NCBI RefSeq assembly: GCF_000158195.2
Contig: NZ_GL987991.1
Coordinates: 1 to 50,928 of the forward strand
Direction: 5' to 3'
Length of the DNA stretch: 50,928 nt
Source: Fusobacterium mortiferum ATCC 9817
GTDB taxonomy: Bacteria; Fusobacteriota; Fusobacteriia; Fusobacteriales; Fusobacteriaceae
Notes under the pieces: model-generated
What the model saw: the letters and a program-made list of their open reading frames with translations, nothing else
The model's database searches: none
Told to the model about the DNA's origin: nothing
Made by a program: the position numbers and the translations under genes
Shown: positions 1 through 50,928 of the stretch, piece by piece
How positions within the stretch are numbered: the stretch's first letter is position 1
How the letters are laid out: every line of letters starts with the position of its first letter

Positions 1-155
1 TCAAATATGCTCTGTATGTGGTTATAAAGATGGCAAGAAAAACTCTTGATGTAAGAGAGTGGACTTGTTCAGTTTGTCATACTCATCACGATAGAGATAT
101 AAACGCAGCTAAAAATATATTGACTGAAGGTCTAAGAATAAAACAAGCAGTCTAA
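1..155 (+). pseudogene. tnpB: TnpB (OrfB) RNA-guided nuclease, C-terminal fragment, frameshifted
   Basis: The frame starting at base 2 encodes [11 protein letters not shown] and then stops at 47. The frame starting at base 42 continues as [19 protein letters not shown] and ends with TAA at 153-155. Together they give the two CxxC knuckles of the TnpB zinc ribbon and the DRD(I)NAA motif that carries the last RuvC acidic residue. Joining the frames needs one base fewer in the A5 run at 38-42. The gene is therefore either inactive or mis-sequenced at that run. The N-terminal part is beyond the window edge. Confidence 0.8.
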
Positions 156-284
156 AAATAAAAAGAACCGTGGGAACTACGGGGTTAGCTTGGTAAATAT
201 AGTTGGCTAACAAAAGCAACTACTTCCCAAGAAGAAGCTCCCACTTCAAAAATTACAAAGTAATTTTAAGTGGGAGAGGTTCAC
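90..284 (+). ncRNA. Candidate omega RNA (reRNA) overlapping tnpB 3' end
   Basis: TnpB nucleases use a guide RNA made from the end of their own gene and the right end of the element. Here the region after the stop codon folds well: GTTAGC (about 185-190) can pair with GCTAAC (about 206-211), and the CTCCCACTT/AAGTGGGAG hairpin closes the end. The guide would be the host sequence just after about 284, beginning TATTAGAATTTAG. The 5' limit is a guess. The call rests on family knowledge and visible structure, not on expression data. Confidence 0.5.
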
Positions 285-358
285 TATTAGAATTTAGATG
301 TAGTTTTTTATAATTAAATGCTGGTTATTCAATAGGGGTATCAAATTCAGTAAATTCA

Positions 359-1117
359 TTATAATTCATCGTGTTGATAACTTTTTTTTACATATCTCTC
401 TTTCTCTTCGGAATAGTTAATAAGTCCTTCAGCAACAATTTGAGGTGGTTGATTTTCACGAAGTAATTTTCTTAAATTTGTATAGGCTTTATTTCTAGAA
501 AAATTTAAAACAAAATCTGAAACAGAACCTTTTACACTATCATATTTTTTTAGATGAGGAACAAATCCGTTTTCTCTAACTCCTTTAGCAGGTATTCTTG
601 GCTCATTTGGATTAGTAGACCACATACCAAATAGATTATTTCCCTCTTTAAAGAATCTAGAAGTACCCCAACCACTCTCTATAGCTCCTTGAGTTAAAAT
701 CAGTGAAGTAGGATAAATAATAAGACGAGAATATAGTTTCTCCCAGTCCCCATATTCAACTCTATATTTCTTAAAAAGATTTTCAGCGTATTTTTTTTCC
801 TCTTCAGAAAGAGTAGTTTTTTGAGAAAGTGTTTTAGCTATATTTCTGTTATTTTCTATCTCAGCATTAACAACCTTTATAGAGGGAAGTAAAATATCTA
901 CAAAAGTATCTTTCTTTTTTAATGGGGATAGTTTGCTTAAATCAATATTAATTTTAGTAAAAACATATAGTTCATCTGAATCTTTCCATTTTTTTATATC
1001 TTCTAAACTATTTACCTCTATCTTTTTATACTCAACTTTTGGAATAGAAGATTCTGCATAACTTATAATATTTAGAGTAAAAATAAGAATACAGATAAAA
1101 ATATTTTTTAATTTCAT
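359..1117 (-). CDS. Bax-like exported glucosaminidase
   Basis: Predicted secreted peptidoglycan hydrolase of the Bax / FlgJ-C (glucosaminidase) fold. Residues 1-21 are a signal peptide with a hydrophobic core ending ISYA. The catalytic region holds AIESGWGTS at residues 145-153, with E147 as the expected general acid, followed by NNLFGMWS. I chose ATG at 1117 rather than the upstream ATG at 1195 because CTCCTT (the complement of AAGGAG) lies at 1128-1133 and the signal peptide begins there. The last residues (SYQHDEL) look out of frame: removing one base from the A8 run at 372-379 gives a longer, more natural tail ending at 325. Single gene, convergent with the IS end. Confidence 0.8.
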   Translation of the reverse strand: MKLKNIFICILIFTLNIISYAESSIPKVEYKKIEVNSLEDIKKWKDSDELYVFTKINIDLSKLSPLKKKDTFVDILLPSIKVVNAEIENNRNIAKTLSQKTTLSEEEKKYAENLFKKYRVEYGDWEKLYSRLIIYPTSLILTQGAIESGWGTSRFFKEGNNLFGMWSTNPNEPRIPAKGVRENGFVPHLKKYDSVKGSVSDFVLNFSRNKAYTNLRKLLRENQPPQIVAEGLINYSEEKERYVKKSYQHDEL

Positions 1118-1285
1118 AATAAAACTCTCCTTAAAAAAATAGTCGGTTAATAGTATATCATATTTATCATAGTAAGTAAAGAATTTTTTATTCATAGAAT
1201 TTGAAGTAATCGTAATTAATTTTTATTTCTATAAATAAAGTCCTATAATTAATGTTATATATAAAATATTTTAAGGTGTTTTTTC

Positions 1286-1459
1286 AAAAAAATAAATCAA
1301 GAATAACTTTTATTTAAAGAATAAAGAGTAGCTAAAGCTTATAAGATATTAAAAAACACCAAATCTCTCTAAGTTATAAAGGAAGTGTTTTTTATATTTA
1401 TTTTCGCCAAGCTACTCTAAATATTCTTAACAATGTCTGTTATTCTTGATTTATTTTTT
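1286..1459. repeat. Long nested inverted repeat (~174 bp hairpin)
   Basis: AAATAAATCAAGAATAAC near 1290-1307 and its exact complement GTTATTCTTGATTTATTT near 1439-1456 form arms of about 21 bp. Inside, AGAGTAGCT pairs with AGCTACTCT, and AAAAAACAC pairs with GTGTTTTTT. The right arm overlaps the stop codon and last codons of holA. It could be a degenerate MITE, a structured RNA or an over-long terminator. No gene lies inside. Confidence 0.7.
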
Positions 1460-2443
1460 AAAAAATTCTAATATGTAATCCTCTACCCCTATTTCCATAT
1501 CCATATTACCACTCTTAATACTATACTCTAAATATGTTAATTCTTTTAATTTTTTCTTTAGAAATTCTGTTTCAAATAGTTCAATATTTTTTAGCTTCAA
1601 AAAAAGAGTATAAGGATGAGGATAGCCTCTTTCAGTAAGGAAAAATTCTTTAATCTCTTCAAAAATTCCCTCATTAAATTTTTTATAAGAGAGATTTTTG
1701 TTTATAATACCATTTTGAGCAAGTGAAGAAAGTTTTAGATATAAAATTATTTCATCTCCTATTCCATATATAAAATTAGAATGTAATTTTTCTTTAGCTA
1801 TAAAATGGAGTAAATCATCTTTAGCTTTAGAGGTAATAAAATTTTCAATAAGAGTCTTTAAATTAAAGTCTTCATTGATAGATAGGAGAGGTTTTATTTT
1901 ATCTAAATTAAAAGTTTCTCCATCTAAGAAATTTTTTACTTTTTCAGCTTCATTTTTAACTTTGAAAAAGTCATCTCCCACTAATTCTACAAACTTTTCA
2001 GCTTCATATTCAGAAATATTTAACTCTTGCTGAAGATAGAAAATTATAGCTTTTTTTTCATTCTCTTTTCTATAACATATAATTTCTGCTATCTCTTTGA
2101 AACTATCCAGTGTTTTTTTAGGAATTGGATTTTTTATCTTTCCAAAGTCATTTAAGAACTCTTCATAAATTATTATTATCTCTTTTTGTGTAAGATTATA
2201 CATCTTAAGGGACTTTGCTATTCCCTCTAAATTTTTAAAGCTCTCTACCCTCTTTAGAATTACTAATTCTTTTGGAGAGAAGATTGAGTTTGTAGATACA
2301 GAGTCAAAAAATTGAGTAACCTCATCTAATGAGGCATCAAAAATTTTTTCTGGAATAGAGGGGTTGTTACTTTTAATCTCATCTAAAATTTCTTCGTATT
2401 TTATCTGCAAAGGAGCAGTATCTCCGTGTAAAAAATATATCAT
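1451..2443 (-). CDS. holA: DNA polymerase III delta subunit
   Basis: Clamp-loader subunit that opens the beta sliding clamp during replication. The 330-residue product has the usual family length. Its start (IYFLHGDTAPLQIKYEE) matches the Walker-A-like but non-hydrolysing N-terminal domain of HolA, with the internal FSPKELVILKRVESF segment of the same domain. ATG at 2443 is preceded by an AAAGGTGG-type binding site. The gene is divergent from the ABC permease at 2583. Its 3' end runs into the large inverted repeat at 1286-1459, so its stop codon lies in a hairpin arm. Family assignment rests on overall pattern and length, as the sequence is poorly conserved between phyla. Confidence 0.85.
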   Translation of the reverse strand: MIYFLHGDTAPLQIKYEEILDEIKSNNPSIPEKIFDASLDEVTQFFDSVSTNSIFSPKELVILKRVESFKNLEGIAKSLKMYNLTQKEIIIIYEEFLNDFGKIKNPIPKKTLDSFKEIAEIICYRKENEKKAIIFYLQQELNISEYEAEKFVELVGDDFFKVKNEAEKVKNFLDGETFNLDKIKPLLSINEDFNLKTLIENFITSKAKDDLLHFIAKEKLHSNFIYGIGDEIILYLKLSSLAQNGIINKNLSYKKFNEGIFEEIKEFFLTERGYPHPYTLFLKLKNIELFETEFLKKKLKELTYLEYSIKSGNMDMEIGVEDYILEFFKK

Positions 2444-2535
2444 AAATCCACCTTTTTAAAAATCAAGTTTATATTAGATGATATCACAAATTCTAAAAAA
2501 AGAAAAGAGGAAGAATAGTCAACTAGATAAAAATT

Positions 2536-2544
2536 TGCTATAAT
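2536..2544 (+). promoter_or_regulatory. Extended -10 promoter for ABC permease
   Basis: TTTGCTATAAT contains TATAAT at 2539-2544 with the TGn extension just upstream, 39 bases before the permease ATG. No good -35 is seen, which is normal for extended -10 promoters. Confidence 0.5.
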
Positions 2545-2582
2545 TATAAAAAAGTAAATTTAAATAGAAAGAGAGAGTAAAA

Positions 2583-4097
2583 ATGAAAAAAAAATTGGGG
2601 AGATTCTTAGTAAATTTTCTTTATGGAGTATTGTGGTTAGCTCCTATATACTATTTTGCTAGAGATTTTTTTGAACTATCAAGTTTTGAAATTTTAAAGG
2701 AAAGTTATATTCAAGAGATAATATCTTTTTCTATAAAGCAGGGATTTTACTCTACAATTATGGCTTTAATAGTTGGAATAGTTCCAGCTTATTATTCTGC
2801 TTATAATAAAGATACTCTATCAAAATTTATACAGGGATTAGTCTTTATTCCATTTTTCTTTCCTGTAATATCGATAGTTACAATTTTTTCAGTTATATTT
2901 AACCTTCCAATAATTAAAGAATTAAATATACTATACACACTGAAGGGGATAATAATAGCTAATGTTTTCTATAACTCTCCTATATTTGTAAAATATATAA
3001 GTGAAGGTTTAAGAAAAATTCCAAAAGAGCTAGGAGAAGCTATGAGAATAGATGGAGCTAGTGCCTTGACAATTTTTCTTAGAGGGCAACTTCCTCTTAT
3101 ACTTCCACAGATATTTAGAGCTTTTATATTAGTATTTACCTATTGTTTTTTAGGGTTAGGAATAATTCTTTCACTGGGAGGAATAAGATATTCTAATATA
3201 GAGGTAGAGATAGCTAATACATTGATGGGGGGAGCGGATTTTTCTAAGGCTATGCTTTTAGGAGGATTACAATTTATAATACTGTTAGTTTTAAATTCTT
3301 TAGGAGTATTTGTAAAGGAGTATGAGATATCAGGAGAACAAGAAAAGAAAAAACTCAATCCTATATTTAAAATATACTCTCTAGTATATATGGTATTTCA
3401 ATATGGAGTTGTAGGATTATCTTTTATATTTTCATTTATTAATCAGTTGACAGGAAAATTTTCTATACAATCCTATTTAAATCTCTTTTCTCCTGAATTT
3501 AATGAGGAGTTTGGAGTAATAAAAGGGGTAGTAAATTCTTTTGGAATATCTGTAGTTGTAAGTGGAATAACTGTATTTACTATCTATCTGATTATAAAAA
3601 ATTATAGTAGGTTAACAGACATAATCATATTTTCTAATATGGGAGTGTCGGGAGCATTTCTAGCTATAACCTTATATTATATGAATATCCTATTTGATAT
3701 TCCTCTTATTATACTTTTAGGGATAGGATATCTCATAGGAGCTATACCAATTGGTTACTCTTTTATGTATCAGTATGTAAAAAAATTTCCTGTTGATATA
3801 TTGGAAGCTTCTGAGTTAGATTGTAAAAATTTTTATCAAAGATTTAGATATGTGGAGTTTCCAATTTTAAAAAATATTTTTATCTCCTCTTTTCTCCAAG
3901 TTTTTGCTGTGATATTTGGAGAGTTTACTGTGGTATATACTATGCAGTTAGGAGATATAATACCTATTGCTTCCCTTGTAAATTATTCATTGGTAAGTAG
4001 TAAAAAATATATGGAGAGTTCTGCTTTTTCATCTATTGTTTTGTTTATAGTTTTAAGTGCTTTTTTATTAGGGGAGTATTTTAAAGAAAAAGAGTAA
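2583..4097 (+). CDS. ABC transporter permease, two fused BPD domains (Fe3+/thiamine type)
   Basis: Inner-membrane permease with two binding-protein-dependent transport domains in one 504-residue chain, as in the FbpB / ThiP / AfuB group. The first half carries an EAA-type loop (ELGEAMRIDGASALTIF, about residues 150-165). The second half carries a matching loop (ILEASELDCKNFYQRF, about residues 402-417). Each loop docks the ATPase. About twelve hydrophobic segments are visible. No ATPase or binding-protein gene is adjacent, so the partners must be elsewhere. The substrate cannot be told from this sequence; iron or thiamine is the usual for this architecture. A terminator follows directly. Confidence 0.8.
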   Translation: MKKKLGRFLVNFLYGVLWLAPIYYFARDFFELSSFEILKESYIQEIISFSIKQGFYSTIMALIVGIVPAYYSAYNKDTLSKFIQGLVFIPFFFPVISIVTIFSVIFNLPIIKELNILYTLKGIIIANVFYNSPIFVKYISEGLRKIPKELGEAMRIDGASALTIFLRGQLPLILPQIFRAFILVFTYCFLGLGIILSLGGIRYSNIEVEIANTLMGGADFSKAMLLGGLQFIILLVLNSLGVFVKEYEISGEQEKKKLNPIFKIYSLVYMVFQYGVVGLSFIFSFINQLTGKFSIQSYLNLFSPEFNEEFGVIKGVVNSFGISVVVSGITVFTIYLIIKNYSRLTDIIIFSNMGVSGAFLAITLYYMNILFDIPLIILLGIGYLIGAIPIGYSFMYQYVKKFPVDILEASELDCKNFYQRFRYVEFPILKNIFISSFLQVFAVIFGEFTVVYTMQLGDIIPIASLVNYSLVSSKKYMESSAFSSIVLFIVLSAFLLGEYFKEKE

Positions 4098-4107
4098 AAA
4101 TATTTAT

Positions 4108-4145
4108 AAATCAAGAGTAATTCAGAAATTGCTCTTGATTTTTTA
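4108..4145 (+). terminator. Rho-independent terminator after ABC permease
   Basis: AATCAAGAG and CTCTTGATT form a 9-bp stem, with TAATTCAGAAATTG between them, followed by a T run. Confidence 0.85.
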
Positions 4146-4163
4146 TATAGTGTAAGTTATACT
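4135..4163 (+). promoter_or_regulatory. Sigma-70 promoter for oxidoreductase
   Basis: TTGATT at 4135-4140, a 17-base spacer, then TATACT at 4158-4163. The -35 lies in the right arm of the preceding terminator. Start codon follows at 4200 with GGAGAG upstream. Confidence 0.6.
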
Positions 4164-4199
4164 CAAATTAGAAATATAAAAATATTAAAGGAGAGTCAG

Positions 4200-5156
4200 A
4201 TGATAAAATTTGCAATAATAGGGACAAGTAGTATAAGTGAAAAATTTATAGATGCATTAAAGAGTACAGAGGGGTGTGAAGCTTATGCTCTTCTTTCGAG
4301 AGATGAAAATAAAGGAAAGAGATTTGCTGAAAAGTTTGGAATAGAAAAAATATATACTAATATAGAGGAGATGCTAAAAGATAAGGATATACAAGCTGTA
4401 TATATAGCTTCTCCTAATGGAAAACATTTTGAGCAAGCAAAACTTTCATTGGAAGCAGGGAAAAATGTAATTTGTGAAAAACCAATAGTTCCAACTGTAA
4501 AAGAGTTTGATATATTAAAAGAGATAGCTATAAAAAATAGAGTGGTACTTATGGAAGCAATGCGTCCTACTACTAATCCAAATTTTAAGTTAATAAAAGA
4601 AAACTTATATAAGATAGGGGCAATAAGACAAGTGATGTTAAAATATTGTCAATACTCATCAAGATATGATTTATTAAAAGCTGGAGAAGTTACAAATATC
4701 TTTGATAAAAATATGTCTGGAGGAGCGCTATATGATATAGGAGTCTATCCATTATATTTTACTTTAGCTATGTTTGGAGAACCAAAAGAGTATATGGGAA
4801 GTAACTATCTATTAAGTAGTGGTGTAGATGGTTGTGGAACAATTATTTTAAAATATCCAGATAAGATAGGAGTAATATCTTATTCAAAAATAACAGATGA
4901 AAAAACTCCATCAGAGATAATAGGAGAAGATGGTTCTATTGTTATAGATAAGGTTTCTACTGTAAAAGGAATAACAATTAAATATAGAGATGGTAGAGAG
5001 GAAAAGATAGAAGTAGATACCTATACAAATGATATGAGATATGAGATAGAGGAGTTCGCAAAACTTATAGAAGAGGGAAGAGTAGAATCAACTTTAAATA
5101 GTTTTGCTACTTCAAGAAAATGTGTGGAGATAATGGAAGCTCTTGCTAATAGATAA
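4200..5156 (+). CDS. Gfo/Idh/MocA-family NAD(P)-dependent oxidoreductase
   Basis: Cytoplasmic sugar or sugar-derivative dehydrogenase of unknown substrate. The N-terminal Rossmann domain begins FAIIGTSSIS (residues 4-13). The family signature CEKP is at residues 92-95, with the lysine that contacts substrate and cofactor. GGALYDIGVYPLYF in the middle is the typical second conserved block of the C-terminal alpha/beta domain. The 318-residue length is normal. Start ATG at 4200 is 6 bases after a GGAGAG site. The helicase gene follows after 21 bases and is probably co-transcribed. No catabolic neighbours point to a specific sugar. Confidence 0.85.
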   Translation: MIKFAIIGTSSISEKFIDALKSTEGCEAYALLSRDENKGKRFAEKFGIEKIYTNIEEMLKDKDIQAVYIASPNGKHFEQAKLSLEAGKNVICEKPIVPTVKEFDILKEIAIKNRVVLMEAMRPTTNPNFKLIKENLYKIGAIRQVMLKYCQYSSRYDLLKAGEVTNIFDKNMSGGALYDIGVYPLYFTLAMFGEPKEYMGSNYLLSSGVDGCGTIILKYPDKIGVISYSKITDEKTPSEIIGEDGSIVIDKVSTVKGITIKYRDGREEKIEVDTYTNDMRYEIEEFAKLIEEGRVESTLNSFATSRKCVEIMEALANR

Positions 5157-5177
5157 TATCATTATTTAAGGAGAAAT

Positions 5178-6734
5178 ATGTGGGAGATATTAAAGAGATT
5201 AGTAAAGAAAGAGAAGAGAGAAGATAAAGGGATAAAAATTAGAGAGAGAAAAGTAGAAAAATCAGATGAGGAAACTCTATTGAGAAAAAGTATAAGAGAT
5301 TTGGAGAGGAGAGAGGTAGAGAGTGTAGATACCTCTCTTTTATCTAAAGGATATAAAATAGACTATTCCTCTCTACTCAATGAGGAACAGAAAAAAGCAC
5401 TGCTCTCAACAGAGGGACAATATCTAGTGATAGCTGGAGCAGGTTCTGGAAAAACTAGGACAATAGTATATAGAACAGCTTGGTTGATTGAAAACGGAGT
5501 ATCAGAGGAAAAAATTTTAATGGTAACATTTACTAGAAAAGCTAGTGAAGAGATGAAAGAGAGATTAAAAAATATTTTAAATGTAGAAGAGCTAAAAACA
5601 GTAGTAACTACATTTCACTCTTTTTGTGCTAGACTTATTTTTAAATATAAGGCTCTTTTTGAAGTAGATAATCTAAATATAATGGAAGAGGGAGAAAGAG
5701 AAAAGATTCTCTTAAAAATAGTAGAGAGGTTTGAACTAAATAAAAAATACAAAGGAAAATTTTATGATATTGAAGAGTTATCAAATAGATTAGAAAAATT
5801 ACAAAATGCAAGGTTGAGATTAGAAGATATCTTTCCTAAAGAGCATATAGATGACATTATAAAAATTAAGTCCGAATATAGAAAATATAAAAAAATAAAA
5901 AATGTTTATGAGTATGATGATCTGGTTGAGATAGTCATAAAAAAATTTAAAGAGAATAGAGAGTTTTTAAAAATTATAAGAGATAAGATAGATTATATTG
6001 TAGTAGATGAGTATCAGGATAGTAATTTAGCTCAAAGAGAACTGCTTAAACTTCTTGTAGGAGAAGATAAAAATCTTATGGTAGTAGGAGATGACTATCA
6101 AAGTATATATGGATTTAGAGGAGCAGACTTTACTAATATTTTAAAATTTGGAGAGGATTTCCCAAAAGCAAAATTGATTAAGCTAGAGAAAAATTATAGA
6201 AGTAGTGAGGAGATAATCGCATATACTAATAGAATTGCTAATAATTTTAAAATTAAATATAATAAAAAAATCTATGGAACAGGAAGAAGAGGGGAGAGAG
6301 TACATATCAACTCATTTAAAGATGAGGAGAAAGAGGGAAGATATATTTGTGAGAAGATTTTAGCTTATAAAGAGAAGTTTCCCTTTGAGGAGATGGTGAT
6401 ACTATTTAGAAATAAATATACAGTAAAAGTGATGGAAAAGTTATTGATGGAATATAAAATACCATATTATAAAAAAGAGATGGAAGAGAAAAGAGGAGTA
6501 GCCCTTTACTCCTTACACTCTTCTAAAGGGTTGGAATGGGAGATAGTTTTTATACCTACACTTTTAGATGGGGTATTTCCTAGTAGTATTGAAAAAGAAA
6601 ATCTTGAAGAGGAGAAAAGACTTTACTATGTAGGGTGTAGTAGGGCAAAAAGTTTTTTACATCTAAGTTATCCAAAATATCACTATGAAAAACTTGGATA
6701 TTTTGATAAAAAATCAAAATTTTTAGATTACTAA
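5178..6734 (+). CDS. Compact UvrD/Rep-like SF1A DNA helicase lacking domain 2B
   Basis: ATP-dependent 3'-5' helicase of the UvrD/PcrA/Rep group. Motifs are intact: I GAGSGKT (87-93), Ia VTFTRKA (116-122), II VVDEYQDS (275-282), III GDDYQSIYGFRGA (304-316), IV NYRSS (339-343), V LHSSKGLEWE (446-455), VI RLYYVGCSRAK (481-491). Only about 100 residues separate IV from V, against about 280 in UvrD, so the mobile 2B domain between them appears absent. It also has a basic, charged N-terminal extension of about 60 residues before the Q motif (LNEEQ, 67-71). At 518 residues it is well below the usual 650-750. All catalytic motifs are present, so it is probably a functional variant. Confidence 0.85.
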   Translation: MWEILKRLVKKEKREDKGIKIRERKVEKSDEETLLRKSIRDLERREVESVDTSLLSKGYKIDYSSLLNEEQKKALLSTEGQYLVIAGAGSGKTRTIVYRTAWLIENGVSEEKILMVTFTRKASEEMKERLKNILNVEELKTVVTTFHSFCARLIFKYKALFEVDNLNIMEEGEREKILLKIVERFELNKKYKGKFYDIEELSNRLEKLQNARLRLEDIFPKEHIDDIIKIKSEYRKYKKIKNVYEYDDLVEIVIKKFKENREFLKIIRDKIDYIVVDEYQDSNLAQRELLKLLVGEDKNLMVVGDDYQSIYGFRGADFTNILKFGEDFPKAKLIKLEKNYRSSEEIIAYTNRIANNFKIKYNKKIYGTGRRGERVHINSFKDEEKEGRYICEKILAYKEKFPFEEMVILFRNKYTVKVMEKLLMEYKIPYYKKEMEEKRGVALYSLHSSKGLEWEIVFIPTLLDGVFPSSIEKENLEEEKRLYYVGCSRAKSFLHLSYPKYHYEKLGYFDKKSKFLDY

Positions 6735-6852
6735 TAGAAGAAAATAAAACAAGGGAATGTATTTTTTTAGAAAATGATAATTATTAATATAATTAATATC
6801 TTTTTTCATAAAAAACAAGAAATAATATATATAATTCTCAGTATTTCTTTTC

Positions 6853-6882
6853 TTGACGGAAATGTTTGAAGTATTATATAAT
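6853..6882 (+). promoter_or_regulatory. Promoter of the cobalamin operon
   Basis: TTGACG at 6853-6858, an 18-base spacer, and TATAAT at 6877-6882. The expected start near 6889 places the B12 riboswitch at the very 5' end of the transcript. Confidence 0.7.
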
Positions 6883-6900
6883 ATTTAAAGAAAAGATAAG

Positions 6901-7068
6901 TAAAATTTTAAGTAGAGGGAAACAAGTGAAATTCTTGTACGGTCCCGCCACTGTAATGAGGACGAAAGTACATTAGCCACTGAGGAATTGGGAAGGAGTA
7001 CAAGTAGGTTGAATCAAAGTCAGGATATCTCGCTTAAAATATTTAACTATCCTGCGTGGACGGGAGGA
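6901..7068 (+). promoter_or_regulatory. Cobalamin (adenosylcobalamin) riboswitch
   Basis: The leader contains the B12-box signatures: GGTCCCGCCACTGT (6951-6964), a second GCCACTG (6976-6982), and AGTCAGGATATCTCGC (7018-7033). The closing helix P1 is formed by AAATTTTAAG and CTTAAAATATTT on either side. Downstream, CCTGCGTGGACGGGAGGAG (7051-7069) can form the L13 kissing loop with the CCCGCCAC loop. It also contains a ribosome binding site, which suggests translational control. It controls the following cob/cbi operon. Confidence 0.95.
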
Positions 7069-7077
7069 GAAAGAAAA

Positions 7078-7101
7078 ATGAGATATAAGTATAGTAGATA
7101 A
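7078..7101 (+). CDS. Possible 7-codon leader peptide under the riboswitch
   Basis: GGGAGGAG (7062-7069) is a strong ribosome binding site placed in the riboswitch expression platform. The first start codon behind it (ATG 7078) opens a frame of only seven codons, MRYKYSR, then TAA. cobQ has its own start 166 bases further on. Either this is a genuine leader peptide or it is the relic start of a gene once located here. No homology can be claimed. Confidence 0.35.
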   Translation: MRYKYSR

Positions 7102-7256
7102 TAAATAAAAAGTAAGTATCTATTCAGTTGATAATTCTGAATTAAAGAAAGCTAAGATGAGTTGATTTAATTTCTTTTCATAAATTGCACAATTCTTGAG
7201 CTTTCTTTTAAGCTTAGCAAATACTTTTAATATCTATTATACTTTTTTTATTTATT
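7101..7256. repeat. Large imperfect inverted repeat between riboswitch and cobQ
   Basis: AATAAATAAAAAGTA near 7100-7115 pairs, with small bulges, with TACTTTTTTTATTTATT ending at about 7255. An inner stem pairs TTAAAGAAAGCT with AGCTTTCTTTTA. The outer right arm ends next to the cobQ binding site GAGGTG (7256-7261). It may be a MITE-like insertion or part of the expression platform. Confidence 0.5.
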
Positions 7257-7266
7257 GAGGTGAAAA

Positions 7267-8748
7267 ATGAAACATAGAAATATAATGGTAGTGGGGACTT
7301 CATCTGGAGCTGGAAAGAGTATGATAGTTACAGGGCTATGTAGAACTTTAACAAAAGATGGGTATAAAGTATCTCCATTTAAATCTCAAAATATGGCACT
7401 TAACTCTTTTGTTACAAGACAGGGGCTAGAGATGGGAAGAGCTCAAGTGGTACAAGCCTATGCCTGTGGAATAGAACCAGAAGTATATATGAACCCTATA
7501 CTTCTAAAGCCTACCACAGATAGAAAGATTCAAGTGATAGTAAATGGTAAATCTATTGGGAATATGAGTGGAATAGAGTATGGGAAATTTAAAACCTCTT
7601 TAAAGCCAGAGATAATGAAATCATATAATTATATCAGAGAAAACTATGATATATCAATAATAGAGGGAGCAGGGAGTCCTGTTGAGATAAATATTAAGGG
7701 AGAGGATATTGCCAATATGAAGATGGCAGAGATGGCTAATGCTCCTGTGATACTTGTAGCTGATATAGATAGGGGTGGAGTTTTTGCTTCTATATATGGG
7801 ACTATTATGCTTATGGTTCCAGAGGAGAGAGCAAGAGTAAAAGGAGTAATTATAAATAAGTTTAGAGGAGATGTAAATATATTAAAACCTGGACTTAAAG
7901 AGATAGAAGAATTGACAGGAGTTCCTGTAATAGGAGTAATGCCTTATAGTAATATAGATATAGAAGATGAAGACAGTGTAACAGAGAGATTTAAGAAAAT
8001 GAAAAATAGAAAGGGAATAAATATCTCTGTAATCAAATTAAAACATATATCTAACTTTACTGATATAGATGCACTAGGAATAGTAGAAGATGTAAATATA
8101 AAATATATTACTTCTGCTGATGAGTTAGGAGATGAAGATATTATAATTATCCCTGGAACTAAAAACACCATAGATGACTTAAAAGAGATAAAGGATAATG
8201 GAATAGCTACTGAAATAATAAAAGCTTCTAAGGCTGGAAAAATTATAATAGGTATTTGTGGTGGATTTCAAATGATGGGAGAGAAGATAAAAGACCCATA
8301 TGGAATAGAGAGTGAGATAAAAGAGATTCCTGGACTTTCTCTATTGGAATTGGAAACAGTGATGGAGAGAGAGAAAAATACTTTACAATATAAAGGTAGA
8401 CTTATAAATACATCTGGATTGCTTGAAGGACTAGAGGGAGAAAAGATAAAAGGATATGAAATTCATCAAGGGGTAACTTTAGGAGAGGAGAGAAAGGTTA
8501 CAGCTGATGAGAGAGTAGTAGCAGTTGTAAAGGGAGAAAATATCTTTGGAACATATCTACACGGTATATTTGACAATGAAAAAGTAACTAGACATATACT
8601 CAACAAGGTAAGAGAGAAAAAAGGTATGGAATTACAAGCTCAAGGGATATCATTTGATGAGTATAGAGAGAAAGAGCTAGACAAGCTTGAAGAAATTTTT
8701 AGAGAAAATATTGAGATGGAAAAAATTTATAAAATATTAGGTGAGTAA
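7267..8748 (+). CDS. cobQ: Cobyric acid synthase (glutamine-hydrolysing)
   Basis: Amidates side chains b, d, e and g of adenosyl-cobyrinic a,c-diamide using glutamine and ATP. It is also called CbiP in the anaerobic pathway. The N-terminal dethiobiotin-synthetase-like ATPase domain has GTSSGAGKSM at 10-19. The C-terminal class I glutamine amidotransferase-like domain has the nucleophile in GICGGFQ (C331) and the histidine of YLHG (H432). The 493-residue length is normal. It is the first gene of the operon after the riboswitch, with GAGGTG binding site at 7256-7261. cbiB starts within or right after its end. Confidence 0.95.
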   Translation: MKHRNIMVVGTSSGAGKSMIVTGLCRTLTKDGYKVSPFKSQNMALNSFVTRQGLEMGRAQVVQAYACGIEPEVYMNPILLKPTTDRKIQVIVNGKSIGNMSGIEYGKFKTSLKPEIMKSYNYIRENYDISIIEGAGSPVEINIKGEDIANMKMAEMANAPVILVADIDRGGVFASIYGTIMLMVPEERARVKGVIINKFRGDVNILKPGLKEIEELTGVPVIGVMPYSNIDIEDEDSVTERFKKMKNRKGINISVIKLKHISNFTDIDALGIVEDVNIKYITSADELGDEDIIIIPGTKNTIDDLKEIKDNGIATEIIKASKAGKIIIGICGGFQMMGEKIKDPYGIESEIKEIPGLSLLELETVMEREKNTLQYKGRLINTSGLLEGLEGEKIKGYEIHQGVTLGEERKVTADERVVAVVKGENIFGTYLHGIFDNEKVTRHILNKVREKKGMELQAQGISFDEYREKELDKLEEIFRENIEMEKIYKILGE

Positions 8749-8749
8749 G

Positions 8750-9709
8750 ATGATTTTTATAATGAGATACAGTATAGCATATATAATGGATTTAATATTA
8801 GGAGACCCACACTGGTTTCCACACCCAGTTAGATTTATAGGAAAACTTATAACTTTACTAGAAAAATTATTGTACAGATTTAGCTGTAAAAAAATTACTG
8901 GGGGAGTATTGGCTATACTGACTATTGGAATAACTTTTTTAGTATCATTTTATTTAGTTAAGTTATCACCTATGTTGGAAATATTTTTTCTATATACTAC
9001 ATTGGCTACTAAAAGCTTAGCAGATGAAGGATTTAGAGTTTGTAAAGTTTTAGTAGAGGGAGATATGGAAAAGGCTAAAAAAGAGCTAGCCTATTTAGTA
9101 AGTAGAGATACAAATAGTATGGACGTTACTCAAATAGTAAGAAGTATATTGGAAACAATAAGTGAGAATACAGTAGATGGAGTTATTGCTCCTATGTTCT
9201 TTGCCTTTGTAGGAAGTTTTTTTACTATTGAGGGAGTATCTCTTGCTCTTCCTTTTGCTATGGGATATAAGGCGATAAATACTTTGGATTCTATGGTAGG
9301 ATATAAAAATGATAAATATATTGATTTTGGAATGTTATCTGCTAAGATAGATGATATGGCAAATTTTATTCCTGCTAGAATAGCTGGAGGATTTATTATT
9401 CCAATGGGAGCTTTTTTATTAAGAATGGATTATAGAAGTGCTTGGAGAATATTTTTTAGAGATAGACTAAACCATTCTAGCCCAAACTCTGGACACTCTG
9501 AAGCTGCTTTCGCTGGAGCATTGGGAGTACAATTTGGTGGAAGAACTAGCTACTTTGGAAAATGGCACGACAAACCTACTATTGGAGATAAATTAAAACA
9601 TTTTGGAATACCAGATGTAAAAAGAGGAATTAGACTTCTATATGTTTCCTCTTGGGTGGGACTTGCTACATTTATAATTTTATCTCAATTAATAGGAGTG
9701 ATTATCTAA
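8750..9709 (+). CDS. cbiB: Adenosylcobinamide-phosphate synthase
   Basis: Membrane enzyme that attaches the (R)-1-amino-2-propanol phosphate linker to cobyric acid. The N-terminus carries the family signature DLILGDPHWFPHPVRFIGK. Later blocks RDTNSMD, SENTVDG and NHSSPNSGHSEAAFAGALG are characteristic of CbiB/CobD-type synthases. Four to five hydrophobic segments are visible. I take ATG at 8750, placed four bases after AGGTGAG (8739-8745). A GTG at 8741 in the same frame would overlap cobQ by 8 bases but lies inside that binding site. The next gene begins at the A of the stop codon. Confidence 0.93.
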   Translation: MIFIMRYSIAYIMDLILGDPHWFPHPVRFIGKLITLLEKLLYRFSCKKITGGVLAILTIGITFLVSFYLVKLSPMLEIFFLYTTLATKSLADEGFRVCKVLVEGDMEKAKKELAYLVSRDTNSMDVTQIVRSILETISENTVDGVIAPMFFAFVGSFFTIEGVSLALPFAMGYKAINTLDSMVGYKNDKYIDFGMLSAKIDDMANFIPARIAGGFIIPMGAFLLRMDYRSAWRIFFRDRLNHSSPNSGHSEAAFAGALGVQFGGRTSYFGKWHDKPTIGDKLKHFGIPDVKRGIRLLYVSSWVGLATFIILSQLIGVII

Positions 9710-10221
9710 TGATAATAATTATAACAGGAGCATCACATACAGGAAAAACTCTATTAGCCCAAAACCTACTAGAGAGATATAAGTTTCCTTATCTATCAAT
9801 AGACCATATAAAGATGGGATTAATAAGAAGTGGAAATATAAATCTAAATGCAGAAGATGATGAACAACTTACTCCATATCTTTGGGGAATAGTTAGAGAG
9901 ATTATAAAAACAGCTATTGAGAATAAACAAAATCTAATAGTTGAAGGTTGTTATGTTCCTTTTGATTGGGAGAGAGATTTTGATAGTAAATATCTAGAGA
10001 ATATAAAATATTATTGTTTAATTATGAGTAAAGAGTATATTGAAAAGAATTTTGATAAGATAGTTGAGTATGCCAATACAATAGAAAATAGATTAGATGA
10101 TTCCTATTGTACAAAAGAATTTCTTATAGAGGAAAATGAGAAAAATCTAAGAGAGTGTCAAAAATATGGTTGTAAGTATATTTTAATAGATAAAGAATAC
10201 AAGTTAGATATTTTATTCTAA
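9709..10221 (+). CDS. Small P-loop kinase-like protein in the cob operon
   Basis: A 170-residue P-loop NTPase with Walker A GASHTGKT at residues 7-14. The next strand carries SIDHIKMG, the arrangement of adenylate-kinase-like and zeta-toxin-like small-molecule kinases (AAA_33 type). ATG at 9709 overlaps the cbiB stop (TAATG), so it is translationally coupled. It is not CobU: the GGxRSGKS signature and the GTP-transfer histidine motif are missing. Its position between cbiB and cobD makes a role in making the aminopropanol-phosphate linker, for example phosphorylating threonine, conceivable. That is inference only. It could equally be an unrelated accessory gene. Confidence 0.75.
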   Translation: MIIIITGASHTGKTLLAQNLLERYKFPYLSIDHIKMGLIRSGNINLNAEDDEQLTPYLWGIVREIIKTAIENKQNLIVEGCYVPFDWERDFDSKYLENIKYYCLIMSKEYIEKNFDKIVEYANTIENRLDDSYCTKEFLIEENEKNLRECQKYGCKYILIDKEYKLDILF

Positions 10222-10239
10222 AATAAGTGAGGTAATAAA

Positions 10240-11147
10240 ATGAGTTATATATTAAAAGAGGTAGTATTGAGAACAAATAATACTCCAGAAGGAATGGAAA
10301 AAATTTCTCAACTTTGGGGAGATATACTCTCTAAAAAAATCTCTTTGCTCCCAGAAAATAAAAATGAATTATTAATTTCGAAATATAGTAATTATGAGAG
10401 TGATGAAAATGGAGAATATGATTTAACTATAATGAGAAGAGAATTAAAATTCTTATTAAAGTTAGATGAGAGAGTAAAAAATAGAGAATTTATAAAATAT
10501 GAAGAGATAGATGATAATATAGAAAATTGTGCCAGAAAAGTTTGGAATAGAGTATGGGAAGATAAGAAAAATAATAAATTGAATAGAGTATATATTGAAG
10601 ATTATCAATTAGATATCTTGCCAATATTTTCACAAGATGGGAAATGTCATTCTATCTTATATATAAGTGTAAAAGAAGAAAATACTATAAAGATAAGAAA
10701 ATATAAATCTTCTGATTGCCAAGAGATAACAGAGCTTTTTTATAATACAGTGCATAGTATAAATAAAAAAGATTATACTCAAGAGCAATTAGATGTATGG
10801 GCGACTAAGAATATAGATATAGAGAAATGGGATACTTCTTTTTTAAAAAACTACACAGTTGTTGCTGAAAGTAATGGTATAATAGTTGGCTTTGGGGATA
10901 TTGCTGAAGATGGATATTTGGATAGATTATATGTGCATAAGGCTTTTCAAAGAATAGGAATAGCTACAATGATTTGTGATAAGTTAGAAAATAAAGTAAA
11001 AGGAAAACCACTATATACTCACTATATACTCACGCCTCTATAACAGCAAAACCATTTTTTATTAAAAGAGGGTATAAAGTTATAAAACAACAGTTGGTAG
11101 AGAGAGAAGGTATTCTATTAGAAAACTATGTTATGGAAAAGAGGTAG
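10240..11147 (+). pseudogene. GyrI-like/GNAT two-domain acetyltransferase, broken by 11-bp tandem duplication
   Basis: The N-terminal ~135 residues resemble a small effector-binding (GyrI/AraC-ligand-like) domain. The rest is a GNAT acetyltransferase: KYKSSDCQEITELFYNTV, the conserved YLDRLYVHKAFQRIGIA with its acetyl-CoA loop (QRIGIA). TATATACTCAC occurs twice in tandem at 11012-11022 and 11023-11033, which shifts the frame and ends translation at 11043. Deleting one copy restores THASITAKPFFIKRGYKV through to TAG at 11145-11147. That is the expected end of a GNAT domain. Since the repeat is a clean duplication, reversion by slippage is possible. Not a known cobalamin gene. Confidence 0.8.
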
Positions 11148-11152
11148 AATAG

Positions 11153-12210
11153 ATGGATTTACACGGTGGAAATATATATAAACTAAAAAGAGAGGGAAAG
11201 GGGGAGCTATTAGATTATAGCTCAAACATAAATCCCTTAGGAGTACCTGAAAAGTTTAAAAAAAGTGTGATAGAAAATTTTGATATATTAGAAAAGTATC
11301 CAGACCCAGATTATATAGAACTGAGAGAGAGTATTAGAAAATATAATAACATAGATATAGAAAATATAGTAGTAGGAAATGGAGCTACAGAAATACTTTT
11401 TCTATATATGAAGAGCTTAAAACCTAAAAAAGCCTTTGTAGTAGCTCCAAGCTTTGCTGAATATAGAAGAGCATTAGAGAGTATAGATTGTGAGATAGAG
11501 TATTTTATATTAGATGAAAGAGAAAATTTTAATTTGAATGTAGAAAAATTTATAAATTCTATCCCTCAATGTGACTTAGTAGTAATATGTAATCCTAATA
11601 ACCCCACAGGAAATTTTATATCTCTTGAAAATATTCAAAGAATAAATGGAGAGTTGAAAAAAAAGATATAAAACTTTTTATAGATGAAGCTTTTATAGAA
11701 TTTATAAAAGGTTGGGAAAAATTTACAGCTGTAAATTTGGAGGATAGTAATATATTTGTAATGAGAGCATTGACAAAATTTTTTGCTGTACCTGGGTTGA
11801 GATTAGGATATGGAATAAGTTATGATAAAGAGATAATGAAAACTCTTCCTAAGTATAAAGAGCCGTGGAGTATAAATAGTTTTGCTGACATAGCAGGAAA
11901 AACTATGTTATGGGATAGAGAGTATATAGAAAAAAGTGAGAATTGGATAGAAAAGGAAAAAGTTTGGTTTTATAATGAAGCTCTAAAGATAGAGGGAATA
12001 AAAGCATATAGGACTAACACAAACTTTATTTTGATACAACTTTTAAATAAGAGCTCTAATGAAGTGAGAGAGAAATTGATAGAGAGAGGAATAGTTGTAA
12101 GAGATGCTTCTAACTTTGTAGGACTAAATAATCACTATATTAGACTTGCTATCAAAGATAGAGAAAATAATATGAAGGTATTAAAAAATCTTGCTGAGGT
12201 GGTAAGATGA
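11153..12210 (+). pseudogene. cobD: Threonine-phosphate decarboxylase, frameshifted in an A8 tract
   Basis: PLP enzyme of the HisC-like aminotransferase fold that makes (R)-1-amino-2-propanol phosphate for CbiB. The start HGGNIYKLK and LDYSSNINPLG are diagnostic for CobD, as is ALTKFFAVPGLRLGYG with the PLP lysine. The first frame stops at 11671. The second, LFIDEAFIEFIKGWEKF onward, runs to 12210. One extra A in the A8 run at 11657-11664 would fuse them into a 352-residue protein of normal length. Without the shift no active enzyme is made unless ribosome or polymerase slippage occurs. It overlaps cbiA by 4 bases (ATGA). Confidence 0.88.
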
Positions 12211-13523
12211 AAGGATTTATGATAGCTGGGGTAAGTAGTGGTATAGGTAAAACCACTGTATCAATGGGACTTATGTCGCTCTTTGAAAATGTTTCTCCAT
12301 TTAAAGTTGGACCAGACTATATAGATACAACATTTCATCAATTTGTAACAGGAAATAAAAGCTATAACTTAGATTTGTTTATGATGGGAGAAGAGGGGGT
12401 AAAATACTCTTTCTATAAACATCATAAGGGAATCTCAATAGTTGAGGGAGTGATGGGACTATACGATGGAATAAACCATAGCTTAGATAATAATAGTTCA
12501 GCACATTTAGCTAGAGTATTGGATTTACCTGTTATTTTAATAGTAAGTGGTGGAGGAAAAAGTACAAGTATAGCTGCTGAGGTACTCGGGTATAAGATGT
12601 TGGATAGTAGAGTCAAAATAGCTGGTGTAATAATCAATAGAACTACTGAGGCTATGTACAAACATTACAAAGAGGCAATAGAAAAATATACAGGGGTAGA
12701 GTGTATAGGATATCTTCCAAAAGATGAGAGTTTGAGTGTGTCAAGTAGACATCTTGGACTTCTACAAGCTGCTGAGGTAGATGACTTAAGAGAAAAATCA
12801 AAGCATTTAAAGGGGATTTTGCAAAAGACAATTGATGTAGAAAGACTTTTAGAAATAGCGGAGTTAGGAGAAAGAGAATATAGAAAAAATCCTTTTGAAG
12901 AATTAAAAGATAAGTATAAGGGATTAAAGGTAGGGGTAGCTAAAGATAAAGCCTTTAGTTTTTACTATAATGACAATCTTGAACTGATGGAGGATTTAGG
13001 AATGGAATTGATTCCCTTTTCTCCTATAAATGATAAAAAGATACCAGAGGTAGATTTATTATACTTTGGTGGTGGTTATCCAGAAAACTATGCCAAAGAG
13101 TTATCTAGTAATATTGAGATGATAGAGAGTATAAGAGAGTATCATCAAAAGGGTGGAAAAATTTATGGAGAGTGTGGAGGATTTATGTATCTTACCTCTA
13201 GAATAAAACTGCTAGATGGGAAATATTTCCCTATGTGTGATATTATAAAATGTAGTGTAGAGATGAGAGATAGATTAGATATTTCTAGATTTGGTTATAT
13301 ATCTCTTTATGACAAGGAAAAAACTTTAGGAAGAGGACACGAATTTCACTACTCTAAAATATCTGATATAAAAGATGATAGTAGAGAGTATAGAGCTATA
13401 AAACCTAATGGTAAAGAGTGGGCTTGTGTCTTTAAAGAAAAAAATTGTAGAGCTGGCTATCCACATATACATTTTTTTAAGAGTTTAGATTATTTGGAGG
13501 AAATAATAAAAGAGAATAGATAA
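12207..13523 (+). CDS. cbiA: Cobyrinic acid a,c-diamide synthase
   Basis: Glutamine-dependent amidation of the a and c side chains of the corrin ring in the anaerobic pathway. The N-terminal ATPase domain has GVSSGIGKTT at 8-17. The VGPDYIDTTFH block is the family's substrate-binding signature. The C-terminal amidotransferase domain has ECGGFMYLT with nucleophile C323 and a GHEFHYS block near 376. The 438 residues are standard. ATG overlaps the cobD stop, so translation should be coupled to the second half of that gene. This argues that cobD is still translated to its end at least sometimes. Confidence 0.95.
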   Translation: MKGFMIAGVSSGIGKTTVSMGLMSLFENVSPFKVGPDYIDTTFHQFVTGNKSYNLDLFMMGEEGVKYSFYKHHKGISIVEGVMGLYDGINHSLDNNSSAHLARVLDLPVILIVSGGGKSTSIAAEVLGYKMLDSRVKIAGVIINRTTEAMYKHYKEAIEKYTGVECIGYLPKDESLSVSSRHLGLLQAAEVDDLREKSKHLKGILQKTIDVERLLEIAELGEREYRKNPFEELKDKYKGLKVGVAKDKAFSFYYNDNLELMEDLGMELIPFSPINDKKIPEVDLLYFGGGYPENYAKELSSNIEMIESIREYHQKGGKIYGECGGFMYLTSRIKLLDGKYFPMCDIIKCSVEMRDRLDISRFGYISLYDKEKTLGRGHEFHYSKISDIKDDSREYRAIKPNGKEWACVFKEKNCRAGYPHIHFFKSLDYLEEIIKENR

Positions 13524-13524
13524 T

Positions 13525-13665
13525 ATGGAGATTAAAATATTAAATTATAATTTTTCAGTTTGTAAGGTAGAGGATTGTTCACAAGTTAAATTAGATAAGA
13601 AGTTCTGTTTTATTTGAAAAACAGATGAAGTTTTAGAAAAGAAGGGTTATATAATAAAAAGATGA
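13525..13665 (+). pseudogene. Remnant of a small ACT-domain protein
   Basis: ATG at 13525 opens a frame reading MEIKILNYNFSVCKVEDCSQ and later KFCFI, stop, KTDE. Similar text (FCFxGKTDEELS) occurs in a family of short ACT-domain proteins of about 130 residues. Here a TGA at 13615-13617 replaces the glycine or tryptophan codon before KTDE, and the remainder is cut to VLEKKGYIIKR. The gene therefore has both a nonsense codon and a large deletion. Family recognition is from memory of the motif and is moderate. Confidence 0.5.
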
Positions 13666-14117
13666 TTATAAAAAGATTAGATATCGAAGATGTAGAATTT
13701 TTTTTAGATTTAAGATTAAAACTTTTTTATGAATTACAAGAAATAGATAAAAATGATAATATTGAAAATTTAAAAAACTCCACTAAGGAGCATTACCTAA
13801 AAAATATTGATAAGAGTTTAATAACTTATGGGATATTTAAAGAAAATAAAATAGTAAGTATAGGTTCCTTATGCTTATTTGAAAGGATACCTTATATGGA
13901 AAATATTTCTGGAAGAGAGGGATATATATTGAATATTTATACTTTACCAGAATATAGAAAGAAAGGCTATGGAAAGCAGATAACAGAAAAGTTAATAGAG
14001 CATTCTAAGGAAATAGGAATTAAAAAATTATGGTTAAATGCAAGTGAGGAAGGAAAGAAAATTTATCTTAAACTAGGATTTAAAGAGAAAAATAATGAAA
14101 TGGAAATATTTATATAA
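13662..14117 (+). CDS. GNAT-family N-acetyltransferase
   Basis: A 151-residue single-domain acetyltransferase. MIIKRLDIEDVEFFLDLR is a typical GNAT beta1-alpha1. ILNIYTLPEYRKKGYGKQITEKLIEHSKE holds motif A, with the acetyl-CoA pyrophosphate loop RKKGYG. LWLNASEEGKKIYLKLGFKE is motif B. Substrate unknown. The gene sits between cbiA and cbiC, where it does not belong in the pathway, next to the ACT-domain remnant. Its start overlaps the end of that remnant. Both look like one inserted cassette. It is 12 bases from cbiC and shares its transcript. Confidence 0.85.
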   Translation: MIIKRLDIEDVEFFLDLRLKLFYELQEIDKNDNIENLKNSTKEHYLKNIDKSLITYGIFKENKIVSIGSLCLFERIPYMENISGREGYILNIYTLPEYRKKGYGKQITEKLIEHSKEIGIKKLWLNASEEGKKIYLKLGFKEKNNEMEIFI

Positions 14118-14129
14118 AGGAGTAAAAAG

Positions 14130-14777
14130 ATGAGTACATATATAAAAGTTCCTCAAGATATTGAAAAAAGAAGTTTTGAGATAATAGGGGAGGAATTAGG
14201 AGAAAAGAGAGAGAAATTTGATGAAAAAACTCTCCCAATAGCAAAAAGAGTAATACATACAACAGCAGATTTTGAATATGCTGATTTGATAGAGTTTCAA
14301 AATGGGGCTGTGGACAGTGCTATGGAAGCTTTGCAAAATGGTTGTAAGATTTACTGTGATACCAATATGATAGTAAATGGACTTAGTAAATTAGTTTTAG
14401 GAAAATTTAACTCTTCAGCTTATTGTTTAGTGTCTGATGAAGAGGTTATAAAAGAGGCTAAAGAGAGAGGAGTTACTCGTTCAATAGTAGGAATGGAAAA
14501 AGCTGGAAAAGATAGAGATACAAAAATATTTTTAATAGGGAATGCTCCAACAGCTCTATATCAACTAAAAGAGATGATAGAGAGAGGAGAGATTGAAAAA
14601 CCTGCTTTAGTGGTTGGAGTTCCAGTTGGATTTGTAGGGGCAGCTGAATCAAAAGAGGCATTTAAAGAATTAGGACTTCCATATATCACTATAAATGGAA
14701 GAAAAGGGGGAAGTACAGTAGCTGTATCTATTCTTCACGGAATACTTTATCAGATGTATAAAAGAGAGGGGTTTTAA
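14130..14777 (+). CDS. cbiC: Cobalt-precorrin-8 methylmutase
   Basis: Moves the C11 methyl group to C12, giving cobyrinate. VIHTTADFEY at residues 41-50 contains the catalytic histidine H43, at the same position as in characterised CobH/CbiC. DTNMIVNG and GNAPTALYQL further on are conserved family blocks. 215 residues is the normal length. ATG is preceded by AAAGGAG. cbiD starts at the base following the stop, so the two are coupled. Confidence 0.95.
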   Translation: MSTYIKVPQDIEKRSFEIIGEELGEKREKFDEKTLPIAKRVIHTTADFEYADLIEFQNGAVDSAMEALQNGCKIYCDTNMIVNGLSKLVLGKFNSSAYCLVSDEEVIKEAKERGVTRSIVGMEKAGKDRDTKIFLIGNAPTALYQLKEMIERGEIEKPALVVGVPVGFVGAAESKEAFKELGLPYITINGRKGGSTVAVSILHGILYQMYKREGF

Positions 14778-15902
14778 ATGTCTGATAAATTAAAGTGTGG
14801 TTATACCACTGGAACTTGTTCTGCTGTAGGTATAAAAGCAGGATTAGAGGCTCTAATAAATAATAATTACTTAGAACAACTAGAATTTACAACACTTAAT
14901 GGAGAAAAGATAGTTGTACCCATATATAAGATAAAGACAAGAAAAAACTCTGTAAGTGTGGCTGTGACTAAATATGCTGGAGATGACCCAGATGTAACTA
15001 ATGGAATAAATATATGTACTAAGATAAAATTAGTAGATAAATTACCCCATATAGAAAATGGAATCTATTTTAAAAATTTTGTCTTAGTTGGTGGAAGAGG
15101 AGTAGGAAAAGTTACCAAGCTTGGATTACAAGTAGAGATAGGTAAACCAGCTATCAATCCCGGTCCTCAAAAGATGATAGAAGAGGTAGCTGATAAGTTT
15201 TTAGAGGAAAATGTGAAAAAAGCTATAATTACTATATATGTTCCAGAAGGATTGGAAAAGTCTAAAAAAACTTTTAATCCAAAACTTGGGATAGTAGGTG
15301 GAATATCAATTCTTGGTTCTACTGGAATAGTAAAACCTATGAGTGAGGAAGCACTAAAGGACTCTATGTTTGTGGAACTCAAAGTATTGAGAATGGCAAA
15401 GGATAGAGATTGGTGTATATTTACCTTTGGAAATTATAGCAAAAACTATTGTGAAAAGTTGGGGCTTGATTTAGAGCAAACAATAGTCATAAGTAACTAT
15501 GTGGGATTTATGATAGACTCTGCTGTAAAACTTGGATTTAGAAAAATTCTACTTCTTGGACATATAGGAAAGGCTATAAAAATAGCTGGAGGAATATTTA
15601 ATACCCACAGTAGAGTGGCTGATGCTCGTGTGGAGATAATGGGAGCTAATGCTTTTTTATGTGGAGAGAGTCCAGAAAATATTCATAAGATAATGGAGTC
15701 TAATACTGTGGAAGAGGCTTGTGATTATATAGAGAAAAAAGAGTTCTTCCCATTTGTAGCTAATAAGGTAAAAAAAAGAGTAGAGGAGTATTCAAGAGGG
15801 GAGTTAGAATGTGAAGTTTTACTTTTCTCTTTTAAAGGGGATACTCTTGGATATAGTGAGAGATTTTATCAGATGGCAGGTGAGTTAGCTGAAAAAAATT
15901 AA
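14778..15902 (+). CDS. cbiD: Cobalt-precorrin-5B C1-methyltransferase
   Basis: SAM-dependent methylation at C1 in the anaerobic branch. The start LKCGYTTGTCSAVGIKAGLEAL is the family hallmark. The nucleotide-like loop GGRGVGKVTKLGL and AINPGPQKMI are conserved. GIVGGISILGSTGIVKPMS is also diagnostic. 374 residues, typical. The 3' end overlaps cbiE by 14 bases and contains an A7 run (15892-15898). Removing one A would fuse cbiD and cbiE into one frame. Confidence 0.95.
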   Translation: MSDKLKCGYTTGTCSAVGIKAGLEALINNNYLEQLEFTTLNGEKIVVPIYKIKTRKNSVSVAVTKYAGDDPDVTNGINICTKIKLVDKLPHIENGIYFKNFVLVGGRGVGKVTKLGLQVEIGKPAINPGPQKMIEEVADKFLEENVKKAIITIYVPEGLEKSKKTFNPKLGIVGGISILGSTGIVKPMSEEALKDSMFVELKVLRMAKDRDWCIFTFGNYSKNYCEKLGLDLEQTIVISNYVGFMIDSAVKLGFRKILLLGHIGKAIKIAGGIFNTHSRVADARVEIMGANAFLCGESPENIHKIMESNTVEEACDYIEKKEFFPFVANKVKKRVEEYSRGELECEVLLFSFKGDTLGYSERFYQMAGELAEKN

Positions 15903-16518
15903 TGTAGTTGGACTTGGACCAGGGAATATAGATTATATAACTAAGATTGGAATAGAGAGTATAAAAAAATGCGAGATAGCTATAGGAGGAGTAAGACAAT
16001 TAGAAGAGATTTCCTCTCTACTCCTACCTACTTGTGAAAAATATACTCTAGGTAAACTTTCTGATTTAATAGAGTTTATTAATAAAAATAGAGATAGAAA
16101 AATTTGTATAATTGTATCTGGAGATACAGGATTTTATAGTTTGCTTAGCTTTTTGAGAAAAAATTATTCCAGAGAGGAATTGAATGTAATACCTGGAATA
16201 TCTTCTTATCAATATCTTTTCTCTCGTATAGGAGAGGTGTGGCAAGATTATAAACTTCTTAGTGTGCACGGAAGAGAGGCTGAGTATGTAGAGATTTTTT
16301 CAAAGGAGAGGGGAATAGTACTCCTTACTGACAATATAAATACTCCATATGTAATAGCTAAGAATATCTACGAAGCTGGGTATAGAGATGTGGAGATTGT
16401 GGTAGGAGAGAGACTCTCTTATCCAGATGAAAAAATTACCTTTATAAATATAGAGGACTATGAAAAACTTAATAGAGAGTTTTTTATAAATTTAATGATA
16501 GTAAGGAAAAAATCTTGA
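15889..16518 (+). CDS. cbiE: Cobalt-precorrin-7 C5-methyltransferase, apparent CTG start
   Basis: Methylates C5 of the corrin. The reading frame begins KKINVVGLGPGNIDYITK, the SAM-binding start of the tetrapyrrole methylase family. It continues IVSGDTGFYSLL and VIPGISSYQYLFSRIG. No ATG, GTG or TTG lies at the expected place. CTG at 15889 would give MKKINVVGLGPG, and AGGTGAG (15878-15884) stands four bases before it. The same AGGTGAG-N4 layout precedes the cbiB ATG at 8750. The first canonical in-frame start is far inside the domain and would remove the SAM site. 209 residues is the normal CbiE length. The alternative is a slippage fusion with cbiD. Confidence 0.85.
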   Translation: MKKINVVGLGPGNIDYITKIGIESIKKCEIAIGGVRQLEEISSLLLPTCEKYTLGKLSDLIEFINKNRDRKICIIVSGDTGFYSLLSFLRKNYSREELNVIPGISSYQYLFSRIGEVWQDYKLLSVHGREAEYVEIFSKERGIVLLTDNINTPYVIAKNIYEAGYRDVEIVVGERLSYPDEKITFINIEDYEKLNREFFINLMIVRKKS

Positions 16519-16523
16519 TGATA

Positions 16524-16768
16524 GAAAACTCAAAGAGTTGCGGAAATTACGGAGAAAAGTTAGATTAAGTCAGCGAAATCAAATGCTAAAAAACACAACT
16601 GTTTGAGCAAAGCGAGTATTCCAATAGTAGAGGAGTTTTAACGACTACTACTATTGAGACACAGAAATTTATTTTCTGTGTCTCAAAATTCTTAGAGAGC
16701 TAAAGCTCTTAGAATTTTGGAAGCCATAGTTAATCAACTTCTTGTAGTATGGAGCAATTTTTAGTTTT
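16524..16768 (+). repeat. Structured ~245-nt repeat, copy 1 (upstream of cbiT)
   Basis: Nearly the same sequence recurs at 17383-17626. Predicted folds: a terminal helix joining 16524-16541 to 16754-16768, a second long-range helix (AAGTTAGATTAA with TTAATCAACTT), CAATAGTAG/CTACTATTG, GAGACACAG/CTGTGTCTC and ATTCTTAGAG/CTCTTAGAAT hairpins. Differences between the copies keep pairing, so it acts as a structured nucleic acid. Family not recognised. Confidence 0.85.
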
Positions 16769-16802
16769 TTAGAAAAGTAGAGAAGGAAGGAGAGAGAAAA
16801 AC

Positions 16803-17363
16803 TTGCATATATATGATAAAGAGTTTATCCAAGGAGAGTTACCTATGACAAAGCAAGAGGTAAGGGCTGTAACTGTTGCTAAGCTTCAACTAAAAACTAA
16901 CTCTATATTGATAGATGTAGGAGCAGGAACAGGGACAATAGGAATAGAATGTGCCACTTATCTTAGTGATGGAAAGGTAATAGGGATAGAGAAAGAGGAA
17001 AAAGGATTAGAAACTATAAAAGAGAATGTAAGAAAATTCAATTTAACTAACTATGAATTGATACACGGAAGGGCTCCAGAGTCTATCCCTAATGTAGAGT
17101 ATGATAGAATGTTTGTTGGTGGCTCAACAGGAAGTATGAGAAGTATATTAGAACACTTTATAAATTATTCCACAAATGATGCAAGACTTGTTATAAATAC
17201 AATTACATTGGAGAGTTTAAATGATACTATGGCTCTACTTAAAGAGTATGGATTTAAAGATATAGAAGTAGTAAATATGATGGTATCAAGAGGAAAAAAG
17301 GTAGGACCTTATACAATGATGTATGGGGAAAATCCTATTTACATAATAACAATTAATAAGTAA
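16803..17363 (+). CDS. cbiT: Cobalt-precorrin-6B C15-methyltransferase (decarboxylating)
   Basis: SAM-dependent methylation at C15 with loss of the acetate carboxyl at C12. The Rossmann methyltransferase motif I reads DVGAGTGTIGIE (38-49), followed by GIEKEEKG. MTKQEVRAVTVAKLQL upstream is typical of CbiT, as is RMFVGGSTG. The start is TTG at 16803, ten or so bases after GGAAGGAG; no ATG fits the frame. At 186 residues it is a stand-alone CbiT, not the CbiE-CbiT fusion (CobL). It is isolated from its neighbours by the two structured repeats, unlike the rest of the operon, where genes overlap. Confidence 0.93.
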   Translation: MHIYDKEFIQGELPMTKQEVRAVTVAKLQLKTNSILIDVGAGTGTIGIECATYLSDGKVIGIEKEEKGLETIKENVRKFNLTNYELIHGRAPESIPNVEYDRMFVGGSTGSMRSILEHFINYSTNDARLVINTITLESLNDTMALLKEYGFKDIEVVNMMVSRGKKVGPYTMMYGENPIYIITINK

Positions 17364-17382
17364 AGAGTTTGGTAGAGTTAAA

Positions 17383-17626
17383 GAAAACTCAAAGAATTAT
17401 GGAAATTACGAAGAGAAGTTAGATTAAGTCAGCGAAACGAAATGCTAAAAAACGCAATAAGTCGAAGACTTAACTCTTCCAATAGTAGAGGAGTTTTAAC
17501 GACTACTACTATTGAAACACAGAAAATAAATTTCTGTGTTTCAAAATTCTTAGAGAGCTAAAGCTCTTAGAATTTTGGAAGCCATAGTTAATCAACTTCT
17601 TGGAGTATGAAATAATTCTTAGTTTT
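17383..17626 (+). repeat. Structured ~244-nt repeat, copy 2 (downstream of cbiT)
   Basis: Direct repeat of the element at 16524-16768. Compensatory differences from copy 1 include T17400-A17612 for C16541-G16754, A17399-T17613 for G16540-C16755 and A17516-T17540 for G16658-C16682. The stretch from CAATAGTAG on is almost identical. The region around 17455-17480 differs and here forms AAGTC-GAA-GACTT. Confidence 0.85.
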
Positions 17627-17656
17627 CTTTATTTAAATGAAGGAGGACTTTAAAGA

Positions 17657-18385
17657 ATGACAAATAAATTTTATGGTATAGGGGTAGGAGTAGGAGACCC
17701 AGAGCAAATTACAATAAAGGCAGTAAATACTTTAAAAAAATTAGATGTAGTAATAGTACCAGAGGCAAAAAAGGCAGAGGGAAGTACTGCTTATGAGATA
17801 GCTAAGGAGTATTTAAAAGATGATATAGAGATAGTATTTATGGAATTTCCTATGTTAAAAAATCCATTGGATAGAGTAGAGGGAAGAAAAGCAAATACAA
17901 GAGTGGTAGAAAAATTACTTGATGAAGGAAAGAATGTAGGATTTCTTACAATAGGAGATACTATGACTTATAGTACATATGTATATCTTTTAGAAAATAT
18001 GCAAGATAGATATAAATCGATGGTAGAAACTATCCCAGGAATTTCATCTTTTGCTGATATGTCATCAAGATTTAATTTTCCAATAGTAATGGGAGATGAG
18101 TCATTAAAAATAATATCTATAAATGATGATACTGATATAGAGAAAGAGTTAGCAGGTAGTGAGAATATAGTATTTATGAAAGTTATGAGAAATTTTGATA
18201 AATTAAAAGAGGCTCTTATAAAAACTAACAATATGAATAATATAATAATGGTATCTAATAGTGGAAAAGATACAGAAAAAGTTTTCTATGATATATCTAA
18301 TCTTACAAAAGAGGATATCCCATATTTCACTACTATGATTTTTAAAAAGGGAGGGTTTGAGGAATGGAAAAAGTTTTCTTTATAG
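17657..18385 (+). CDS. cbiL: Cobalt-precorrin-2 C20-methyltransferase
   Basis: First committed methylation of the corrin route, at C20 of cobalt-factor II / precorrin-2. The N-terminus FYGIGVGVGDPEQITIKAV is the SAM-binding start of the CbiL/CobI group. GFLTIGDTMTYSTY and ETIPGISSFADMSSRF are the next two conserved methylase blocks. 242 residues is slightly longer than other methylases in the operon, as expected for CbiL. It follows structured repeat copy 2 with a GAAGGAGG site. Its end overlaps cbiF by 22 bases. Confidence 0.95.
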   Translation: MTNKFYGIGVGVGDPEQITIKAVNTLKKLDVVIVPEAKKAEGSTAYEIAKEYLKDDIEIVFMEFPMLKNPLDRVEGRKANTRVVEKLLDEGKNVGFLTIGDTMTYSTYVYLLENMQDRYKSMVETIPGISSFADMSSRFNFPIVMGDESLKIISINDDTDIEKELAGSENIVFMKVMRNFDKLKEALIKTNNMNNIIMVSNSGKDTEKVFYDISNLTKEDIPYFTTMIFKKGGFEEWKKFSL

Positions 18386-19122
18386 GAGCAGGACCAGGGG
18401 ACCCAGAGTTAATAACAGTTAAAGGACAAAGAATTGTAAAAGAGGCAGATATAATTATATATGCAGGTTCATTAGTACCAAAGGAAGTTATAGATTGTCA
18501 TAAGGAGGGAGCAGAGATTTATAACTCAGCTTCAATGACACTAGAAGAGGTAATGGAAGTAACTATCAATGGAATAAAAGCGGGGAAAAAAGTTGCTAGA
18601 GTACATACAGGAGACCCAGCAATATTTGGAGCACATAGAGAGCAGATGGATATTTTAGATGAGTATGGAATAGAGTATGAAGTTATTCCAGGGGTAAGCT
18701 CTTTCCTAGCTTCAGCAGCTGCTGTAAAAAAAGAGTTTACGCTTCCATCAGTTTCTCAAACTGTAATATGTACAAGATTAGAGGGAAGAACTCCTGTACC
18801 AGAAAAGGAATCATTAGAGAGCCTAGCTACTCATAGAGCTTCTATGGCAATATTTTTATCTGTTCATATGATAGGAGATGTAGTAAAAAGACTAGCTACT
18901 TCCTATCCTATGACCACTCCGATAGCTGTGGTGCAAAGAGCAAGCTGGCCAGATGAAAAAATAGTAGTAGGAACTCTAGAAACAATAGAGGTACAAGTGA
19001 AAGAGGCAGGAATATCTAAAACAGCTCAAATATTAGTTGGAGATTTTTTAGGAAATGAGTATGAAAAATCTAAGTTATATGATAAAACATTTACTCATGA
19101 ATTTAGAAAGGGAGTAGAGTAG
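18364..19122 (+). CDS. cbiF: Cobalt-precorrin-4 C11-methyltransferase
   Basis: Adds the methyl group at C11. FIGAGPGDPELITVKG (residues 6-21) is the SAM-site signature. IYAGSLVPKEV, RVHTGDPAIFGAHREQMD and EVIPGVSSFLASAAA are CbiF/CobM-specific blocks. ICTRLEGRTPVPEKE is also characteristic. 252 residues is normal. It overlaps cbiL, so translation is coupled. A 62-base gap and an unrelated gene (DUF5710) separate it from cbiG, which it normally adjoins. Confidence 0.96.
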   Translation: MEKVFFIGAGPGDPELITVKGQRIVKEADIIIYAGSLVPKEVIDCHKEGAEIYNSASMTLEEVMEVTINGIKAGKKVARVHTGDPAIFGAHREQMDILDEYGIEYEVIPGVSSFLASAAAVKKEFTLPSVSQTVICTRLEGRTPVPEKESLESLATHRASMAIFLSVHMIGDVVKRLATSYPMTTPIAVVQRASWPDEKIVVGTLETIEVQVKEAGISKTAQILVGDFLGNEYEKSKLYDKTFTHEFRKGVE

Positions 19123-19184
19123 CCTTATTAAATAGAAAAATAATAGAAAACTTTAAAATTTATTTAAAAATTTTTGGAGGGAAT

Positions 19185-19931
19185 ATGTTATTTTTAGAGG
19201 TTGATTATGATATAAAGGATAAAGTAAAAAGATTAGGTGCAAGGTGGAATCCAGAAATAAAAAAATGGTATGTAGAAAAGAAAGAAGACTATAAAAGATT
19301 TGCACAATATATATTGAAAAATTTTGAAGATGCAATAGTAGTAAAAGATTATATTTATTTAGTTATTTCAAAACAGCAATGTTGGAAATGTAAAAAAGAA
19401 ACCGAAGTTATTGCTTTATGTATTCCTCAAAGGATAGAATTTAGAAATCTTCCATTATATAGATGGGAAGATGGAGAATTTGATATAGAAAGTGAAGAGT
19501 ATAATTATAAAAAATTTGAGTTTTCAGAGGATAAATTTGATATAGAGGATACTTTTAGTTATGAAATAATAAGTTTAGGAAATATTTCAGAAAAAATATT
19601 AGATTTAATTAAAGAGAGATATAATTATAAACTAAAATATTCACATACAACTAAAAGGAAAGAGTATGCTAATTGTTGTCAACATTGTGATTCTTTACAA
19701 GGAAATTATTTTTTATTTGATGAGGTAGATTCGCCATTTAATATAATGAATAGAGAAATGGCTAAGAAATTAACCTTTATAAAATTTAATTTAAAAAATG
19801 ATTTTATCTTATATGGATATAGTCCGACTATAACACTTATATCTAATTATAGTGATGAAGAAAGAAATAATGATATCAAAAATTTTTCAACTTTTATTGA
19901 TTCAAAAATAGAGATAGATGATATTATTTAA
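19185..19931 (+). CDS. DUF5710-domain protein inserted in the cbi operon
   Basis: The first ~50 residues (MLFLEVDYDIKDKVKRLGAR then WNPEIKKWYV) match the DUF5710 fold, a short module known from plasmid primase/TOPRIM-like and mobile-element proteins. A CWKCKKE pair follows at about 66-72, and CCQHC later, suggesting zinc binding. The remaining ~180 residues are not recognised. 248 residues. It has its own GGAGGG site and 62 / 24 bases of spacing to cbiF and cbiG, in contrast with the overlapping cbi genes. No link to B12 chemistry is known. I infer an accessory insertion carried by operon read-through. Confidence 0.75.
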   Translation: MLFLEVDYDIKDKVKRLGARWNPEIKKWYVEKKEDYKRFAQYILKNFEDAIVVKDYIYLVISKQQCWKCKKETEVIALCIPQRIEFRNLPLYRWEDGEFDIESEEYNYKKFEFSEDKFDIEDTFSYEIISLGNISEKILDLIKERYNYKLKYSHTTKRKEYANCCQHCDSLQGNYFLFDEVDSPFNIMNREMAKKLTFIKFNLKNDFILYGYSPTITLISNYSDEERNNDIKNFSTFIDSKIEIDDII

Positions 19932-19955
19932 AATTAAATTTAAGAGAGGAAAATT

Positions 19956-20942
19956 ATGAAGATTGCATTTTGGAGTGTAACAAGAGGAGCTGGAGAGGTA
20001 GCTAAGAGAATAGGGAAAAAAGTAGAGGGGGATATATATACTCTAAAAAAATTTAATATAGAGGAAAGTATTCAAATAGAAAACTTTAGTGAGGAACTAG
20101 AGAGAAAATTTAACTATTATGATGGGCATATATTTATTATGGCAACAGGAATAGTTATTAGAAAGATAGCACCACTTATAAAGAGTAAAGATATTGACCC
20201 AGCTGTATTAGTTATAGATGAGGGAGAAAATTTTGTAATCTCTCTTCTCTCTGGTCATATTGGTGGAGCTAATGAGCTAGCTTATAAAATTGCTCAGTCT
20301 TGCTCTTTACTCCCTATTATAACTACTAGTTCAGATGTTACAGGAAAGATAGCAATAGACACAATAGCACAAAAACTAAATTGCGAGATGGAATCTCTTA
20401 CTAAAGCTAAAGAGCTTACATCTTTAATAGTGGATGATAAAAAGGTAGATATACTACTTCCTAATAATGTAAAATTAGGAGAGAATAAAAATTCCTCTGG
20501 AGTAGTAATAGTATCAAATAAAAAAAGTATAGATATAATGAGATTATATCCTAAAAATATTATTGTAGGTATAGGTTGTAGGAGAGGAACTCCTAAAGAG
20601 GAGATAGAAAAATCATTAGATGAGGTAATGAGAAAACATAATCTTGCTTATGAGAGTATAAAAAAAATCTCTACTGTGGATATAAAGGCTGATGAAGTTG
20701 GAATTATAGAGTTAGCCCAAATTTTAAATAGAGAGCTTATAATTATATCCAGAGAGGATATAAAAAAGGTGGAGGATAGATTTGTAGGCTCTGAATTTGT
20801 AAAAAAACAGATAGGAGTTAGCTGTGTATCTGAACCTTGTGCTCTGTTAGCTTCTAATGGAGATGGTAAATTTTTAGAGCAAAAATATATTCAAAGTGGA
20901 ATAACAATATCAATTTATGAGGAGAAATTTGGAGATGAGTAA
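19956..20942 (+). CDS. cbiG: Cobalt-precorrin-5A hydrolase
   Basis: Opens the delta-lactone and releases acetaldehyde (C20 with its methyl) during ring contraction. The N-terminal domain has FIMATGIVIRKIAPLIKSKD and VISLLSGHIGGANELA, both typical CbiG. The C-terminal domain begins IIVGIGCRRGTPKEEIE and ends with GVSCVSEPCALLASNGD. 328 residues, normal. Start ATG follows AGAGAGG. The end overlaps the start of cbiH by 8 bases. Confidence 0.95.
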   Translation: MKIAFWSVTRGAGEVAKRIGKKVEGDIYTLKKFNIEESIQIENFSEELERKFNYYDGHIFIMATGIVIRKIAPLIKSKDIDPAVLVIDEGENFVISLLSGHIGGANELAYKIAQSCSLLPIITTSSDVTGKIAIDTIAQKLNCEMESLTKAKELTSLIVDDKKVDILLPNNVKLGENKNSSGVVIVSNKKSIDIMRLYPKNIIVGIGCRRGTPKEEIEKSLDEVMRKHNLAYESIKKISTVDIKADEVGIIELAQILNRELIIISREDIKKVEDRFVGSEFVKKQIGVSCVSEPCALLASNGDGKFLEQKYIQSGITISIYEEKFGDE

Positions 20943-21666
20943 AGGGAAAATATATGTAGTAGGGATAGGACCTGGAAATATGGAAGATATAAGTGTAAGA
21001 GCTTATAAGACTTTAAAAAATGTAGATGTAATAGCTGGATATATCACTTATATAGATTTAGTAAAAGATGAATTTAAGGAGAAAGAGTTCTATGTATCTG
21101 GAATGAAAAAAGAGATAGACAGATGTGAAAAGGTTTTAGAGCTAGCTAAAGAGGGAAAAACAGTAGCTCTGATAAGTAGTGGAGATGCTGGTATCTATGG
21201 AATGGCTGGAATAATGATAGAGGTAGCATTAGGAAGTGGAATAGATGTAGAGGTTATACCAGGAATTACATCATCAGTAGCTGGAGCTTCATTAGTTGGA
21301 GCACCTCTTATGCATGACCAAGCTATAATAAGTTTAAGTGATTTACTTACAGATTGGGAAGTTATTACTAAAAGAATAGATAGAGCTAGTGAGGGAGATT
21401 TTGTAATCTCTCTATATAATCCAAAGAGTAAGGGAAGAACAGAACAGATAGTAGAGGCAAGAGAGATTATGTTAAAACATAAGGCTCCTAGCACTCCAGT
21501 TGCTCTATTAAGGCATGTAGGGAGAGAAGATGAGAACTATACTTTAACTAATTTAGATGAGATGTTAAACTATGAGATAGATATGTTTACTGTGGTTATA
21601 GTTGGAAACTCTAAAACATATGTAAAAGAGGGAAAAATGATAACTCCTAGAGGATATCATCTATGA
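20935..21666 (+). CDS. cbiH: Cobalt-precorrin-3 C17-methyltransferase (ring contraction)
   Basis: Methylates C17 and drives ring contraction. The start GKIYVVGIGPGNMEDISVRA is the SAM-binding motif. ALISSGDAGIYGMAGIM and VEVIPGITSSVAGASLVGAP are the conserved CbiH/CobJ blocks, followed by HDQAIISLSDLLT. I chose ATG at 20935 over the in-frame ATG at 20917 because TTGGAG sits just upstream and the protein then starts directly at the domain. 243 residues. It ends with ATGA-type overlap into cbiJ. Confidence 0.95.
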   Translation: MSKGKIYVVGIGPGNMEDISVRAYKTLKNVDVIAGYITYIDLVKDEFKEKEFYVSGMKKEIDRCEKVLELAKEGKTVALISSGDAGIYGMAGIMIEVALGSGIDVEVIPGITSSVAGASLVGAPLMHDQAIISLSDLLTDWEVITKRIDRASEGDFVISLYNPKSKGRTEQIVEAREIMLKHKAPSTPVALLRHVGREDENYTLTNLDEMLNYEIDMFTVVIVGNSKTYVKEGKMITPRGYHL

Positions 21667-22412
21667 TTTGGGTAATAGGTGGTACAAAGGATTCTAGAGA
21701 TTTTCTGGAAAAGATTGTAAAGAGTACTACTGATATAATTGTAACAACAGCTACTGAGTATGGTGGAAAACTTTTAGAAAATCTGCCAGTAAAAACTCTA
21801 TGTAAAAAATTGACTTACTCTATGATGGTAGATTTTGTAAAAGAAAACTCTATTGATAAGATAGTTGATTTATCTCACCCATATGCTATGGAAGTTTCAC
21901 AGAATGCCATTGATGTAAGTAAGGAGCTACAAATAGAGTATTTTAGATTTGAAAGAGAGGAAATCTCTTTTCTCCCACAAAAATATAAAGAGTTTGATAA
22001 TATAGAAAGCCTGATAAAATATTTAGAGGGAGTAGAGGGAAATATATTAGTTACTCTTGGAAGTAATAATATTCCTCATTTTTCTAAGCTTAAGAATTTA
22101 AAAAATTTTTATTTTAGAATTTTACCTAAATGGGATATGGTAAAAAAGTGTGAAGATGTAGGGGTACTCCCTAAGAATATAATTGCTATGCAAGGACCTT
22201 TCTCTAAAAATATGAACAAGGCTATGATAGAGCAATATGATATAAAATATCTTGTAACTAAGCAAGCTGGAGATACAGGAGGAGAGAGAGAAAAGATAGA
22301 AGCTGCTGATGAGATGAATATAGAAGTAGTTTTTCTTACTCGTCCTAAGGTAGAATATCCTAGCTGTTATAGTGATATAGATAAATTATTTAAAAGAGTA
22401 ATAGAGAAATAG
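21663..22412 (+). CDS. cbiJ: Cobalt-precorrin-6A reductase
   Basis: NADH/NADPH-dependent reduction of the C18-C19 double bond. MIWVIGGTKDSRDFLEKI is the CbiJ/CobK start. VDLSHPYAMEVSQNA is the strongest signature of the family. QGPFSKNMNKAMIEQ and LVTKQAGDTGGEREKIEAA follow in expected order. 249 residues. Last gene of the operon, overlapping cbiH by 4 bases and followed by a terminator. Confidence 0.95.
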   Translation: MIWVIGGTKDSRDFLEKIVKSTTDIIVTTATEYGGKLLENLPVKTLCKKLTYSMMVDFVKENSIDKIVDLSHPYAMEVSQNAIDVSKELQIEYFRFEREEISFLPQKYKEFDNIESLIKYLEGVEGNILVTLGSNNIPHFSKLKNLKNFYFRILPKWDMVKKCEDVGVLPKNIIAMQGPFSKNMNKAMIEQYDIKYLVTKQAGDTGGEREKIEAADEMNIEVVFLTRPKVEYPSCYSDIDKLFKRVIEK

Positions 22413-22420
22413 TAGATTAT

Positions 22421-22470
22421 AAAAAGAAAATTTTACTTTCTATTTAAAAGTAATTTTTTCTTTTTTTTAT
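22421..22470 (+). terminator. Terminator of the cobalamin operon
   Basis: AAAGAAAATTTTACTTT and AAAGTAATTTTTTCTTT form a long AT-rich stem with two mismatches, ending in a T8 run. Confidence 0.75.
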
Positions 22471-22507
22471 TTTTTAAAAAAAATATGGCAATTTTGTGAA
22501 AAAATCT

Positions 22508-22536
22508 TTGACATATTTTCAAAATTGGAATATAAT
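22508..22536 (+). promoter_or_regulatory. Consensus promoter of the symporter gene
   Basis: TTGACA (22508-22513), exactly 17 bases, TATAAT (22531-22536). This is a perfect sigma-70 match, so expression is probably high. Transcript start is expected near 22543. Confidence 0.9.
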
Positions 22537-22582
22537 AACTGTTAGGAATTTTTTAAAAATAAATATTAGGAGGAAAAAAACA

Positions 22583-23914
22583 ATGAAAAAAAACTCTAAT
22601 ACACTAGCTGTAAAAATGAGTATAGCTTTAGTGTTAGGTATCATTGCTGGATTTTTATGTATCTTTTTTAGAGAGAGAGTAGGAGTAGATAGTGGAGCTT
22701 GGAAATTTTTAAACTTCTTACTATTCCAAGACATCAGTGCTAAAGGAGGAGAAAGAGCAATTGGTATCTTCTATATCATAGGGCAATTGTTTATCAACTC
22801 ACTACAACTTGTAATTATACCAATGGTATATACTTCAATAACTCTTGCTATTTGCCACATTAGTGATACAAGAAAATTAGGACGTATCTCTTATAAAACA
22901 TTAGGATTTTTCTTAGTGTCATCAATCTTTGCTTTAGCTTTAGCTGGATTTGTAGGAATGGCTTTAAATATGTCAGGGGCATTTAGTATTCATATTGAAT
23001 CTGGAGTAAATGTAGTAGCAGGAAAAACAGGAAGTAACCCACTTCTAATGATTATGCAAATAGTTCCTAATAATATATTTGCTGCTTTTTCACAAAATGG
23101 TGGAGTATTAGCAGCTGTATTCTTAGCTGTATCAACAGGACTATGTATTAACTCATTAGGAGAAAAAACTCACTATGTAAAAGGATTTTTACAAGAGGTA
23201 AATGATATAGTTATAAAGTTTTTATCATTTGCAATAAATAAATTTGGACCAATAGCTATATTTGTTCTACTTACTAGAACATTTGCTGCTTATGGAGTAG
23301 AGCACTTAAAACCAGCTTTAATATATGTAGTATCTACTACTATAACTTTACTTTTATTCTTAGTATTTGGATATGCTATATTAATAGTAGCATCTACTAG
23401 ATTAAATCCAATGCCATTTGTAAGAAAGGCATCTAAAGTTGCTCTATTTGGTTTTTCAACTTCATCTTCAGCTGCTACACTACCACTTAATAAAAAGACA
23501 ACTGTAGAAGAGCTTGGAGTAAATGAAGATATAGCTTCATTTGTACTTCCACTTGGAATGACAACTAATATGAATGGAACAGCTATTATGCAAGTAATTG
23601 CTGCTGTATTTGTAGCTAGTACAGCTGGATATGAATTAGGACTTGCTAATATATTTATCATAGGAGTCCTTGCTCTTATAGCTTCAGTAGGAACACCAGC
23701 AGCACCAGGAGCTGGAGCAATAGTATTATTTACTATCTTATCTGGACTTGGATATGTAAATGACACAGCAATATTAACTTACTCTTTAATACTTGCTATC
23801 AATAGACCTATTGAGATGTTAGTAACTTCTCTAAATGTAATAGGAGATAGTGCTGCTAGTATCTATGTAGCTAAGAGCGAACATATGCTAAATGAGGAAA
23901 TTTATCATAAATAA
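22583..23914 (+). CDS. Dicarboxylate/amino acid:cation symporter (DAACS family)
   Basis: Inner-membrane Na+ or H+ coupled transporter of glutamate/aspartate or C4-dicarboxylates, relative of GltP and DctA. Eight or so hydrophobic segments and both re-entrant signatures are visible: the serine-rich STSSSAATLP (about 297-306 of the 443-residue form) and GMTTNMNGTAIMQVIAAVF, followed by GTPAAPGAG. I take ATG at 22583 because AGGAGG stands 8 bases upstream and the upstream in-frame ATG at 22496 precedes the promoter. Single gene with its own strong promoter and terminator. Confidence 0.9.
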   Translation: MKKNSNTLAVKMSIALVLGIIAGFLCIFFRERVGVDSGAWKFLNFLLFQDISAKGGERAIGIFYIIGQLFINSLQLVIIPMVYTSITLAICHISDTRKLGRISYKTLGFFLVSSIFALALAGFVGMALNMSGAFSIHIESGVNVVAGKTGSNPLLMIMQIVPNNIFAAFSQNGGVLAAVFLAVSTGLCINSLGEKTHYVKGFLQEVNDIVIKFLSFAINKFGPIAIFVLLTRTFAAYGVEHLKPALIYVVSTTITLLLFLVFGYAILIVASTRLNPMPFVRKASKVALFGFSTSSSAATLPLNKKTTVEELGVNEDIASFVLPLGMTTNMNGTAIMQVIAAVFVASTAGYELGLANIFIIGVLALIASVGTPAAPGAGAIVLFTILSGLGYVNDTAILTYSLILAINRPIEMLVTSLNVIGDSAASIYVAKSEHMLNEEIYHK

Positions 23915-23922
23915 TTTTTATA

Positions 23923-23960
23923 AAATAGTCAGGGATAAATAGTTCTTGACTATTTTTATT
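23923..23960 (+). terminator. Terminator after symporter
   Basis: AATAGTCAGGGA pairs with TCTTGACTATT (one wobble), followed by a T-rich tail. Confidence 0.8.
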
Positions 23961-24046
23961 TTTTGCAATAAATATTTTGAATTTTTTTTAAAGGTATGAT
24001 AAAATAGATAAATACAATTAAAATAAATTTTGAAAGAGGGAGAGTT

Positions 24047-25237
24047 ATGAAAATATCCAACAGAGCAATAGAAATGAATTTTTCACCAATAAGAAAGTTG
24101 ATACCTCTTGCGGACGAAGCGGAAAAGAGAGGAGTTAAAGTATATAAATTAAATATAGGGCAACCTAACATTGTAACACCTGACTCATTTTTTGAAGGAT
24201 TACATAATTATCAAGAGAAAATTGTAACATATTCAGATTCAAAAGGAATTTTAAAATTAAGAGAGAGCTTTGTAAAAAGTTATAAAGCAAGTGGAATAGA
24301 TATAGATGTAGATGATATACTTATCACTCAAGGAGGAAGTGAGGCTATACTATTTATACTTATGTCTATTTGTAACGAGGGAGATGAAGTATTAGTACCA
24401 GAGCCTTTCTATTCTAACTACTCAAGCTTCTCTACATTTTCAGGAGCAAAAGTTAAACCTATTCCAACTACAATAGAAAACAATTTCCATCTACCTTCTC
24501 AAGAAGAGATAGAGAGCCTAATCACTCCTACAACTAGAGCTATAATGTTCTCTAATCCTGTAAATCCAACAGGAACTATATATACAGAAGAAGAGATAAG
24601 AATGATAGGAGAGATAGCTAAAAAACATGATTTATACATCATAGCTGATGAGGTATATAGACAATTTGTATATGATGATGTACCTTATACTTCTGTTATG
24701 AAAATGGAAGATTTAAAAGATAGAGTAATACTAGTAGATAGTATATCTAAACACTACAGTGCTTGTGGAGCAAGAATTGGACTTATAGCTAGTAAAAATC
24801 ATGAGTTAATGAACTATATTTTAAAGTTCTGTCAAGCTAGACTATGTGTTTCTACAATAGAGCAACATGCAGCAGCAAATCTTATTAATACTATGGATAG
24901 TTATTTTGAAGATGTAAAATTAAAATATAAGAGCAGAAGAGATTTATTATATGGATACTTAAAGAAAATACCAGGAGTAATCTGTTCAAAACCTCAAGGA
25001 GCTTTCTATATTTTTGCTAAACTTCCAGTGGATAATGCAGAAAAATTTGCTAAATGGCTATTAACAGATTATTCATATGAAGGAAAAACTTTACTTATAG
25101 CTCCAGGACCTGGATTCTATCAAACACCAGGAAAGGGAACGCAAGAGGTAAGATTTTCTTTCTGTACAAATGTAGATGATATAGAAAATGCTATGATAGT
25201 TTTAAGAAGAGCATTAGAAGAATATAATAGAAAATAA
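24047..25237 (+). CDS. PLP-dependent aminotransferase, class I/II (aspartate aminotransferase-like)
   Basis: Fold-type I aminotransferase of the AspC/AlaT/aromatic group. YKLNIGQPNIVTP is the N-terminal substrate-gate region. TQGGSEAILFIL precedes the phosphate-binding region, FSNPVNPTGTIY carries the conserved NPxNPTG, and the PLP lysine is K235 in DSISKHYSACGARIG. The C-terminal arginine is in EVRFSFC. 396 residues is normal. The amino acid specificity cannot be read from sequence. GAGGGAG precedes the ATG. It stands alone before the ABC-transporter leader. Confidence 0.9.
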   Translation: MKISNRAIEMNFSPIRKLIPLADEAEKRGVKVYKLNIGQPNIVTPDSFFEGLHNYQEKIVTYSDSKGILKLRESFVKSYKASGIDIDVDDILITQGGSEAILFILMSICNEGDEVLVPEPFYSNYSSFSTFSGAKVKPIPTTIENNFHLPSQEEIESLITPTTRAIMFSNPVNPTGTIYTEEEIRMIGEIAKKHDLYIIADEVYRQFVYDDVPYTSVMKMEDLKDRVILVDSISKHYSACGARIGLIASKNHELMNYILKFCQARLCVSTIEQHAAANLINTMDSYFEDVKLKYKSRRDLLYGYLKKIPGVICSKPQGAFYIFAKLPVDNAEKFAKWLLTDYSYEGKTLLIAPGPGFYQTPGKGTQEVRFSFCTNVDDIENAMIVLRRALEEYNRK

Positions 25238-25282
25238 GATAGTAAGTTAAGGAAAAATAAAAATTAATTTACAAAAAAATAT

Positions 25283-25310
25283 TGACAATTAAAAAAAATT
25301 AGAGTATAAT
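25283..25310 (+). promoter_or_regulatory. Promoter of the amino acid ABC transporter leader
   Basis: TTGACA (25283-25288), 16-base spacer, TATAAT (25305-25310). About 290 bases of leader separate it from the first transporter gene. Confidence 0.85.
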
Positions 25311-25341
25311 CAAGGAAAATTACGAAAAGGAGGAAGAGAGA

Positions 25342-25416
25342 ATGTTAAGGAACTTCAGGATAAGGACGAACAATAAAAAGAATAATTTTAATAGCCTTGT
25401 CTTTGAAATTGACTGA
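25342..25416 (+). CDS. Candidate 24-residue leader peptide
   Basis: AAAAGGAGG (25325-25333) is a near-perfect ribosome binding site 8 bases before ATG 25342. The frame reads MLRNFRIRTNNKKNNFN and ends with TGA at 25414. It has three arginines and five asparagines in 24 residues. With a promoter just upstream and a terminator downstream it looks like an attenuation leader for the transporter. No homolog recognised. Confidence 0.5.
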   Translation: MLRNFRIRTNNKKNNFNSLVFEID

Positions 25417-25530
25417 ATTACATTTATCTTCTTGAAAAGATTGGAAATAATTTAAATTGTTTTTCCATGAGCATAAAGTTGATAGCTTTGAATACTAATA
25501 TATAATATTCTTAGTTTAATTTAAGTATGT

Positions 25531-25562
25531 AATACAGACATTTCGGTGTCTGTATTTTTTTA
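25531..25562 (+). terminator. Intrinsic terminator in the leader, upstream of the transporter
   Basis: AATACAGACA and TGTCTGTATT form a perfect 10-bp stem with loop TTTCGG and a T run. It lies 40 bases before the permease start, in the position of an attenuator. It could instead end an independent small RNA starting near 25317. Confidence 0.9.
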
Positions 25563-25601
25563 TAAAAAAATAAATTGTTATAATATATTAAGGAGGAACA
25601 G

Positions 25602-26312
25602 ATGGAGTATTTAGCACTACTAAAAGATATTTTTATAGGAGGGGAAAGATATAAGTATATACTAAACGGATTATCCTTTTCTGTTGGAACTACAGCTCTA
25701 GCAGCAATAATTGGAATAGCTTTAGGAATATTTATAGCTCTATTACAACTTTCACATTTTTATCCATTTAAACATAGTAAAAATTGGAAAAAATTTAATC
25801 CACTTTCAAAATTAGCTTTTGGTTATGTAGATTTAATTAGAGGAACACCTGCAGTAGTTCAACTTATGATTTTAGCTAACTTAATATTTGTAGGAAGCTT
25901 AAGAGATACACCTATACTTGTAATTGCTGCTATCTCATTCGGTATTAACTCTGGTGCTTATGTTGCTGAGATAATCAGAGCTGGTATAGAAGGACTTGAC
26001 AAGGGACAAATGGAAGCTGCAAGAGCTTTGGGAATGAACTATGGACAATCTATGAAAGAGATAATCATTCCTCAAGCTGTTAAAAAGATTTTACCAGCAC
26101 TTGTAAGTGAGTTTATAACTTTACTTAAAGAAACTTCAATAGTTGGATTTATAGGTGGAGTTGACTTACTACGTTCTGCAAACATCATCACAAGCCAAAC
26201 ATATAGAGGAGTAGAACCACTATTAGCTGTTGGATTTATCTATTTAATAATGACAGCAGTATTTACTAAATTTATGAGAAGAGTAGAAAAGGGGTTGAAA
26301 GTAAGTGATTAA
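25602..26312 (+). CDS. Polar amino acid ABC transporter permease
   Basis: Inner-membrane permease of the His/Glu/Gln/Arg type. [21 protein letters not shown] is the first conserved membrane segment, [17 protein letters not shown] the family's cytoplasmic block, and [22 protein letters not shown] the EAA loop (about residues 144-166) that contacts the ATPase. 236 residues. ATG after AAGGAGG. Overlaps the ATPase gene by 8 bases. Together with the next two genes it forms a complete importer. Confidence 0.92.
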
Positions 26313-27033
26313 GATTGAAAAACTTTGTAAAAATTATGATAAATTAGAAGTATTAAAAGGAATAGATGCTCAAGTAAACAAGGGAGATATAATAGCAATA
26401 ATAGGACCATCTGGAAGTGGTAAATCTACTTTTTTAAGATGTATAAATAAATTAGAAGAGCCTACTAGTGGACATATATATATAAAAAATCAAGATATAA
26501 TGTCAGATAATACAGATATTAACTTAATTCGTCAAAAGGTAGGAATGGTATTCCAACACTTTAACTTATTTCCACATAAAACAGTAATGGAAAACTTAAC
26601 TTTAGCACCTATGAAATTAAAAAATCTTTCTCAAGAGGAAGCTGAGAAAAAAGCATTTATCTTACTTGAAAAGGTAGGATTAAAAGATAAAGCAAGTGCC
26701 TATCCTAATCAATTATCTGGAGGACAAAAACAAAGAATAGCAATAGCAAGAGCTTTAGCAATGGAACCAGAAGTAATGTTATTTGACGAGCCTACATCAG
26801 CTCTTGACCCTGAGATGATAAAAGAGGTACTAGATGTAATGAGAGAGCTAGCTCAAGAGGGAATGACTATGCTTATAGTAACACATGAGATGGGATTTGC
26901 TAAAAATGTAGCTAATAGAATTTTCTTTATGGATAGAGGAACTATATTAGAAGATACTACACCAACCGAGCTATTTAGTAATCCTAAGCATGAGAGAACA
27001 CAAGAGTTCTTAAATAAGGTATTAAACAAGTAA
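26305..27033 (+). CDS. Polar amino acid ABC transporter ATP-binding protein
   Basis: Cytoplasmic ATPase of the GlnQ/ArtP type, 242 residues. Walker [10 protein letters not shown] (32-40), Q-loop [20 protein letters not shown] signature LSGGQKQR, Walker [13 protein letters not shown] and the switch histidine in VTHEMGFA are all present. The start is GTG at 26305, inside the last codons of the permease gene, so translation is coupled. Substrate follows from the binding protein, probably a polar or basic amino acid. Confidence 0.95.
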
Positions 27034-27075
27034 TTTAACTTTATATTAACTAAGGTAAAAGGAGAGGATTTTATT

Positions 27076-27801
27076 ATGAAAAAATTATTTAAAAAAGCTT
27101 TAATTGGAATGATGGTTCTATCTTTATCAGCAACAGCATTAGCTAAGGAAAAAATCTATGTGGGGACAAATGCAGAATTTCCTCCTTTTGAATATTTAGA
27201 GAAAGGTGAGATTACAGGATTTGATATTGAATTAATGAATGAGATGGGAAAAGTCTTAGACGCTGAAGTAAAAGTACAAGATATGGCTTTTGATGGATTG
27301 CTTCCAGCTCTACAAATGAAAAAGGTAGATGTGGTAATAGCAGGAATGACAGCTACTGAAGAGAGAAAGAAAACAGTTGCTTTTACACAACCTTACTATA
27401 CAGCTAGCCAAGTTATAATAGTAAAAGAGGGAGATAACTCTATAAAATCTTTTGATGACTTAAAAGGTAAAAGAGTTGGAGTTATGTTAGGATTTACTGG
27501 AGATACAGTTGTAAGTGAGATAGAAGGAGTAAAAGTTGAGAGATTCAATGCTGCTTATGCTGGAATAATGGCTCTTAAAGCTGATAAAGTAGATGCTGTT
27601 GTATTAGATTCTGAACCAGCTAAAAACTATGTAAAACAAAATGCTGGACTTAAAATAGCTGAAGCAGTTGCAGCTCAAGAGGAGTATGCTATCGCTCTTA
27701 GAAAAAATGATAAAGAGTTATTAGAGAAAATAGAAAAAGCTCTAGCAGAAGTAAAAGCTAATGGAACTTATGATAAATTATTAGAGAAATATTTTAACTA
27801 G
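27076..27801 (+). CDS. Periplasmic amino acid-binding protein of the ABC transporter
   Basis: Solute-binding protein of family 3. Residues 1-23 form a signal peptide ending SATALA, with no lipobox cysteine, so the protein should be free in the periplasm as expected for an outer-membrane organism. The mature start IYVGTNAEFPPFEY and GFDIELMNEMGK are the family signatures. The ADKVDAVVLDSEPAKNY hinge region and ALRKNDKELLEKIEKAL are near the end. 241 residues. It is third in the operon after permease and ATPase and is followed by a terminator. Confidence 0.93.
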   Translation: MKKLFKKALIGMMVLSLSATALAKEKIYVGTNAEFPPFEYLEKGEITGFDIELMNEMGKVLDAEVKVQDMAFDGLLPALQMKKVDVVIAGMTATEERKKTVAFTQPYYTASQVIIVKEGDNSIKSFDDLKGKRVGVMLGFTGDTVVSEIEGVKVERFNAAYAGIMALKADKVDAVVLDSEPAKNYVKQNAGLKIAEAVAAQEEYAIALRKNDKELLEKIEKALAEVKANGTYDKLLEKYFN

Positions 27802-27808
27802 AAATAGG

Positions 27809-27840
27809 AGAGAGGAGATTTTATCCTCTTCTTTTTTTAT
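27809..27840 (+). terminator. Terminator after amino acid ABC operon
   Basis: AGAGGA / TCCTCT stem with loop GATTTTA followed by CTTTTTTT. Confidence 0.75.
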
Positions 27841-27960
27841 TTTTTGAAAGTTTTATAGTATAATATGAAAAGAGTGTTGTAAAATAAAAATAATTGTGTT
27901 AATCTATAAATATAAAAATTAAAATAACAGGGGCGAAAAATGAAATTATGCATTGTATAT

Positions 27961-28023
27961 ACTCCATACAGAGTTAAAATATGATAGGCTGTGTGGAGTA
28001 AAAAAACTATCTAAATTTTAACT
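27961..28023 (+). promoter_or_regulatory. Structured leader (pseudoknot-like) before MFS gene
   Basis: ACTCCATACAG (27961-27971) and CTGTGTGGAGT (27989-27999) make an 11-bp hairpin with one wobble. Its loop AGTTAAAAT (27972-27980) plus GATAG (27983-27987) is complementary to CTATC (28007-28011) and ATTTTAACT (28015-28023) downstream. The loop and tail can thus pair as a pseudoknot or compete with the hairpin. The design resembles a riboswitch or attenuator. No known class recognised. Confidence 0.5.
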
Positions 28024-28068
28024 TTGTATTTTCAATTAAAGATAATATTGAAAAGGAGTAAAGTTAAA

Positions 28069-29358
28069 ATGGAAAATAAGATTAATGAGTTAAAAAATTT
28101 TTATATATTTAGTTTAGGACAATTTGTTTCTCAATTTGGAAGTAAATTGTCAAGTTATGGTTTTATATTGTGGGCATATAAAGAGAGTAATTCTGTATTA
28201 ACAACTTCATTACTAGGGGCATGTTATCTTGTTCCAGAAATTTTCTTTAGTTTTATAGCTGGAGGAATTAGTGATAGTTGGAATAAAAAAAGTATAATTA
28301 TTTTATCTGATACTATGGCAGGATTTCTTTCGCTTTTAGTGTTAATGCTTTTTAGTTTCGATATATTAGAAGTTAAACATCTCTATATTATAAATTTTCT
28401 TTTAGGTATAGGAGATGCTTTTCAAAATCCAGCTTCTGAAGTGGTAATATCAATAATAGTTTCCAAAGAAAATTATATAAAAACAAGTGGGATACGTTCT
28501 TTCTTTAATTCTTTTATTACTATTTTTGTTCCTATTTGCTCAGTAGCAATTTATTCTTTTTCAGGATTAAAATATATTTTAATTGTTGATTTATTAACTT
28601 TTTTATTTGCTTTATTGACTCTTATTTTTTTAGTCTATATACCAGAAATAAAAAGTTTAAAGGAAGAAAATATTAATATTTTTAAGCAATGTATTGCTGG
28701 AGTTAAATATATTTTTTATAGAAAAGATATTTTAGCACTTATATATTTTATGGGATTTATAAATTTTATTGCAGGAATGTATAATACAGCTCTTGCTCCT
28801 ATGATACTTTCAAGAACAGGAAATAATGATATTCAACTTGGAGTTGTAACAAGTTCAATAGGAATATCTGGACTTTTAGGAAGCTTGATAGTTCAAAAAT
28901 TTCCTCAACCTAAAAAAAGAGTTCCTCTTATGGCAAATATTATGATATTTTCATTTTTAATTTGTAATATTTTATTAGGAGTTGGAAGAAATTATATTTG
29001 GTGGACAATAGCTGTTTTAGCAGGACATTTCTTTGTACCATTACTTTTAGCTAATATGGAATATTTTATGAGAACAAAGGTTCCTCTTGAAGTACAGGGA
29101 AAAGTTTTTTCAGCAAGAAATACTATTCAATATGCAACTTTACCAATGGGAAATTTACTTTGTGGTATATTAGCTGATAATTTTTTTGAGCCATATATGT
29201 TAGGAAGAGGATATGGGCAAGAGTTTTTTCATTATTTTACAGGTGAAGGTTCAGGAAGCGGTTTAGCTTTAATGTATATATTTTTAGGATTAATAGGTTT
29301 TATAGGAAGTTTTTTATTTAAAAAAAATAAAAATTTTAATAAATTAGATCAAAAATAG
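28069..29358 (+). CDS. MFS exporter (MFS_3 / EntS-like)
   Basis: Twelve-segment inner-membrane transporter of 429 residues related to enterobactin exporter EntS and macrolide-type efflux proteins. FYIFSLGQFVSQFGSKLSSY is the typical start of this branch. AGGISDSWNKKSIIILSD is the conserved loop 2-3 motif A (GxxxDxxxRR-like). The central cytoplasmic loop follows PEIKSLKEEN. I chose ATG 28069 because AAAAGGAG is at 28051-28058; the longer frame from 28024 starts inside the leader structure. Substrate unknown. It has a structured leader and is followed closely by comB. Confidence 0.82.
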   Translation: MENKINELKNFYIFSLGQFVSQFGSKLSSYGFILWAYKESNSVLTTSLLGACYLVPEIFFSFIAGGISDSWNKKSIIILSDTMAGFLSLLVLMLFSFDILEVKHLYIINFLLGIGDAFQNPASEVVISIIVSKENYIKTSGIRSFFNSFITIFVPICSVAIYSFSGLKYILIVDLLTFLFALLTLIFLVYIPEIKSLKEENINIFKQCIAGVKYIFYRKDILALIYFMGFINFIAGMYNTALAPMILSRTGNNDIQLGVVTSSIGISGLLGSLIVQKFPQPKKRVPLMANIMIFSFLICNILLGVGRNYIWWTIAVLAGHFFVPLLLANMEYFMRTKVPLEVQGKVFSARNTIQYATLPMGNLLCGILADNFFEPYMLGRGYGQEFFHYFTGEGSGSGLALMYIFLGLIGFIGSFLFKKNKNFNKLDQK

Positions 29359-29370
29359 AGGAGTAGAGAG

Positions 29371-30084
29371 ATGAGAATAGATATAATTGATGTAGCTGGA
29401 AATATTACTCAAGAAAAAGTAAAAGGGAAAACAGTTATCATAATAGATGTGTTAAGAGCTACAAGTGTTATGACAACAGCCTTAGCAAATGGAGTAAAGG
29501 CTATCTACCCATATAAAGATATAGAGAGTGTACTAAAAAATTCAAAGTTGGATAAGAATCCATTGTTATGTGGAGAGAGAAAAGGACTTAAGATAGAAGG
29601 GTTTGATTGTGGTAACTCTCCACTAGAATATCCAAGAGAGCTAGTAGAGGGTAGAAATATGTATATGACTACTAGTAATGGGACAAGAGCAATAGAAAAA
29701 AGTGCTGATGGAGCAGAGAGAATATATATATCAGCTTTTTTAAATGTAGGAAGAGTGGCAAAACAAATTGTAGAAGATAATAGAGATGTAGTAATTGTAT
29801 GCTCTGGTACAGATGATAATTTTTCTTTAGATGATGCTCTTTGTGCTGGGGAGATAATAAAAAGAGCTGTTAAAGAGAAAGATATAGAATTATCTGATAT
29901 GGCAATAGGACTAAAGTTTATAGCAGAAAACTCAAAAGATATTCCTACTACATTAAAGGGAACAAAGCACTATGAATATCTAAAATCTATTGGATTTACA
30001 GGAGATATGGAGCATTGTTTTACAATGGATAAGTATGATATTTTACCTTTTTATAATGATGGGAAAATAATAGTAAAGAAGTAG
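29371..30084 (+). CDS. comB: 2-phosphosulfolactate phosphatase family protein (ComB)
   Basis: Mg-dependent phosphatase family, first known from coenzyme M synthesis (2-phosphosulfolactate to sulfolactate). GKTVIIIDVLRATSVMTTALANG is the family signature with the acidic residue D in IIDVLRA. LCGERKGLKIEGFDCGNSPLEY and MTTSNGTRAIEKS follow as conserved blocks. 237 residues, normal. Fusobacteria do not make coenzyme M, so the actual substrate is unknown; sulfolactate or another phospho-hydroxyacid is a guess. It lies 12 bases after the MFS gene and 7 before the lipoprotein gene. Confidence 0.85.
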   Translation: MRIDIIDVAGNITQEKVKGKTVIIIDVLRATSVMTTALANGVKAIYPYKDIESVLKNSKLDKNPLLCGERKGLKIEGFDCGNSPLEYPRELVEGRNMYMTTSNGTRAIEKSADGAERIYISAFLNVGRVAKQIVEDNRDVVIVCSGTDDNFSLDDALCAGEIIKRAVKEKDIELSDMAIGLKFIAENSKDIPTTLKGTKHYEYLKSIGFTGDMEHCFTMDKYDILPFYNDGKIIVKK

Positions 30085-30091
30085 TGATAGT

Positions 30092-30550
30092 ATGAAAAAG
30101 AAATTAGCAATTTTTATAGGAAGTTTATTACTTTTAGGTTGCTCAAATACTCAACAGCCTAAAGTAGAAGATTTCTTTGTAGAAAATACTCAAACTTATA
30201 CAAGTGGATTTGAAAATGCTGGTTATAAAGTAGATTCCAAAATAGTAGAATTAGATGATAAAAAATTCTTAGTAGAGGATACAACAGATACAGCTACAAC
30301 TGTTCAAAGAGTTTATTATTTAGATAATGATGAGATACTACTATTATTCACAGAAGAAGCTCAAGTAGCTGATTTATCTAAGCTTGATATAAATTCTGGA
30401 GAGGTAGTGTTAAAAGCTCCTCTAGTAGTTGGAAAAACTTGGACTTCTAATGGAAATAGATATGAAATAATATCAGTAACTGAAGATAAAGTAGAGGTAA
30501 AGAAAACTTTTCAAAGTGGAATAGAGAAGATTCTTACTTATAAGAGATAA
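30092..30550 (+). CDS. Small lipoprotein of unknown function
   Basis: 152 residues. The N-terminus KKKLAIFIGSLLLLGCSNT is a lipoprotein signal with lipobox LLLGC, so the mature protein starts at C18 and is anchored to a membrane. The rest is mostly beta-like, with PLVVGKTWTSNGNRYEIISV near the end, a pattern seen in small periplasmic beta-sheet lipoproteins. No specific family recognised. Same transcript as comB, followed by a terminator. Confidence 0.75.
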   Translation: MKKKLAIFIGSLLLLGCSNTQQPKVEDFFVENTQTYTSGFENAGYKVDSKIVELDDKKFLVEDTTDTATTVQRVYYLDNDEILLLFTEEAQVADLSKLDINSGEVVLKAPLVVGKTWTSNGNRYEIISVTEDKVEVKKTFQSGIEKILTYKR

Positions 30551-30573
30551 AAAAATTAAAATAAAGTTTAAAG

Positions 30574-30618
30574 TAGAGATTCTACATTGATTATTTTGTA
30601 GGATTATCTCCTTTTTTA
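30574..30618 (+). terminator. Terminator after lipoprotein gene
   Basis: GAGAT-TCTACA and TGTAGG-ATTATCTC form an imperfect stem followed by CTTTTTTATTT. Confidence 0.6.
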
Positions 30619-30673
30619 TTTCTCTTTACTCCTTTATATTATATTAAATAAGATGAATGAAATTATAAATTAT

Positions 30674-30681
30674 GGTATAAT
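30674..30681 (+). promoter_or_regulatory. Extended -10 promoter of yhcC-murR-nagB operon
   Basis: TATGGTATAAT has TATAAT at 30676-30681 preceded by TGn. The first start codon is 39 bases downstream. No clear -35. Confidence 0.55.
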
Positions 30682-30719
30682 ATAAAAAAGAGAATTAAAA
30701 ATTTATAGAGGAAAAAGTG

Positions 30720-31631
30720 ATGAAGAGATATAGTACTTTAGACAATTTTTTTAAAACAACCTTTGGAAAGAAAATATATAAGGTTTCACTTGATGGGGGA
30801 TTTACCTGTCCTAATAGAGATGGAACACTTAGCAAAAGAGGTTGTATATTTTGTAGTGAAAGAGGAAGTGGAGATTTTGCTGGGAAGCGTGGAGATGATA
30901 TATATAATCAAATAGAGGAACAACTAAAACTCATTGAAAAAAAATTCCCAGAGGGAGAGGTAATAGCATATTTTCAAAATTTTACTAACACTTATGCTGA
31001 TGTGGAGTACTTGAGAGAGATTTACACAAAAGCTCTTTCACACCCTAGAGTGATGGGATTAGCTATTGCTACTAGACCAGATTGTTTAGGAGAAGATGTT
31101 TTAGAGCTATTAGATGAATTAAATAAAAAACATTTTCTTTGGGTAGAGTTGGGATTACAGACAATAAATGAAGAGGTGGCTAAAAGAATAAACAGACAAT
31201 ATCCATTGGAAACTTATGTAAAAGCTACTGAAGAGTTAAATAAAAGAGATATAAAATTTGTTACACACATTATTGTTGGACTTCCTTATGAAAAAGAGGA
31301 TGATGCTCTTGAAACTGCTATGTTTTCTGAAAAATGTGGAACTTGGGGAGTAAAGATTCATCTTCTACATGTGCTTAAAAATACTATGTTAGAAGAGCTT
31401 TATCAGAAAGATGAAATAAAATTACAAAAAAAATCTGAATACGTGAAAAAAATAGTTAAAATTTTGGCAAATTTGTCGTATAATATAGTTATACATAGAG
31501 TAACAGGAGATGGAGATAAAAATAATTTAATAGGACCTCTTTGGAGTTTGAATAAAAGAGATGTTTTAAATAGTATTGATAAGCTTATGAAAGAAGAAAA
31601 TATAACGCAGGGAAGCGAAAAAGAGAAGTAG
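30720..31631 (+). CDS. Radical SAM protein, YhcC (TIGR01212) type
   Basis: Cytoplasmic radical SAM protein of unknown reaction. The Fe-S cluster site is GGFTCPNRDGTLSKRGCIFC, a C-x11-C-x2-C arrangement as in the Elp3-like YhcC group. GLAIATRPDCL and LWVELGLQTINEEVAKRINR are conserved strand motifs of the barrel. HIIVGLPYE and VKIHLLHVLKNT follow. 303 residues. ATG at 30720 chosen over the adjacent GTG at 30717; AGAGGA lies upstream. Thirteen bases to murR, so they share a transcript. Confidence 0.88.
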   Translation: MKRYSTLDNFFKTTFGKKIYKVSLDGGFTCPNRDGTLSKRGCIFCSERGSGDFAGKRGDDIYNQIEEQLKLIEKKFPEGEVIAYFQNFTNTYADVEYLREIYTKALSHPRVMGLAIATRPDCLGEDVLELLDELNKKHFLWVELGLQTINEEVAKRINRQYPLETYVKATEELNKRDIKFVTHIIVGLPYEKEDDALETAMFSEKCGTWGVKIHLLHVLKNTMLEELYQKDEIKLQKKSEYVKKIVKILANLSYNIVIHRVTGDGDKNNLIGPLWSLNKRDVLNSIDKLMKEENITQGSEKEK

Positions 31632-31644
31632 GGGGATTTTTTAT

Positions 31645-32499
31645 ATGGGAGTACTTATAAAAATAAATAGTATGTTAGATAATATAAGTTCTACTGAAAA
31701 AAAAGTAGGAGAGTATATATTAGAAAATCCAGATAAGATAAAAGATTTGAATACATATGAGTTAGCTAATATAACTAAGACAAGTCAAGCTACTGTTGTA
31801 AGATTTGCTAAAAGATTAGGATTTAAAGGTTTTCCAGCTTTTAAACTTGCTTTAAGCCAAGATCTTGGAAATAGAAAAGCTGAATCTCACGTAAATATTA
31901 TGCATGAAGAGATAAAACCAGATGATAGTTTTGAAATTATAGGGAGAAAGATATCTAATGAGAATATTACTGCTATTAGTGATACCTATGAAGTTACAGA
32001 CTTTACAGAGCTAGAAAAAGCTGTAGTAATGTTATCTAAAGCTCGTAAAATAATGTTAGCGGGAATAGGATTTTCTGGAATAGTAGCAAAGGATTTTTAC
32101 TATAAATTATTAGAATTAGGAAAACATGCTATGATAGAAGTGGATACACATATGCAACTAAGTTGTTTAAGTACAATGGGAGAAGATGATGTATTATTTG
32201 TAATCTCTCATAGTGGAAAGACAATGGAAATGTACAATGTTGTAAAAGTAGCTAAGAGTAAAGGAATAACTGTTATAGCAATGACAAGTATAGCTCCAAA
32301 TCCAATTAAAGATTTAGCAGATATCAGACTTAATACTGTGGAAATGAATAGTAACTTTAGGTCAACAGCATTATCTCCAAGAATTTCACAGCTTACAGTA
32401 ATAGATATGCTTTATGTTAAAATGATGTTAGAGAATAAAAATATGCAAGATTATATCTTTGATGCTATTGAGTTAGTTCAAGGGTTTAAAATAAAGTAA
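31645..32499 (+). CDS. MurR/RpiR-family transcriptional regulator
   Basis: Repressor/activator of sugar-phosphate genes. Residues 1-77 form the RpiR helix-turn-helix (ANITKTSQATVVRFAKRLGFKG). Residues about 110-250 are the SIS sugar-phosphate binding domain, with GIGFSGIVAKDFYYKL and VISHSGKTMEMYNVV. 284 residues. It is immediately followed by nagB and nagA, so it most likely senses an amino-sugar phosphate, for example GlcNAc-6-P, and controls this operon. That link is inferred from position. A GGGGG-type site precedes ATG. Confidence 0.9.
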   Translation: MGVLIKINSMLDNISSTEKKVGEYILENPDKIKDLNTYELANITKTSQATVVRFAKRLGFKGFPAFKLALSQDLGNRKAESHVNIMHEEIKPDDSFEIIGRKISNENITAISDTYEVTDFTELEKAVVMLSKARKIMLAGIGFSGIVAKDFYYKLLELGKHAMIEVDTHMQLSCLSTMGEDDVLFVISHSGKTMEMYNVVKVAKSKGITVIAMTSIAPNPIKDLADIRLNTVEMNSNFRSTALSPRISQLTVIDMLYVKMMLENKNMQDYIFDAIELVQGFKIK

Positions 32500-32514
32500 A
32501 CTTAGGAGGAAGAA

Positions 32515-33342
32515 ATGAGAGTAATTATCACTGATAAAAATATAGGAGACTGGGCTGCTGTATATGTAGCAAGAAAGATTAATGAGTTCAAACCAACTAA
32601 AGAGAGACCATTTGTTTTAGGTTTACCAACTGGAGGAACTCCTTTAGAAATGTACAAGAGACTAATTCAATTAAATAAAGATGGAATTGTATCTTTTGAA
32701 AATGTAGTGACATTCAATATGGATGAGTATGTAGGGTTAACTCCAGATAACGACCAAAGCTATCATTACTATATGCACCATAATTTCTTTGACCACATCA
32801 ATATTCCAAAAGAAAATATCAATATATTAGATGGAATGGCAGTAGATTATAGAGCAGAGTGTCAAAGATATGAGGATAAAATAAAATCTTATGGAGGAAT
32901 CCACTTATTCTTAGGAGGAATAGGACCAGATGGACATATAGCTTTCAACGAGCCAGGATCTTCTCTATCTTCAAGAACTAGAGATAAAGAGTTAACTATG
33001 GATACTATAATTGCTAACTCAAGATTCTTTGGTGGAGATATAAATAAAGTTCCAAGACTTGCTTTAACTGTTGGAGTAGGAACTATATTAGATGCTAAAG
33101 AAGTATTAATAATGGTAACAGGAGCTAATAAATCAAGAGCTCTTCAACATGGAGTAGAAGAGGGAGTAAACCATATGTGGACAATATCAGCTCTTCAACT
33201 TCACAGAAGTGGTATAATAGTTTCTGACGAAGCTGCTTGTTCAGAATTAAAAGTTAGCACATATAGATATTTCAAAGATATCGAAAAAGATAACTTAGAT
33301 TCAGAAAAATTATTAGCAGACTTATATGCAGAGAATAAATAA
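32515..33342 (+). CDS. nagB: Glucosamine-6-phosphate deaminase
   Basis: Converts glucosamine-6-P to fructose-6-P and ammonia. [18 protein letters not shown] (residues 33-50) is the phosphate-binding start. NMDEYVGL contains the catalytic aspartate, and [18 protein letters not shown] carries the HIAFNEPG active-site segment. 275 residues, close to E. coli NagB. AGGAGG precedes ATG. It acts after NagA in GlcNAc-6-P use, and the gene pair is preceded by a MurR-type regulator. Confidence 0.96.
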
Positions 33343-33360
33343 TAAATATTAAAATCAACT

Positions 33361-33397
33361 GGGGAGTTGCATTTATTAATGTGGCTCCCTTTTTGTA
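33361..33397 (+). terminator. Weak terminator or attenuator between nagB and nagA
   Basis: GGGGAG and CTCCCT flank TTGCATTTATTAATGTGG and precede TTTTTG, just before the nagA binding site. Partial termination would make NagB more abundant than NagA. Confidence 0.5.
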
Positions 33398-33406
33398 GGA
33401 GGTAAG

Positions 33407-34546
33407 ATGAAAAAAGCGATAGTAAATGGAGAGTTGTTTATAGGAAATAGATTCTATAAAGATAGAGTATTAGTATTTGAAAATGAAAAAATAGTAGATA
33501 TATTAGATGCAAGTGAATTAGAGAAAGAGTACGGAAATATTGAAGTTATAGATGCTAAGGGGTGCTATGTTACTCCTGGATTTATAGATTTACAACTGAA
33601 TGGTTGTGGTGGAGTACTGTTTAATGATGATATTAGTGAGAAAACATTAGAGATTATGTATAAAACAAATTTAAAATTTGGTTGTACATCATTTACTCCT
33701 ACTCTTATTACTACAAGTGATGAAAATATATTAAAAGCTATATCTCTAGTGGAAAATATAGATAAAGAAAAATATGGAGTAATAGGTTTACATATAGAGG
33801 GACCATATATCAATGTAGAAAAGAAAGGAATACATAATCCAAAATTTATAAGAGCAGCTGAAGATAAGATTATAGATAGAATAATAGAAGCTGGAAAGGA
33901 AAATGTAAGGATAATTACTTTAGCTCCAGAAAAAACTGATAAAAAAGTAATTTCAAAACTTTATAAAGCTGGAATCAATGTAGCTTTAGGACATACTAAT
34001 GGGACTTATGAGGAGTTAAAAGAAAAAGAGGGGTATGGAGTAACTTTAGCTACGCATCTATATAATGGAATGTCATCGTTTAACCATAGAAATCCAGGAG
34101 CAGTGGGAACTATATTTGATAGTGATATCTGTGCCGGTATAATAGTTGATGGTTTCCATTGTCATTACTCAGCTATAAAGTCAGCTATAAAAATTATGGG
34201 AGAGAGATTATTTTTAGTGACAGATGCTGTTTCTCCAGTTGGAACTGATATGGAATACTTCTATTTTGAAGGAAATAAGGTATATTATAAAGATGGAAAA
34301 TGTTTTGGAGAGGATGGAACACTTGGTGGTTCTGCATTAACTATGGATATGGGAGTAAAAAACTTAGTAAAACATTGTGATATTACATTGGAAGAAGCTA
34401 TAAGAATGGCTACTTTATATCCAGCTAAAGCTGTAAAGATAGATAATAGATATGGAAAACTTCAACCGGATTATTTTGCTGATATAGTTTTCCTAGATAA
34501 ACATTTGAATTTGAAGAAGGTAATTGCTAAGGGAATAGAATATTAA
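33407..34546 (+). CDS. nagA: N-acetylglucosamine-6-phosphate deacetylase
   Basis: Metal-dependent amidohydrolase giving glucosamine-6-P for NagB. GFIDLQLNGCGGVLFND carries the HxN-like metal region (here QLNGCGG as in other NagA). GLHIEGPYINVEKKGIHNP, ALGHTNGTYEE, THLYNGMSSFNHRNPG and LVTDAVSPVG with the catalytic aspartate are all present. 379 residues. AGGAGG site at 33398-33403. Followed by a strong bidirectional terminator. Confidence 0.96.
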   Translation: MKKAIVNGELFIGNRFYKDRVLVFENEKIVDILDASELEKEYGNIEVIDAKGCYVTPGFIDLQLNGCGGVLFNDDISEKTLEIMYKTNLKFGCTSFTPTLITTSDENILKAISLVENIDKEKYGVIGLHIEGPYINVEKKGIHNPKFIRAAEDKIIDRIIEAGKENVRIITLAPEKTDKKVISKLYKAGINVALGHTNGTYEELKEKEGYGVTLATHLYNGMSSFNHRNPGAVGTIFDSDICAGIIVDGFHCHYSAIKSAIKIMGERLFLVTDAVSPVGTDMEYFYFEGNKVYYKDGKCFGEDGTLGGSALTMDMGVKNLVKHCDITLEEAIRMATLYPAKAVKIDNRYGKLQPDYFADIVFLDKHLNLKKVIAKGIEY

Positions 34547-34580
34547 AATAAGGGAGCAAAGGCTCCCTATTTTAAGTTTT
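34545..34580. terminator. Bidirectional terminator between nagA and esterase
   Basis: AAAATAAGGGAGC and GCTCCCTATTTT pair with one bulged A and an AAAG loop; T runs exist on both strands, serving the convergent genes. Confidence 0.9.
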
Positions 34581-35541
34581 CTTTTATAAATTTATCTACT
34601 ATATCTAATATATCCTCTTGCCAAAAAGGTGCTCCACCATGGTCAGCTCCATCTAATTGATAAAATTCTACAATTTTGTTTTCTTCTTTTAATTTATCGT
34701 AAAGTAATACACTTTGACCAAAAGGAACTAGACGGTCTTTATTTCCATGAATAATAAGAAATGGCGGAAGATATTTTTCTTTAGATATGTGATTCATTAC
34801 TACAGTGGGATAAACTTTTTCTAGATTTTCTAATACATTTACTTTACCAATAAGTTCTCCTTCGGGAGAGCTAGGAGAGATATGGTCCTGAATTGAAGGT
34901 TCGAAATTCATTTTTGAAATATCAGTTGGTCCATAAAAATCTATAATAGCTTTAATATCTAATTGACTATCTTCATCATTATATTCCTTTTCATTTAAAG
35001 TTGCTCCTACCATTGCAGCAGTATGTCCTCCCGAAGAATCCCCCCATACAACAACTTTATCTTTATCTACTCCATATTTTTCAGAGTTTTTTAGCATATA
35101 ACGAATAGCCGTTTTAGTATCTTTAATTTGGGCTGGAAATATAGCTATGTCTGATGAACGGTATTCTACAATTGCTATAATATAACCTTTTTCTGCCATT
35201 CTTGATAATTGTCCAACTCCCATTCCTAGATTTTGTTTTCTCCAGGCTGAACCTTGAATATATATTATAAGAGGGTATTTCTCTTTGTTTTTTTCACTTG
35301 GTTCAAAACTAGGGTAGAGAATATTAAGATGTAAAGGGGTATTATCCTTTATGGTATATACTACATTTTCTAAGCTAATAGATTTTATATCTTCTTTCGC
35401 TTTGATTACTTTCATTCCCTTACTTTTCTTTTCACTTTTAGGAAATGATACATAATCTAAATTTTTTGGTGGAATTATATTGTCAGATAAAGAATTAAAA
35501 AATATTGTCATAAGTAATGCTCCTATTATTAATTTATTCAT
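34567..35541 (-). CDS. Exported alpha/beta-hydrolase (esterase/lipase-like)
   Basis: 324-residue hydrolase of the BD-FAE / esterase-lipase branch. The N-terminus (LIIGALLMTIFFNSLS) is a signal peptide. LIIYIQGSAWRKQN stands where most members have HGGAW, so the oxyanion hole is atypical (QGS). The nucleophile elbow is GDSSGGH with S169. The acid and histidine lie in HGNKDRLVPF and DGADHGGAPFW. Substrate unknown; acetylated glycans are common for this group. Start ATG at 35541 behind CTCCTT complement. Single gene. Confidence 0.85.
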   Translation of the reverse strand: MNKLIIGALLMTIFFNSLSDNIIPPKNLDYVSFPKSEKKSKGMKVIKAKEDIKSISLENVVYTIKDNTPLHLNILYPSFEPSEKNKEKYPLIIYIQGSAWRKQNLGMGVGQLSRMAEKGYIIAIVEYRSSDIAIFPAQIKDTKTAIRYMLKNSEKYGVDKDKVVVWGDSSGGHTAAMVGATLNEKEYNDEDSQLDIKAIIDFYGPTDISKMNFEPSIQDHISPSSPEGELIGKVNVLENLEKVYPTVVMNHISKEKYLPPFLIIHGNKDRLVPFGQSVLLYDKLKEENKIVEFYQLDGADHGGAPFWQEDILDIVDKFIKENLK

Positions 35542-35553
35542 TATTTTCTCCTT

Positions 35554-35582
35554 GTATAATGTATTTAAGTTAATAAAGGCAA
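35554..35582 (-). promoter_or_regulatory. Promoter of the esterase gene
   Basis: On the minus strand TTGCCT (35582-35577), 17 bases, TTATAC (35559-35554). Confidence 0.55.
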
Positions 35583-35602
35583 CCTATAATCCTTTTTAAT
35601 CT

Positions 35603-35621
35603 TTATACACTTGGTGTATAA
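35603..35621. promoter_or_regulatory. Perfect palindrome, candidate operator
   Basis: TTATACAC-TTG-GTGTATAA is an exact 8-bp inverted repeat, about 21 bases upstream of the esterase -35 and just left of the IS110 remnant. Regulator unknown. Confidence 0.5.
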
Positions 35622-35635
35622 TATATTTAATTAGA

Positions 35636-36327
35636 TAGAGTGACACCGTTTCCTCCTTGAGATTTAATCTCGTACTTGAAAGAGTGGTGCCTCTTTCTGT
35701 TTAACTGTTTACGAATGAGTTAGATGTTGACCAGTTTCTGGTACTTCGTATTTTTCACAAGGTAGTAACGTTTCTCAGATAAGAGGTCTTTATCTTTGAT
35801 TTATTCCTTGAGGTGATTTTATGTTTTATTTAGGTATTGACATTGGTAAAAATACTCATGTCGCTTCTCTTATTGATGATAAGAAAAAGGTTATTTTTAA
35901 AGCTTTTTCTTTTTCAAATTCTATTGATGGAGCCAACTCGCTTCTTGAAAAATTATCTCCCTTTATTCAATCTTTAGAAATCGGTATGGAAGCTACTGGA
36001 CATTACTGGCTTTCTATTTATTCTTTTCTCGTTGAAAAAAACCTTTCTGTCCATGTTATCAATCCTATTCAGACTGATGGTTGGCGTAACGGTATCGAAA
36101 TTCGTAAAAGAAAAACTGATATCATTGATTCTATCCTAATTGCTGACCTCCTAAGATATGGAGATTTTCTTGAAACTAGTCTTTCTAATGAAGACTACTT
36201 ATCTTTAAGAAATCTTACTCGCTTTAGAAGTTATCTTATCTCTTCTGTCAGTGATTTAAAGCGAAAAACAATTGCTGTATTAGACCAAGTTTTTCCAGAA
36301 TATGCGAGCTCTTTTAGTAATATCTTT
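35636..36327 (+). mobile_element. Truncated IS110-family element (left end plus 5' half of transposase)
   Basis: Contains the noncoding left end and about 170 codons of an IS110 DEDD transposase. The rest of the transposase, the C-terminal serine domain and the right end are missing. At about 36322-36331 the sequence switches to a reversed ubiD-like gene, with a few bases of microhomology (ATCTTTTG). The left boundary is approximate. Confidence 0.8.
35641..35820 (+). ncRNA. Candidate bridge RNA region of the IS110 remnant
   Basis: IS110 elements encode a bridge RNA of about 180 nt in the noncoding end before the transposase. This 180-base stretch has a series of hairpins: GAGA-TTTAA-TCTC (35659-35671), GAAAGAG-TGGTGC-CTCTTTC (35678-35697), ACCAG-TTT-CTGGT (35730-35742) and GATAA/TTATC (35778-35794). 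Position, length and structure fit; the binding loops were not resolved. Confidence 0.55.
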
Positions 36328-36339
36328 TGTTTCTATTAA
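35821..36339 (+). pseudogene. IS110-family transposase, N-terminal half
   Basis: The RuvC-like DEDD domain is visible: YLGIDIGKNTH with D7, GMEATGHYW with E57, and RKTDIIDSILIADLLRYG with D100 and D103. Family transposases are about 400 residues with a C-terminal transposase_20 domain carrying a catalytic serine. Here only 172 codons remain and the last few (CFY) come from the flanking gene, so the product cannot transpose. GAGGTGATTTT before ATG 35821 is the typical IS110 binding site. Confidence 0.88.
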
Positions 36340-36399
36340 CTCTTCTGAATTATTTTTTAAAATCTCGAGAGCACTTCTCAAATCTCTTATTTTTACCAT
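36328..36399 (-). pseudogene. 5' remnant of a UbiD-family decarboxylase gene
   Basis: On the minus strand ATG at 36399, with AAGGTGAT upstream, starts KIRDLRSALEILKNN followed by SEELIET. This matches the beginning of UbiD-type decarboxylases (DLRSALE..., EELIET). After about 24 codons it runs into the IS110 transposase. The remaining ~450 codons are gone. The divergent LysR gene at 36510 probably regulated it. Confidence 0.65.
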
Positions 36400-36509
36400 T
36401 TTATCACCTTTTATTCTTGATATATATATTATAGATAAAATAGATTAGAAAATCAATTCTTAATATGCTATAATATATTCCAAAAAGGAATATATAGAAG
36501 GGAGAAAAA

Positions 36510-37379
36510 ATGACGTTTGAACAATTAAAATATTTTGTTACATTAGTTGAGGGAGAAAACTTTTTAGAAGTAGCAGAAAAACTGTATATTTCTCAGTCCT
36601 CACTTTCTAAACAGATAAAAAAACTTGAAGAAGAATTAGAAGTATCATTATTAGATAGAAGTGGAAGAAAAGCTAAATTAACAGAAGGTGGAGAATTTTT
36701 TTACTTAGAAGCAAAAAAATTATTATTAGAATATGAAAAACTTTTAGAAAATATAAAACCATATAAAAAGAAAAATATATTATCTATAGGAGTACTTCCT
36801 ATTTTAAGCCAATATAATTTAAATTTATTATTTCAGAATTTTAAAAGTATATATCCAGATATAGAATTAATTATTGATGAACAAGAAGAGAATTTATTGA
36901 AAGAAAATATTCTAAATAAAAAATATGATTTTGTAATTTCTAGAGATTTATTTGAAAAAAATTTAATAAAATGTGAAACAATAGCTAAAGATGAGATAGT
37001 GGCTGTGTATTCATCATCTCATATTTTAACTCAAGATAAGTTTATAAACTTCAGTCAATTAAAAAAAGAAAAAATATTAACAATGAATAATTATACAACT
37101 GTATATAAAAAAATAATGTTATTATCTCAAAAGATAGGAGTGGACTTAAATATTGTTAGAACAGGGAGAATAGAGAGTTTAGTAGATTATATAAAGATAG
37201 AAGATGCAGTAGCGCTCATTCCATTTAAAAGTTTGAATATATTTAAAAAAGATGGTTTGGATTTTCTTCCAATTGTACCTTCGATAGATTTAGATGTTTT
37301 TCTAATAAAAAATAAAGATACTCATTATTCTGAAAGTATGAAGATATTCCATAACTTTGTTAAAAATTATTTAAAATAA
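36510..37379 (+). CDS. LysR-family transcriptional regulator
   Basis: 289 residues. The N-terminal winged helix reads MTFEQLKYFVTLVEGENFLE followed by VAEKLYISQSSLSKQIKKLE, the standard LysR motif. The C-terminal ~200 residues are the periplasmic-binding-like effector domain (ILSIGVLPILSQYNLNLLF onward). It is divergent from the truncated ubiD-like gene, which is the usual target arrangement, so it may now be an orphan regulator. Effector unknown. GAAGGGAG precedes the ATG. Confidence 0.92.
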   Translation: MTFEQLKYFVTLVEGENFLEVAEKLYISQSSLSKQIKKLEEELEVSLLDRSGRKAKLTEGGEFFYLEAKKLLLEYEKLLENIKPYKKKNILSIGVLPILSQYNLNLLFQNFKSIYPDIELIIDEQEENLLKENILNKKYDFVISRDLFEKNLIKCETIAKDEIVAVYSSSHILTQDKFINFSQLKKEKILTMNNYTTVYKKIMLLSQKIGVDLNIVRTGRIESLVDYIKIEDAVALIPFKSLNIFKKDGLDFLPIVPSIDLDVFLIKNKDTHYSESMKIFHNFVKNYLK

Positions 37380-37400
37380 CTTTTATTTCATTATTTAAAA

Positions 37401-37442
37401 TAATCAAACCACATATAATGTTAATTATATGTGGTTTGATTA
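37401..37442. repeat. Perfect 19-bp inverted repeat
   Basis: TAATCAAACCACATATAAT, GTTA, then its exact complement. There is no T run on either side, so it is not a standard terminator. It lies between the convergent LysR and recombinase genes. The remaining bases of 37380-37608 are AT-rich with no visible gene. Confidence 0.85.
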
Positions 37443-37608
37443 ATTGTTAAATAATTATTTAATTTAAAATTACTTTTATATTATTTTAATTTTTATAATT
37501 TTATATTTTTAAAACAAAGGTTAATATAAATTTACAGATAAAGGAAAAATACAATAAAACTCTAAATATTTTATTACATTTTATAATTAAATTTATCTGA
37601 CTTATTTA

Positions 37609-38586
37609 TTATAATTTTTCTAAGTCAGGGAGTTTTTCTAAAACTCTCTTTTCCAACACAGATTTAGCGTTGATATATATCTCTGTAACTCTTGTATCAG
37701 AATGTCCAAGAAAATCTCTTATCTCTAAAATATCTGCTCCATTCAATGAAAGCTCTGTTGCCACAGCATGACGTATATTATGTGGGCTAATATCTTTCCC
37801 TATAATTTTTCCGAAATTTTGTATTATATCATAAAGAGTTCTATATGATAGTTTTGTATTTTTTTCAATAGAGCTATTAAATATGTATTGCTCCTCTATA
37901 TTTTCATCAGAGATAGAAAAAAACATCTGTTTATATTTTTTATACTCCAATAGTTTTTCTACTAATGTTGGATATATAGATTTGTACTGCTCCTTACCAC
38001 TTTTTGTTTCTTCTAATTTTATAAAATAATTCCCCTCTCTATTGAGTAGATGTTTAAATTTTAAATTTATTAATTCAGAACTTCTCATACCAGTATAAAA
38101 AAGAGTATATAGTATAGTTATGTTTCTATACTCTTTTTCCCCTTTGATAGTATATTGTCCTATAATTTTTTTTATATCTTCAGCAGAAAGTTTTAATACA
38201 TTATCAATATTTCTAGACACTTTAAATAGCTCTACATATTTAAATGGATTAGGATATCCATTTTTTTCCATCTCCTTATATAGAGATTTTAAAGCAGAAA
38301 TAACTTTATTTACAGAAGTTTTTTTCATCTTTCTATCTTCTATAAGATGAGAGAGATAATCTTCTACATCTTGCTTCTCTATATCTTTCATTAAATCAAT
38401 AAGCTCATCTGCTCTAATATTTTCTCCCTCGTATATATATTGTAAAAAATCTTTGAGATAGAAAAGATAATCCTTTATAGTTTTTTGAGAACGATAGGTT
38501 TCAAAAATACTCTTTCTATTTTCTTTCTCTCTTTTTTTTCTACGAGGAGTATCTAATCTGGTTTCCTCTCTTTTTATGATATCCAT
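37609..38586 (-). CDS. Tyrosine recombinase (XerC/XerD-like)
   Basis: Site-specific recombinase of 325 residues. The SAM-like N-terminal core-binding domain spans about 28-110. The catalytic domain holds R168 (YTGMRSSEL), K195 (EETKSGKE), H269 and R272 (SPHNIRHAVA), H295 (LGHSD) and nucleophile Y304 (TEIYINA). All six are intact. Length and lack of arm-binding domain fit a chromosomal Xer or integron-like recombinase better than a phage integrase. A basic extension of about 25 residues precedes the core. AGGAG site before ATG. Confidence 0.88.
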   Translation of the reverse strand: MDIIKREETRLDTPRRKKREKENRKSIFETYRSQKTIKDYLFYLKDFLQYIYEGENIRADELIDLMKDIEKQDVEDYLSHLIEDRKMKKTSVNKVISALKSLYKEMEKNGYPNPFKYVELFKVSRNIDNVLKLSAEDIKKIIGQYTIKGEKEYRNITILYTLFYTGMRSSELINLKFKHLLNREGNYFIKLEETKSGKEQYKSIYPTLVEKLLEYKKYKQMFFSISDENIEEQYIFNSSIEKNTKLSYRTLYDIIQNFGKIIGKDISPHNIRHAVATELSLNGADILEIRDFLGHSDTRVTEIYINAKSVLEKRVLEKLPDLEKL

Positions 38587-38718
38587 ATTTTTTTCTCCTA
38601 AAAAGTCCTAAGATATTTTTTATAAAATACATAGTTTTAAGAAGGAATAAAAAACTTTTCGACTAAAACTATGACTGAAAATTGCAAAAAATTTTAATTT
38701 TTTGAGCAATAAGAAAAT

Positions 38719-39399
38719 TTAAATAATATCTTCTAAATTAATCTCTCTTACCTCTCCTAACTCCATATCTTTTAATTCTAATTTTCCAAAAGTTACTCTT
38801 TTAAGATAGACTACTTTATTGTTTACAGCTTCTAACATTTTTTTTACTTGATGAAATTTTCCCTCTCTAATTGTAAGCTCTATCTCCTTTTCTCCAACAA
38901 TCTTTGCTTTTGCTGGTTGAGTAATATATCCTCCTATATCTACTCCCTCTTCTAATTTTTTAATCTCCACTTCTCCTATCTCTTTTTCTAATTTAGCATA
39001 GTAAGTTTTATCTACGTGCTTTTTTGGAGATAGTAAAGAATGTCCTAATTTACCATCATTAGTAAATAGTAGCAACCCTTCAGTATCTTTATCTAGTCTA
39101 CCTACTGGGGCTAAATCTTTTTTTATTACCCATTCTGGAAGTAACTCCATTACAGTTTTTTCTTTAGGGTCTTCAGTGGCAGTAATATATCCACCTTTTT
39201 TATTCATTATATAATATCTAAACTCTTTATATTCTAATTTATTCCCATCATACTCTATTTTATCTATACTCTCTTTTATATTAGCCTGTGGATTTTTTAC
39301 TATAATATCATTTACTCTTATTTTTCCATTGTCTAAAAGTTTTTTTACCTCTCTTCTACTTCCCAATCCACACTCTGTTAAAAATTTATCTAATCTCAT
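38719..39399 (-). CDS. 16S/23S rRNA pseudouridine synthase, RsuA/RluB family
   Basis: Converts a uridine in rRNA to pseudouridine. The N-terminal S4 RNA-binding domain starts MRLDKFLTECGLGSRREVKK. The catalytic block is PVGRLDKDTEGLLLFTNDG with its aspartate. VDKTYYAKLEKEIGE and IREGKFHQVKKMLEAVNNKV follow. I chose ATG at 39399; the in-frame TTG at 39411 lies inside the GGAGG binding site. 226 residues, close to RsuA (231). The exact rRNA target cannot be told. Confidence 0.9.
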   Translation of the reverse strand: MRLDKFLTECGLGSRREVKKLLDNGKIRVNDIIVKNPQANIKESIDKIEYDGNKLEYKEFRYYIMNKKGGYITATEDPKEKTVMELLPEWVIKKDLAPVGRLDKDTEGLLLFTNDGKLGHSLLSPKKHVDKTYYAKLEKEIGEVEIKKLEEGVDIGGYITQPAKAKIVGEKEIELTIREGKFHQVKKMLEAVNNKVVYLKRVTFGKLELKDMELGEVREINLEDII

Positions 39400-39515
39400 T
39401 TTATCCTCCAAAAATTATTCTTACTTAAATATTACCATATATTAAAAGAAGTTTCAAATTTACTTTTATAGAAGTAAATGTTATAATTAGATATCAACAA
39501 TAAAAGGAGCAAAAT

Positions 39516-40064
39516 ATGTTAGATTTTAAAAAGATAGATGAGATGATAGAATTAATAGAAGATAGTATAATTCCAGAGGGATATAGTAACAATGAATTTT
39601 TTATAGAGTTTTTTAAGGTGGTACAACTGATACCTCTATCTAAATATCTTAGAACAAAAGGAAAGGATAGTAAGCTTCCTAAAATAATGAATTCTAAAAA
39701 AGCTGGAGAGATACTTATTGCCACTCAAAAAGATGATGAGATAAAACTTTATTTAAAAAGAAAGGGATATTCAGAGATACCAGAATTAGATTATAAGTCT
39801 ATAATGTTGCTTAGAAAAACTGATTTATACAGTAACTGGAATAAAGTGATAGCTTTTTTAGAGGGAAAGGGAACGGTAGGAGAGATTAACCAATCTACAA
39901 GAAAGGCTCTTTTACCTCAAGAGATAGAGATGTTGGAAAATTATATTAGGTCTTCTCTTTCTATTGATGAAAAGGAATTAAACTGGTTACTTAACAAAAT
40001 AAAAAAAGTAGAAGAAGATAAGAGTATAGCTAAAGCTTTAAAAAAATTAGTAAATAATTTATAA
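39516..40064 (+). CDS. Uncharacterised 182-residue protein
   Basis: Not recognised. Highly charged, mostly helical, no signal peptide or membrane segment, so probably cytoplasmic. The region LSKYLRTKGKDSKLPKIMNS and IRSSLSIDEKELNWLLNKIK may form a helical bundle. AAAGGAG is 6 bases before ATG, the frame uses the local codon preference, and a terminator follows. It is therefore a real gene. No neighbour suggests a role. Confidence 0.7.
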   Translation: MLDFKKIDEMIELIEDSIIPEGYSNNEFFIEFFKVVQLIPLSKYLRTKGKDSKLPKIMNSKKAGEILIATQKDDEIKLYLKRKGYSEIPELDYKSIMLLRKTDLYSNWNKVIAFLEGKGTVGEINQSTRKALLPQEIEMLENYIRSSLSIDEKELNWLLNKIKKVEEDKSIAKALKKLVNNL

Positions 40065-40065
40065 T

Positions 40066-40175
40066 ATAAAAACCTCAAGATTAATTTCTTGAGGTTTTAT
40101 TATAATACTGGATAGTATATTAGCTAGGTGGCTCTTCAAAGAACAAACTTATCTTTATGACACTCTATCCTAGTT
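40066..40175 (-). ncRNA. Possible small RNA or 3' UTR on the minus strand
   Basis: Minus-strand sequence between GGATAG (40170-40165) and CTATCC (40115-40110) is closed by that 6-bp helix, holds an AAAGA/TCTTT hairpin and exposes GAGCCACCTAGC, which is complementary to ribosome binding sites. The terminator at 40068-40098 ends it. No convincing promoter, so it may be part of the cupin mRNA. The rest of 40105-40312 is AT-rich without a gene. Confidence 0.3.
40068..40104. terminator. Bidirectional terminator
   Basis: AAAACCTCAAGA and TCTTGAGGTTTT form a 12-bp perfect stem with T-rich tails on both strands, serving the 39516 gene and the minus-strand transcript from the cupin side. Confidence 0.85.
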
Positions 40176-40312
40176 TTAATATAATCTGAAATTTTAACTC
40201 TTCATTCTAAAATTTAAACTCTAAAATTTTAAAACTCAGAAATTAAAGTTTAAGACTTAATCTCTATTCTATCACTTGGAGTAGCCTCTTTAAATTCTTT
40301 TTTGTTAATTTA

Positions 40313-40645
40313 TTACATTACTATTGTAAGTAACATTTTAAATTTATCTAAAGCATATACAGAATGAGGTTCTTTAGCTGGCATTAGAATATAATCTCCC
40401 TCTTTAAGATTATGTTCCATTCCATTTAAAATAATTTTTCCATTTCCTTCTAAGCAAGTAACAAATACATCTCCAGGAGCTGTATGAGTAGAAATCTCTT
40501 TTCCTTTATCAAAAGCAAATAAAATCATTGTAACTCCTTGATTTTTTGCTAATATAAGTTGTTCTACAGAATTTTCTTTATAATCTATTTGAGATTTTAA
40601 AGTTAAAGATTTTGAATCCTCTATATTTTTTATGATATTACTCAT
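40313..40645 (-). CDS. Small cupin-domain protein
   Basis: 110-residue single-domain cupin. GKEISTHTAPGDVFVTCLEG is cupin motif 1, with two histidine-like ligands reduced to H in STH. EGDYILMPAKEPHSVYAL is motif 2 with the PxxxPH histidine. Such small cupins bind metals or small ligands; the reaction is unknown. It has a CRP/FNR-type palindrome upstream (40712-40725), suggesting control by an HcpR-like redox/nitrosative-stress regulator. GGAGGT site before the ATG. Confidence 0.85.
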   Translation of the reverse strand: MSNIIKNIEDSKSLTLKSQIDYKENSVEQLILAKNQGVTMILFAFDKGKEISTHTAPGDVFVTCLEGNGKIILNGMEHNLKEGDYILMPAKEPHSVYALDKFKMLLTIVM

Positions 40646-40711
40646 TATTGTTTACCTCCAAATTTAACTTTTTATCTAAATAAATAATATCATAATTATA
40701 GATATATTTCA

Positions 40712-40725
40712 GTAACATATGTTAC
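40712..40725. promoter_or_regulatory. GTAAC-ATAT-GTTAC palindrome, HcpR-like operator
   Basis: Exact palindrome GTAACATATGTTAC. The GTAACnnnnGTTAC pattern is described for HcpR, a CRP/FNR-family regulator of nitrosative stress. On the minus strand a TATTAT at 40689-40684 would put the site about 41 bases upstream of the start of transcription, the class II activator position. Regulator identity is inferred from the motif. Confidence 0.6.
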
Positions 40726-40764
40726 CAACTAAGAGGATTATGAAAAAACAAATAATTAAAGTTA

Positions 40765-40812
40765 AAAATAAAGAGCAAGTATAGCTTAACTCACCTGCTC
40801 TCTTTATTTTTC
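40765..40812 (-). terminator. Terminator after nitroreductase
   Basis: AAAAATAAAGAGCA and TGCTCTCTTTATTTTT form a long stem with a two-base bulge and about 18 bases of loop; the minus-strand tail is T-rich. Confidence 0.7.
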
Positions 40813-40849
40813 AATTTTTATCACTTTTAGATTTTTAAAAATTTATTTT

Positions 40850-41356
40850 TTACCATTTATTGTAGTGTACTTTACTCATATCCATATCTTTTTCTGTATA
40901 AGCAGGTCTTTCTTCTGCTGGGTAGCCTAATGATATTAAATTACTAATATAGATATCTTCTGGTATTTCTAAAATCTCTCTGATATTATCATGACAAGGT
41001 TTTCCATTAGCATCAAATTTTCCTTTAGTTTGTAACCAACAAGACCCAAGCCCTAACTCATGAGCTTTTAGTTGAATAATTGTACTAGCTATACAAGCAT
41101 CATCTTCTCCTGTTGGATATTCATGCCACACTGTCAATATCATAAGAGGAGCATTTTCAGCAAATTGAGCTCCACTTTCTTTAGAATGAGCTAATTTTTT
41201 TATTTTTTCCTTATCAGTAACAACTATAAACTCGTATGGTCTTCCATTTTTTCCACTTGGAGATACAACAGCTGTTTTCATAAGTTCTTCAATAACTTCT
41301 TTTTCTAATTCTCTGTCTTGATATTTTCTGATACTTCTTCTTGTTAAAAAATCCAT
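40850..41356 (-). CDS. Nitroreductase-family flavoprotein
   Basis: FMN-dependent NAD(P)H oxidoreductase. FLTRRSIRKYQDRELEKEVI is the standard FMN-binding start. MKTAVVSPSGKNGRPYEFIV is the second FMN contact region. ASTIIQLKAHELGLGSCWLQ and SLGYPAEERPAY follow. 168 residues, the short nitroreductase form. It lies next to the cupin gene with the redox-type operator, so both may answer electrophile or nitrosative stress, but they are separated by a terminator. A GGAGGACTT-type site precedes ATG. Confidence 0.92.
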   Translation of the reverse strand: MDFLTRRSIRKYQDRELEKEVIEELMKTAVVSPSGKNGRPYEFIVVTDKEKIKKLAHSKESGAQFAENAPLMILTVWHEYPTGEDDACIASTIIQLKAHELGLGSCWLQTKGKFDANGKPCHDNIREILEIPEDIYISNLISLGYPAEERPAYTEKDMDMSKVHYNKW

Positions 41357-41367
41357 AGTAAGTCCTC

Positions 41368-42081
41368 CTATTTAAATAACATATATATTCCTAATAATAA
41401 AATTATTAAGTTTAAACTGAGATTTGAATATTTTATGTAATTTTTATTTTTTTTCAACTTAAAAGAAAATGTAATATTTTTTATAATAAAAGAAAAAATA
41501 CTTAATGTTAAAAATATTCCACTAGACATAGCTAGAATTAAATATCCAAAAGGTATATTTTTATTTAGCATATTTCCTAATAAAAGTACACTTAATATCC
41601 CAGAACAAGGAAAAAATAATCCAAATATAAACTTTGAATTTTCAATATGTTTATTTTTAAATTCATTTATTAAATTGAAGCTAGCTAATAAAATTAAAGT
41701 AATACTATAAATATTTTTACTTATTAAATCTATATTTTGAAGTTGAGATATTGATTTAATAAAAAAAGTAGCTACAAAATAACTAACTAATCCTTGTCCA
41801 TAAGCTATTAGAGCAGATATTATTAAAAGTTTTAATAAACTATATTTTAAGCTTAAATTTAAAATATAAGATTTTCCATGTCCAGGTGCAAGAGAATGAA
41901 GCATACCATATAAAAAAATAAAAAATATATAATATATAACTTTTTTATTTTTTAAAGCATATGTAATATTCTTCATAAGTAATAATGTTAATTTTTGTTG
42001 AGTAATAAATAGTTCTCGATGGTAAATATAAGCTAAAATTAAAAGTATAAATATTGATAATTGGAATATTTTATTTTTCAT
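41368..42081 (-). CDS. NicO/RcnA-family nickel-cobalt transporter
   Basis: Six-segment inner-membrane metal transporter. FFIFLYGMLHSLAPGHGKSYI is the NicO signature, with the HxxxPGHGK histidines that bind metal. A second block, FGLFFPCSGILSVLLLG, replaces the usual PCP motif in TM4-5. 237 residues. ATG at 42081 chosen; the preceding TTG is also in frame. It overlaps the end of the DUF1007 gene, its common partner. In an organism with a B12 operon this pair may import cobalt, though export cannot be excluded. Confidence 0.82.
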   Translation of the reverse strand: MKNKIFQLSIFILLILAYIYHRELFITQQKLTLLLMKNITYALKNKKVIYYIFFIFLYGMLHSLAPGHGKSYILNLSLKYSLLKLLIISALIAYGQGLVSYFVATFFIKSISQLQNIDLISKNIYSITLILLASFNLINEFKNKHIENSKFIFGLFFPCSGILSVLLLGNMLNKNIPFGYLILAMSSGIFLTLSIFSFIIKNITFSFKLKKNKNYIKYSNLSLNLIILLLGIYMLFK

Positions 42082-42589
42082 CAATATCTACCTCATAAAC
42101 TTTAGGATATACCATATTATAATAATATGGCTGAGTTTTATCTTCTTTAAAAGTTAGTTTAAAATTATTATGAGAAAAATCTATTTTTAAAGAATCTTTG
42201 TCATAATCATAATCATAAAAATACTCTTTATCATAAATAGTTAACTGAATTTTATCTCCTTTTTTTAAAGGAGAAATATAACTAAATTCTAGATCAATAA
42301 TTAAATTATTATCTTTATATCTCGTATTCTTTGATATAATATTATTTTGTAATATTTTTCCATTATAATAAAATTTTAAGTCTTGTGAAATATCATTATA
42401 AAAATGTGAATTATCACTGCTTTCTTTAGCTAATTCACTATTTAAATCATCAAGAATTAACTCTAATTTTAAATTAATAGTATTTTTAGAAGAATTTTCT
42501 AATTTAAAACTATTTTCAAAAAAAATGTGTGGATGTGCTATCAAAATATGACTAGTGAAAATTAAATAACAAATAAGTATTTTTTTCAT
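42071..42589 (-). CDS. DUF1007-family exported protein, partner of NicO transporter
   Basis: 172 residues with a signal peptide (ILICYLIFTSHILIAHPHIF), giving a mature protein that begins HPHIFFENSF. The HPH motif right after the cleavage site is the DUF1007 hallmark and may bind metal. Members are regularly encoded beside nickel/cobalt permeases. The region YDYDYDKDSLKIDF is acidic and could bind cations. It acts outside the inner membrane. GGAGTTTTAATC complement precedes ATG. Confidence 0.82.
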   Translation of the reverse strand: MKKILICYLIFTSHILIAHPHIFFENSFKLENSSKNTINLKLELILDDLNSELAKESSDNSHFYNDISQDLKFYYNGKILQNNIISKNTRYKDNNLIIDLEFSYISPLKKGDKIQLTIYDKEYFYDYDYDKDSLKIDFSHNNFKLTFKEDKTQPYYYNMVYPKVYEVDIDEK

Positions 42590-42651
42590 GATTAAAACTC
42601 CTTTAATTCAAGTTTAACTTTCCACCAAATATAATATATTTTATTAATTTT

Positions 42652-43533
42652 TTACTTAATTAGACTGTATAAATACTCTATTTCCTCTTTCCAGATACTA
42701 TCATCAATAGTTTCTAGAATAATTGGCATATTATCAAATCTGCTATCGTTCATAAATCTAATAAAAAATTCCTCTCCTAGAACTCCTTTTCCTATACTAT
42801 CATGTCTATCTTTTTTGCTTCCAGTATCAAATTTAGCATCATTTAGATGTATTCCTTTTAGATATTTAAAACCTATATGTTTTTCAAATTCTTCCATTGT
42901 TTTATTATATCCAGCTTCATCTTTTAATTCATATCCACCAGCTAGAGTATGACAAGTATCTAAACAAACTCCTATCCTGCTTTTATCTTCTATTTTCTCT
43001 ATAATTTTTCCTATATGAGCAAAGTCATATCCCATATTAGAACCTTGCCCAGCTGTATTTTCCAATACTACCATTACATCTTTTGTAACAGCTAAAGCTT
43101 TATTTATAGAATCAGCAATATTTTCTATACATTTCTCTTCACTTATCTCATTGAGATGACTACCAGGATGTGTATTGAGATATTTAAGTCCTAGTTGTTC
43201 ACATCTTCTTATCTCATCTATAAAAGCATTTAGAGATTTTTCTCTTTTCTCCATATCTTCAGCTCCTAGATTGATAAGATAACTATCATGAGGTAATATG
43301 TGATCTGGAGAGTAACCATATTTTTGAAGATTATTTTTAAATTCCATTATATCTTCATCTGTTAATGGTTTTGCTTCCCATCTTCTTTGATTTTTCGTAA
43401 ATAGTGCAAAAGCTTTAGCACCTATCTTATTGGCATTGATTGGTGCGTTAAATACTCCACCTGTAGTAGATACGTGAGTTCCTACCCACTTGTTTTTTAC
43501 TCTATCTTCTCTTGTTTCCAATTTCTTTTCCAT
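42652..43533 (-). CDS. nfo: Endonuclease IV (AP endonuclease)
   Basis: Zn-dependent 5' AP endonuclease of base excision repair. WVGTHVSTTGGVFNAPINA is the Nfo start with the first histidine ligand. HDSYLINLGAEDMEKREKSL, NTHPGSHLNE, LENTAGQGSNMGYDF, GVCLDTCHTLAGGYEL, and HLNDAKFDTGSKKDRHDSIG contain the remaining Zn ligands. 293 residues. ATG at 43533 behind AAAGGAG. Chromosomal housekeeping gene, so it marks the left limit of the accessory region. Confidence 0.96.
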   Translation of the reverse strand: MEKKLETREDRVKNKWVGTHVSTTGGVFNAPINANKIGAKAFALFTKNQRRWEAKPLTDEDIMEFKNNLQKYGYSPDHILPHDSYLINLGAEDMEKREKSLNAFIDEIRRCEQLGLKYLNTHPGSHLNEISEEKCIENIADSINKALAVTKDVMVVLENTAGQGSNMGYDFAHIGKIIEKIEDKSRIGVCLDTCHTLAGGYELKDEAGYNKTMEEFEKHIGFKYLKGIHLNDAKFDTGSKKDRHDSIGKGVLGEEFFIRFMNDSRFDNMPIILETIDDSIWKEEIEYLYSLIK

Positions 43534-43726
43534 AACCACTCCTTTATCTTATACTAATTATATCATAAATTGGAGCAGAGAGGAATATTAAAACTTTAAA
43601 TTTATTTTTTATCAAATCTTAAAAAAAATGGAAAATATCAAATTATATACTTTAGATTGTAAATAGTACCTCCATTAACCGTTTCAGAGTAATAAAAAAT
43701 AAAACAATAAAATAATAAAGATAAAA

Positions 43727-43760
43727 AGAGGTATAGAAATATACTCTATACCCCTTAATT
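43727..43760 (-). terminator. Terminator after the 118-residue gene
   Basis: Minus strand GGGGTATAG / CTATACCTC with one wobble, followed by TTTTTATCTTTATT. The rest of 43540-43764 has no visible gene. Confidence 0.7.
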
Positions 43761-43764
43761 AAAA

Positions 43765-44121
43765 CTAGTGTATTTTTTGTGCTTCTACTTTATGATATAA
43801 TGCAATATATCCTTTGGTAAATAAAAGTTCATCTTCACTGTAATTACTATTTGGATTATTTTGAGCATATCCAAGAATTGACATAGCTTTTAAATAAACA
43901 TCTTCAGACATATTACGGTTAGAAGTATTAGTTACAGTTAGTCCTGATCCTTCAACTGAAGTTATATATGCTATATTTGTTGTCGTGTCGACTAAATCTC
44001 TACAATGTAAATTTACATCTTTTAATCTTGAACTAAAACTTTTTAAAAATACTTTTAATTGTTCAACTGACATCCCAGTTAAGCGTTTTTCCATATTTTG
44101 ATATTTAATATTGTTTATCAT
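43765..44121 (-). CDS. Uncharacterised 118-residue protein
   Basis: Not recognised. It has a strong AAGGAGG site 7 bases before ATG and local codon usage. It is soluble, with a helical N-terminal half (EKRLTGMSVEQLKVFLKSFS) and a threonine/asparagine-rich centre (TSVEGSGLTVTNTSNRN). No signal peptide. It follows the ietAS genes in the same direction but is separated by the plus-strand ncRNA region, so it is probably transcribed separately. Confidence 0.6.
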   Translation of the reverse strand: MINNIKYQNMEKRLTGMSVEQLKVFLKSFSSRLKDVNLHCRDLVDTTTNIAYITSVEGSGLTVTNTSNRNMSEDVYLKAMSILGYAQNNPNSNYSEDELLFTKGYIALYHKVEAQKIH

Positions 44122-44146
44122 AATATCCTCCTTCTTTTTAAATCTT

Positions 44147-44175
44147 TTGACTTTAGAGAAATATTATGCTAAAAT
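44147..44175 (+). promoter_or_regulatory. Plus-strand promoter of candidate ncRNA
   Basis: TTGACT (44147-44152), 17 bases, TAAAAT (44170-44175) with TGC just before the -10 (extended -10). It points against both neighbouring genes. Confidence 0.6.
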
Positions 44176-44181
44176 AATTTT

Positions 44182-44388
44182 AACTTAGATAGTTATAGTA
44201 GCATAAATTCTCAAAGAATTAATTATCGATTTTTAATAATTAATCCTTTTATGCTAAAAAATAAATCTTGCCAGGATTTATTGCAACTAACAAATAAAGT
44301 GCCAATTTATTTGTTAAACCAATCTATAACATAAACAGCTTTAAGCTGGAATTTTTAAGAAGGAGTTTTAATCTCCTTTTTATTTTAT
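44182..44388 (+). ncRNA. Candidate structured ncRNA beside the IetAS system
   Basis: Between promoter and terminator lie five hairpins and no frame with a start site. H1: TAGCATAAA (44199-44207) with TTTATGCTA (44248-44256), enclosing ATTAATTAT/ATAATTAAT. H2: AATAAATC (44260-44267), loop TTGCCAG, GATTTATT. H3: AACAAATAAA (44289-44298), loop GTGCCAA, TTTATTTGTT. H4: CAGCT-TTA-AGCTG. H5: AAGGAG-TTTTAAT-CTCCTT then TTTATTTT (terminator). H2 and H3 share the loop core TGCCA. Convergent with ietS. Family unknown; expression not shown. Confidence 0.55.
44360..44388 (+). terminator. Terminator of the candidate ncRNA
   Basis: AAGGAG / CTCCTT stem, loop TTTTAAT, tail TTTATTTT on the plus strand. Confidence 0.75.
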
Positions 44389-44417
44389 ATATTATAATAT
44401 ATAAAAGTTTTTTATAC

Positions 44418-46646
44418 TTAATCATCAAAACTTATTATTTCTTCAGCTTTATTATATATTTCAACTTGATTAACTACATCTAATTTATTTACTAACCATC
44501 CTCTTAAAAAACAATTTCTTATAAACTCTTCTATTCTATTTACACCATCGATTTCTTTAAGTGTAACTACTATTCCAAATTTAATTCCTCTACCATGTTT
44601 TTCATCTAATCTTTCTTTAGTTTTTAAACTTATTCCCCATAAACCTTTATCATAAGCTTTTTTAGATCTAGTTCCTTTTTTATAAACTTCTCTAATGTGT
44701 TTAACATTATCCCATTTTCTAAAAAATATTCTTGCATTACCTTCATACATATGATTTCCTTCTAATGTTTGAAAATTATTATTAATAGTCTCAATAGAGT
44801 TTTCTTTAATTCTTCCAAAAGAAATATCTAATTCTGTAGTTGTATAATCTACACCTTGATTTCGTTTACATGCAGGGAAATAACATAATGTCGCTTTTGC
44901 TATAAAAGGATGTTTATCTTTTACTACAGGAATTGGTAAATTATACGTATAAGTATCATATCTTTCAGAAGTTCCTGTTAAAATAAAAGTAATTTCATCA
45001 TTTTTAGTTTTTAAAATATCCTCTATTTTAATAGGAACTATACCATGTCCTATAAAAAAGGAATTTTCTATTTTATTTTCTTCCCAAGTTGTGGCAGAAT
45101 TTATTATTAAAGCTTTTGCTACTTCTCTACTGAGTCCTAGTATATTTATTAAATAGGCCATTTTTCTTGCAATCCATGGAGCTGCATATGATGTTCCCAT
45201 TACTAATTTTTCTTTATTTCCAGTATATACTTTTATTTTTTTCTCTATATCTCCACCATAATAACTAATATCAGGCTTTGTAAAAAAAGATAAAACTGGA
45301 CCTTTTCTTGAATAACTTGCTTTTTCTTTTTTGGAATTTATTGAATTCACTACAAGAGAATTAATAGAATCTGCTGGAGCTCCTATTTTTTCTATTTCTG
45401 ATTCAACTTTATTTGTTCCTGCTATAATAAATATTACATCATTTTCATATTGTATTTTATCTATTATAGCTGCTTCAGGAGAAACAAAATTATCATTAAT
45501 TTGAAATTTCGAACCTAAAGATAAATTCCATACTTTTATATCTCTATTTGATTTTATTATTTCTTCTATTTGTTTTAATATTACAAAAGAACTTGTTTTT
45601 GAATGTAAAGCTACTCCAAAGTGACGAACTTTAAATCTTCCACATCCATCATCTAAGTCAGGATTAAGAGTAGGACCATCAACTATTATTGAAGTTACAG
45701 ATGTTCCATGTTCATAATCTATTTTGTCCTTTTTTATTTCTTTTGCTATCATATCATGGTATTCTACCCATTCAGAAAAATAAACCTTTTCATCAAATAA
45801 TGTATCTATAACTCCAATAGTTGGCTCATTTTTAGGACTTGGTATCATAGGAGTTATTGATTTTTTATATTCTATATTATCATAATTAAATTTATCGTAT
45901 TCATTTATATCAGTTACTGCCATAGCTACTAAATATGGTGCTTTTTTATATAGAATTTCTATTTCCTCTGGTGTTAGTAAAATTGTTGTTTTATCTATCA
46001 ATTTATTAGAAAATATATTTATTCCTATTTTTTTTAATAGGTCTAACGTTTCTATATCAGTTTCATATAGAGATACTATTGCATCATTTTCAAATTTTTC
46101 GACTTTATTATTTAATATGAAATCTTCAACATAATATGCATCAATTATAATTTTAAAAAAACTATCTTTTCCTATCTTATCTTTAAATAAAAATTCTTTT
46201 TTATTCGATGTATATTCTTTTAAAGTTTCTGAAGTCATTACTCCTTCAAAATATTTTTCTAATATTTCAATAACATTTTCATAATTTGAAATAGTATAAT
46301 TTAATAGTTCTATACTAACATAATGTGTAATAATATGCTTGATTTTTCCAGAACTTGTAAAACAAGCTCCTACAATGGAACTATTTGATGTAATTTTTTT
46401 TCCTTTAGAAAAAGTTCCTGAAATCCTTCTAGATTTAGCTATTACATCTTTATAACATACTCCTATTAAAGCTCCTGGTATTAATTCTTCATTAAACCAA
46501 AATTTTTTTAATTTTAATAAATTATCTTTTAATTTTTTTAAATGTCCAACTTCTACTTTGCCTCCTTTTGGTAAGCTTGGTATTATTGGAAGTGGTTGTC
46601 GACTTTTTTGTTCAAATAATCCTTTTAATTGTAAAATATTATTCAT
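44418..46646 (-). CDS. ietS: S8 subtilisin-like peptidase of an IetAS-type anti-phage system
   Basis: 742-residue protease. The peptidase S8 domain spans about 275-520 with the full triad: D281 (IGVIDTLFD), H313 (YEHGTSVTS) and S486 (MGTSYAAPW), plus the oxyanion asparagine in IIAGTNK (N412). No signal peptide, so it acts in the cytoplasm. The N-terminal ~270 residues and C-terminal ~220 residues are not recognised and probably regulate it or bind the ATPase. It overlaps the upstream AAA gene by 8 bases. This pair is the known IetA-IetS defence arrangement (also spelled IteA/IteS in annotation). Confidence 0.88.
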   Translation of the reverse strand: MNNILQLKGLFEQKSRQPLPIIPSLPKGGKVEVGHLKKLKDNLLKLKKFWFNEELIPGALIGVCYKDVIAKSRRISGTFSKGKKITSNSSIVGACFTSSGKIKHIITHYVSIELLNYTISNYENVIEILEKYFEGVMTSETLKEYTSNKKEFLFKDKIGKDSFFKIIIDAYYVEDFILNNKVEKFENDAIVSLYETDIETLDLLKKIGINIFSNKLIDKTTILLTPEEIEILYKKAPYLVAMAVTDINEYDKFNYDNIEYKKSITPMIPSPKNEPTIGVIDTLFDEKVYFSEWVEYHDMIAKEIKKDKIDYEHGTSVTSIIVDGPTLNPDLDDGCGRFKVRHFGVALHSKTSSFVILKQIEEIIKSNRDIKVWNLSLGSKFQINDNFVSPEAAIIDKIQYENDVIFIIAGTNKVESEIEKIGAPADSINSLVVNSINSKKEKASYSRKGPVLSFFTKPDISYYGGDIEKKIKVYTGNKEKLVMGTSYAAPWIARKMAYLINILGLSREVAKALIINSATTWEENKIENSFFIGHGIVPIKIEDILKTKNDEITFILTGTSERYDTYTYNLPIPVVKDKHPFIAKATLCYFPACKRNQGVDYTTTELDISFGRIKENSIETINNNFQTLEGNHMYEGNARIFFRKWDNVKHIREVYKKGTRSKKAYDKGLWGISLKTKERLDEKHGRGIKFGIVVTLKEIDGVNRIEEFIRNCFLRGWLVNKLDVVNQVEIYNKAEEIISFDD

Positions 46647-47685
46647 TATCTGACTCCTTTAATTCTCTAGATACTTGACTTTTAGAAATACCAGTTAAAA
46701 TTTCTATTTCTCTAACAGTAAATCCTTTTTCTTGAAGTTGTTTTAGATTAGTTATTAGATTAGGCTTTATATTATTTAATAATCTTTTCAAATAATCATA
46801 TTCTTCTTTTGGATTACTAAAAGCAATTGAAGTTTTTAATAAATTTTTTAATTCTCCAGGATAAGGAATTGTCTCCATTTGATTTATTATTTTTTTGAAT
46901 AATCTAGTATTTTTCTTTAAATTTTTAAATTTATTTAATAATTTATTTATAATAATTTCAGCAATATCTATCAAATCTTCTCTTGTATATCTATTAAAAT
47001 CTATTACACTATCAAATCTTCTAACTAATGCTTTATCAAATGCATTGTATAAATTTGTAGTTGCTATTAGTACTATCTTATCATTTAAAATATCTAATCC
47101 TTTTAATACAGAAGAGGTTGCTCTTCCCATCTCTCTTAAATCATTTGAGTTAATTCTATCTATCGCAATGGCATCTATTTCATCAAATAGTATTACAGCT
47201 TTTTCTGGATGGATAAAACTATTTATTTCTTCAAACAGTAGTGATATATTCTTTGAAGTTTGTCCTAATTTACTGTCTATAATCATATCAAAATGAACAG
47301 TAAAAATATCTCTATCTAAAATTCTTGCGACTTGTTTTGCGGTTTCTGTTTTTCCAGTTCCAGGAGCTCCAACAAATAAAAATTTATTAATTCCAATATT
47401 ATGCCCTACTGCATTAACTATTCCTAATATATCATCTTTAATAATATCTGGAAGTGGTAATGACTCTAAGTTTTGATTTATTTTTTTTAAATAAGTAAAT
47501 TCTTTTTCCTTTTCTTGTGGAACAAAAGTATTAGCATCAGATAGTAGTGTCATTATATATTGTGCTAACTGAAAGTCTCCAATCTTATCAAAATAATTAG
47601 CAATTTCATATGCTTCATTTCTAAATCCTTCTTCATTCTTTTCTGAATGATATTTAATCAAATTCAAAATATTTCCCTTTTTCAT
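46639..47685 (-). CDS. ietA: AAA ATPase of an IetAS-type anti-phage system
   Basis: 348-residue AAA+ protein. Walker A GAPGTGKT (106-113), Walker B VILFDEIDAIAID (164-176), sensor 1 IATTN (207-211) and arginine fingers VRRFD (221-225). The first ~80 residues form a helical domain. The end, GFTVREIEILTGISKSQVSREL (321-342), is a clear helix-turn-helix, which suggests DNA binding or self-regulation. It is expected to sense phage and activate IetS. Promoter with direct repeats lies upstream. Confidence 0.88.
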   Translation of the reverse strand: MKKGNILNLIKYHSEKNEEGFRNEAYEIANYFDKIGDFQLAQYIMTLLSDANTFVPQEKEKEFTYLKKINQNLESLPLPDIIKDDILGIVNAVGHNIGINKFLFVGAPGTGKTETAKQVARILDRDIFTVHFDMIIDSKLGQTSKNISLLFEEINSFIHPEKAVILFDEIDAIAIDRINSNDLREMGRATSSVLKGLDILNDKIVLIATTNLYNAFDKALVRRFDSVIDFNRYTREDLIDIAEIIINKLLNKFKNLKKNTRLFKKIINQMETIPYPGELKNLLKTSIAFSNPKEEYDYLKRLLNNIKPNLITNLKQLQEKGFTVREIEILTGISKSQVSRELKESDNE

Positions 47686-47711
47686 AGTATATTCCTCCTC
47701 ATTATATTAAT

Positions 47712-47753
47712 ATTATATCACACTCTGGGACAAAAATCAATATATTGGGACAA
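47712..47753 (-). promoter_or_regulatory. ietA promoter with two TTGTCCCA direct repeats
   Basis: Minus strand: TTGATT (47740-47735), 17 bases, TATAAT (47717-47712) with TGA before the -10. TTGTCCCA occurs twice, at 47753-47746 and 47733-47726, exactly 20 bp apart, one on each side of the -35. That is two helical turns on the same DNA face, typical of an operator for a dimer or tandem protein. Confidence 0.65.
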
Positions 47754-47915
47754 GTATTTTTTTTTAAAAAAATAAGAACTTTTTCTATTTTAATTTATTA
47801 TATTTTATTTTAAAGATTTGAAAATCTTGATTAAAAATTATTAAGAAAACCTGTAAAATTATTTCGATGATGGATCTAAACCTAAATATTATGTTAGAAG
47901 AACTGTTACAGTAAA

Positions 47916-48290
47916 CTAATAATTTAGTGGAAAGACAAGAGAGAATAGTTGAGAATTATATTCTCTCTTTACTTTTATTTGGTAGAAGGTTAGGGGAAAT
48001 TTTCCCCTGCTGGTGTTTGTATTCTTATCTATAATTAATGGACTCTTCTTAATTCGATGAAAATTCCCTTCCATAAGAACCAGCTTCACCAAAACTCCTA
48101 CAATTACACTAATTTTCATACCTACCACCTCTGTAAGTTTTTTTTCAAGTACTTTAAGTAAGTAAAATTGTATATTGTTTGCCTGATTTAGCCAAACTTC
48201 AAAGTCATTAGTTTGATTGAAATCAAGATAACTTATTAAGCTATCTAAAGCAAAGGCGAAAAATCCATCACAACAGCAATAATATTTTAT
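47916..48290 (-). pseudogene. Open minus-strand frame of 124 codons without a proper start
   Basis: The frame is open from after a TAG at 48293-48291 to a stop at 47916. It reads DGFFAFALDSLISYLDF, later FEVWLNQANNIQFYLLKVL and LTEVVGMKISVIVGVLV. There is no ATG, GTG or TTG before GTG 48128, where a 70-residue frame with a GAGGTGG-like site begins (or ATG 48119). In DNA this AT-rich an open frame of 124 codons by chance is unlikely. I take it as a degraded phage-region gene. Product not recognised. The rest of 47686-48315 holds the ietA promoter, an AT-rich stretch and a hairpin at 47936-47975. Confidence 0.45.
47936..47975. terminator. Hairpin ending the degraded frame
   Basis: AGAGAGAATA and TATTCTCTCT pair around GTTGAGAAT; plus-strand tail TTACTTTTATTT. 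Orientation unclear. Confidence 0.5.
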
Positions 48291-48315
48291 CTAGATAATA
48301 CAATATTTTTTTTAA

Positions 48316-48765
48316 TTAGTCAATTTTTTTATTTTTACTATCTTTATACTGCTCTAACATATTCTTTAACTTTTCAGGAATAGGAACTCCACAAATGGAA
48401 GCATTTTCCAAGATACTTAATCCCTCATTACTTAATAATATTCCTATTGTTAAACTTTTAACAGCAAACTTTCCTTCAAATAGTAAATCTATCTGATGAG
48501 CTAAGACAACTACTCCTATCATAACCATTTTTTTTAGTAATCCTTTAAATCCAACTTTACTATTTACTTTTTCTATTATAATAGCTTTAGCCACTCCAGT
48601 AAGATAATCAATAGTCATTAGGATTATAAGACAATTCATCATCTTATCTTCTCCACCAGTTATAAGAAAAATTAAAGAAATAATAGAGCCTATAAACCAT
48701 ACTACTTTATTGATGAAAATATCTCCTACATCAATAACAAGTTGTAATATTTCTGTAATAGTCAT
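48316..48765 (-). CDS. Phage holin (holin 4 / TcdE-like family)
   Basis: 149 residues. Three hydrophobic segments: VVWFIGSIISLIFLITG, MMNCLIILMTIDYLTGVAKAI and MVMIGVVVLAHQIDLLF. IDYLTGVAKAIIIEKVNSKVGFKG is the diagnostic loop of the phage_holin_4 / toxin-secretion holin family. The charged tail (EQYKDSKNKKID) is typical. It releases the endolysin encoded just upstream. Order in this cassette: tail-associated gene, endolysin, small membrane protein, holin. Confidence 0.9.
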   Translation of the reverse strand: MTITEILQLVIDVGDIFINKVVWFIGSIISLIFLITGGEDKMMNCLIILMTIDYLTGVAKAIIIEKVNSKVGFKGLLKKMVMIGVVVLAHQIDLLFEGKFAVKSLTIGILLSNEGLSILENASICGVPIPEKLKNMLEQYKDSKNKKID

Positions 48766-48775
48766 AAAATCACTC

Positions 48776-49030
48776 CTATAATGTAAAAATATATTTTAGT
48801 GCCATATCTGCCTTTTCAAACCACCAATCTGTAATTGCAAGTTGAGGGAATAAAGAAGCTAACATACACATTAATAAAATTATAATAACAATCCACATCA
48901 TTGCTTTTGAAAAATTATCTATTTTTTTTACTTCAATCTCTTGAGCTTTCTCTCCACTCTTTGCTTTTTTATTAAAAATATCAGCTATTTTACTACTAAA
49001 AGCTATTATTGAAGCGACTATTCCGTTCAT
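48776..49030 (-). CDS. Small phage membrane protein
   Basis: 84 residues with one strong membrane segment (MMWIVIIILLMCMLASLFP, about residues 44-62) after a charged helical region (NKKAKSGEKAQEIEVKKID). It sits between endolysin and holin, 10 bases from the holin and 4 bases from the endolysin. It could be a second holin, an antiholin or a spanin-like protein. Not assignable to a family by eye. A GGAGTAAC-type site precedes ATG. Confidence 0.7.
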   Translation of the reverse strand: MNGIVASIIAFSSKIADIFNKKAKSGEKAQEIEVKKIDNFSKAMMWIVIIILLMCMLASLFPQLAITDWWFEKADMALKYIFTL

Positions 49031-49034
49031 ACTG

Positions 49035-49439
49035 TTACTCCTCCATTAACTCAAAATGTCCTCCATCATATGATCCTCTCTCTATCTCATCATCATATTT
49101 ACCATTCATATTCCAATCTCCACCCCATCTAACTTTAATACCAAGTTTTTCAGCCTCTTCTTTTAGTACATCAGCTACTTTTTTAAATCCCTCTAAGTCA
49201 TTCCAATCTTTAAAAGGATATGGGATAAAATCAAAAGCATAACTCTTAGGCTTTCTACAATGTTTAGACCTGTTTGTCCAGCTAGTTCCTTTAGCTTGAT
49301 TTGCCTTTGCTTCCTCTTCTGTTCTAGCTCCATCTATTATAGAGAAATCTATTCTTTCTATTGCCTTATTTGCTATTAATATTAATCTATCATCACATTC
49401 ATTTAAGTGTTTTAGACTAGTTTTACTAAATTTATACAT
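49035..49439 (-). CDS. Phage endolysin, M15 peptidase (L-Ala-D-Glu / D-Ala-D-Ala type)
   Basis: 134-residue Zn peptidase of the VanY/T5-endolysin group that cuts peptidoglycan cross-bridges or stems. DFSIIDGARTEEEAKAN starts the domain. Zn ligands are H60 and D70 in SKHCRKPKSYAFDF and H128 in DGGHFEL. No signal peptide, so it needs the holin for release. The insert between H60 and D70 is longer than the usual six residues. AAAGGAG-type site before ATG. Confidence 0.9.
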   Translation of the reverse strand: MYKFSKTSLKHLNECDDRLILIANKAIERIDFSIIDGARTEEEAKANQAKGTSWTNRSKHCRKPKSYAFDFIPYPFKDWNDLEGFKKVADVLKEEAEKLGIKVRWGGDWNMNGKYDDEIERGSYDGGHFELMEE

Positions 49440-49538
49440 GTTATCAACTCCTTTTCTATCAGTTATATCTGATAATTCTAAAAAATCGACCTCGTAAAAT
49501 CGTTTTTAAGGCCCTTTAAAAAACTTAGATGATATAAA

Positions 49539-50531
49539 CTATAGCTGAATATTTTCATTTGTAGCTTTTATTTCATCTTGTTTTTCTAAACTTCCAATTT
49601 TTTGTAAAATCTCTTCTATTTTTTTATCTTTTTCTTCTAAGGATTTTTTTAATGTTTCCATTTCTTTATTTTGATTTTCTAAATCAACTATACGAACATC
49701 TCTTTTTTCAATCTCTACTTTTTGAACTTCGATAGTATTTTCTAATGATTTAACTTTATTCATATAGTCAGAGTGTTTTTTAGCTTTCTCCATTATATAT
49801 GTTGAATAAATAGTGTCAAACTTCTCTTTGAACTCTTCTAGTGTTAATTTAACATTTGGAGTCTCTGCTTTTAATTGTCTTTCTACCTCGAATAAGGCAT
49901 CTGTATATATAACTCCAGCATCTTGTAGTGAATGAGCCTCTTCCAATGTTAGTGGATATTCATCTTCATCACTAAATTGCCATAGCATAATATCTTCAGG
50001 ATGTCTTTCTAAATAGGAAATTGTAGTTTCAAGAAGTCCTACATCTTTATCTGGTCTTGAGTGTTGGTAATGAACTTCTCCTAGTTTATCAGTCCATTTA
50101 TAAGGACCAGGAAAAACAGTAGCTTTATATAAATTTATCAATCTAAAATATTCAGTTTTTAATTCATCTTCTGTTGCTCCCTCATACCATACATGAATTT
50201 CTTTATTCCAAGCTTTTTTTAGATATCCTAACTTCTCATCATATTCAACTGTAATAAGTTTTCCATCTTCAATATATTCTCCATCTATAAGAGGTTCAAC
50301 TTCTAATAATTTAGTTTCTTCATATGTCATCTCTCTTATAGCTTGAAGCTCTTCATCATATGTAGGATGAGTAAAATCATTATTTTCATCTAATACAATA
50401 TAGTCTTGAGGATTAAGTTCTGGATGGTCTATAAAAACATTTCCATCAAAATACTGATTAATCTCTTCTCTAGTAAATAAGTGTGTTATAATTACTTTTG
50501 AAATTTTTTCTTTTGTAAATACTTTAATCAT
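49539..50531 (-). CDS. Phage/tailocin tail-associated protein with C-terminal coiled coil
   Basis: 330 residues from ATG 50531, chosen because AAGGAG lies upstream; the longer frame from 50570 has no site. The first ~190 residues are acidic and aromatic (FPGPYKWTDKLGEVHYQHSR), resembling phage virion-associated proteins. About residues 225-325 are a long coiled coil (MNKVKSLENTIEVQKVEIEK onward, heptad-like). It is directly before the lysis genes, the usual place for the last tail or fibre gene. Family not identified. Confidence 0.7.
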   Translation of the reverse strand: MIKVFTKEKISKVIITHLFTREEINQYFDGNVFIDHPELNPQDYIVLDENNDFTHPTYDEELQAIREMTYEETKLLEVEPLIDGEYIEDGKLITVEYDEKLGYLKKAWNKEIHVWYEGATEDELKTEYFRLINLYKATVFPGPYKWTDKLGEVHYQHSRPDKDVGLLETTISYLERHPEDIMLWQFSDEDEYPLTLEEAHSLQDAGVIYTDALFEVERQLKAETPNVKLTLEEFKEKFDTIYSTYIMEKAKKHSDYMNKVKSLENTIEVQKVEIEKRDVRIVDLENQNKEMETLKKSLEEKDKKIEEILQKIGSLEKQDEIKATNENIQL

Positions 50532-50928
50532 TTTATTCCTCCTTAAAATTTTTAATATATGATTAATCATTTGATTAATTTTTGATATTTTATATTCCTA
50601 AAAATCTAAATAAATTTCATAATTTATTTAAAAAATTTAGTTTTATGATTTTTGAAAAAGTATTGATTTTACTTGCTTTTATAATTTTTCTTAAAGTATG
50701 TCTTTAGGAGTTTTTTATAAAAGACTTGAGTAATCTCAAAATATAAAAGTCTTAATTTCATTGACTTTTCGGAACTTTCAAAATTATCAAAAACTACATA
50801 AATTATGAAATTTATGTAATGTTACATATGTTTTTTACATTGGAATCACTCCTCAAAGTTTGACTTTTTGTTATTATTTTGTTATAATTAAAGTGTTCAA
50901 ACCCCCGCAGGGGTTGTAGTGTGATTAA
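50532..50928. other. Right-edge intergenic region without genes
   Basis: No coding frame with a start site. It contains several AT palindromes (AAATAAATT-TCAT-AATTTATTT near 50613-50634; ACATAAATT-ATGA-AATTTATGT near 50799-50820). The only other structure is the plus-strand promoter and GC-rich hairpin listed separately. Confidence 0.6.
50860..50916 (+). promoter_or_regulatory. Strong plus-strand promoter followed by GC-rich hairpin
   Basis: TTGACT (50860-50865), 17 bases, TATAAT (50883-50888). The transcript would start near 50895 with CAAACCCC-CGCA-GGGGTTG, a stable hairpin in very AT-rich surroundings. What it transcribes lies beyond the window. It points away from the lysis cassette. Confidence 0.7.

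Follow-up and report, generated by a model that had tools for sequence, protein, structure and literature searches.

Two repeats that fold strongly flank cbiT in the cbi operon of Fusobacterium mortiferum ATCC 9817 and differ from one another by paired changes, which raises the question of whether the operon carries an RNA selected for its folded form or two copies of a more ordinary kind of element. We examined them in the window, by which we mean the whole stretch of 50,928 nt that was analysed, and in related genomes. With bounds taken from the family model described below, copy A lies between cbiE and cbiT and copy B between cbiT and the next gene, each in the tight space that separates a stop codon from the following ribosome-binding site (Table 1), at the two sites where the initial annotation had placed a pair of structured repeats. 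Direct repeats in the window join 16523-16598 to 17382-17457 (89%) and 16619-16768 to 17477-17626 (93%). None of 200 dinucleotide shuffles folds as well as either copy (copy A, z -6.9; copy B, z -9.4), and the three double changes that had been read from their helices (C16541-G16754 to T17400-A17612, G16540-C16755 to A17399-T17613 and G16658-C16682 to A17516-T17540) are correct to the letter. However, the reverse strand of copy B folds about equally well (z -9.0, 200 dinucleotide shuffles), and the fold is therefore a property of the DNA palindrome as much as of one RNA strand. A reading of open reading frames found no long frame within the elements.

Table 1. Positions in the window of the two copies, their parts and the gene between them.
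Feature	Position	Strand	Remarks
Copy A, long form with hairpin cassette	16522..16771	+	Starts 3 nt past the cbiE stop (TGA 16516-16518)
Copy A left arm, type I shell	16522..16569	+	Pairing partner 16729-16771
Copy A core (TCAGCG...CCATA), houses the cassette, common to type II elements	16570..16728	+	
Copy A three-hairpin cassette	16621..16719	+	Hairpins 16621-16657, 16654-16686, 16684-16719; missing from the orthologous copy in G009
Copy A right arm, type I shell	16729..16771	+	~25 nt shorter than in G009
cbiT, start TTG	16803..17363	+	Flanked by copies A and B
Copy B, long form	17381..17629	+	Starts 17 nt past the cbiT stop; the G009 site is without the element
Copy B core and cassette	17429..17586	+	Hairpins 17479-17515, 17512-17544, 17542-17577
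Copy B hairpin, loop the exact reverse complement of the copy A loop	17512..17544	+	Template-switching footprint

Copies A and B have many relatives. A covariance model built from 30 short-form copies matches both at E ~1e-17 to 1e-19 and gives 52 matches across the 2.67-Mb genome, in which BLAST returned 74 pieces, for about 50 family matches; these are dispersed and non-coding, with a usual length of 221 bp including tips and up to ~343 bp with the cassette. The same model finds 62 matches in G004, 37 in G006, 27 in G009 and 21 in G018, a member of a second genus, and the superfamily is widespread in Fusobacteriaceae. A search by covariance model and against Rfam, as the initial annotation had proposed, produced many further homologues in this family of bacteria and none in Rfam, where neither the gathering threshold nor E<=1 gave a match to the elements. 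The element was also without a BLAST match in the plasmid and phage collections, and an exact-pattern scan of GTDB genomes found it within the genus only in F. mortiferum An814, together with three single matches in unrelated genera that we take as chance.

Other members of the superfamily lie both inside and outside the window. Between 1286 and 1452 (minus strand) is a third, decayed member, of type II, situated between two minus-strand reading frames (model E 9e-7, DNA fold z -6.8), and 7117-7219 (minus strand) is a coreless type I relic with decayed tips and both arms, lying between a cobalamin riboswitch (6852-7051) and the gene that starts at 7267, inside the riboswitch leader. The matches in G004, G006 and G018, one of these genomes being from outside the window's genus, are distant relatives with other shells around a similar core. 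Around the copy at G000:C8:646244-646464, the flanks are 94-99% identical in G011 (L214, L217; C9, C18), while the cbiT protein of that genome is only 89% identical; flank identity above that of cbiT suggests either a recent exchange between species or an assembly issue.

The ends of the intact copies identify the kind of element. Copies that have kept their ends show a 13-bp terminal inverted repeat, GTAACTACTCAGC, and sit within an 8-bp target duplication. At <=1 mismatch the 13-bp tips were found 20 times in the genome (0 for a control pattern), nearly all within family elements or their single-ended remnants, and 11 copies are tipped at both ends. The 8-bp flanking direct repeats show 67% identity over 14 copies versus 42% when shuffled (0/2000 as high); no other duplication length is prominent in these 14 copies, apart from a weak signal at 7. 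For the 221-bp copy at C1:177317-177537, the sister genome G009 has an exact empty site with one 8-bp target copy (AATAATTT versus AATAGTTT-[221 bp]-AATAGTTT). In G004, the same tips (L185) lie ~200 bp from an IS66-family transposase frame (PF03050, 111.7 bits) in an element that is incomplete and at a contig end, and they also sit at contig breaks in G004, G005, G010 and G011. A search of the F. mortiferum genome for PF03050, the IS66 transposase, found none, and the IS end had no match in the plasmid collection. Captured IS66-family elements in Paracoccus have been tabulated with 8-bp duplications (PMC3281130).

Because the family has IS66 tips, an 8-bp duplication and an empty site, with no PF03050 frame in its own genome, we name its members IS66-type MITEs, and we are highly confident that they are non-autonomous elements of this type, copies A and B being worn members whose tips are lost. 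We infer that IS66 transposase mobilises them in trans. Copies A and B have neither terminal tips nor a recognisable 8-bp target duplication, and their membership therefore rests on the element body. Of the three possibilities listed by the initial annotation (structured RNA, MITE, RNA-processing element), the tips, duplication and empty site bear out the second. As to a known intron or MITE family, the elements are MITEs in kind, but we found no published name for the family: a search for Fusobacterium MITEs in the open-access literature and Rfam gave nothing relevant.

The cbiT locus of relatives places the two copies in time. G009, whose cbiT is 95% identical, has copy A as a short form in which an ordinary core replaces the three-hairpin cassette and which keeps more of the right end (Table 1), and it lacks copy B. 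The pentamer AGTTT found at both ends of the insert in the window's genome (G000) also occurs at the copy B junction of G009. Because the element-end-like sequence AGTTTTCTTT remains at that site, it may have arisen by deletion and need not show the state before insertion. Neither copy was found in the ten other genus members with cbiT that were read (G001-G008, G010, G011), and to judge from these loci neither is needed for the operon in those species. Since both are absent or different at the same place in relatives, they cannot be a conserved part of the operon.

We then considered where the copies sit among genes. The 52 scored copies (50 distinct loci) comprise 29 between convergent genes, 23 between co-directional genes and 0 between divergent genes, compared to about 10-11% convergent, 77% co-directional and 12% divergent gaps in a 451-kb background of hand-chosen stretches with heuristic gene calls. 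This skew could mean that the family has been co-opted as transcription terminators or 3'-end hairpins, a reading that we consider unlikely. Selection against insertion into promoters would be a sufficient reason for the bias, and such selection in promoters and operons gives the same pattern, as seen for the BOX, RUP, SPRITE and IS elements of pneumococcus (PMC3049150). In addition, a scan of the tested elements found no intrinsic-terminator pattern, and transcription of the operon has to continue through copies A and B, which lie within it.

The covariation test that the initial annotation had also called for was significant. Among the 30 short copies, 12 of 51 pairs had changed on both sides, whereas shuffles gave 5.9 and none of 500 reached 12; pairing held in 97.7% of cells as opposed to about 40-44% with one arm slid. 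As paired changes exceed those in shuffles and sliding an arm destroys the signal, the palindrome is truly maintained across the family, and the suggestion that the repeats were inherited from a structured family is upheld by this family-wide covariation. Covariation does not by itself prove selection on RNA. In the second cassette hairpin, the loop of copy B is the exact reverse complement of that of copy A, the other aligned long copies having the A orientation, and the third paired change (G16658-C16682/A17516-T17540) falls within this loop-inverted hairpin. Loop inversion and homogenisation of the arms are the published footprint of template switching during replication (PMC8794818; PMC8604942). 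Neutral template switching, together with inheritance from divergent family members, likely accounts for the paired changes without RNA selection. We considered a triplex motif for the mirror-like loop and rejected it, as the loop bore no resemblance to the published motif (PMC4666352).

The paired changes might instead have been selected as DNA hairpins (cruciforms) needed for transposition, neither as RNA nor by neutral template switching. Both strands fold and paired changes occur in shells and core of both element types, as this would predict, but coreless and peeled copies exist, so that the full hairpin is not needed for persistence. Moreover, such transposases usually recognise a substrate by nothing more than its tips, and we regard selected cruciforms as improbable.

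A selected RNA element that sets cbiT mRNA levels in the operon, perhaps as a hairpin for processing or stability such as an RNase III site, would explain the strong fold, the family-wide covariation and the position between stop codons and ribosome-binding sites, and it has a precedent in the Correia repeats of Neisseria, reported to be bound by RNase III with cleavage or protection (PMC2649163). Selection on one RNA strand would also be consistent with the slight excess of G·U over A·C columns, but with pairs picked without strand preference this excess was not significant (22:11 in type I, p 0.08; 10:4 in type II, p 0.18) and is suggestive at most of some selection at the RNA level. Against such an element also stand the about equally good fold of the reverse strand, the dozens of copies that adjoin unrelated genes, mostly convergent, and the relatives, in which copy B and the centre of copy A are missing or different (G009) or both copies are lacking (the ten other cbiT species); an RNA element is quite unlikely. 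The initial annotation's suggestion that the folded form is selected is not established by these data, given that G·U does not clearly exceed A·C, that loop inversion points to a DNA-level process and that the element is absent or different in sister species. The palindromic, intergenic and high-copy character of the elements would also suit an intron or a palindrome of the REP/BIME type with its RAYT transposase. Either is scarcely credible here, as neither REP/RAYT nor intron mobility agrees with the IS66 tips and the 8-bp target duplication, and the elements have no Rfam match or long internal reading frame.

With the copies read as IS66-type MITEs, the least ordinary aspect of the family is its concentric mosaic. 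The shells of type I elements (AAGAAAACTC...) and of type II elements (TTCAAGAAT...) are unrelated (58-60% versus 53-54% shuffled) but surround one common core (89% versus 58% shuffled), and core variants and the hairpin cassette are found in both. Nesting occurs in either order: at C2:865436-865727 type I shells surround a type II element, and at C1:136017 and C8:235898 type II tips enclose type I. There are also coreless or peeled copies with symmetric internal loss. Type II is often enclosed by a further shell, GGCTGTTGCAAATT...AATTGCAACAGCC, with a separate hairpin module, AAAGGAAAAAAGTTTACTTCC... (G000:C5:154398-154888, C5:106276, C8:300125, C1:135808). We looked for a target duplication around the outer S0 shell, which has GGCTGTTGCAA tips, and found none supported; these tips may point to IS6-like ends. 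One tentative possibility is that the family evolves from its centre, the palindromes swapping, gaining or losing whole concentric layers at the hairpin tip. Such exchange might, with equal reserve, proceed by cleavage and rejoining of the tip or by template switching, and would yield a shared core, nesting in either order and peeled copies. If true, centre-out exchange of layers would be a mode of MITE diversification unlike tandem-module or point-mutation models.

A history for the two copies can be proposed from these comparisons. The mobile full-length form is a near-palindrome of 221 bp that bears IS66-type tips, codes for nothing and inserts with an 8-bp duplication. It was presumably moved by transposase from an IS66-family element whose tips are identical; a sister species has such an element, and the search of this genome found none. 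Copies A and B have both lost their tips. Copy A probably predates the split from G009, its cassette having been gained here or lost in G009, probably by conversion from another long copy, while copy B would be a later insertion or would have been deleted in G009 between the 5-bp AGTTT repeats, perhaps with help from the hairpin. The paired changes in the arms would reflect inheritance from a palindromic family and correction of one arm by the other through replication template switching. The copies may persist because each occupies a gap that separates a stop codon from the ribosome-binding site after it, and the cbi mRNA probably includes them as strong hairpins with mild effects at most.

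The copies around cbiT thus belong to an ordinary class of element, unusual in being layered like an onion, and are not a special RNA of the B12 operon. The cbi operon thereby loses a riboregulator that was tempting to propose but is not needed, and Fusobacterium annotation gains a mobile family. It also exposes a pitfall, in that compensatory changes between two repeats can arise by template switching in a DNA palindrome and are no proof, taken alone, of selection on an RNA fold; the copy B hairpin at 17512-17544 is a clear example from nature of an inverted loop. The concentric layers of the family also provide natural material for testing how the centre of a long palindrome is gained, lost or exchanged.

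Several known systems resemble the family in part. With IS66-family insertion sequences (PF03050), it shares tips identical to those of the G004 IS66 element and the 8-bp target duplication, but it has no transposase, is 221 bp long (longer with the cassette) and has an unrelated palindrome as its interior. Like the bacterial MITEs Correia/NEMIS of Neisseria, QMITE2 of Coxiella, Nezha and Chunjie, its members are short, AT-rich, non-coding long hairpins with terminal inverted repeats, target duplication, intergenic placement, high copy number and truncated copies. They differ in having concentric layers that can be exchanged from one kind of shell to the other, and they match none of the curated RNA or repeat families searched. 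The BOX elements of Streptococcus pneumoniae are also composites of exchangeable modules that fold as RNA and are enriched between convergent genes (PMC3049150), but BOX modules stand in tandem (boxA-boxB-boxC), whereas those described here are nested symmetrically around a single palindrome centre.

What the first reader, a model, noticed from the sequence alone, without database searches (positions are those of the whole stretch)
44147..44388. Undescribed-looking ncRNA next to the IetAS defence genes
A TTGACT-17-TAAAAT extended promoter leads into five consecutive hairpins and a terminator, on the strand opposite to both neighbours. Two adjacent hairpins have different stems but the same loop core TGCCA (TTGCCAG and GTGCCAA), a pattern of protein- or RNA-binding loops. 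The location beside a protease/ATPase defence pair raises the possibility of a regulatory or sensing RNA for the system.
Basis: partly seen in the sequence, partly recalled or inferred. Interest (0 to 1): 0.72.

Follow-up and report, generated by a model that had tools for sequence, protein, structure and literature searches.

The report
Prophage RNA paired with orphan gene

Summary
In detail: 44147-44388 (+) has an extended -10 promoter, five hairpins, twin TGCCA loops and a terminator, and it folds far better than shuffles (z -4.6). Rfam has no family for it. The link to IetAS does not hold. None of the five genomes with close IetS relatives carries the neighbouring gene, and the 3' flanks of IetS that could be read, in four of them, lack the RNA. 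The RNA belongs with the gene on its other side, a 118-aa orphan at 43765-44121 (-). A 3'-domain pattern hits 4 of 98 Fusobacteriota genomes (control 0), each time divergent from a homologue of that gene. A covariance model built from the three Cetobacterium copies alone finds the window (45.6 bits; best other genome 23.5). Neighbours are prophage or defence genes. My best reading is a two-gene RNA/protein module, probably an RNA antitoxin that binds its protein. It resembles type III and AbiF/RCd22 systems but is divergently transcribed, so I do not file it as a member. Extended antisense pairing was tested and not found. Function and transcription are untested.

The parts
44147..44175 (+). 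extended -10 promoter of the RNA (TTGACT-17-TAAAAT)
   Evidence: same layout and spacing in L034, L035, L036
44164..44206 (.). dyad over the -10 region; suggests a second, face-to-face -10 for the 118-aa gene
   Evidence: 12 of 14 pairs; one search finds 14 of 16 in L034, weaker without gaps in L035/L036; the reading as a promoter is inference
44182..44388 (+). predicted RNA, about 207 nt
   Evidence: z -4.61; start inferred from the promoter, end from the terminator
44199..44256 (+). hairpin P2, seen only in the window copy
   Evidence: absent from the predicted folds of the relatives
44260..44282 (+). twin hairpin h1, loop TTGCCAG
44288..44316 (+). twin hairpin h2, loop GTGCCAA
   Evidence: stem keeps pairing through double changes against relatives
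44320..44354 (+). most conserved segment: CAATCTAT linker and CAGC...GCTG hairpin
44356..44382 (+). intrinsic terminator
43765..44121 (-). 118-aa orphan gene, the conserved partner of the RNA
   Evidence: no Pfam, PHROG, NCBIfam, PADLOC or PDB relative
43726..43756 (-). terminator of the 118-aa gene

Best explanation
The RNA and the divergent 118-aa gene form one small mobile module carried in prophage and defence regions of Fusobacteriaceae (shown by co-occurrence). The RNA is made from its own promoter and ended by its own terminator, and it presents two neighbouring hairpins that share one loop or loop core (shown in sequence, transcription inferred). Most likely the RNA holds the 118-aa protein in check by binding it directly through the twin hairpins, like an RNA antitoxin. 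The facing, overlapping promoters would set the RNA-to-mRNA ratio, and loss of the RNA, for instance when a phage shuts down transcription, would free the protein (all inferred).
For: RNA pattern in 4 of 98 genomes, control 0 of 98, all four next to a 118-aa homologue. Model R1, built only from L034, L035 and L036, gives the window 45.6 bits, E 1.3e-4, the best hit in its genome; the next best genome reaches 23.5 bits. Twin loops are identical within each Cetobacterium RNA and share a core in the window, yet differ between species. Stem h2 keeps pairing: 8 of 15 paired positions are double changes between L034 and L035 or L036, and 5 to 6 of 10 to 11 between the window and the others (loop-anchored). 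Folds: z -3.0, -2.2, -4.1 in the relatives. The fifth homologue (L045) also faces a structured stretch with terminator, z -5.24, though unrelated in sequence. Neighbours are prophage or defence genes. A close functional precedent is AbiF/RCd22: a prophage ncRNA with two repeated hairpin motifs, promoter and terminator that neutralises its protein by direct binding (PMC12373285, passages).
Against: Only four RNA loci are known, two of them (L035, L036) close to each other. No toxicity, binding or expression data. The protein is not clearly basic (pI 6.6 to 9.0) and has no fold match (mean pLDDT 63 with two sequences in the alignment; no Foldseek hit at E 0.001). The RNA is divergent, not upstream on the same strand as in type III. 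The loops are TGCCA in the window but GGC-type in Cetobacterium, so no single RNA-strand motif is conserved for a protein to read. L045 lacks this RNA family.
Confidence: 0.4

Rival explanations
1. Antisense control of the 118-aa mRNA, as in divergent type I modules: the twin loops pair next to the Shine-Dalgarno of the gene and block translation.
For: In the Cetobacterium loci the leader has a hairpin whose right arm (GCCAAA or GCCGAA) abuts GGAG, and the loops (UUUGGC or UCGGC) are complementary to it, with one matching change between L034 and L035/L036. Shuffle P by duplex energy 0.02 to 0.04 for each of the three.
Against: The window loops have no partner in their own leader (P 0.5 to 0.9). 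The longest perfect complementarity between RNA and cognate mRNA is 9 to 11 nt in 4 of 4 loci, against 8 to 12 for non-cognate pairs. A scan of whole RNAs against leaders gives P 0.07, 0.57, 0.64 and 0.003, and the best sites are not the same sites across loci.
Confidence: 0.2
2. A trans-acting RNA, such as a phage immunity RNA, whose loops are seeds for targets elsewhere, possibly the leaders of rival 118-aa units on other phages.
For: Window h1 pairs with 7 to 8 perfect bases (up to -14.4 kcal/mol) with the left arm of the leader hairpin of all three Cetobacterium 118-aa genes (shuffle P 0.002 to 0.005).
Against: Window h2 does so only weakly (P 0.11 to 0.21). This comparison was found by looking, not planned, and the match may reflect a shared ancestral motif. 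Targets next to Shine-Dalgarno sites in the own genome cannot be told from chance: 44 hits.
Confidence: 0.15
3. A regulator of some other kind for the 118-aa gene: transcriptional interference between facing promoters, with an RNA that need not bind anything.
For: Dyad over the -10 in the window and L034; every copy is divergent.
Against: Does not explain the conserved twin loops, compensated stems and conserved 3' hairpin.
Confidence: 0.12
4. DNA-level elements (operators, an att site or a mobile repeat) rather than an RNA.
For: The hairpins are dyads, and GGC/GCC motifs occur in either strand. An inverted duplication in Cetobacterium sp. 2A is centred in h2.
Against: Promoter and terminator are kept on one strand in 4 of 4 loci, no copy was found without the gene, and no att-like direct repeat above 13 bases was found near it.
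Confidence: 0.08
5. One reading: a regulatory or sensing RNA of IetAS.
For: Adjacency in the window only.
Against: IetAS relatives lack it; the RNA occurs without adjacent IetAS.
Confidence: 0.05

Closest known systems
AbiF/RCd22 of Clostridioides difficile prophage phi027 (PMC12373285, passages read)
   Same: Prophage-borne, near the holin; ncRNA with two repeated hairpin motifs, own promoter and terminator, beside one protein gene
   Different: RCd22 lies upstream on the same strand and reads into abiF; it matches RF03085 and its protein is the AbiF family. Here the RNA is divergent, has no Rfam match, and the protein is a 118-aa orphan
Type III toxin-antitoxin systems such as ToxIN (PMC5086642, passages read)
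   Same: Repeated RNA element next to a small protein gene in mobile or defence settings
   Different: Type III genes share one promoter with the RNA repeats upstream; the RNA is a pseudoknot and the toxin an endoribonuclease. The first is not met here; pseudoknot and activity are unknown
Divergent type I modules (tisB/istR-1, shoB/ohsC, zor/orz, dinQ/agrB; PMC4147584, passages read)
   Same: Small RNA divergent from the protein gene
   Different: Type I antitoxins have about 18 nt of complementarity or more and mostly small hydrophobic toxins; here at most 11 nt and a soluble 118-aa protein
SymE/SymR (PMC4147584, passages read)
   Same: A larger (113 aa), not hydrophobic protein controlled by an RNA
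   Different: SymR lies directly opposite the start of symE; here the RNA does not cover the gene start

Membership tests
Type III toxin-antitoxin | RNA repeats upstream of the toxin on the same strand, one promoter, terminator between | tested here: not met
   RNA is on the opposite strand in 4 of 4 loci
Type III toxin-antitoxin | repeated RNA unit | tested here: inconclusive
   two hairpins sharing a loop, centres 31 to 37 nt apart, but not full sequence repeats
Type III toxin-antitoxin | toxin is a ToxN/TenpN/CptN-type endoribonuclease | tested here: inconclusive
   no Pfam, NCBIfam, PADLOC or PDB sequence match; no fold match, but the model is weak
Type III toxin-antitoxin | direct RNA-protein neutralisation | not testable with these tools
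   needs experiment
AbiF with RCd22-type RNA | RNA motif RF03085 | tested here: not met
   no match in window or relatives
AbiF with RCd22-type RNA | protein of the AbiF (Abi_2) family | tested here: not met
   no Pfam or PADLOC match
Type I toxin-antitoxin | extended complementarity to the toxin mRNA, 18 nt or more | tested here: not met
   longest 9 to 11 nt; non-cognate 8 to 12
Type I toxin-antitoxin | small hydrophobic toxin (usual, not universal) | tested here: not met
   GRAVY -0.37 to -0.48
IetAS defence system | RNA accompanies ietAS in relatives | tested here: not met
   absent from the four IetAS flanks that could be read; 118-aa gene absent from all five genomes
Known Rfam RNA family | match above gathering score | tested here: not met

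The most novel reading that the evidence does not exclude
An undescribed class of RNA-neutralised module, so far seen only in Fusobacteriota phage and defence regions: a twin-hairpin RNA made from a promoter facing that of its 118-aa orphan partner guards that partner, and the loop sequence changes with the lineage as a specificity tag, so that each phage's RNA answers only its own, or its rival's, unit.
Probability: 0.25. Interest if true: 0.75.

Novelty: new variant of a known kind. Interest (0 to 1): 0.52.

Why it matters
RNA-controlled protein modules on prophages are a growing part of phage defence, and I found none described for Fusobacteriota in the searches made. This gives a precise, testable pair (RNA plus 118-aa gene) with four natural variants, and it moves attention from IetAS to the right gene.

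Tried and rejected
IetAS association: rejected. Rfam, including weak matches: nothing credible. Direct DNA relatives in phages and plasmids: none. DNA search of the genus: matches other than the locus itself were short; of these L006 and L010 were read and showed no such RNA, the rest were not read. Viral contigs: no RNA pattern, no protein relative in five scans. Phage records: no protein. Plasmids: only C. somerae NZ_CP092520. Weak protein hits at E 0.005 to 0.1 in eight further genomes were re-scored with the family profile, best 13.4 bits, and dropped. Extended antisense: no excess. Small ORF: not conserved. Own-genome targets of the loops: 44 pattern hits, not told from chance; a Cetobacterium-type leader was not found in the own genome with up to 3 mismatches. 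att-like repeats: at most 13 bases, chance-like.

Limits of the counts: R1 was built without the window, but I chose its boundaries after seeing the window aligned. E-values are rough and one search used strict filters on 40 candidates per genome. Stem h2 was counted with a loop-anchored alignment in my own script because the aligner put L034 one base out of register; the attempt with the counting tool failed on string length and was not repeated. L045 was left out of the RNA model because it lacks the RNA. Foldseek was run against the PDB library only.

Full report
What is there. On the + strand, TTGACT-17-TAAAAT with an extended -10 (44147-44175) leads into a stretch that folds at -46.9 kcal/mol against -27.3 for shuffles (z -4.61) and ends in an intrinsic terminator at 44356-44382. 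P2, h1 and h2 are also enclosed by a closing helix in the predicted fold. No Rfam family matches. The promoter match alone is no better than chance in this AT-rich DNA; conservation makes it credible. The opposite strand folds almost as well (z -4.2), so folding alone does not fix the strand; promoter and terminator do.

Whose RNA it is. Among 98 Fusobacteriota genomes, 15 have an IetS match at E 0.001 or better, the window's own included; five others are close. Their flanks were taken. None of the five genomes has the 118-aa gene. In the four with a readable 3' flank the RNA model gives at most 15.2 bits; the fifth contig ends 122 bases after IetS. The more distant IetS-like hits were not examined.

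The gene on the other side, 118 aa at 43765-44121 (-), has five intact copies in 4 of 98 genomes: the window, Cetobacterium sp. 2A (L034/L051), G017 (L035 and L045) and G021, which matches C. somerae (L036, plasmid record NZ_CP092520). Cetobacterium sp. 2A also has broken copies. Eight further genomes gave weak hits that did not stand up. In L034, L035 and L036 the same element stands divergent from the gene: -35, 17 bases, extended -10, two hairpins with one loop, CAATYTAT linker, CAGC...GCTG hairpin, terminator. A pattern for the last part hits 4 of 98 genomes with 0 control hits, once each, at these loci. That pattern was written with the window in view, so I also built a model from the three Cetobacterium copies only. 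It finds the window with 45.6 bits and E 1.3e-4, where the next genome reaches 23.5 bits and E above 1.

Anatomy and change. Within each Cetobacterium RNA the two loops are identical (CGGCAA twice in L034, TTGGCG twice in L035 and L036); in the window they share TGCCA. Hairpin centres are 31 nt apart in the window and 36 to 37 in the others (from the coordinates). Stem h2 keeps pairing through 8 double changes in 15 paired positions between L034 and L035, and 5 to 6 of 10 to 11 between the window and each other. These counts rest on few, AT-rich sequences. P2 and the closing helix are seen only in the window's predicted fold. The -10 region is a dyad in the window (12 of 14) and L034 (14 of 16), weaker without gaps in L035 and L036. 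I read this as two facing -10 elements, one for each transcript; that is inference.

The fifth homologue, L045 in G017, has no copy of this RNA. It still faces a strongly structured stretch with a terminator (z -5.24), beyond which lies a UG5-nitrilase type defence reverse transcriptase. That stretch may belong to either gene.

Context. The window unit, with IetAS, stands between a host-type gene (AP endonuclease family) and a prophage: holin and endolysin in the window, tape measure, portal-type and terminase genes beyond it. In C. somerae it stands between HTH and M78 peptidase genes and a Fic gene; holin and baseplate genes follow. G017 has HTH, M78, a PDC-S70-like protein, the unit, then Fic of the PDC-S04 type. 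Cetobacterium sp. 2A has a similar order with a resolvase in place of Fic. The unit is thus mobile cargo of phage and defence regions.

The protein is an orphan: no Pfam, PHROG, NCBIfam, PADLOC or PDB sequence relative. A model from two sequences has mean pLDDT 63 with four helices, and Foldseek finds nothing at E 0.001 in the PDB. It is soluble by composition (GRAVY -0.37 to -0.48) and not clearly basic. Invariant residues in five sequences include H39, C40, D42 and D45.

How it might work. Three readings were compared. (a) Antisense: in Cetobacterium the loops match the arm next to the Shine-Dalgarno (P 0.02 to 0.04 each), but the window's loops match nothing in their own leader (P 0.5 to 0.9), and the longest complementarity to the cognate mRNA (9 to 11 nt) is no more than to non-cognate ones (8 to 12). 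The review read here gives 18 nt as the lower end for type I (PMC4147584, passages). (b) Direct binding of the protein: fits twin loops kept alike within each RNA, compensated stems and the AbiF/RCd22 precedent, where a prophage RNA with two hairpin motifs binds and silences its protein (PMC12373285, passages). Against it, the loop letters are on opposite senses in window and Cetobacterium. (c) Action on foreign targets: window h1 pairs with 7 to 8 bases in all three Cetobacterium leaders (P 0.002 to 0.005), h2 only weakly; a post hoc find. I favour (b) at about 0.4, with (a) at 0.2 and (c) at 0.15.

Known or new. It is not type III by gene order, not AbiF by RNA or protein, not type I by complementarity (membership table). 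Searches for Fusobacterium, Cetobacterium, IetAS and RNA antitoxin papers (search listings only, except the papers named here) listed nothing that describes it; the library holds only open-licence papers. The F. nucleatum transcript paper (PMC11005410: abstract, outline and one passage) has no mention of prophage in its main text. I rate it a new variant of a known kind, with function open.

The host: the window's genome carries no name in the tools; that it is Fusobacterium in the wide sense is my inference from its relatives.

Noticed in passing
L061 about 6.7-6.9 kb (NZ_JACFAJ010000004.1, Cetobacterium sp. 2A): An inverted duplication of the 118-aa locus is centred inside hairpin h2 of the RNA; could be a fold-back assembly artefact or a real rearrangement.
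   Followed up: partly
L060 7945-8235 and 8730-11894: A structured, terminator-ended stretch (z -5.24) lies between the fifth 118-aa homologue and a UG5-nitrilase type defence reverse transcriptase; it may be an RNA of either.
   Followed up: partly
window 44164-44174 and 44249-44259: An 11-base direct repeat TTATGCTAAAA joins the promoter -10 region and the 3' arm of P2, so that the 118-aa leader could pair with the RNA over 11 bases.
   Followed up: partly
G000:C5 77022-77053 and 226039-226069: Two gene starts in the own genome share a leader of the type TGGCATAG-TCCTCA-AGGAGGA with a self-paired Shine-Dalgarno; the first lies in the same prophage region.
   Followed up: no
window 6852-7051: Cobalamin riboswitch (RF00174).
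   Followed up: no
L031 2712-4947: The IetS relative of G095 reads in pieces with stop codons, a decayed copy or sequencing errors.
   Followed up: no
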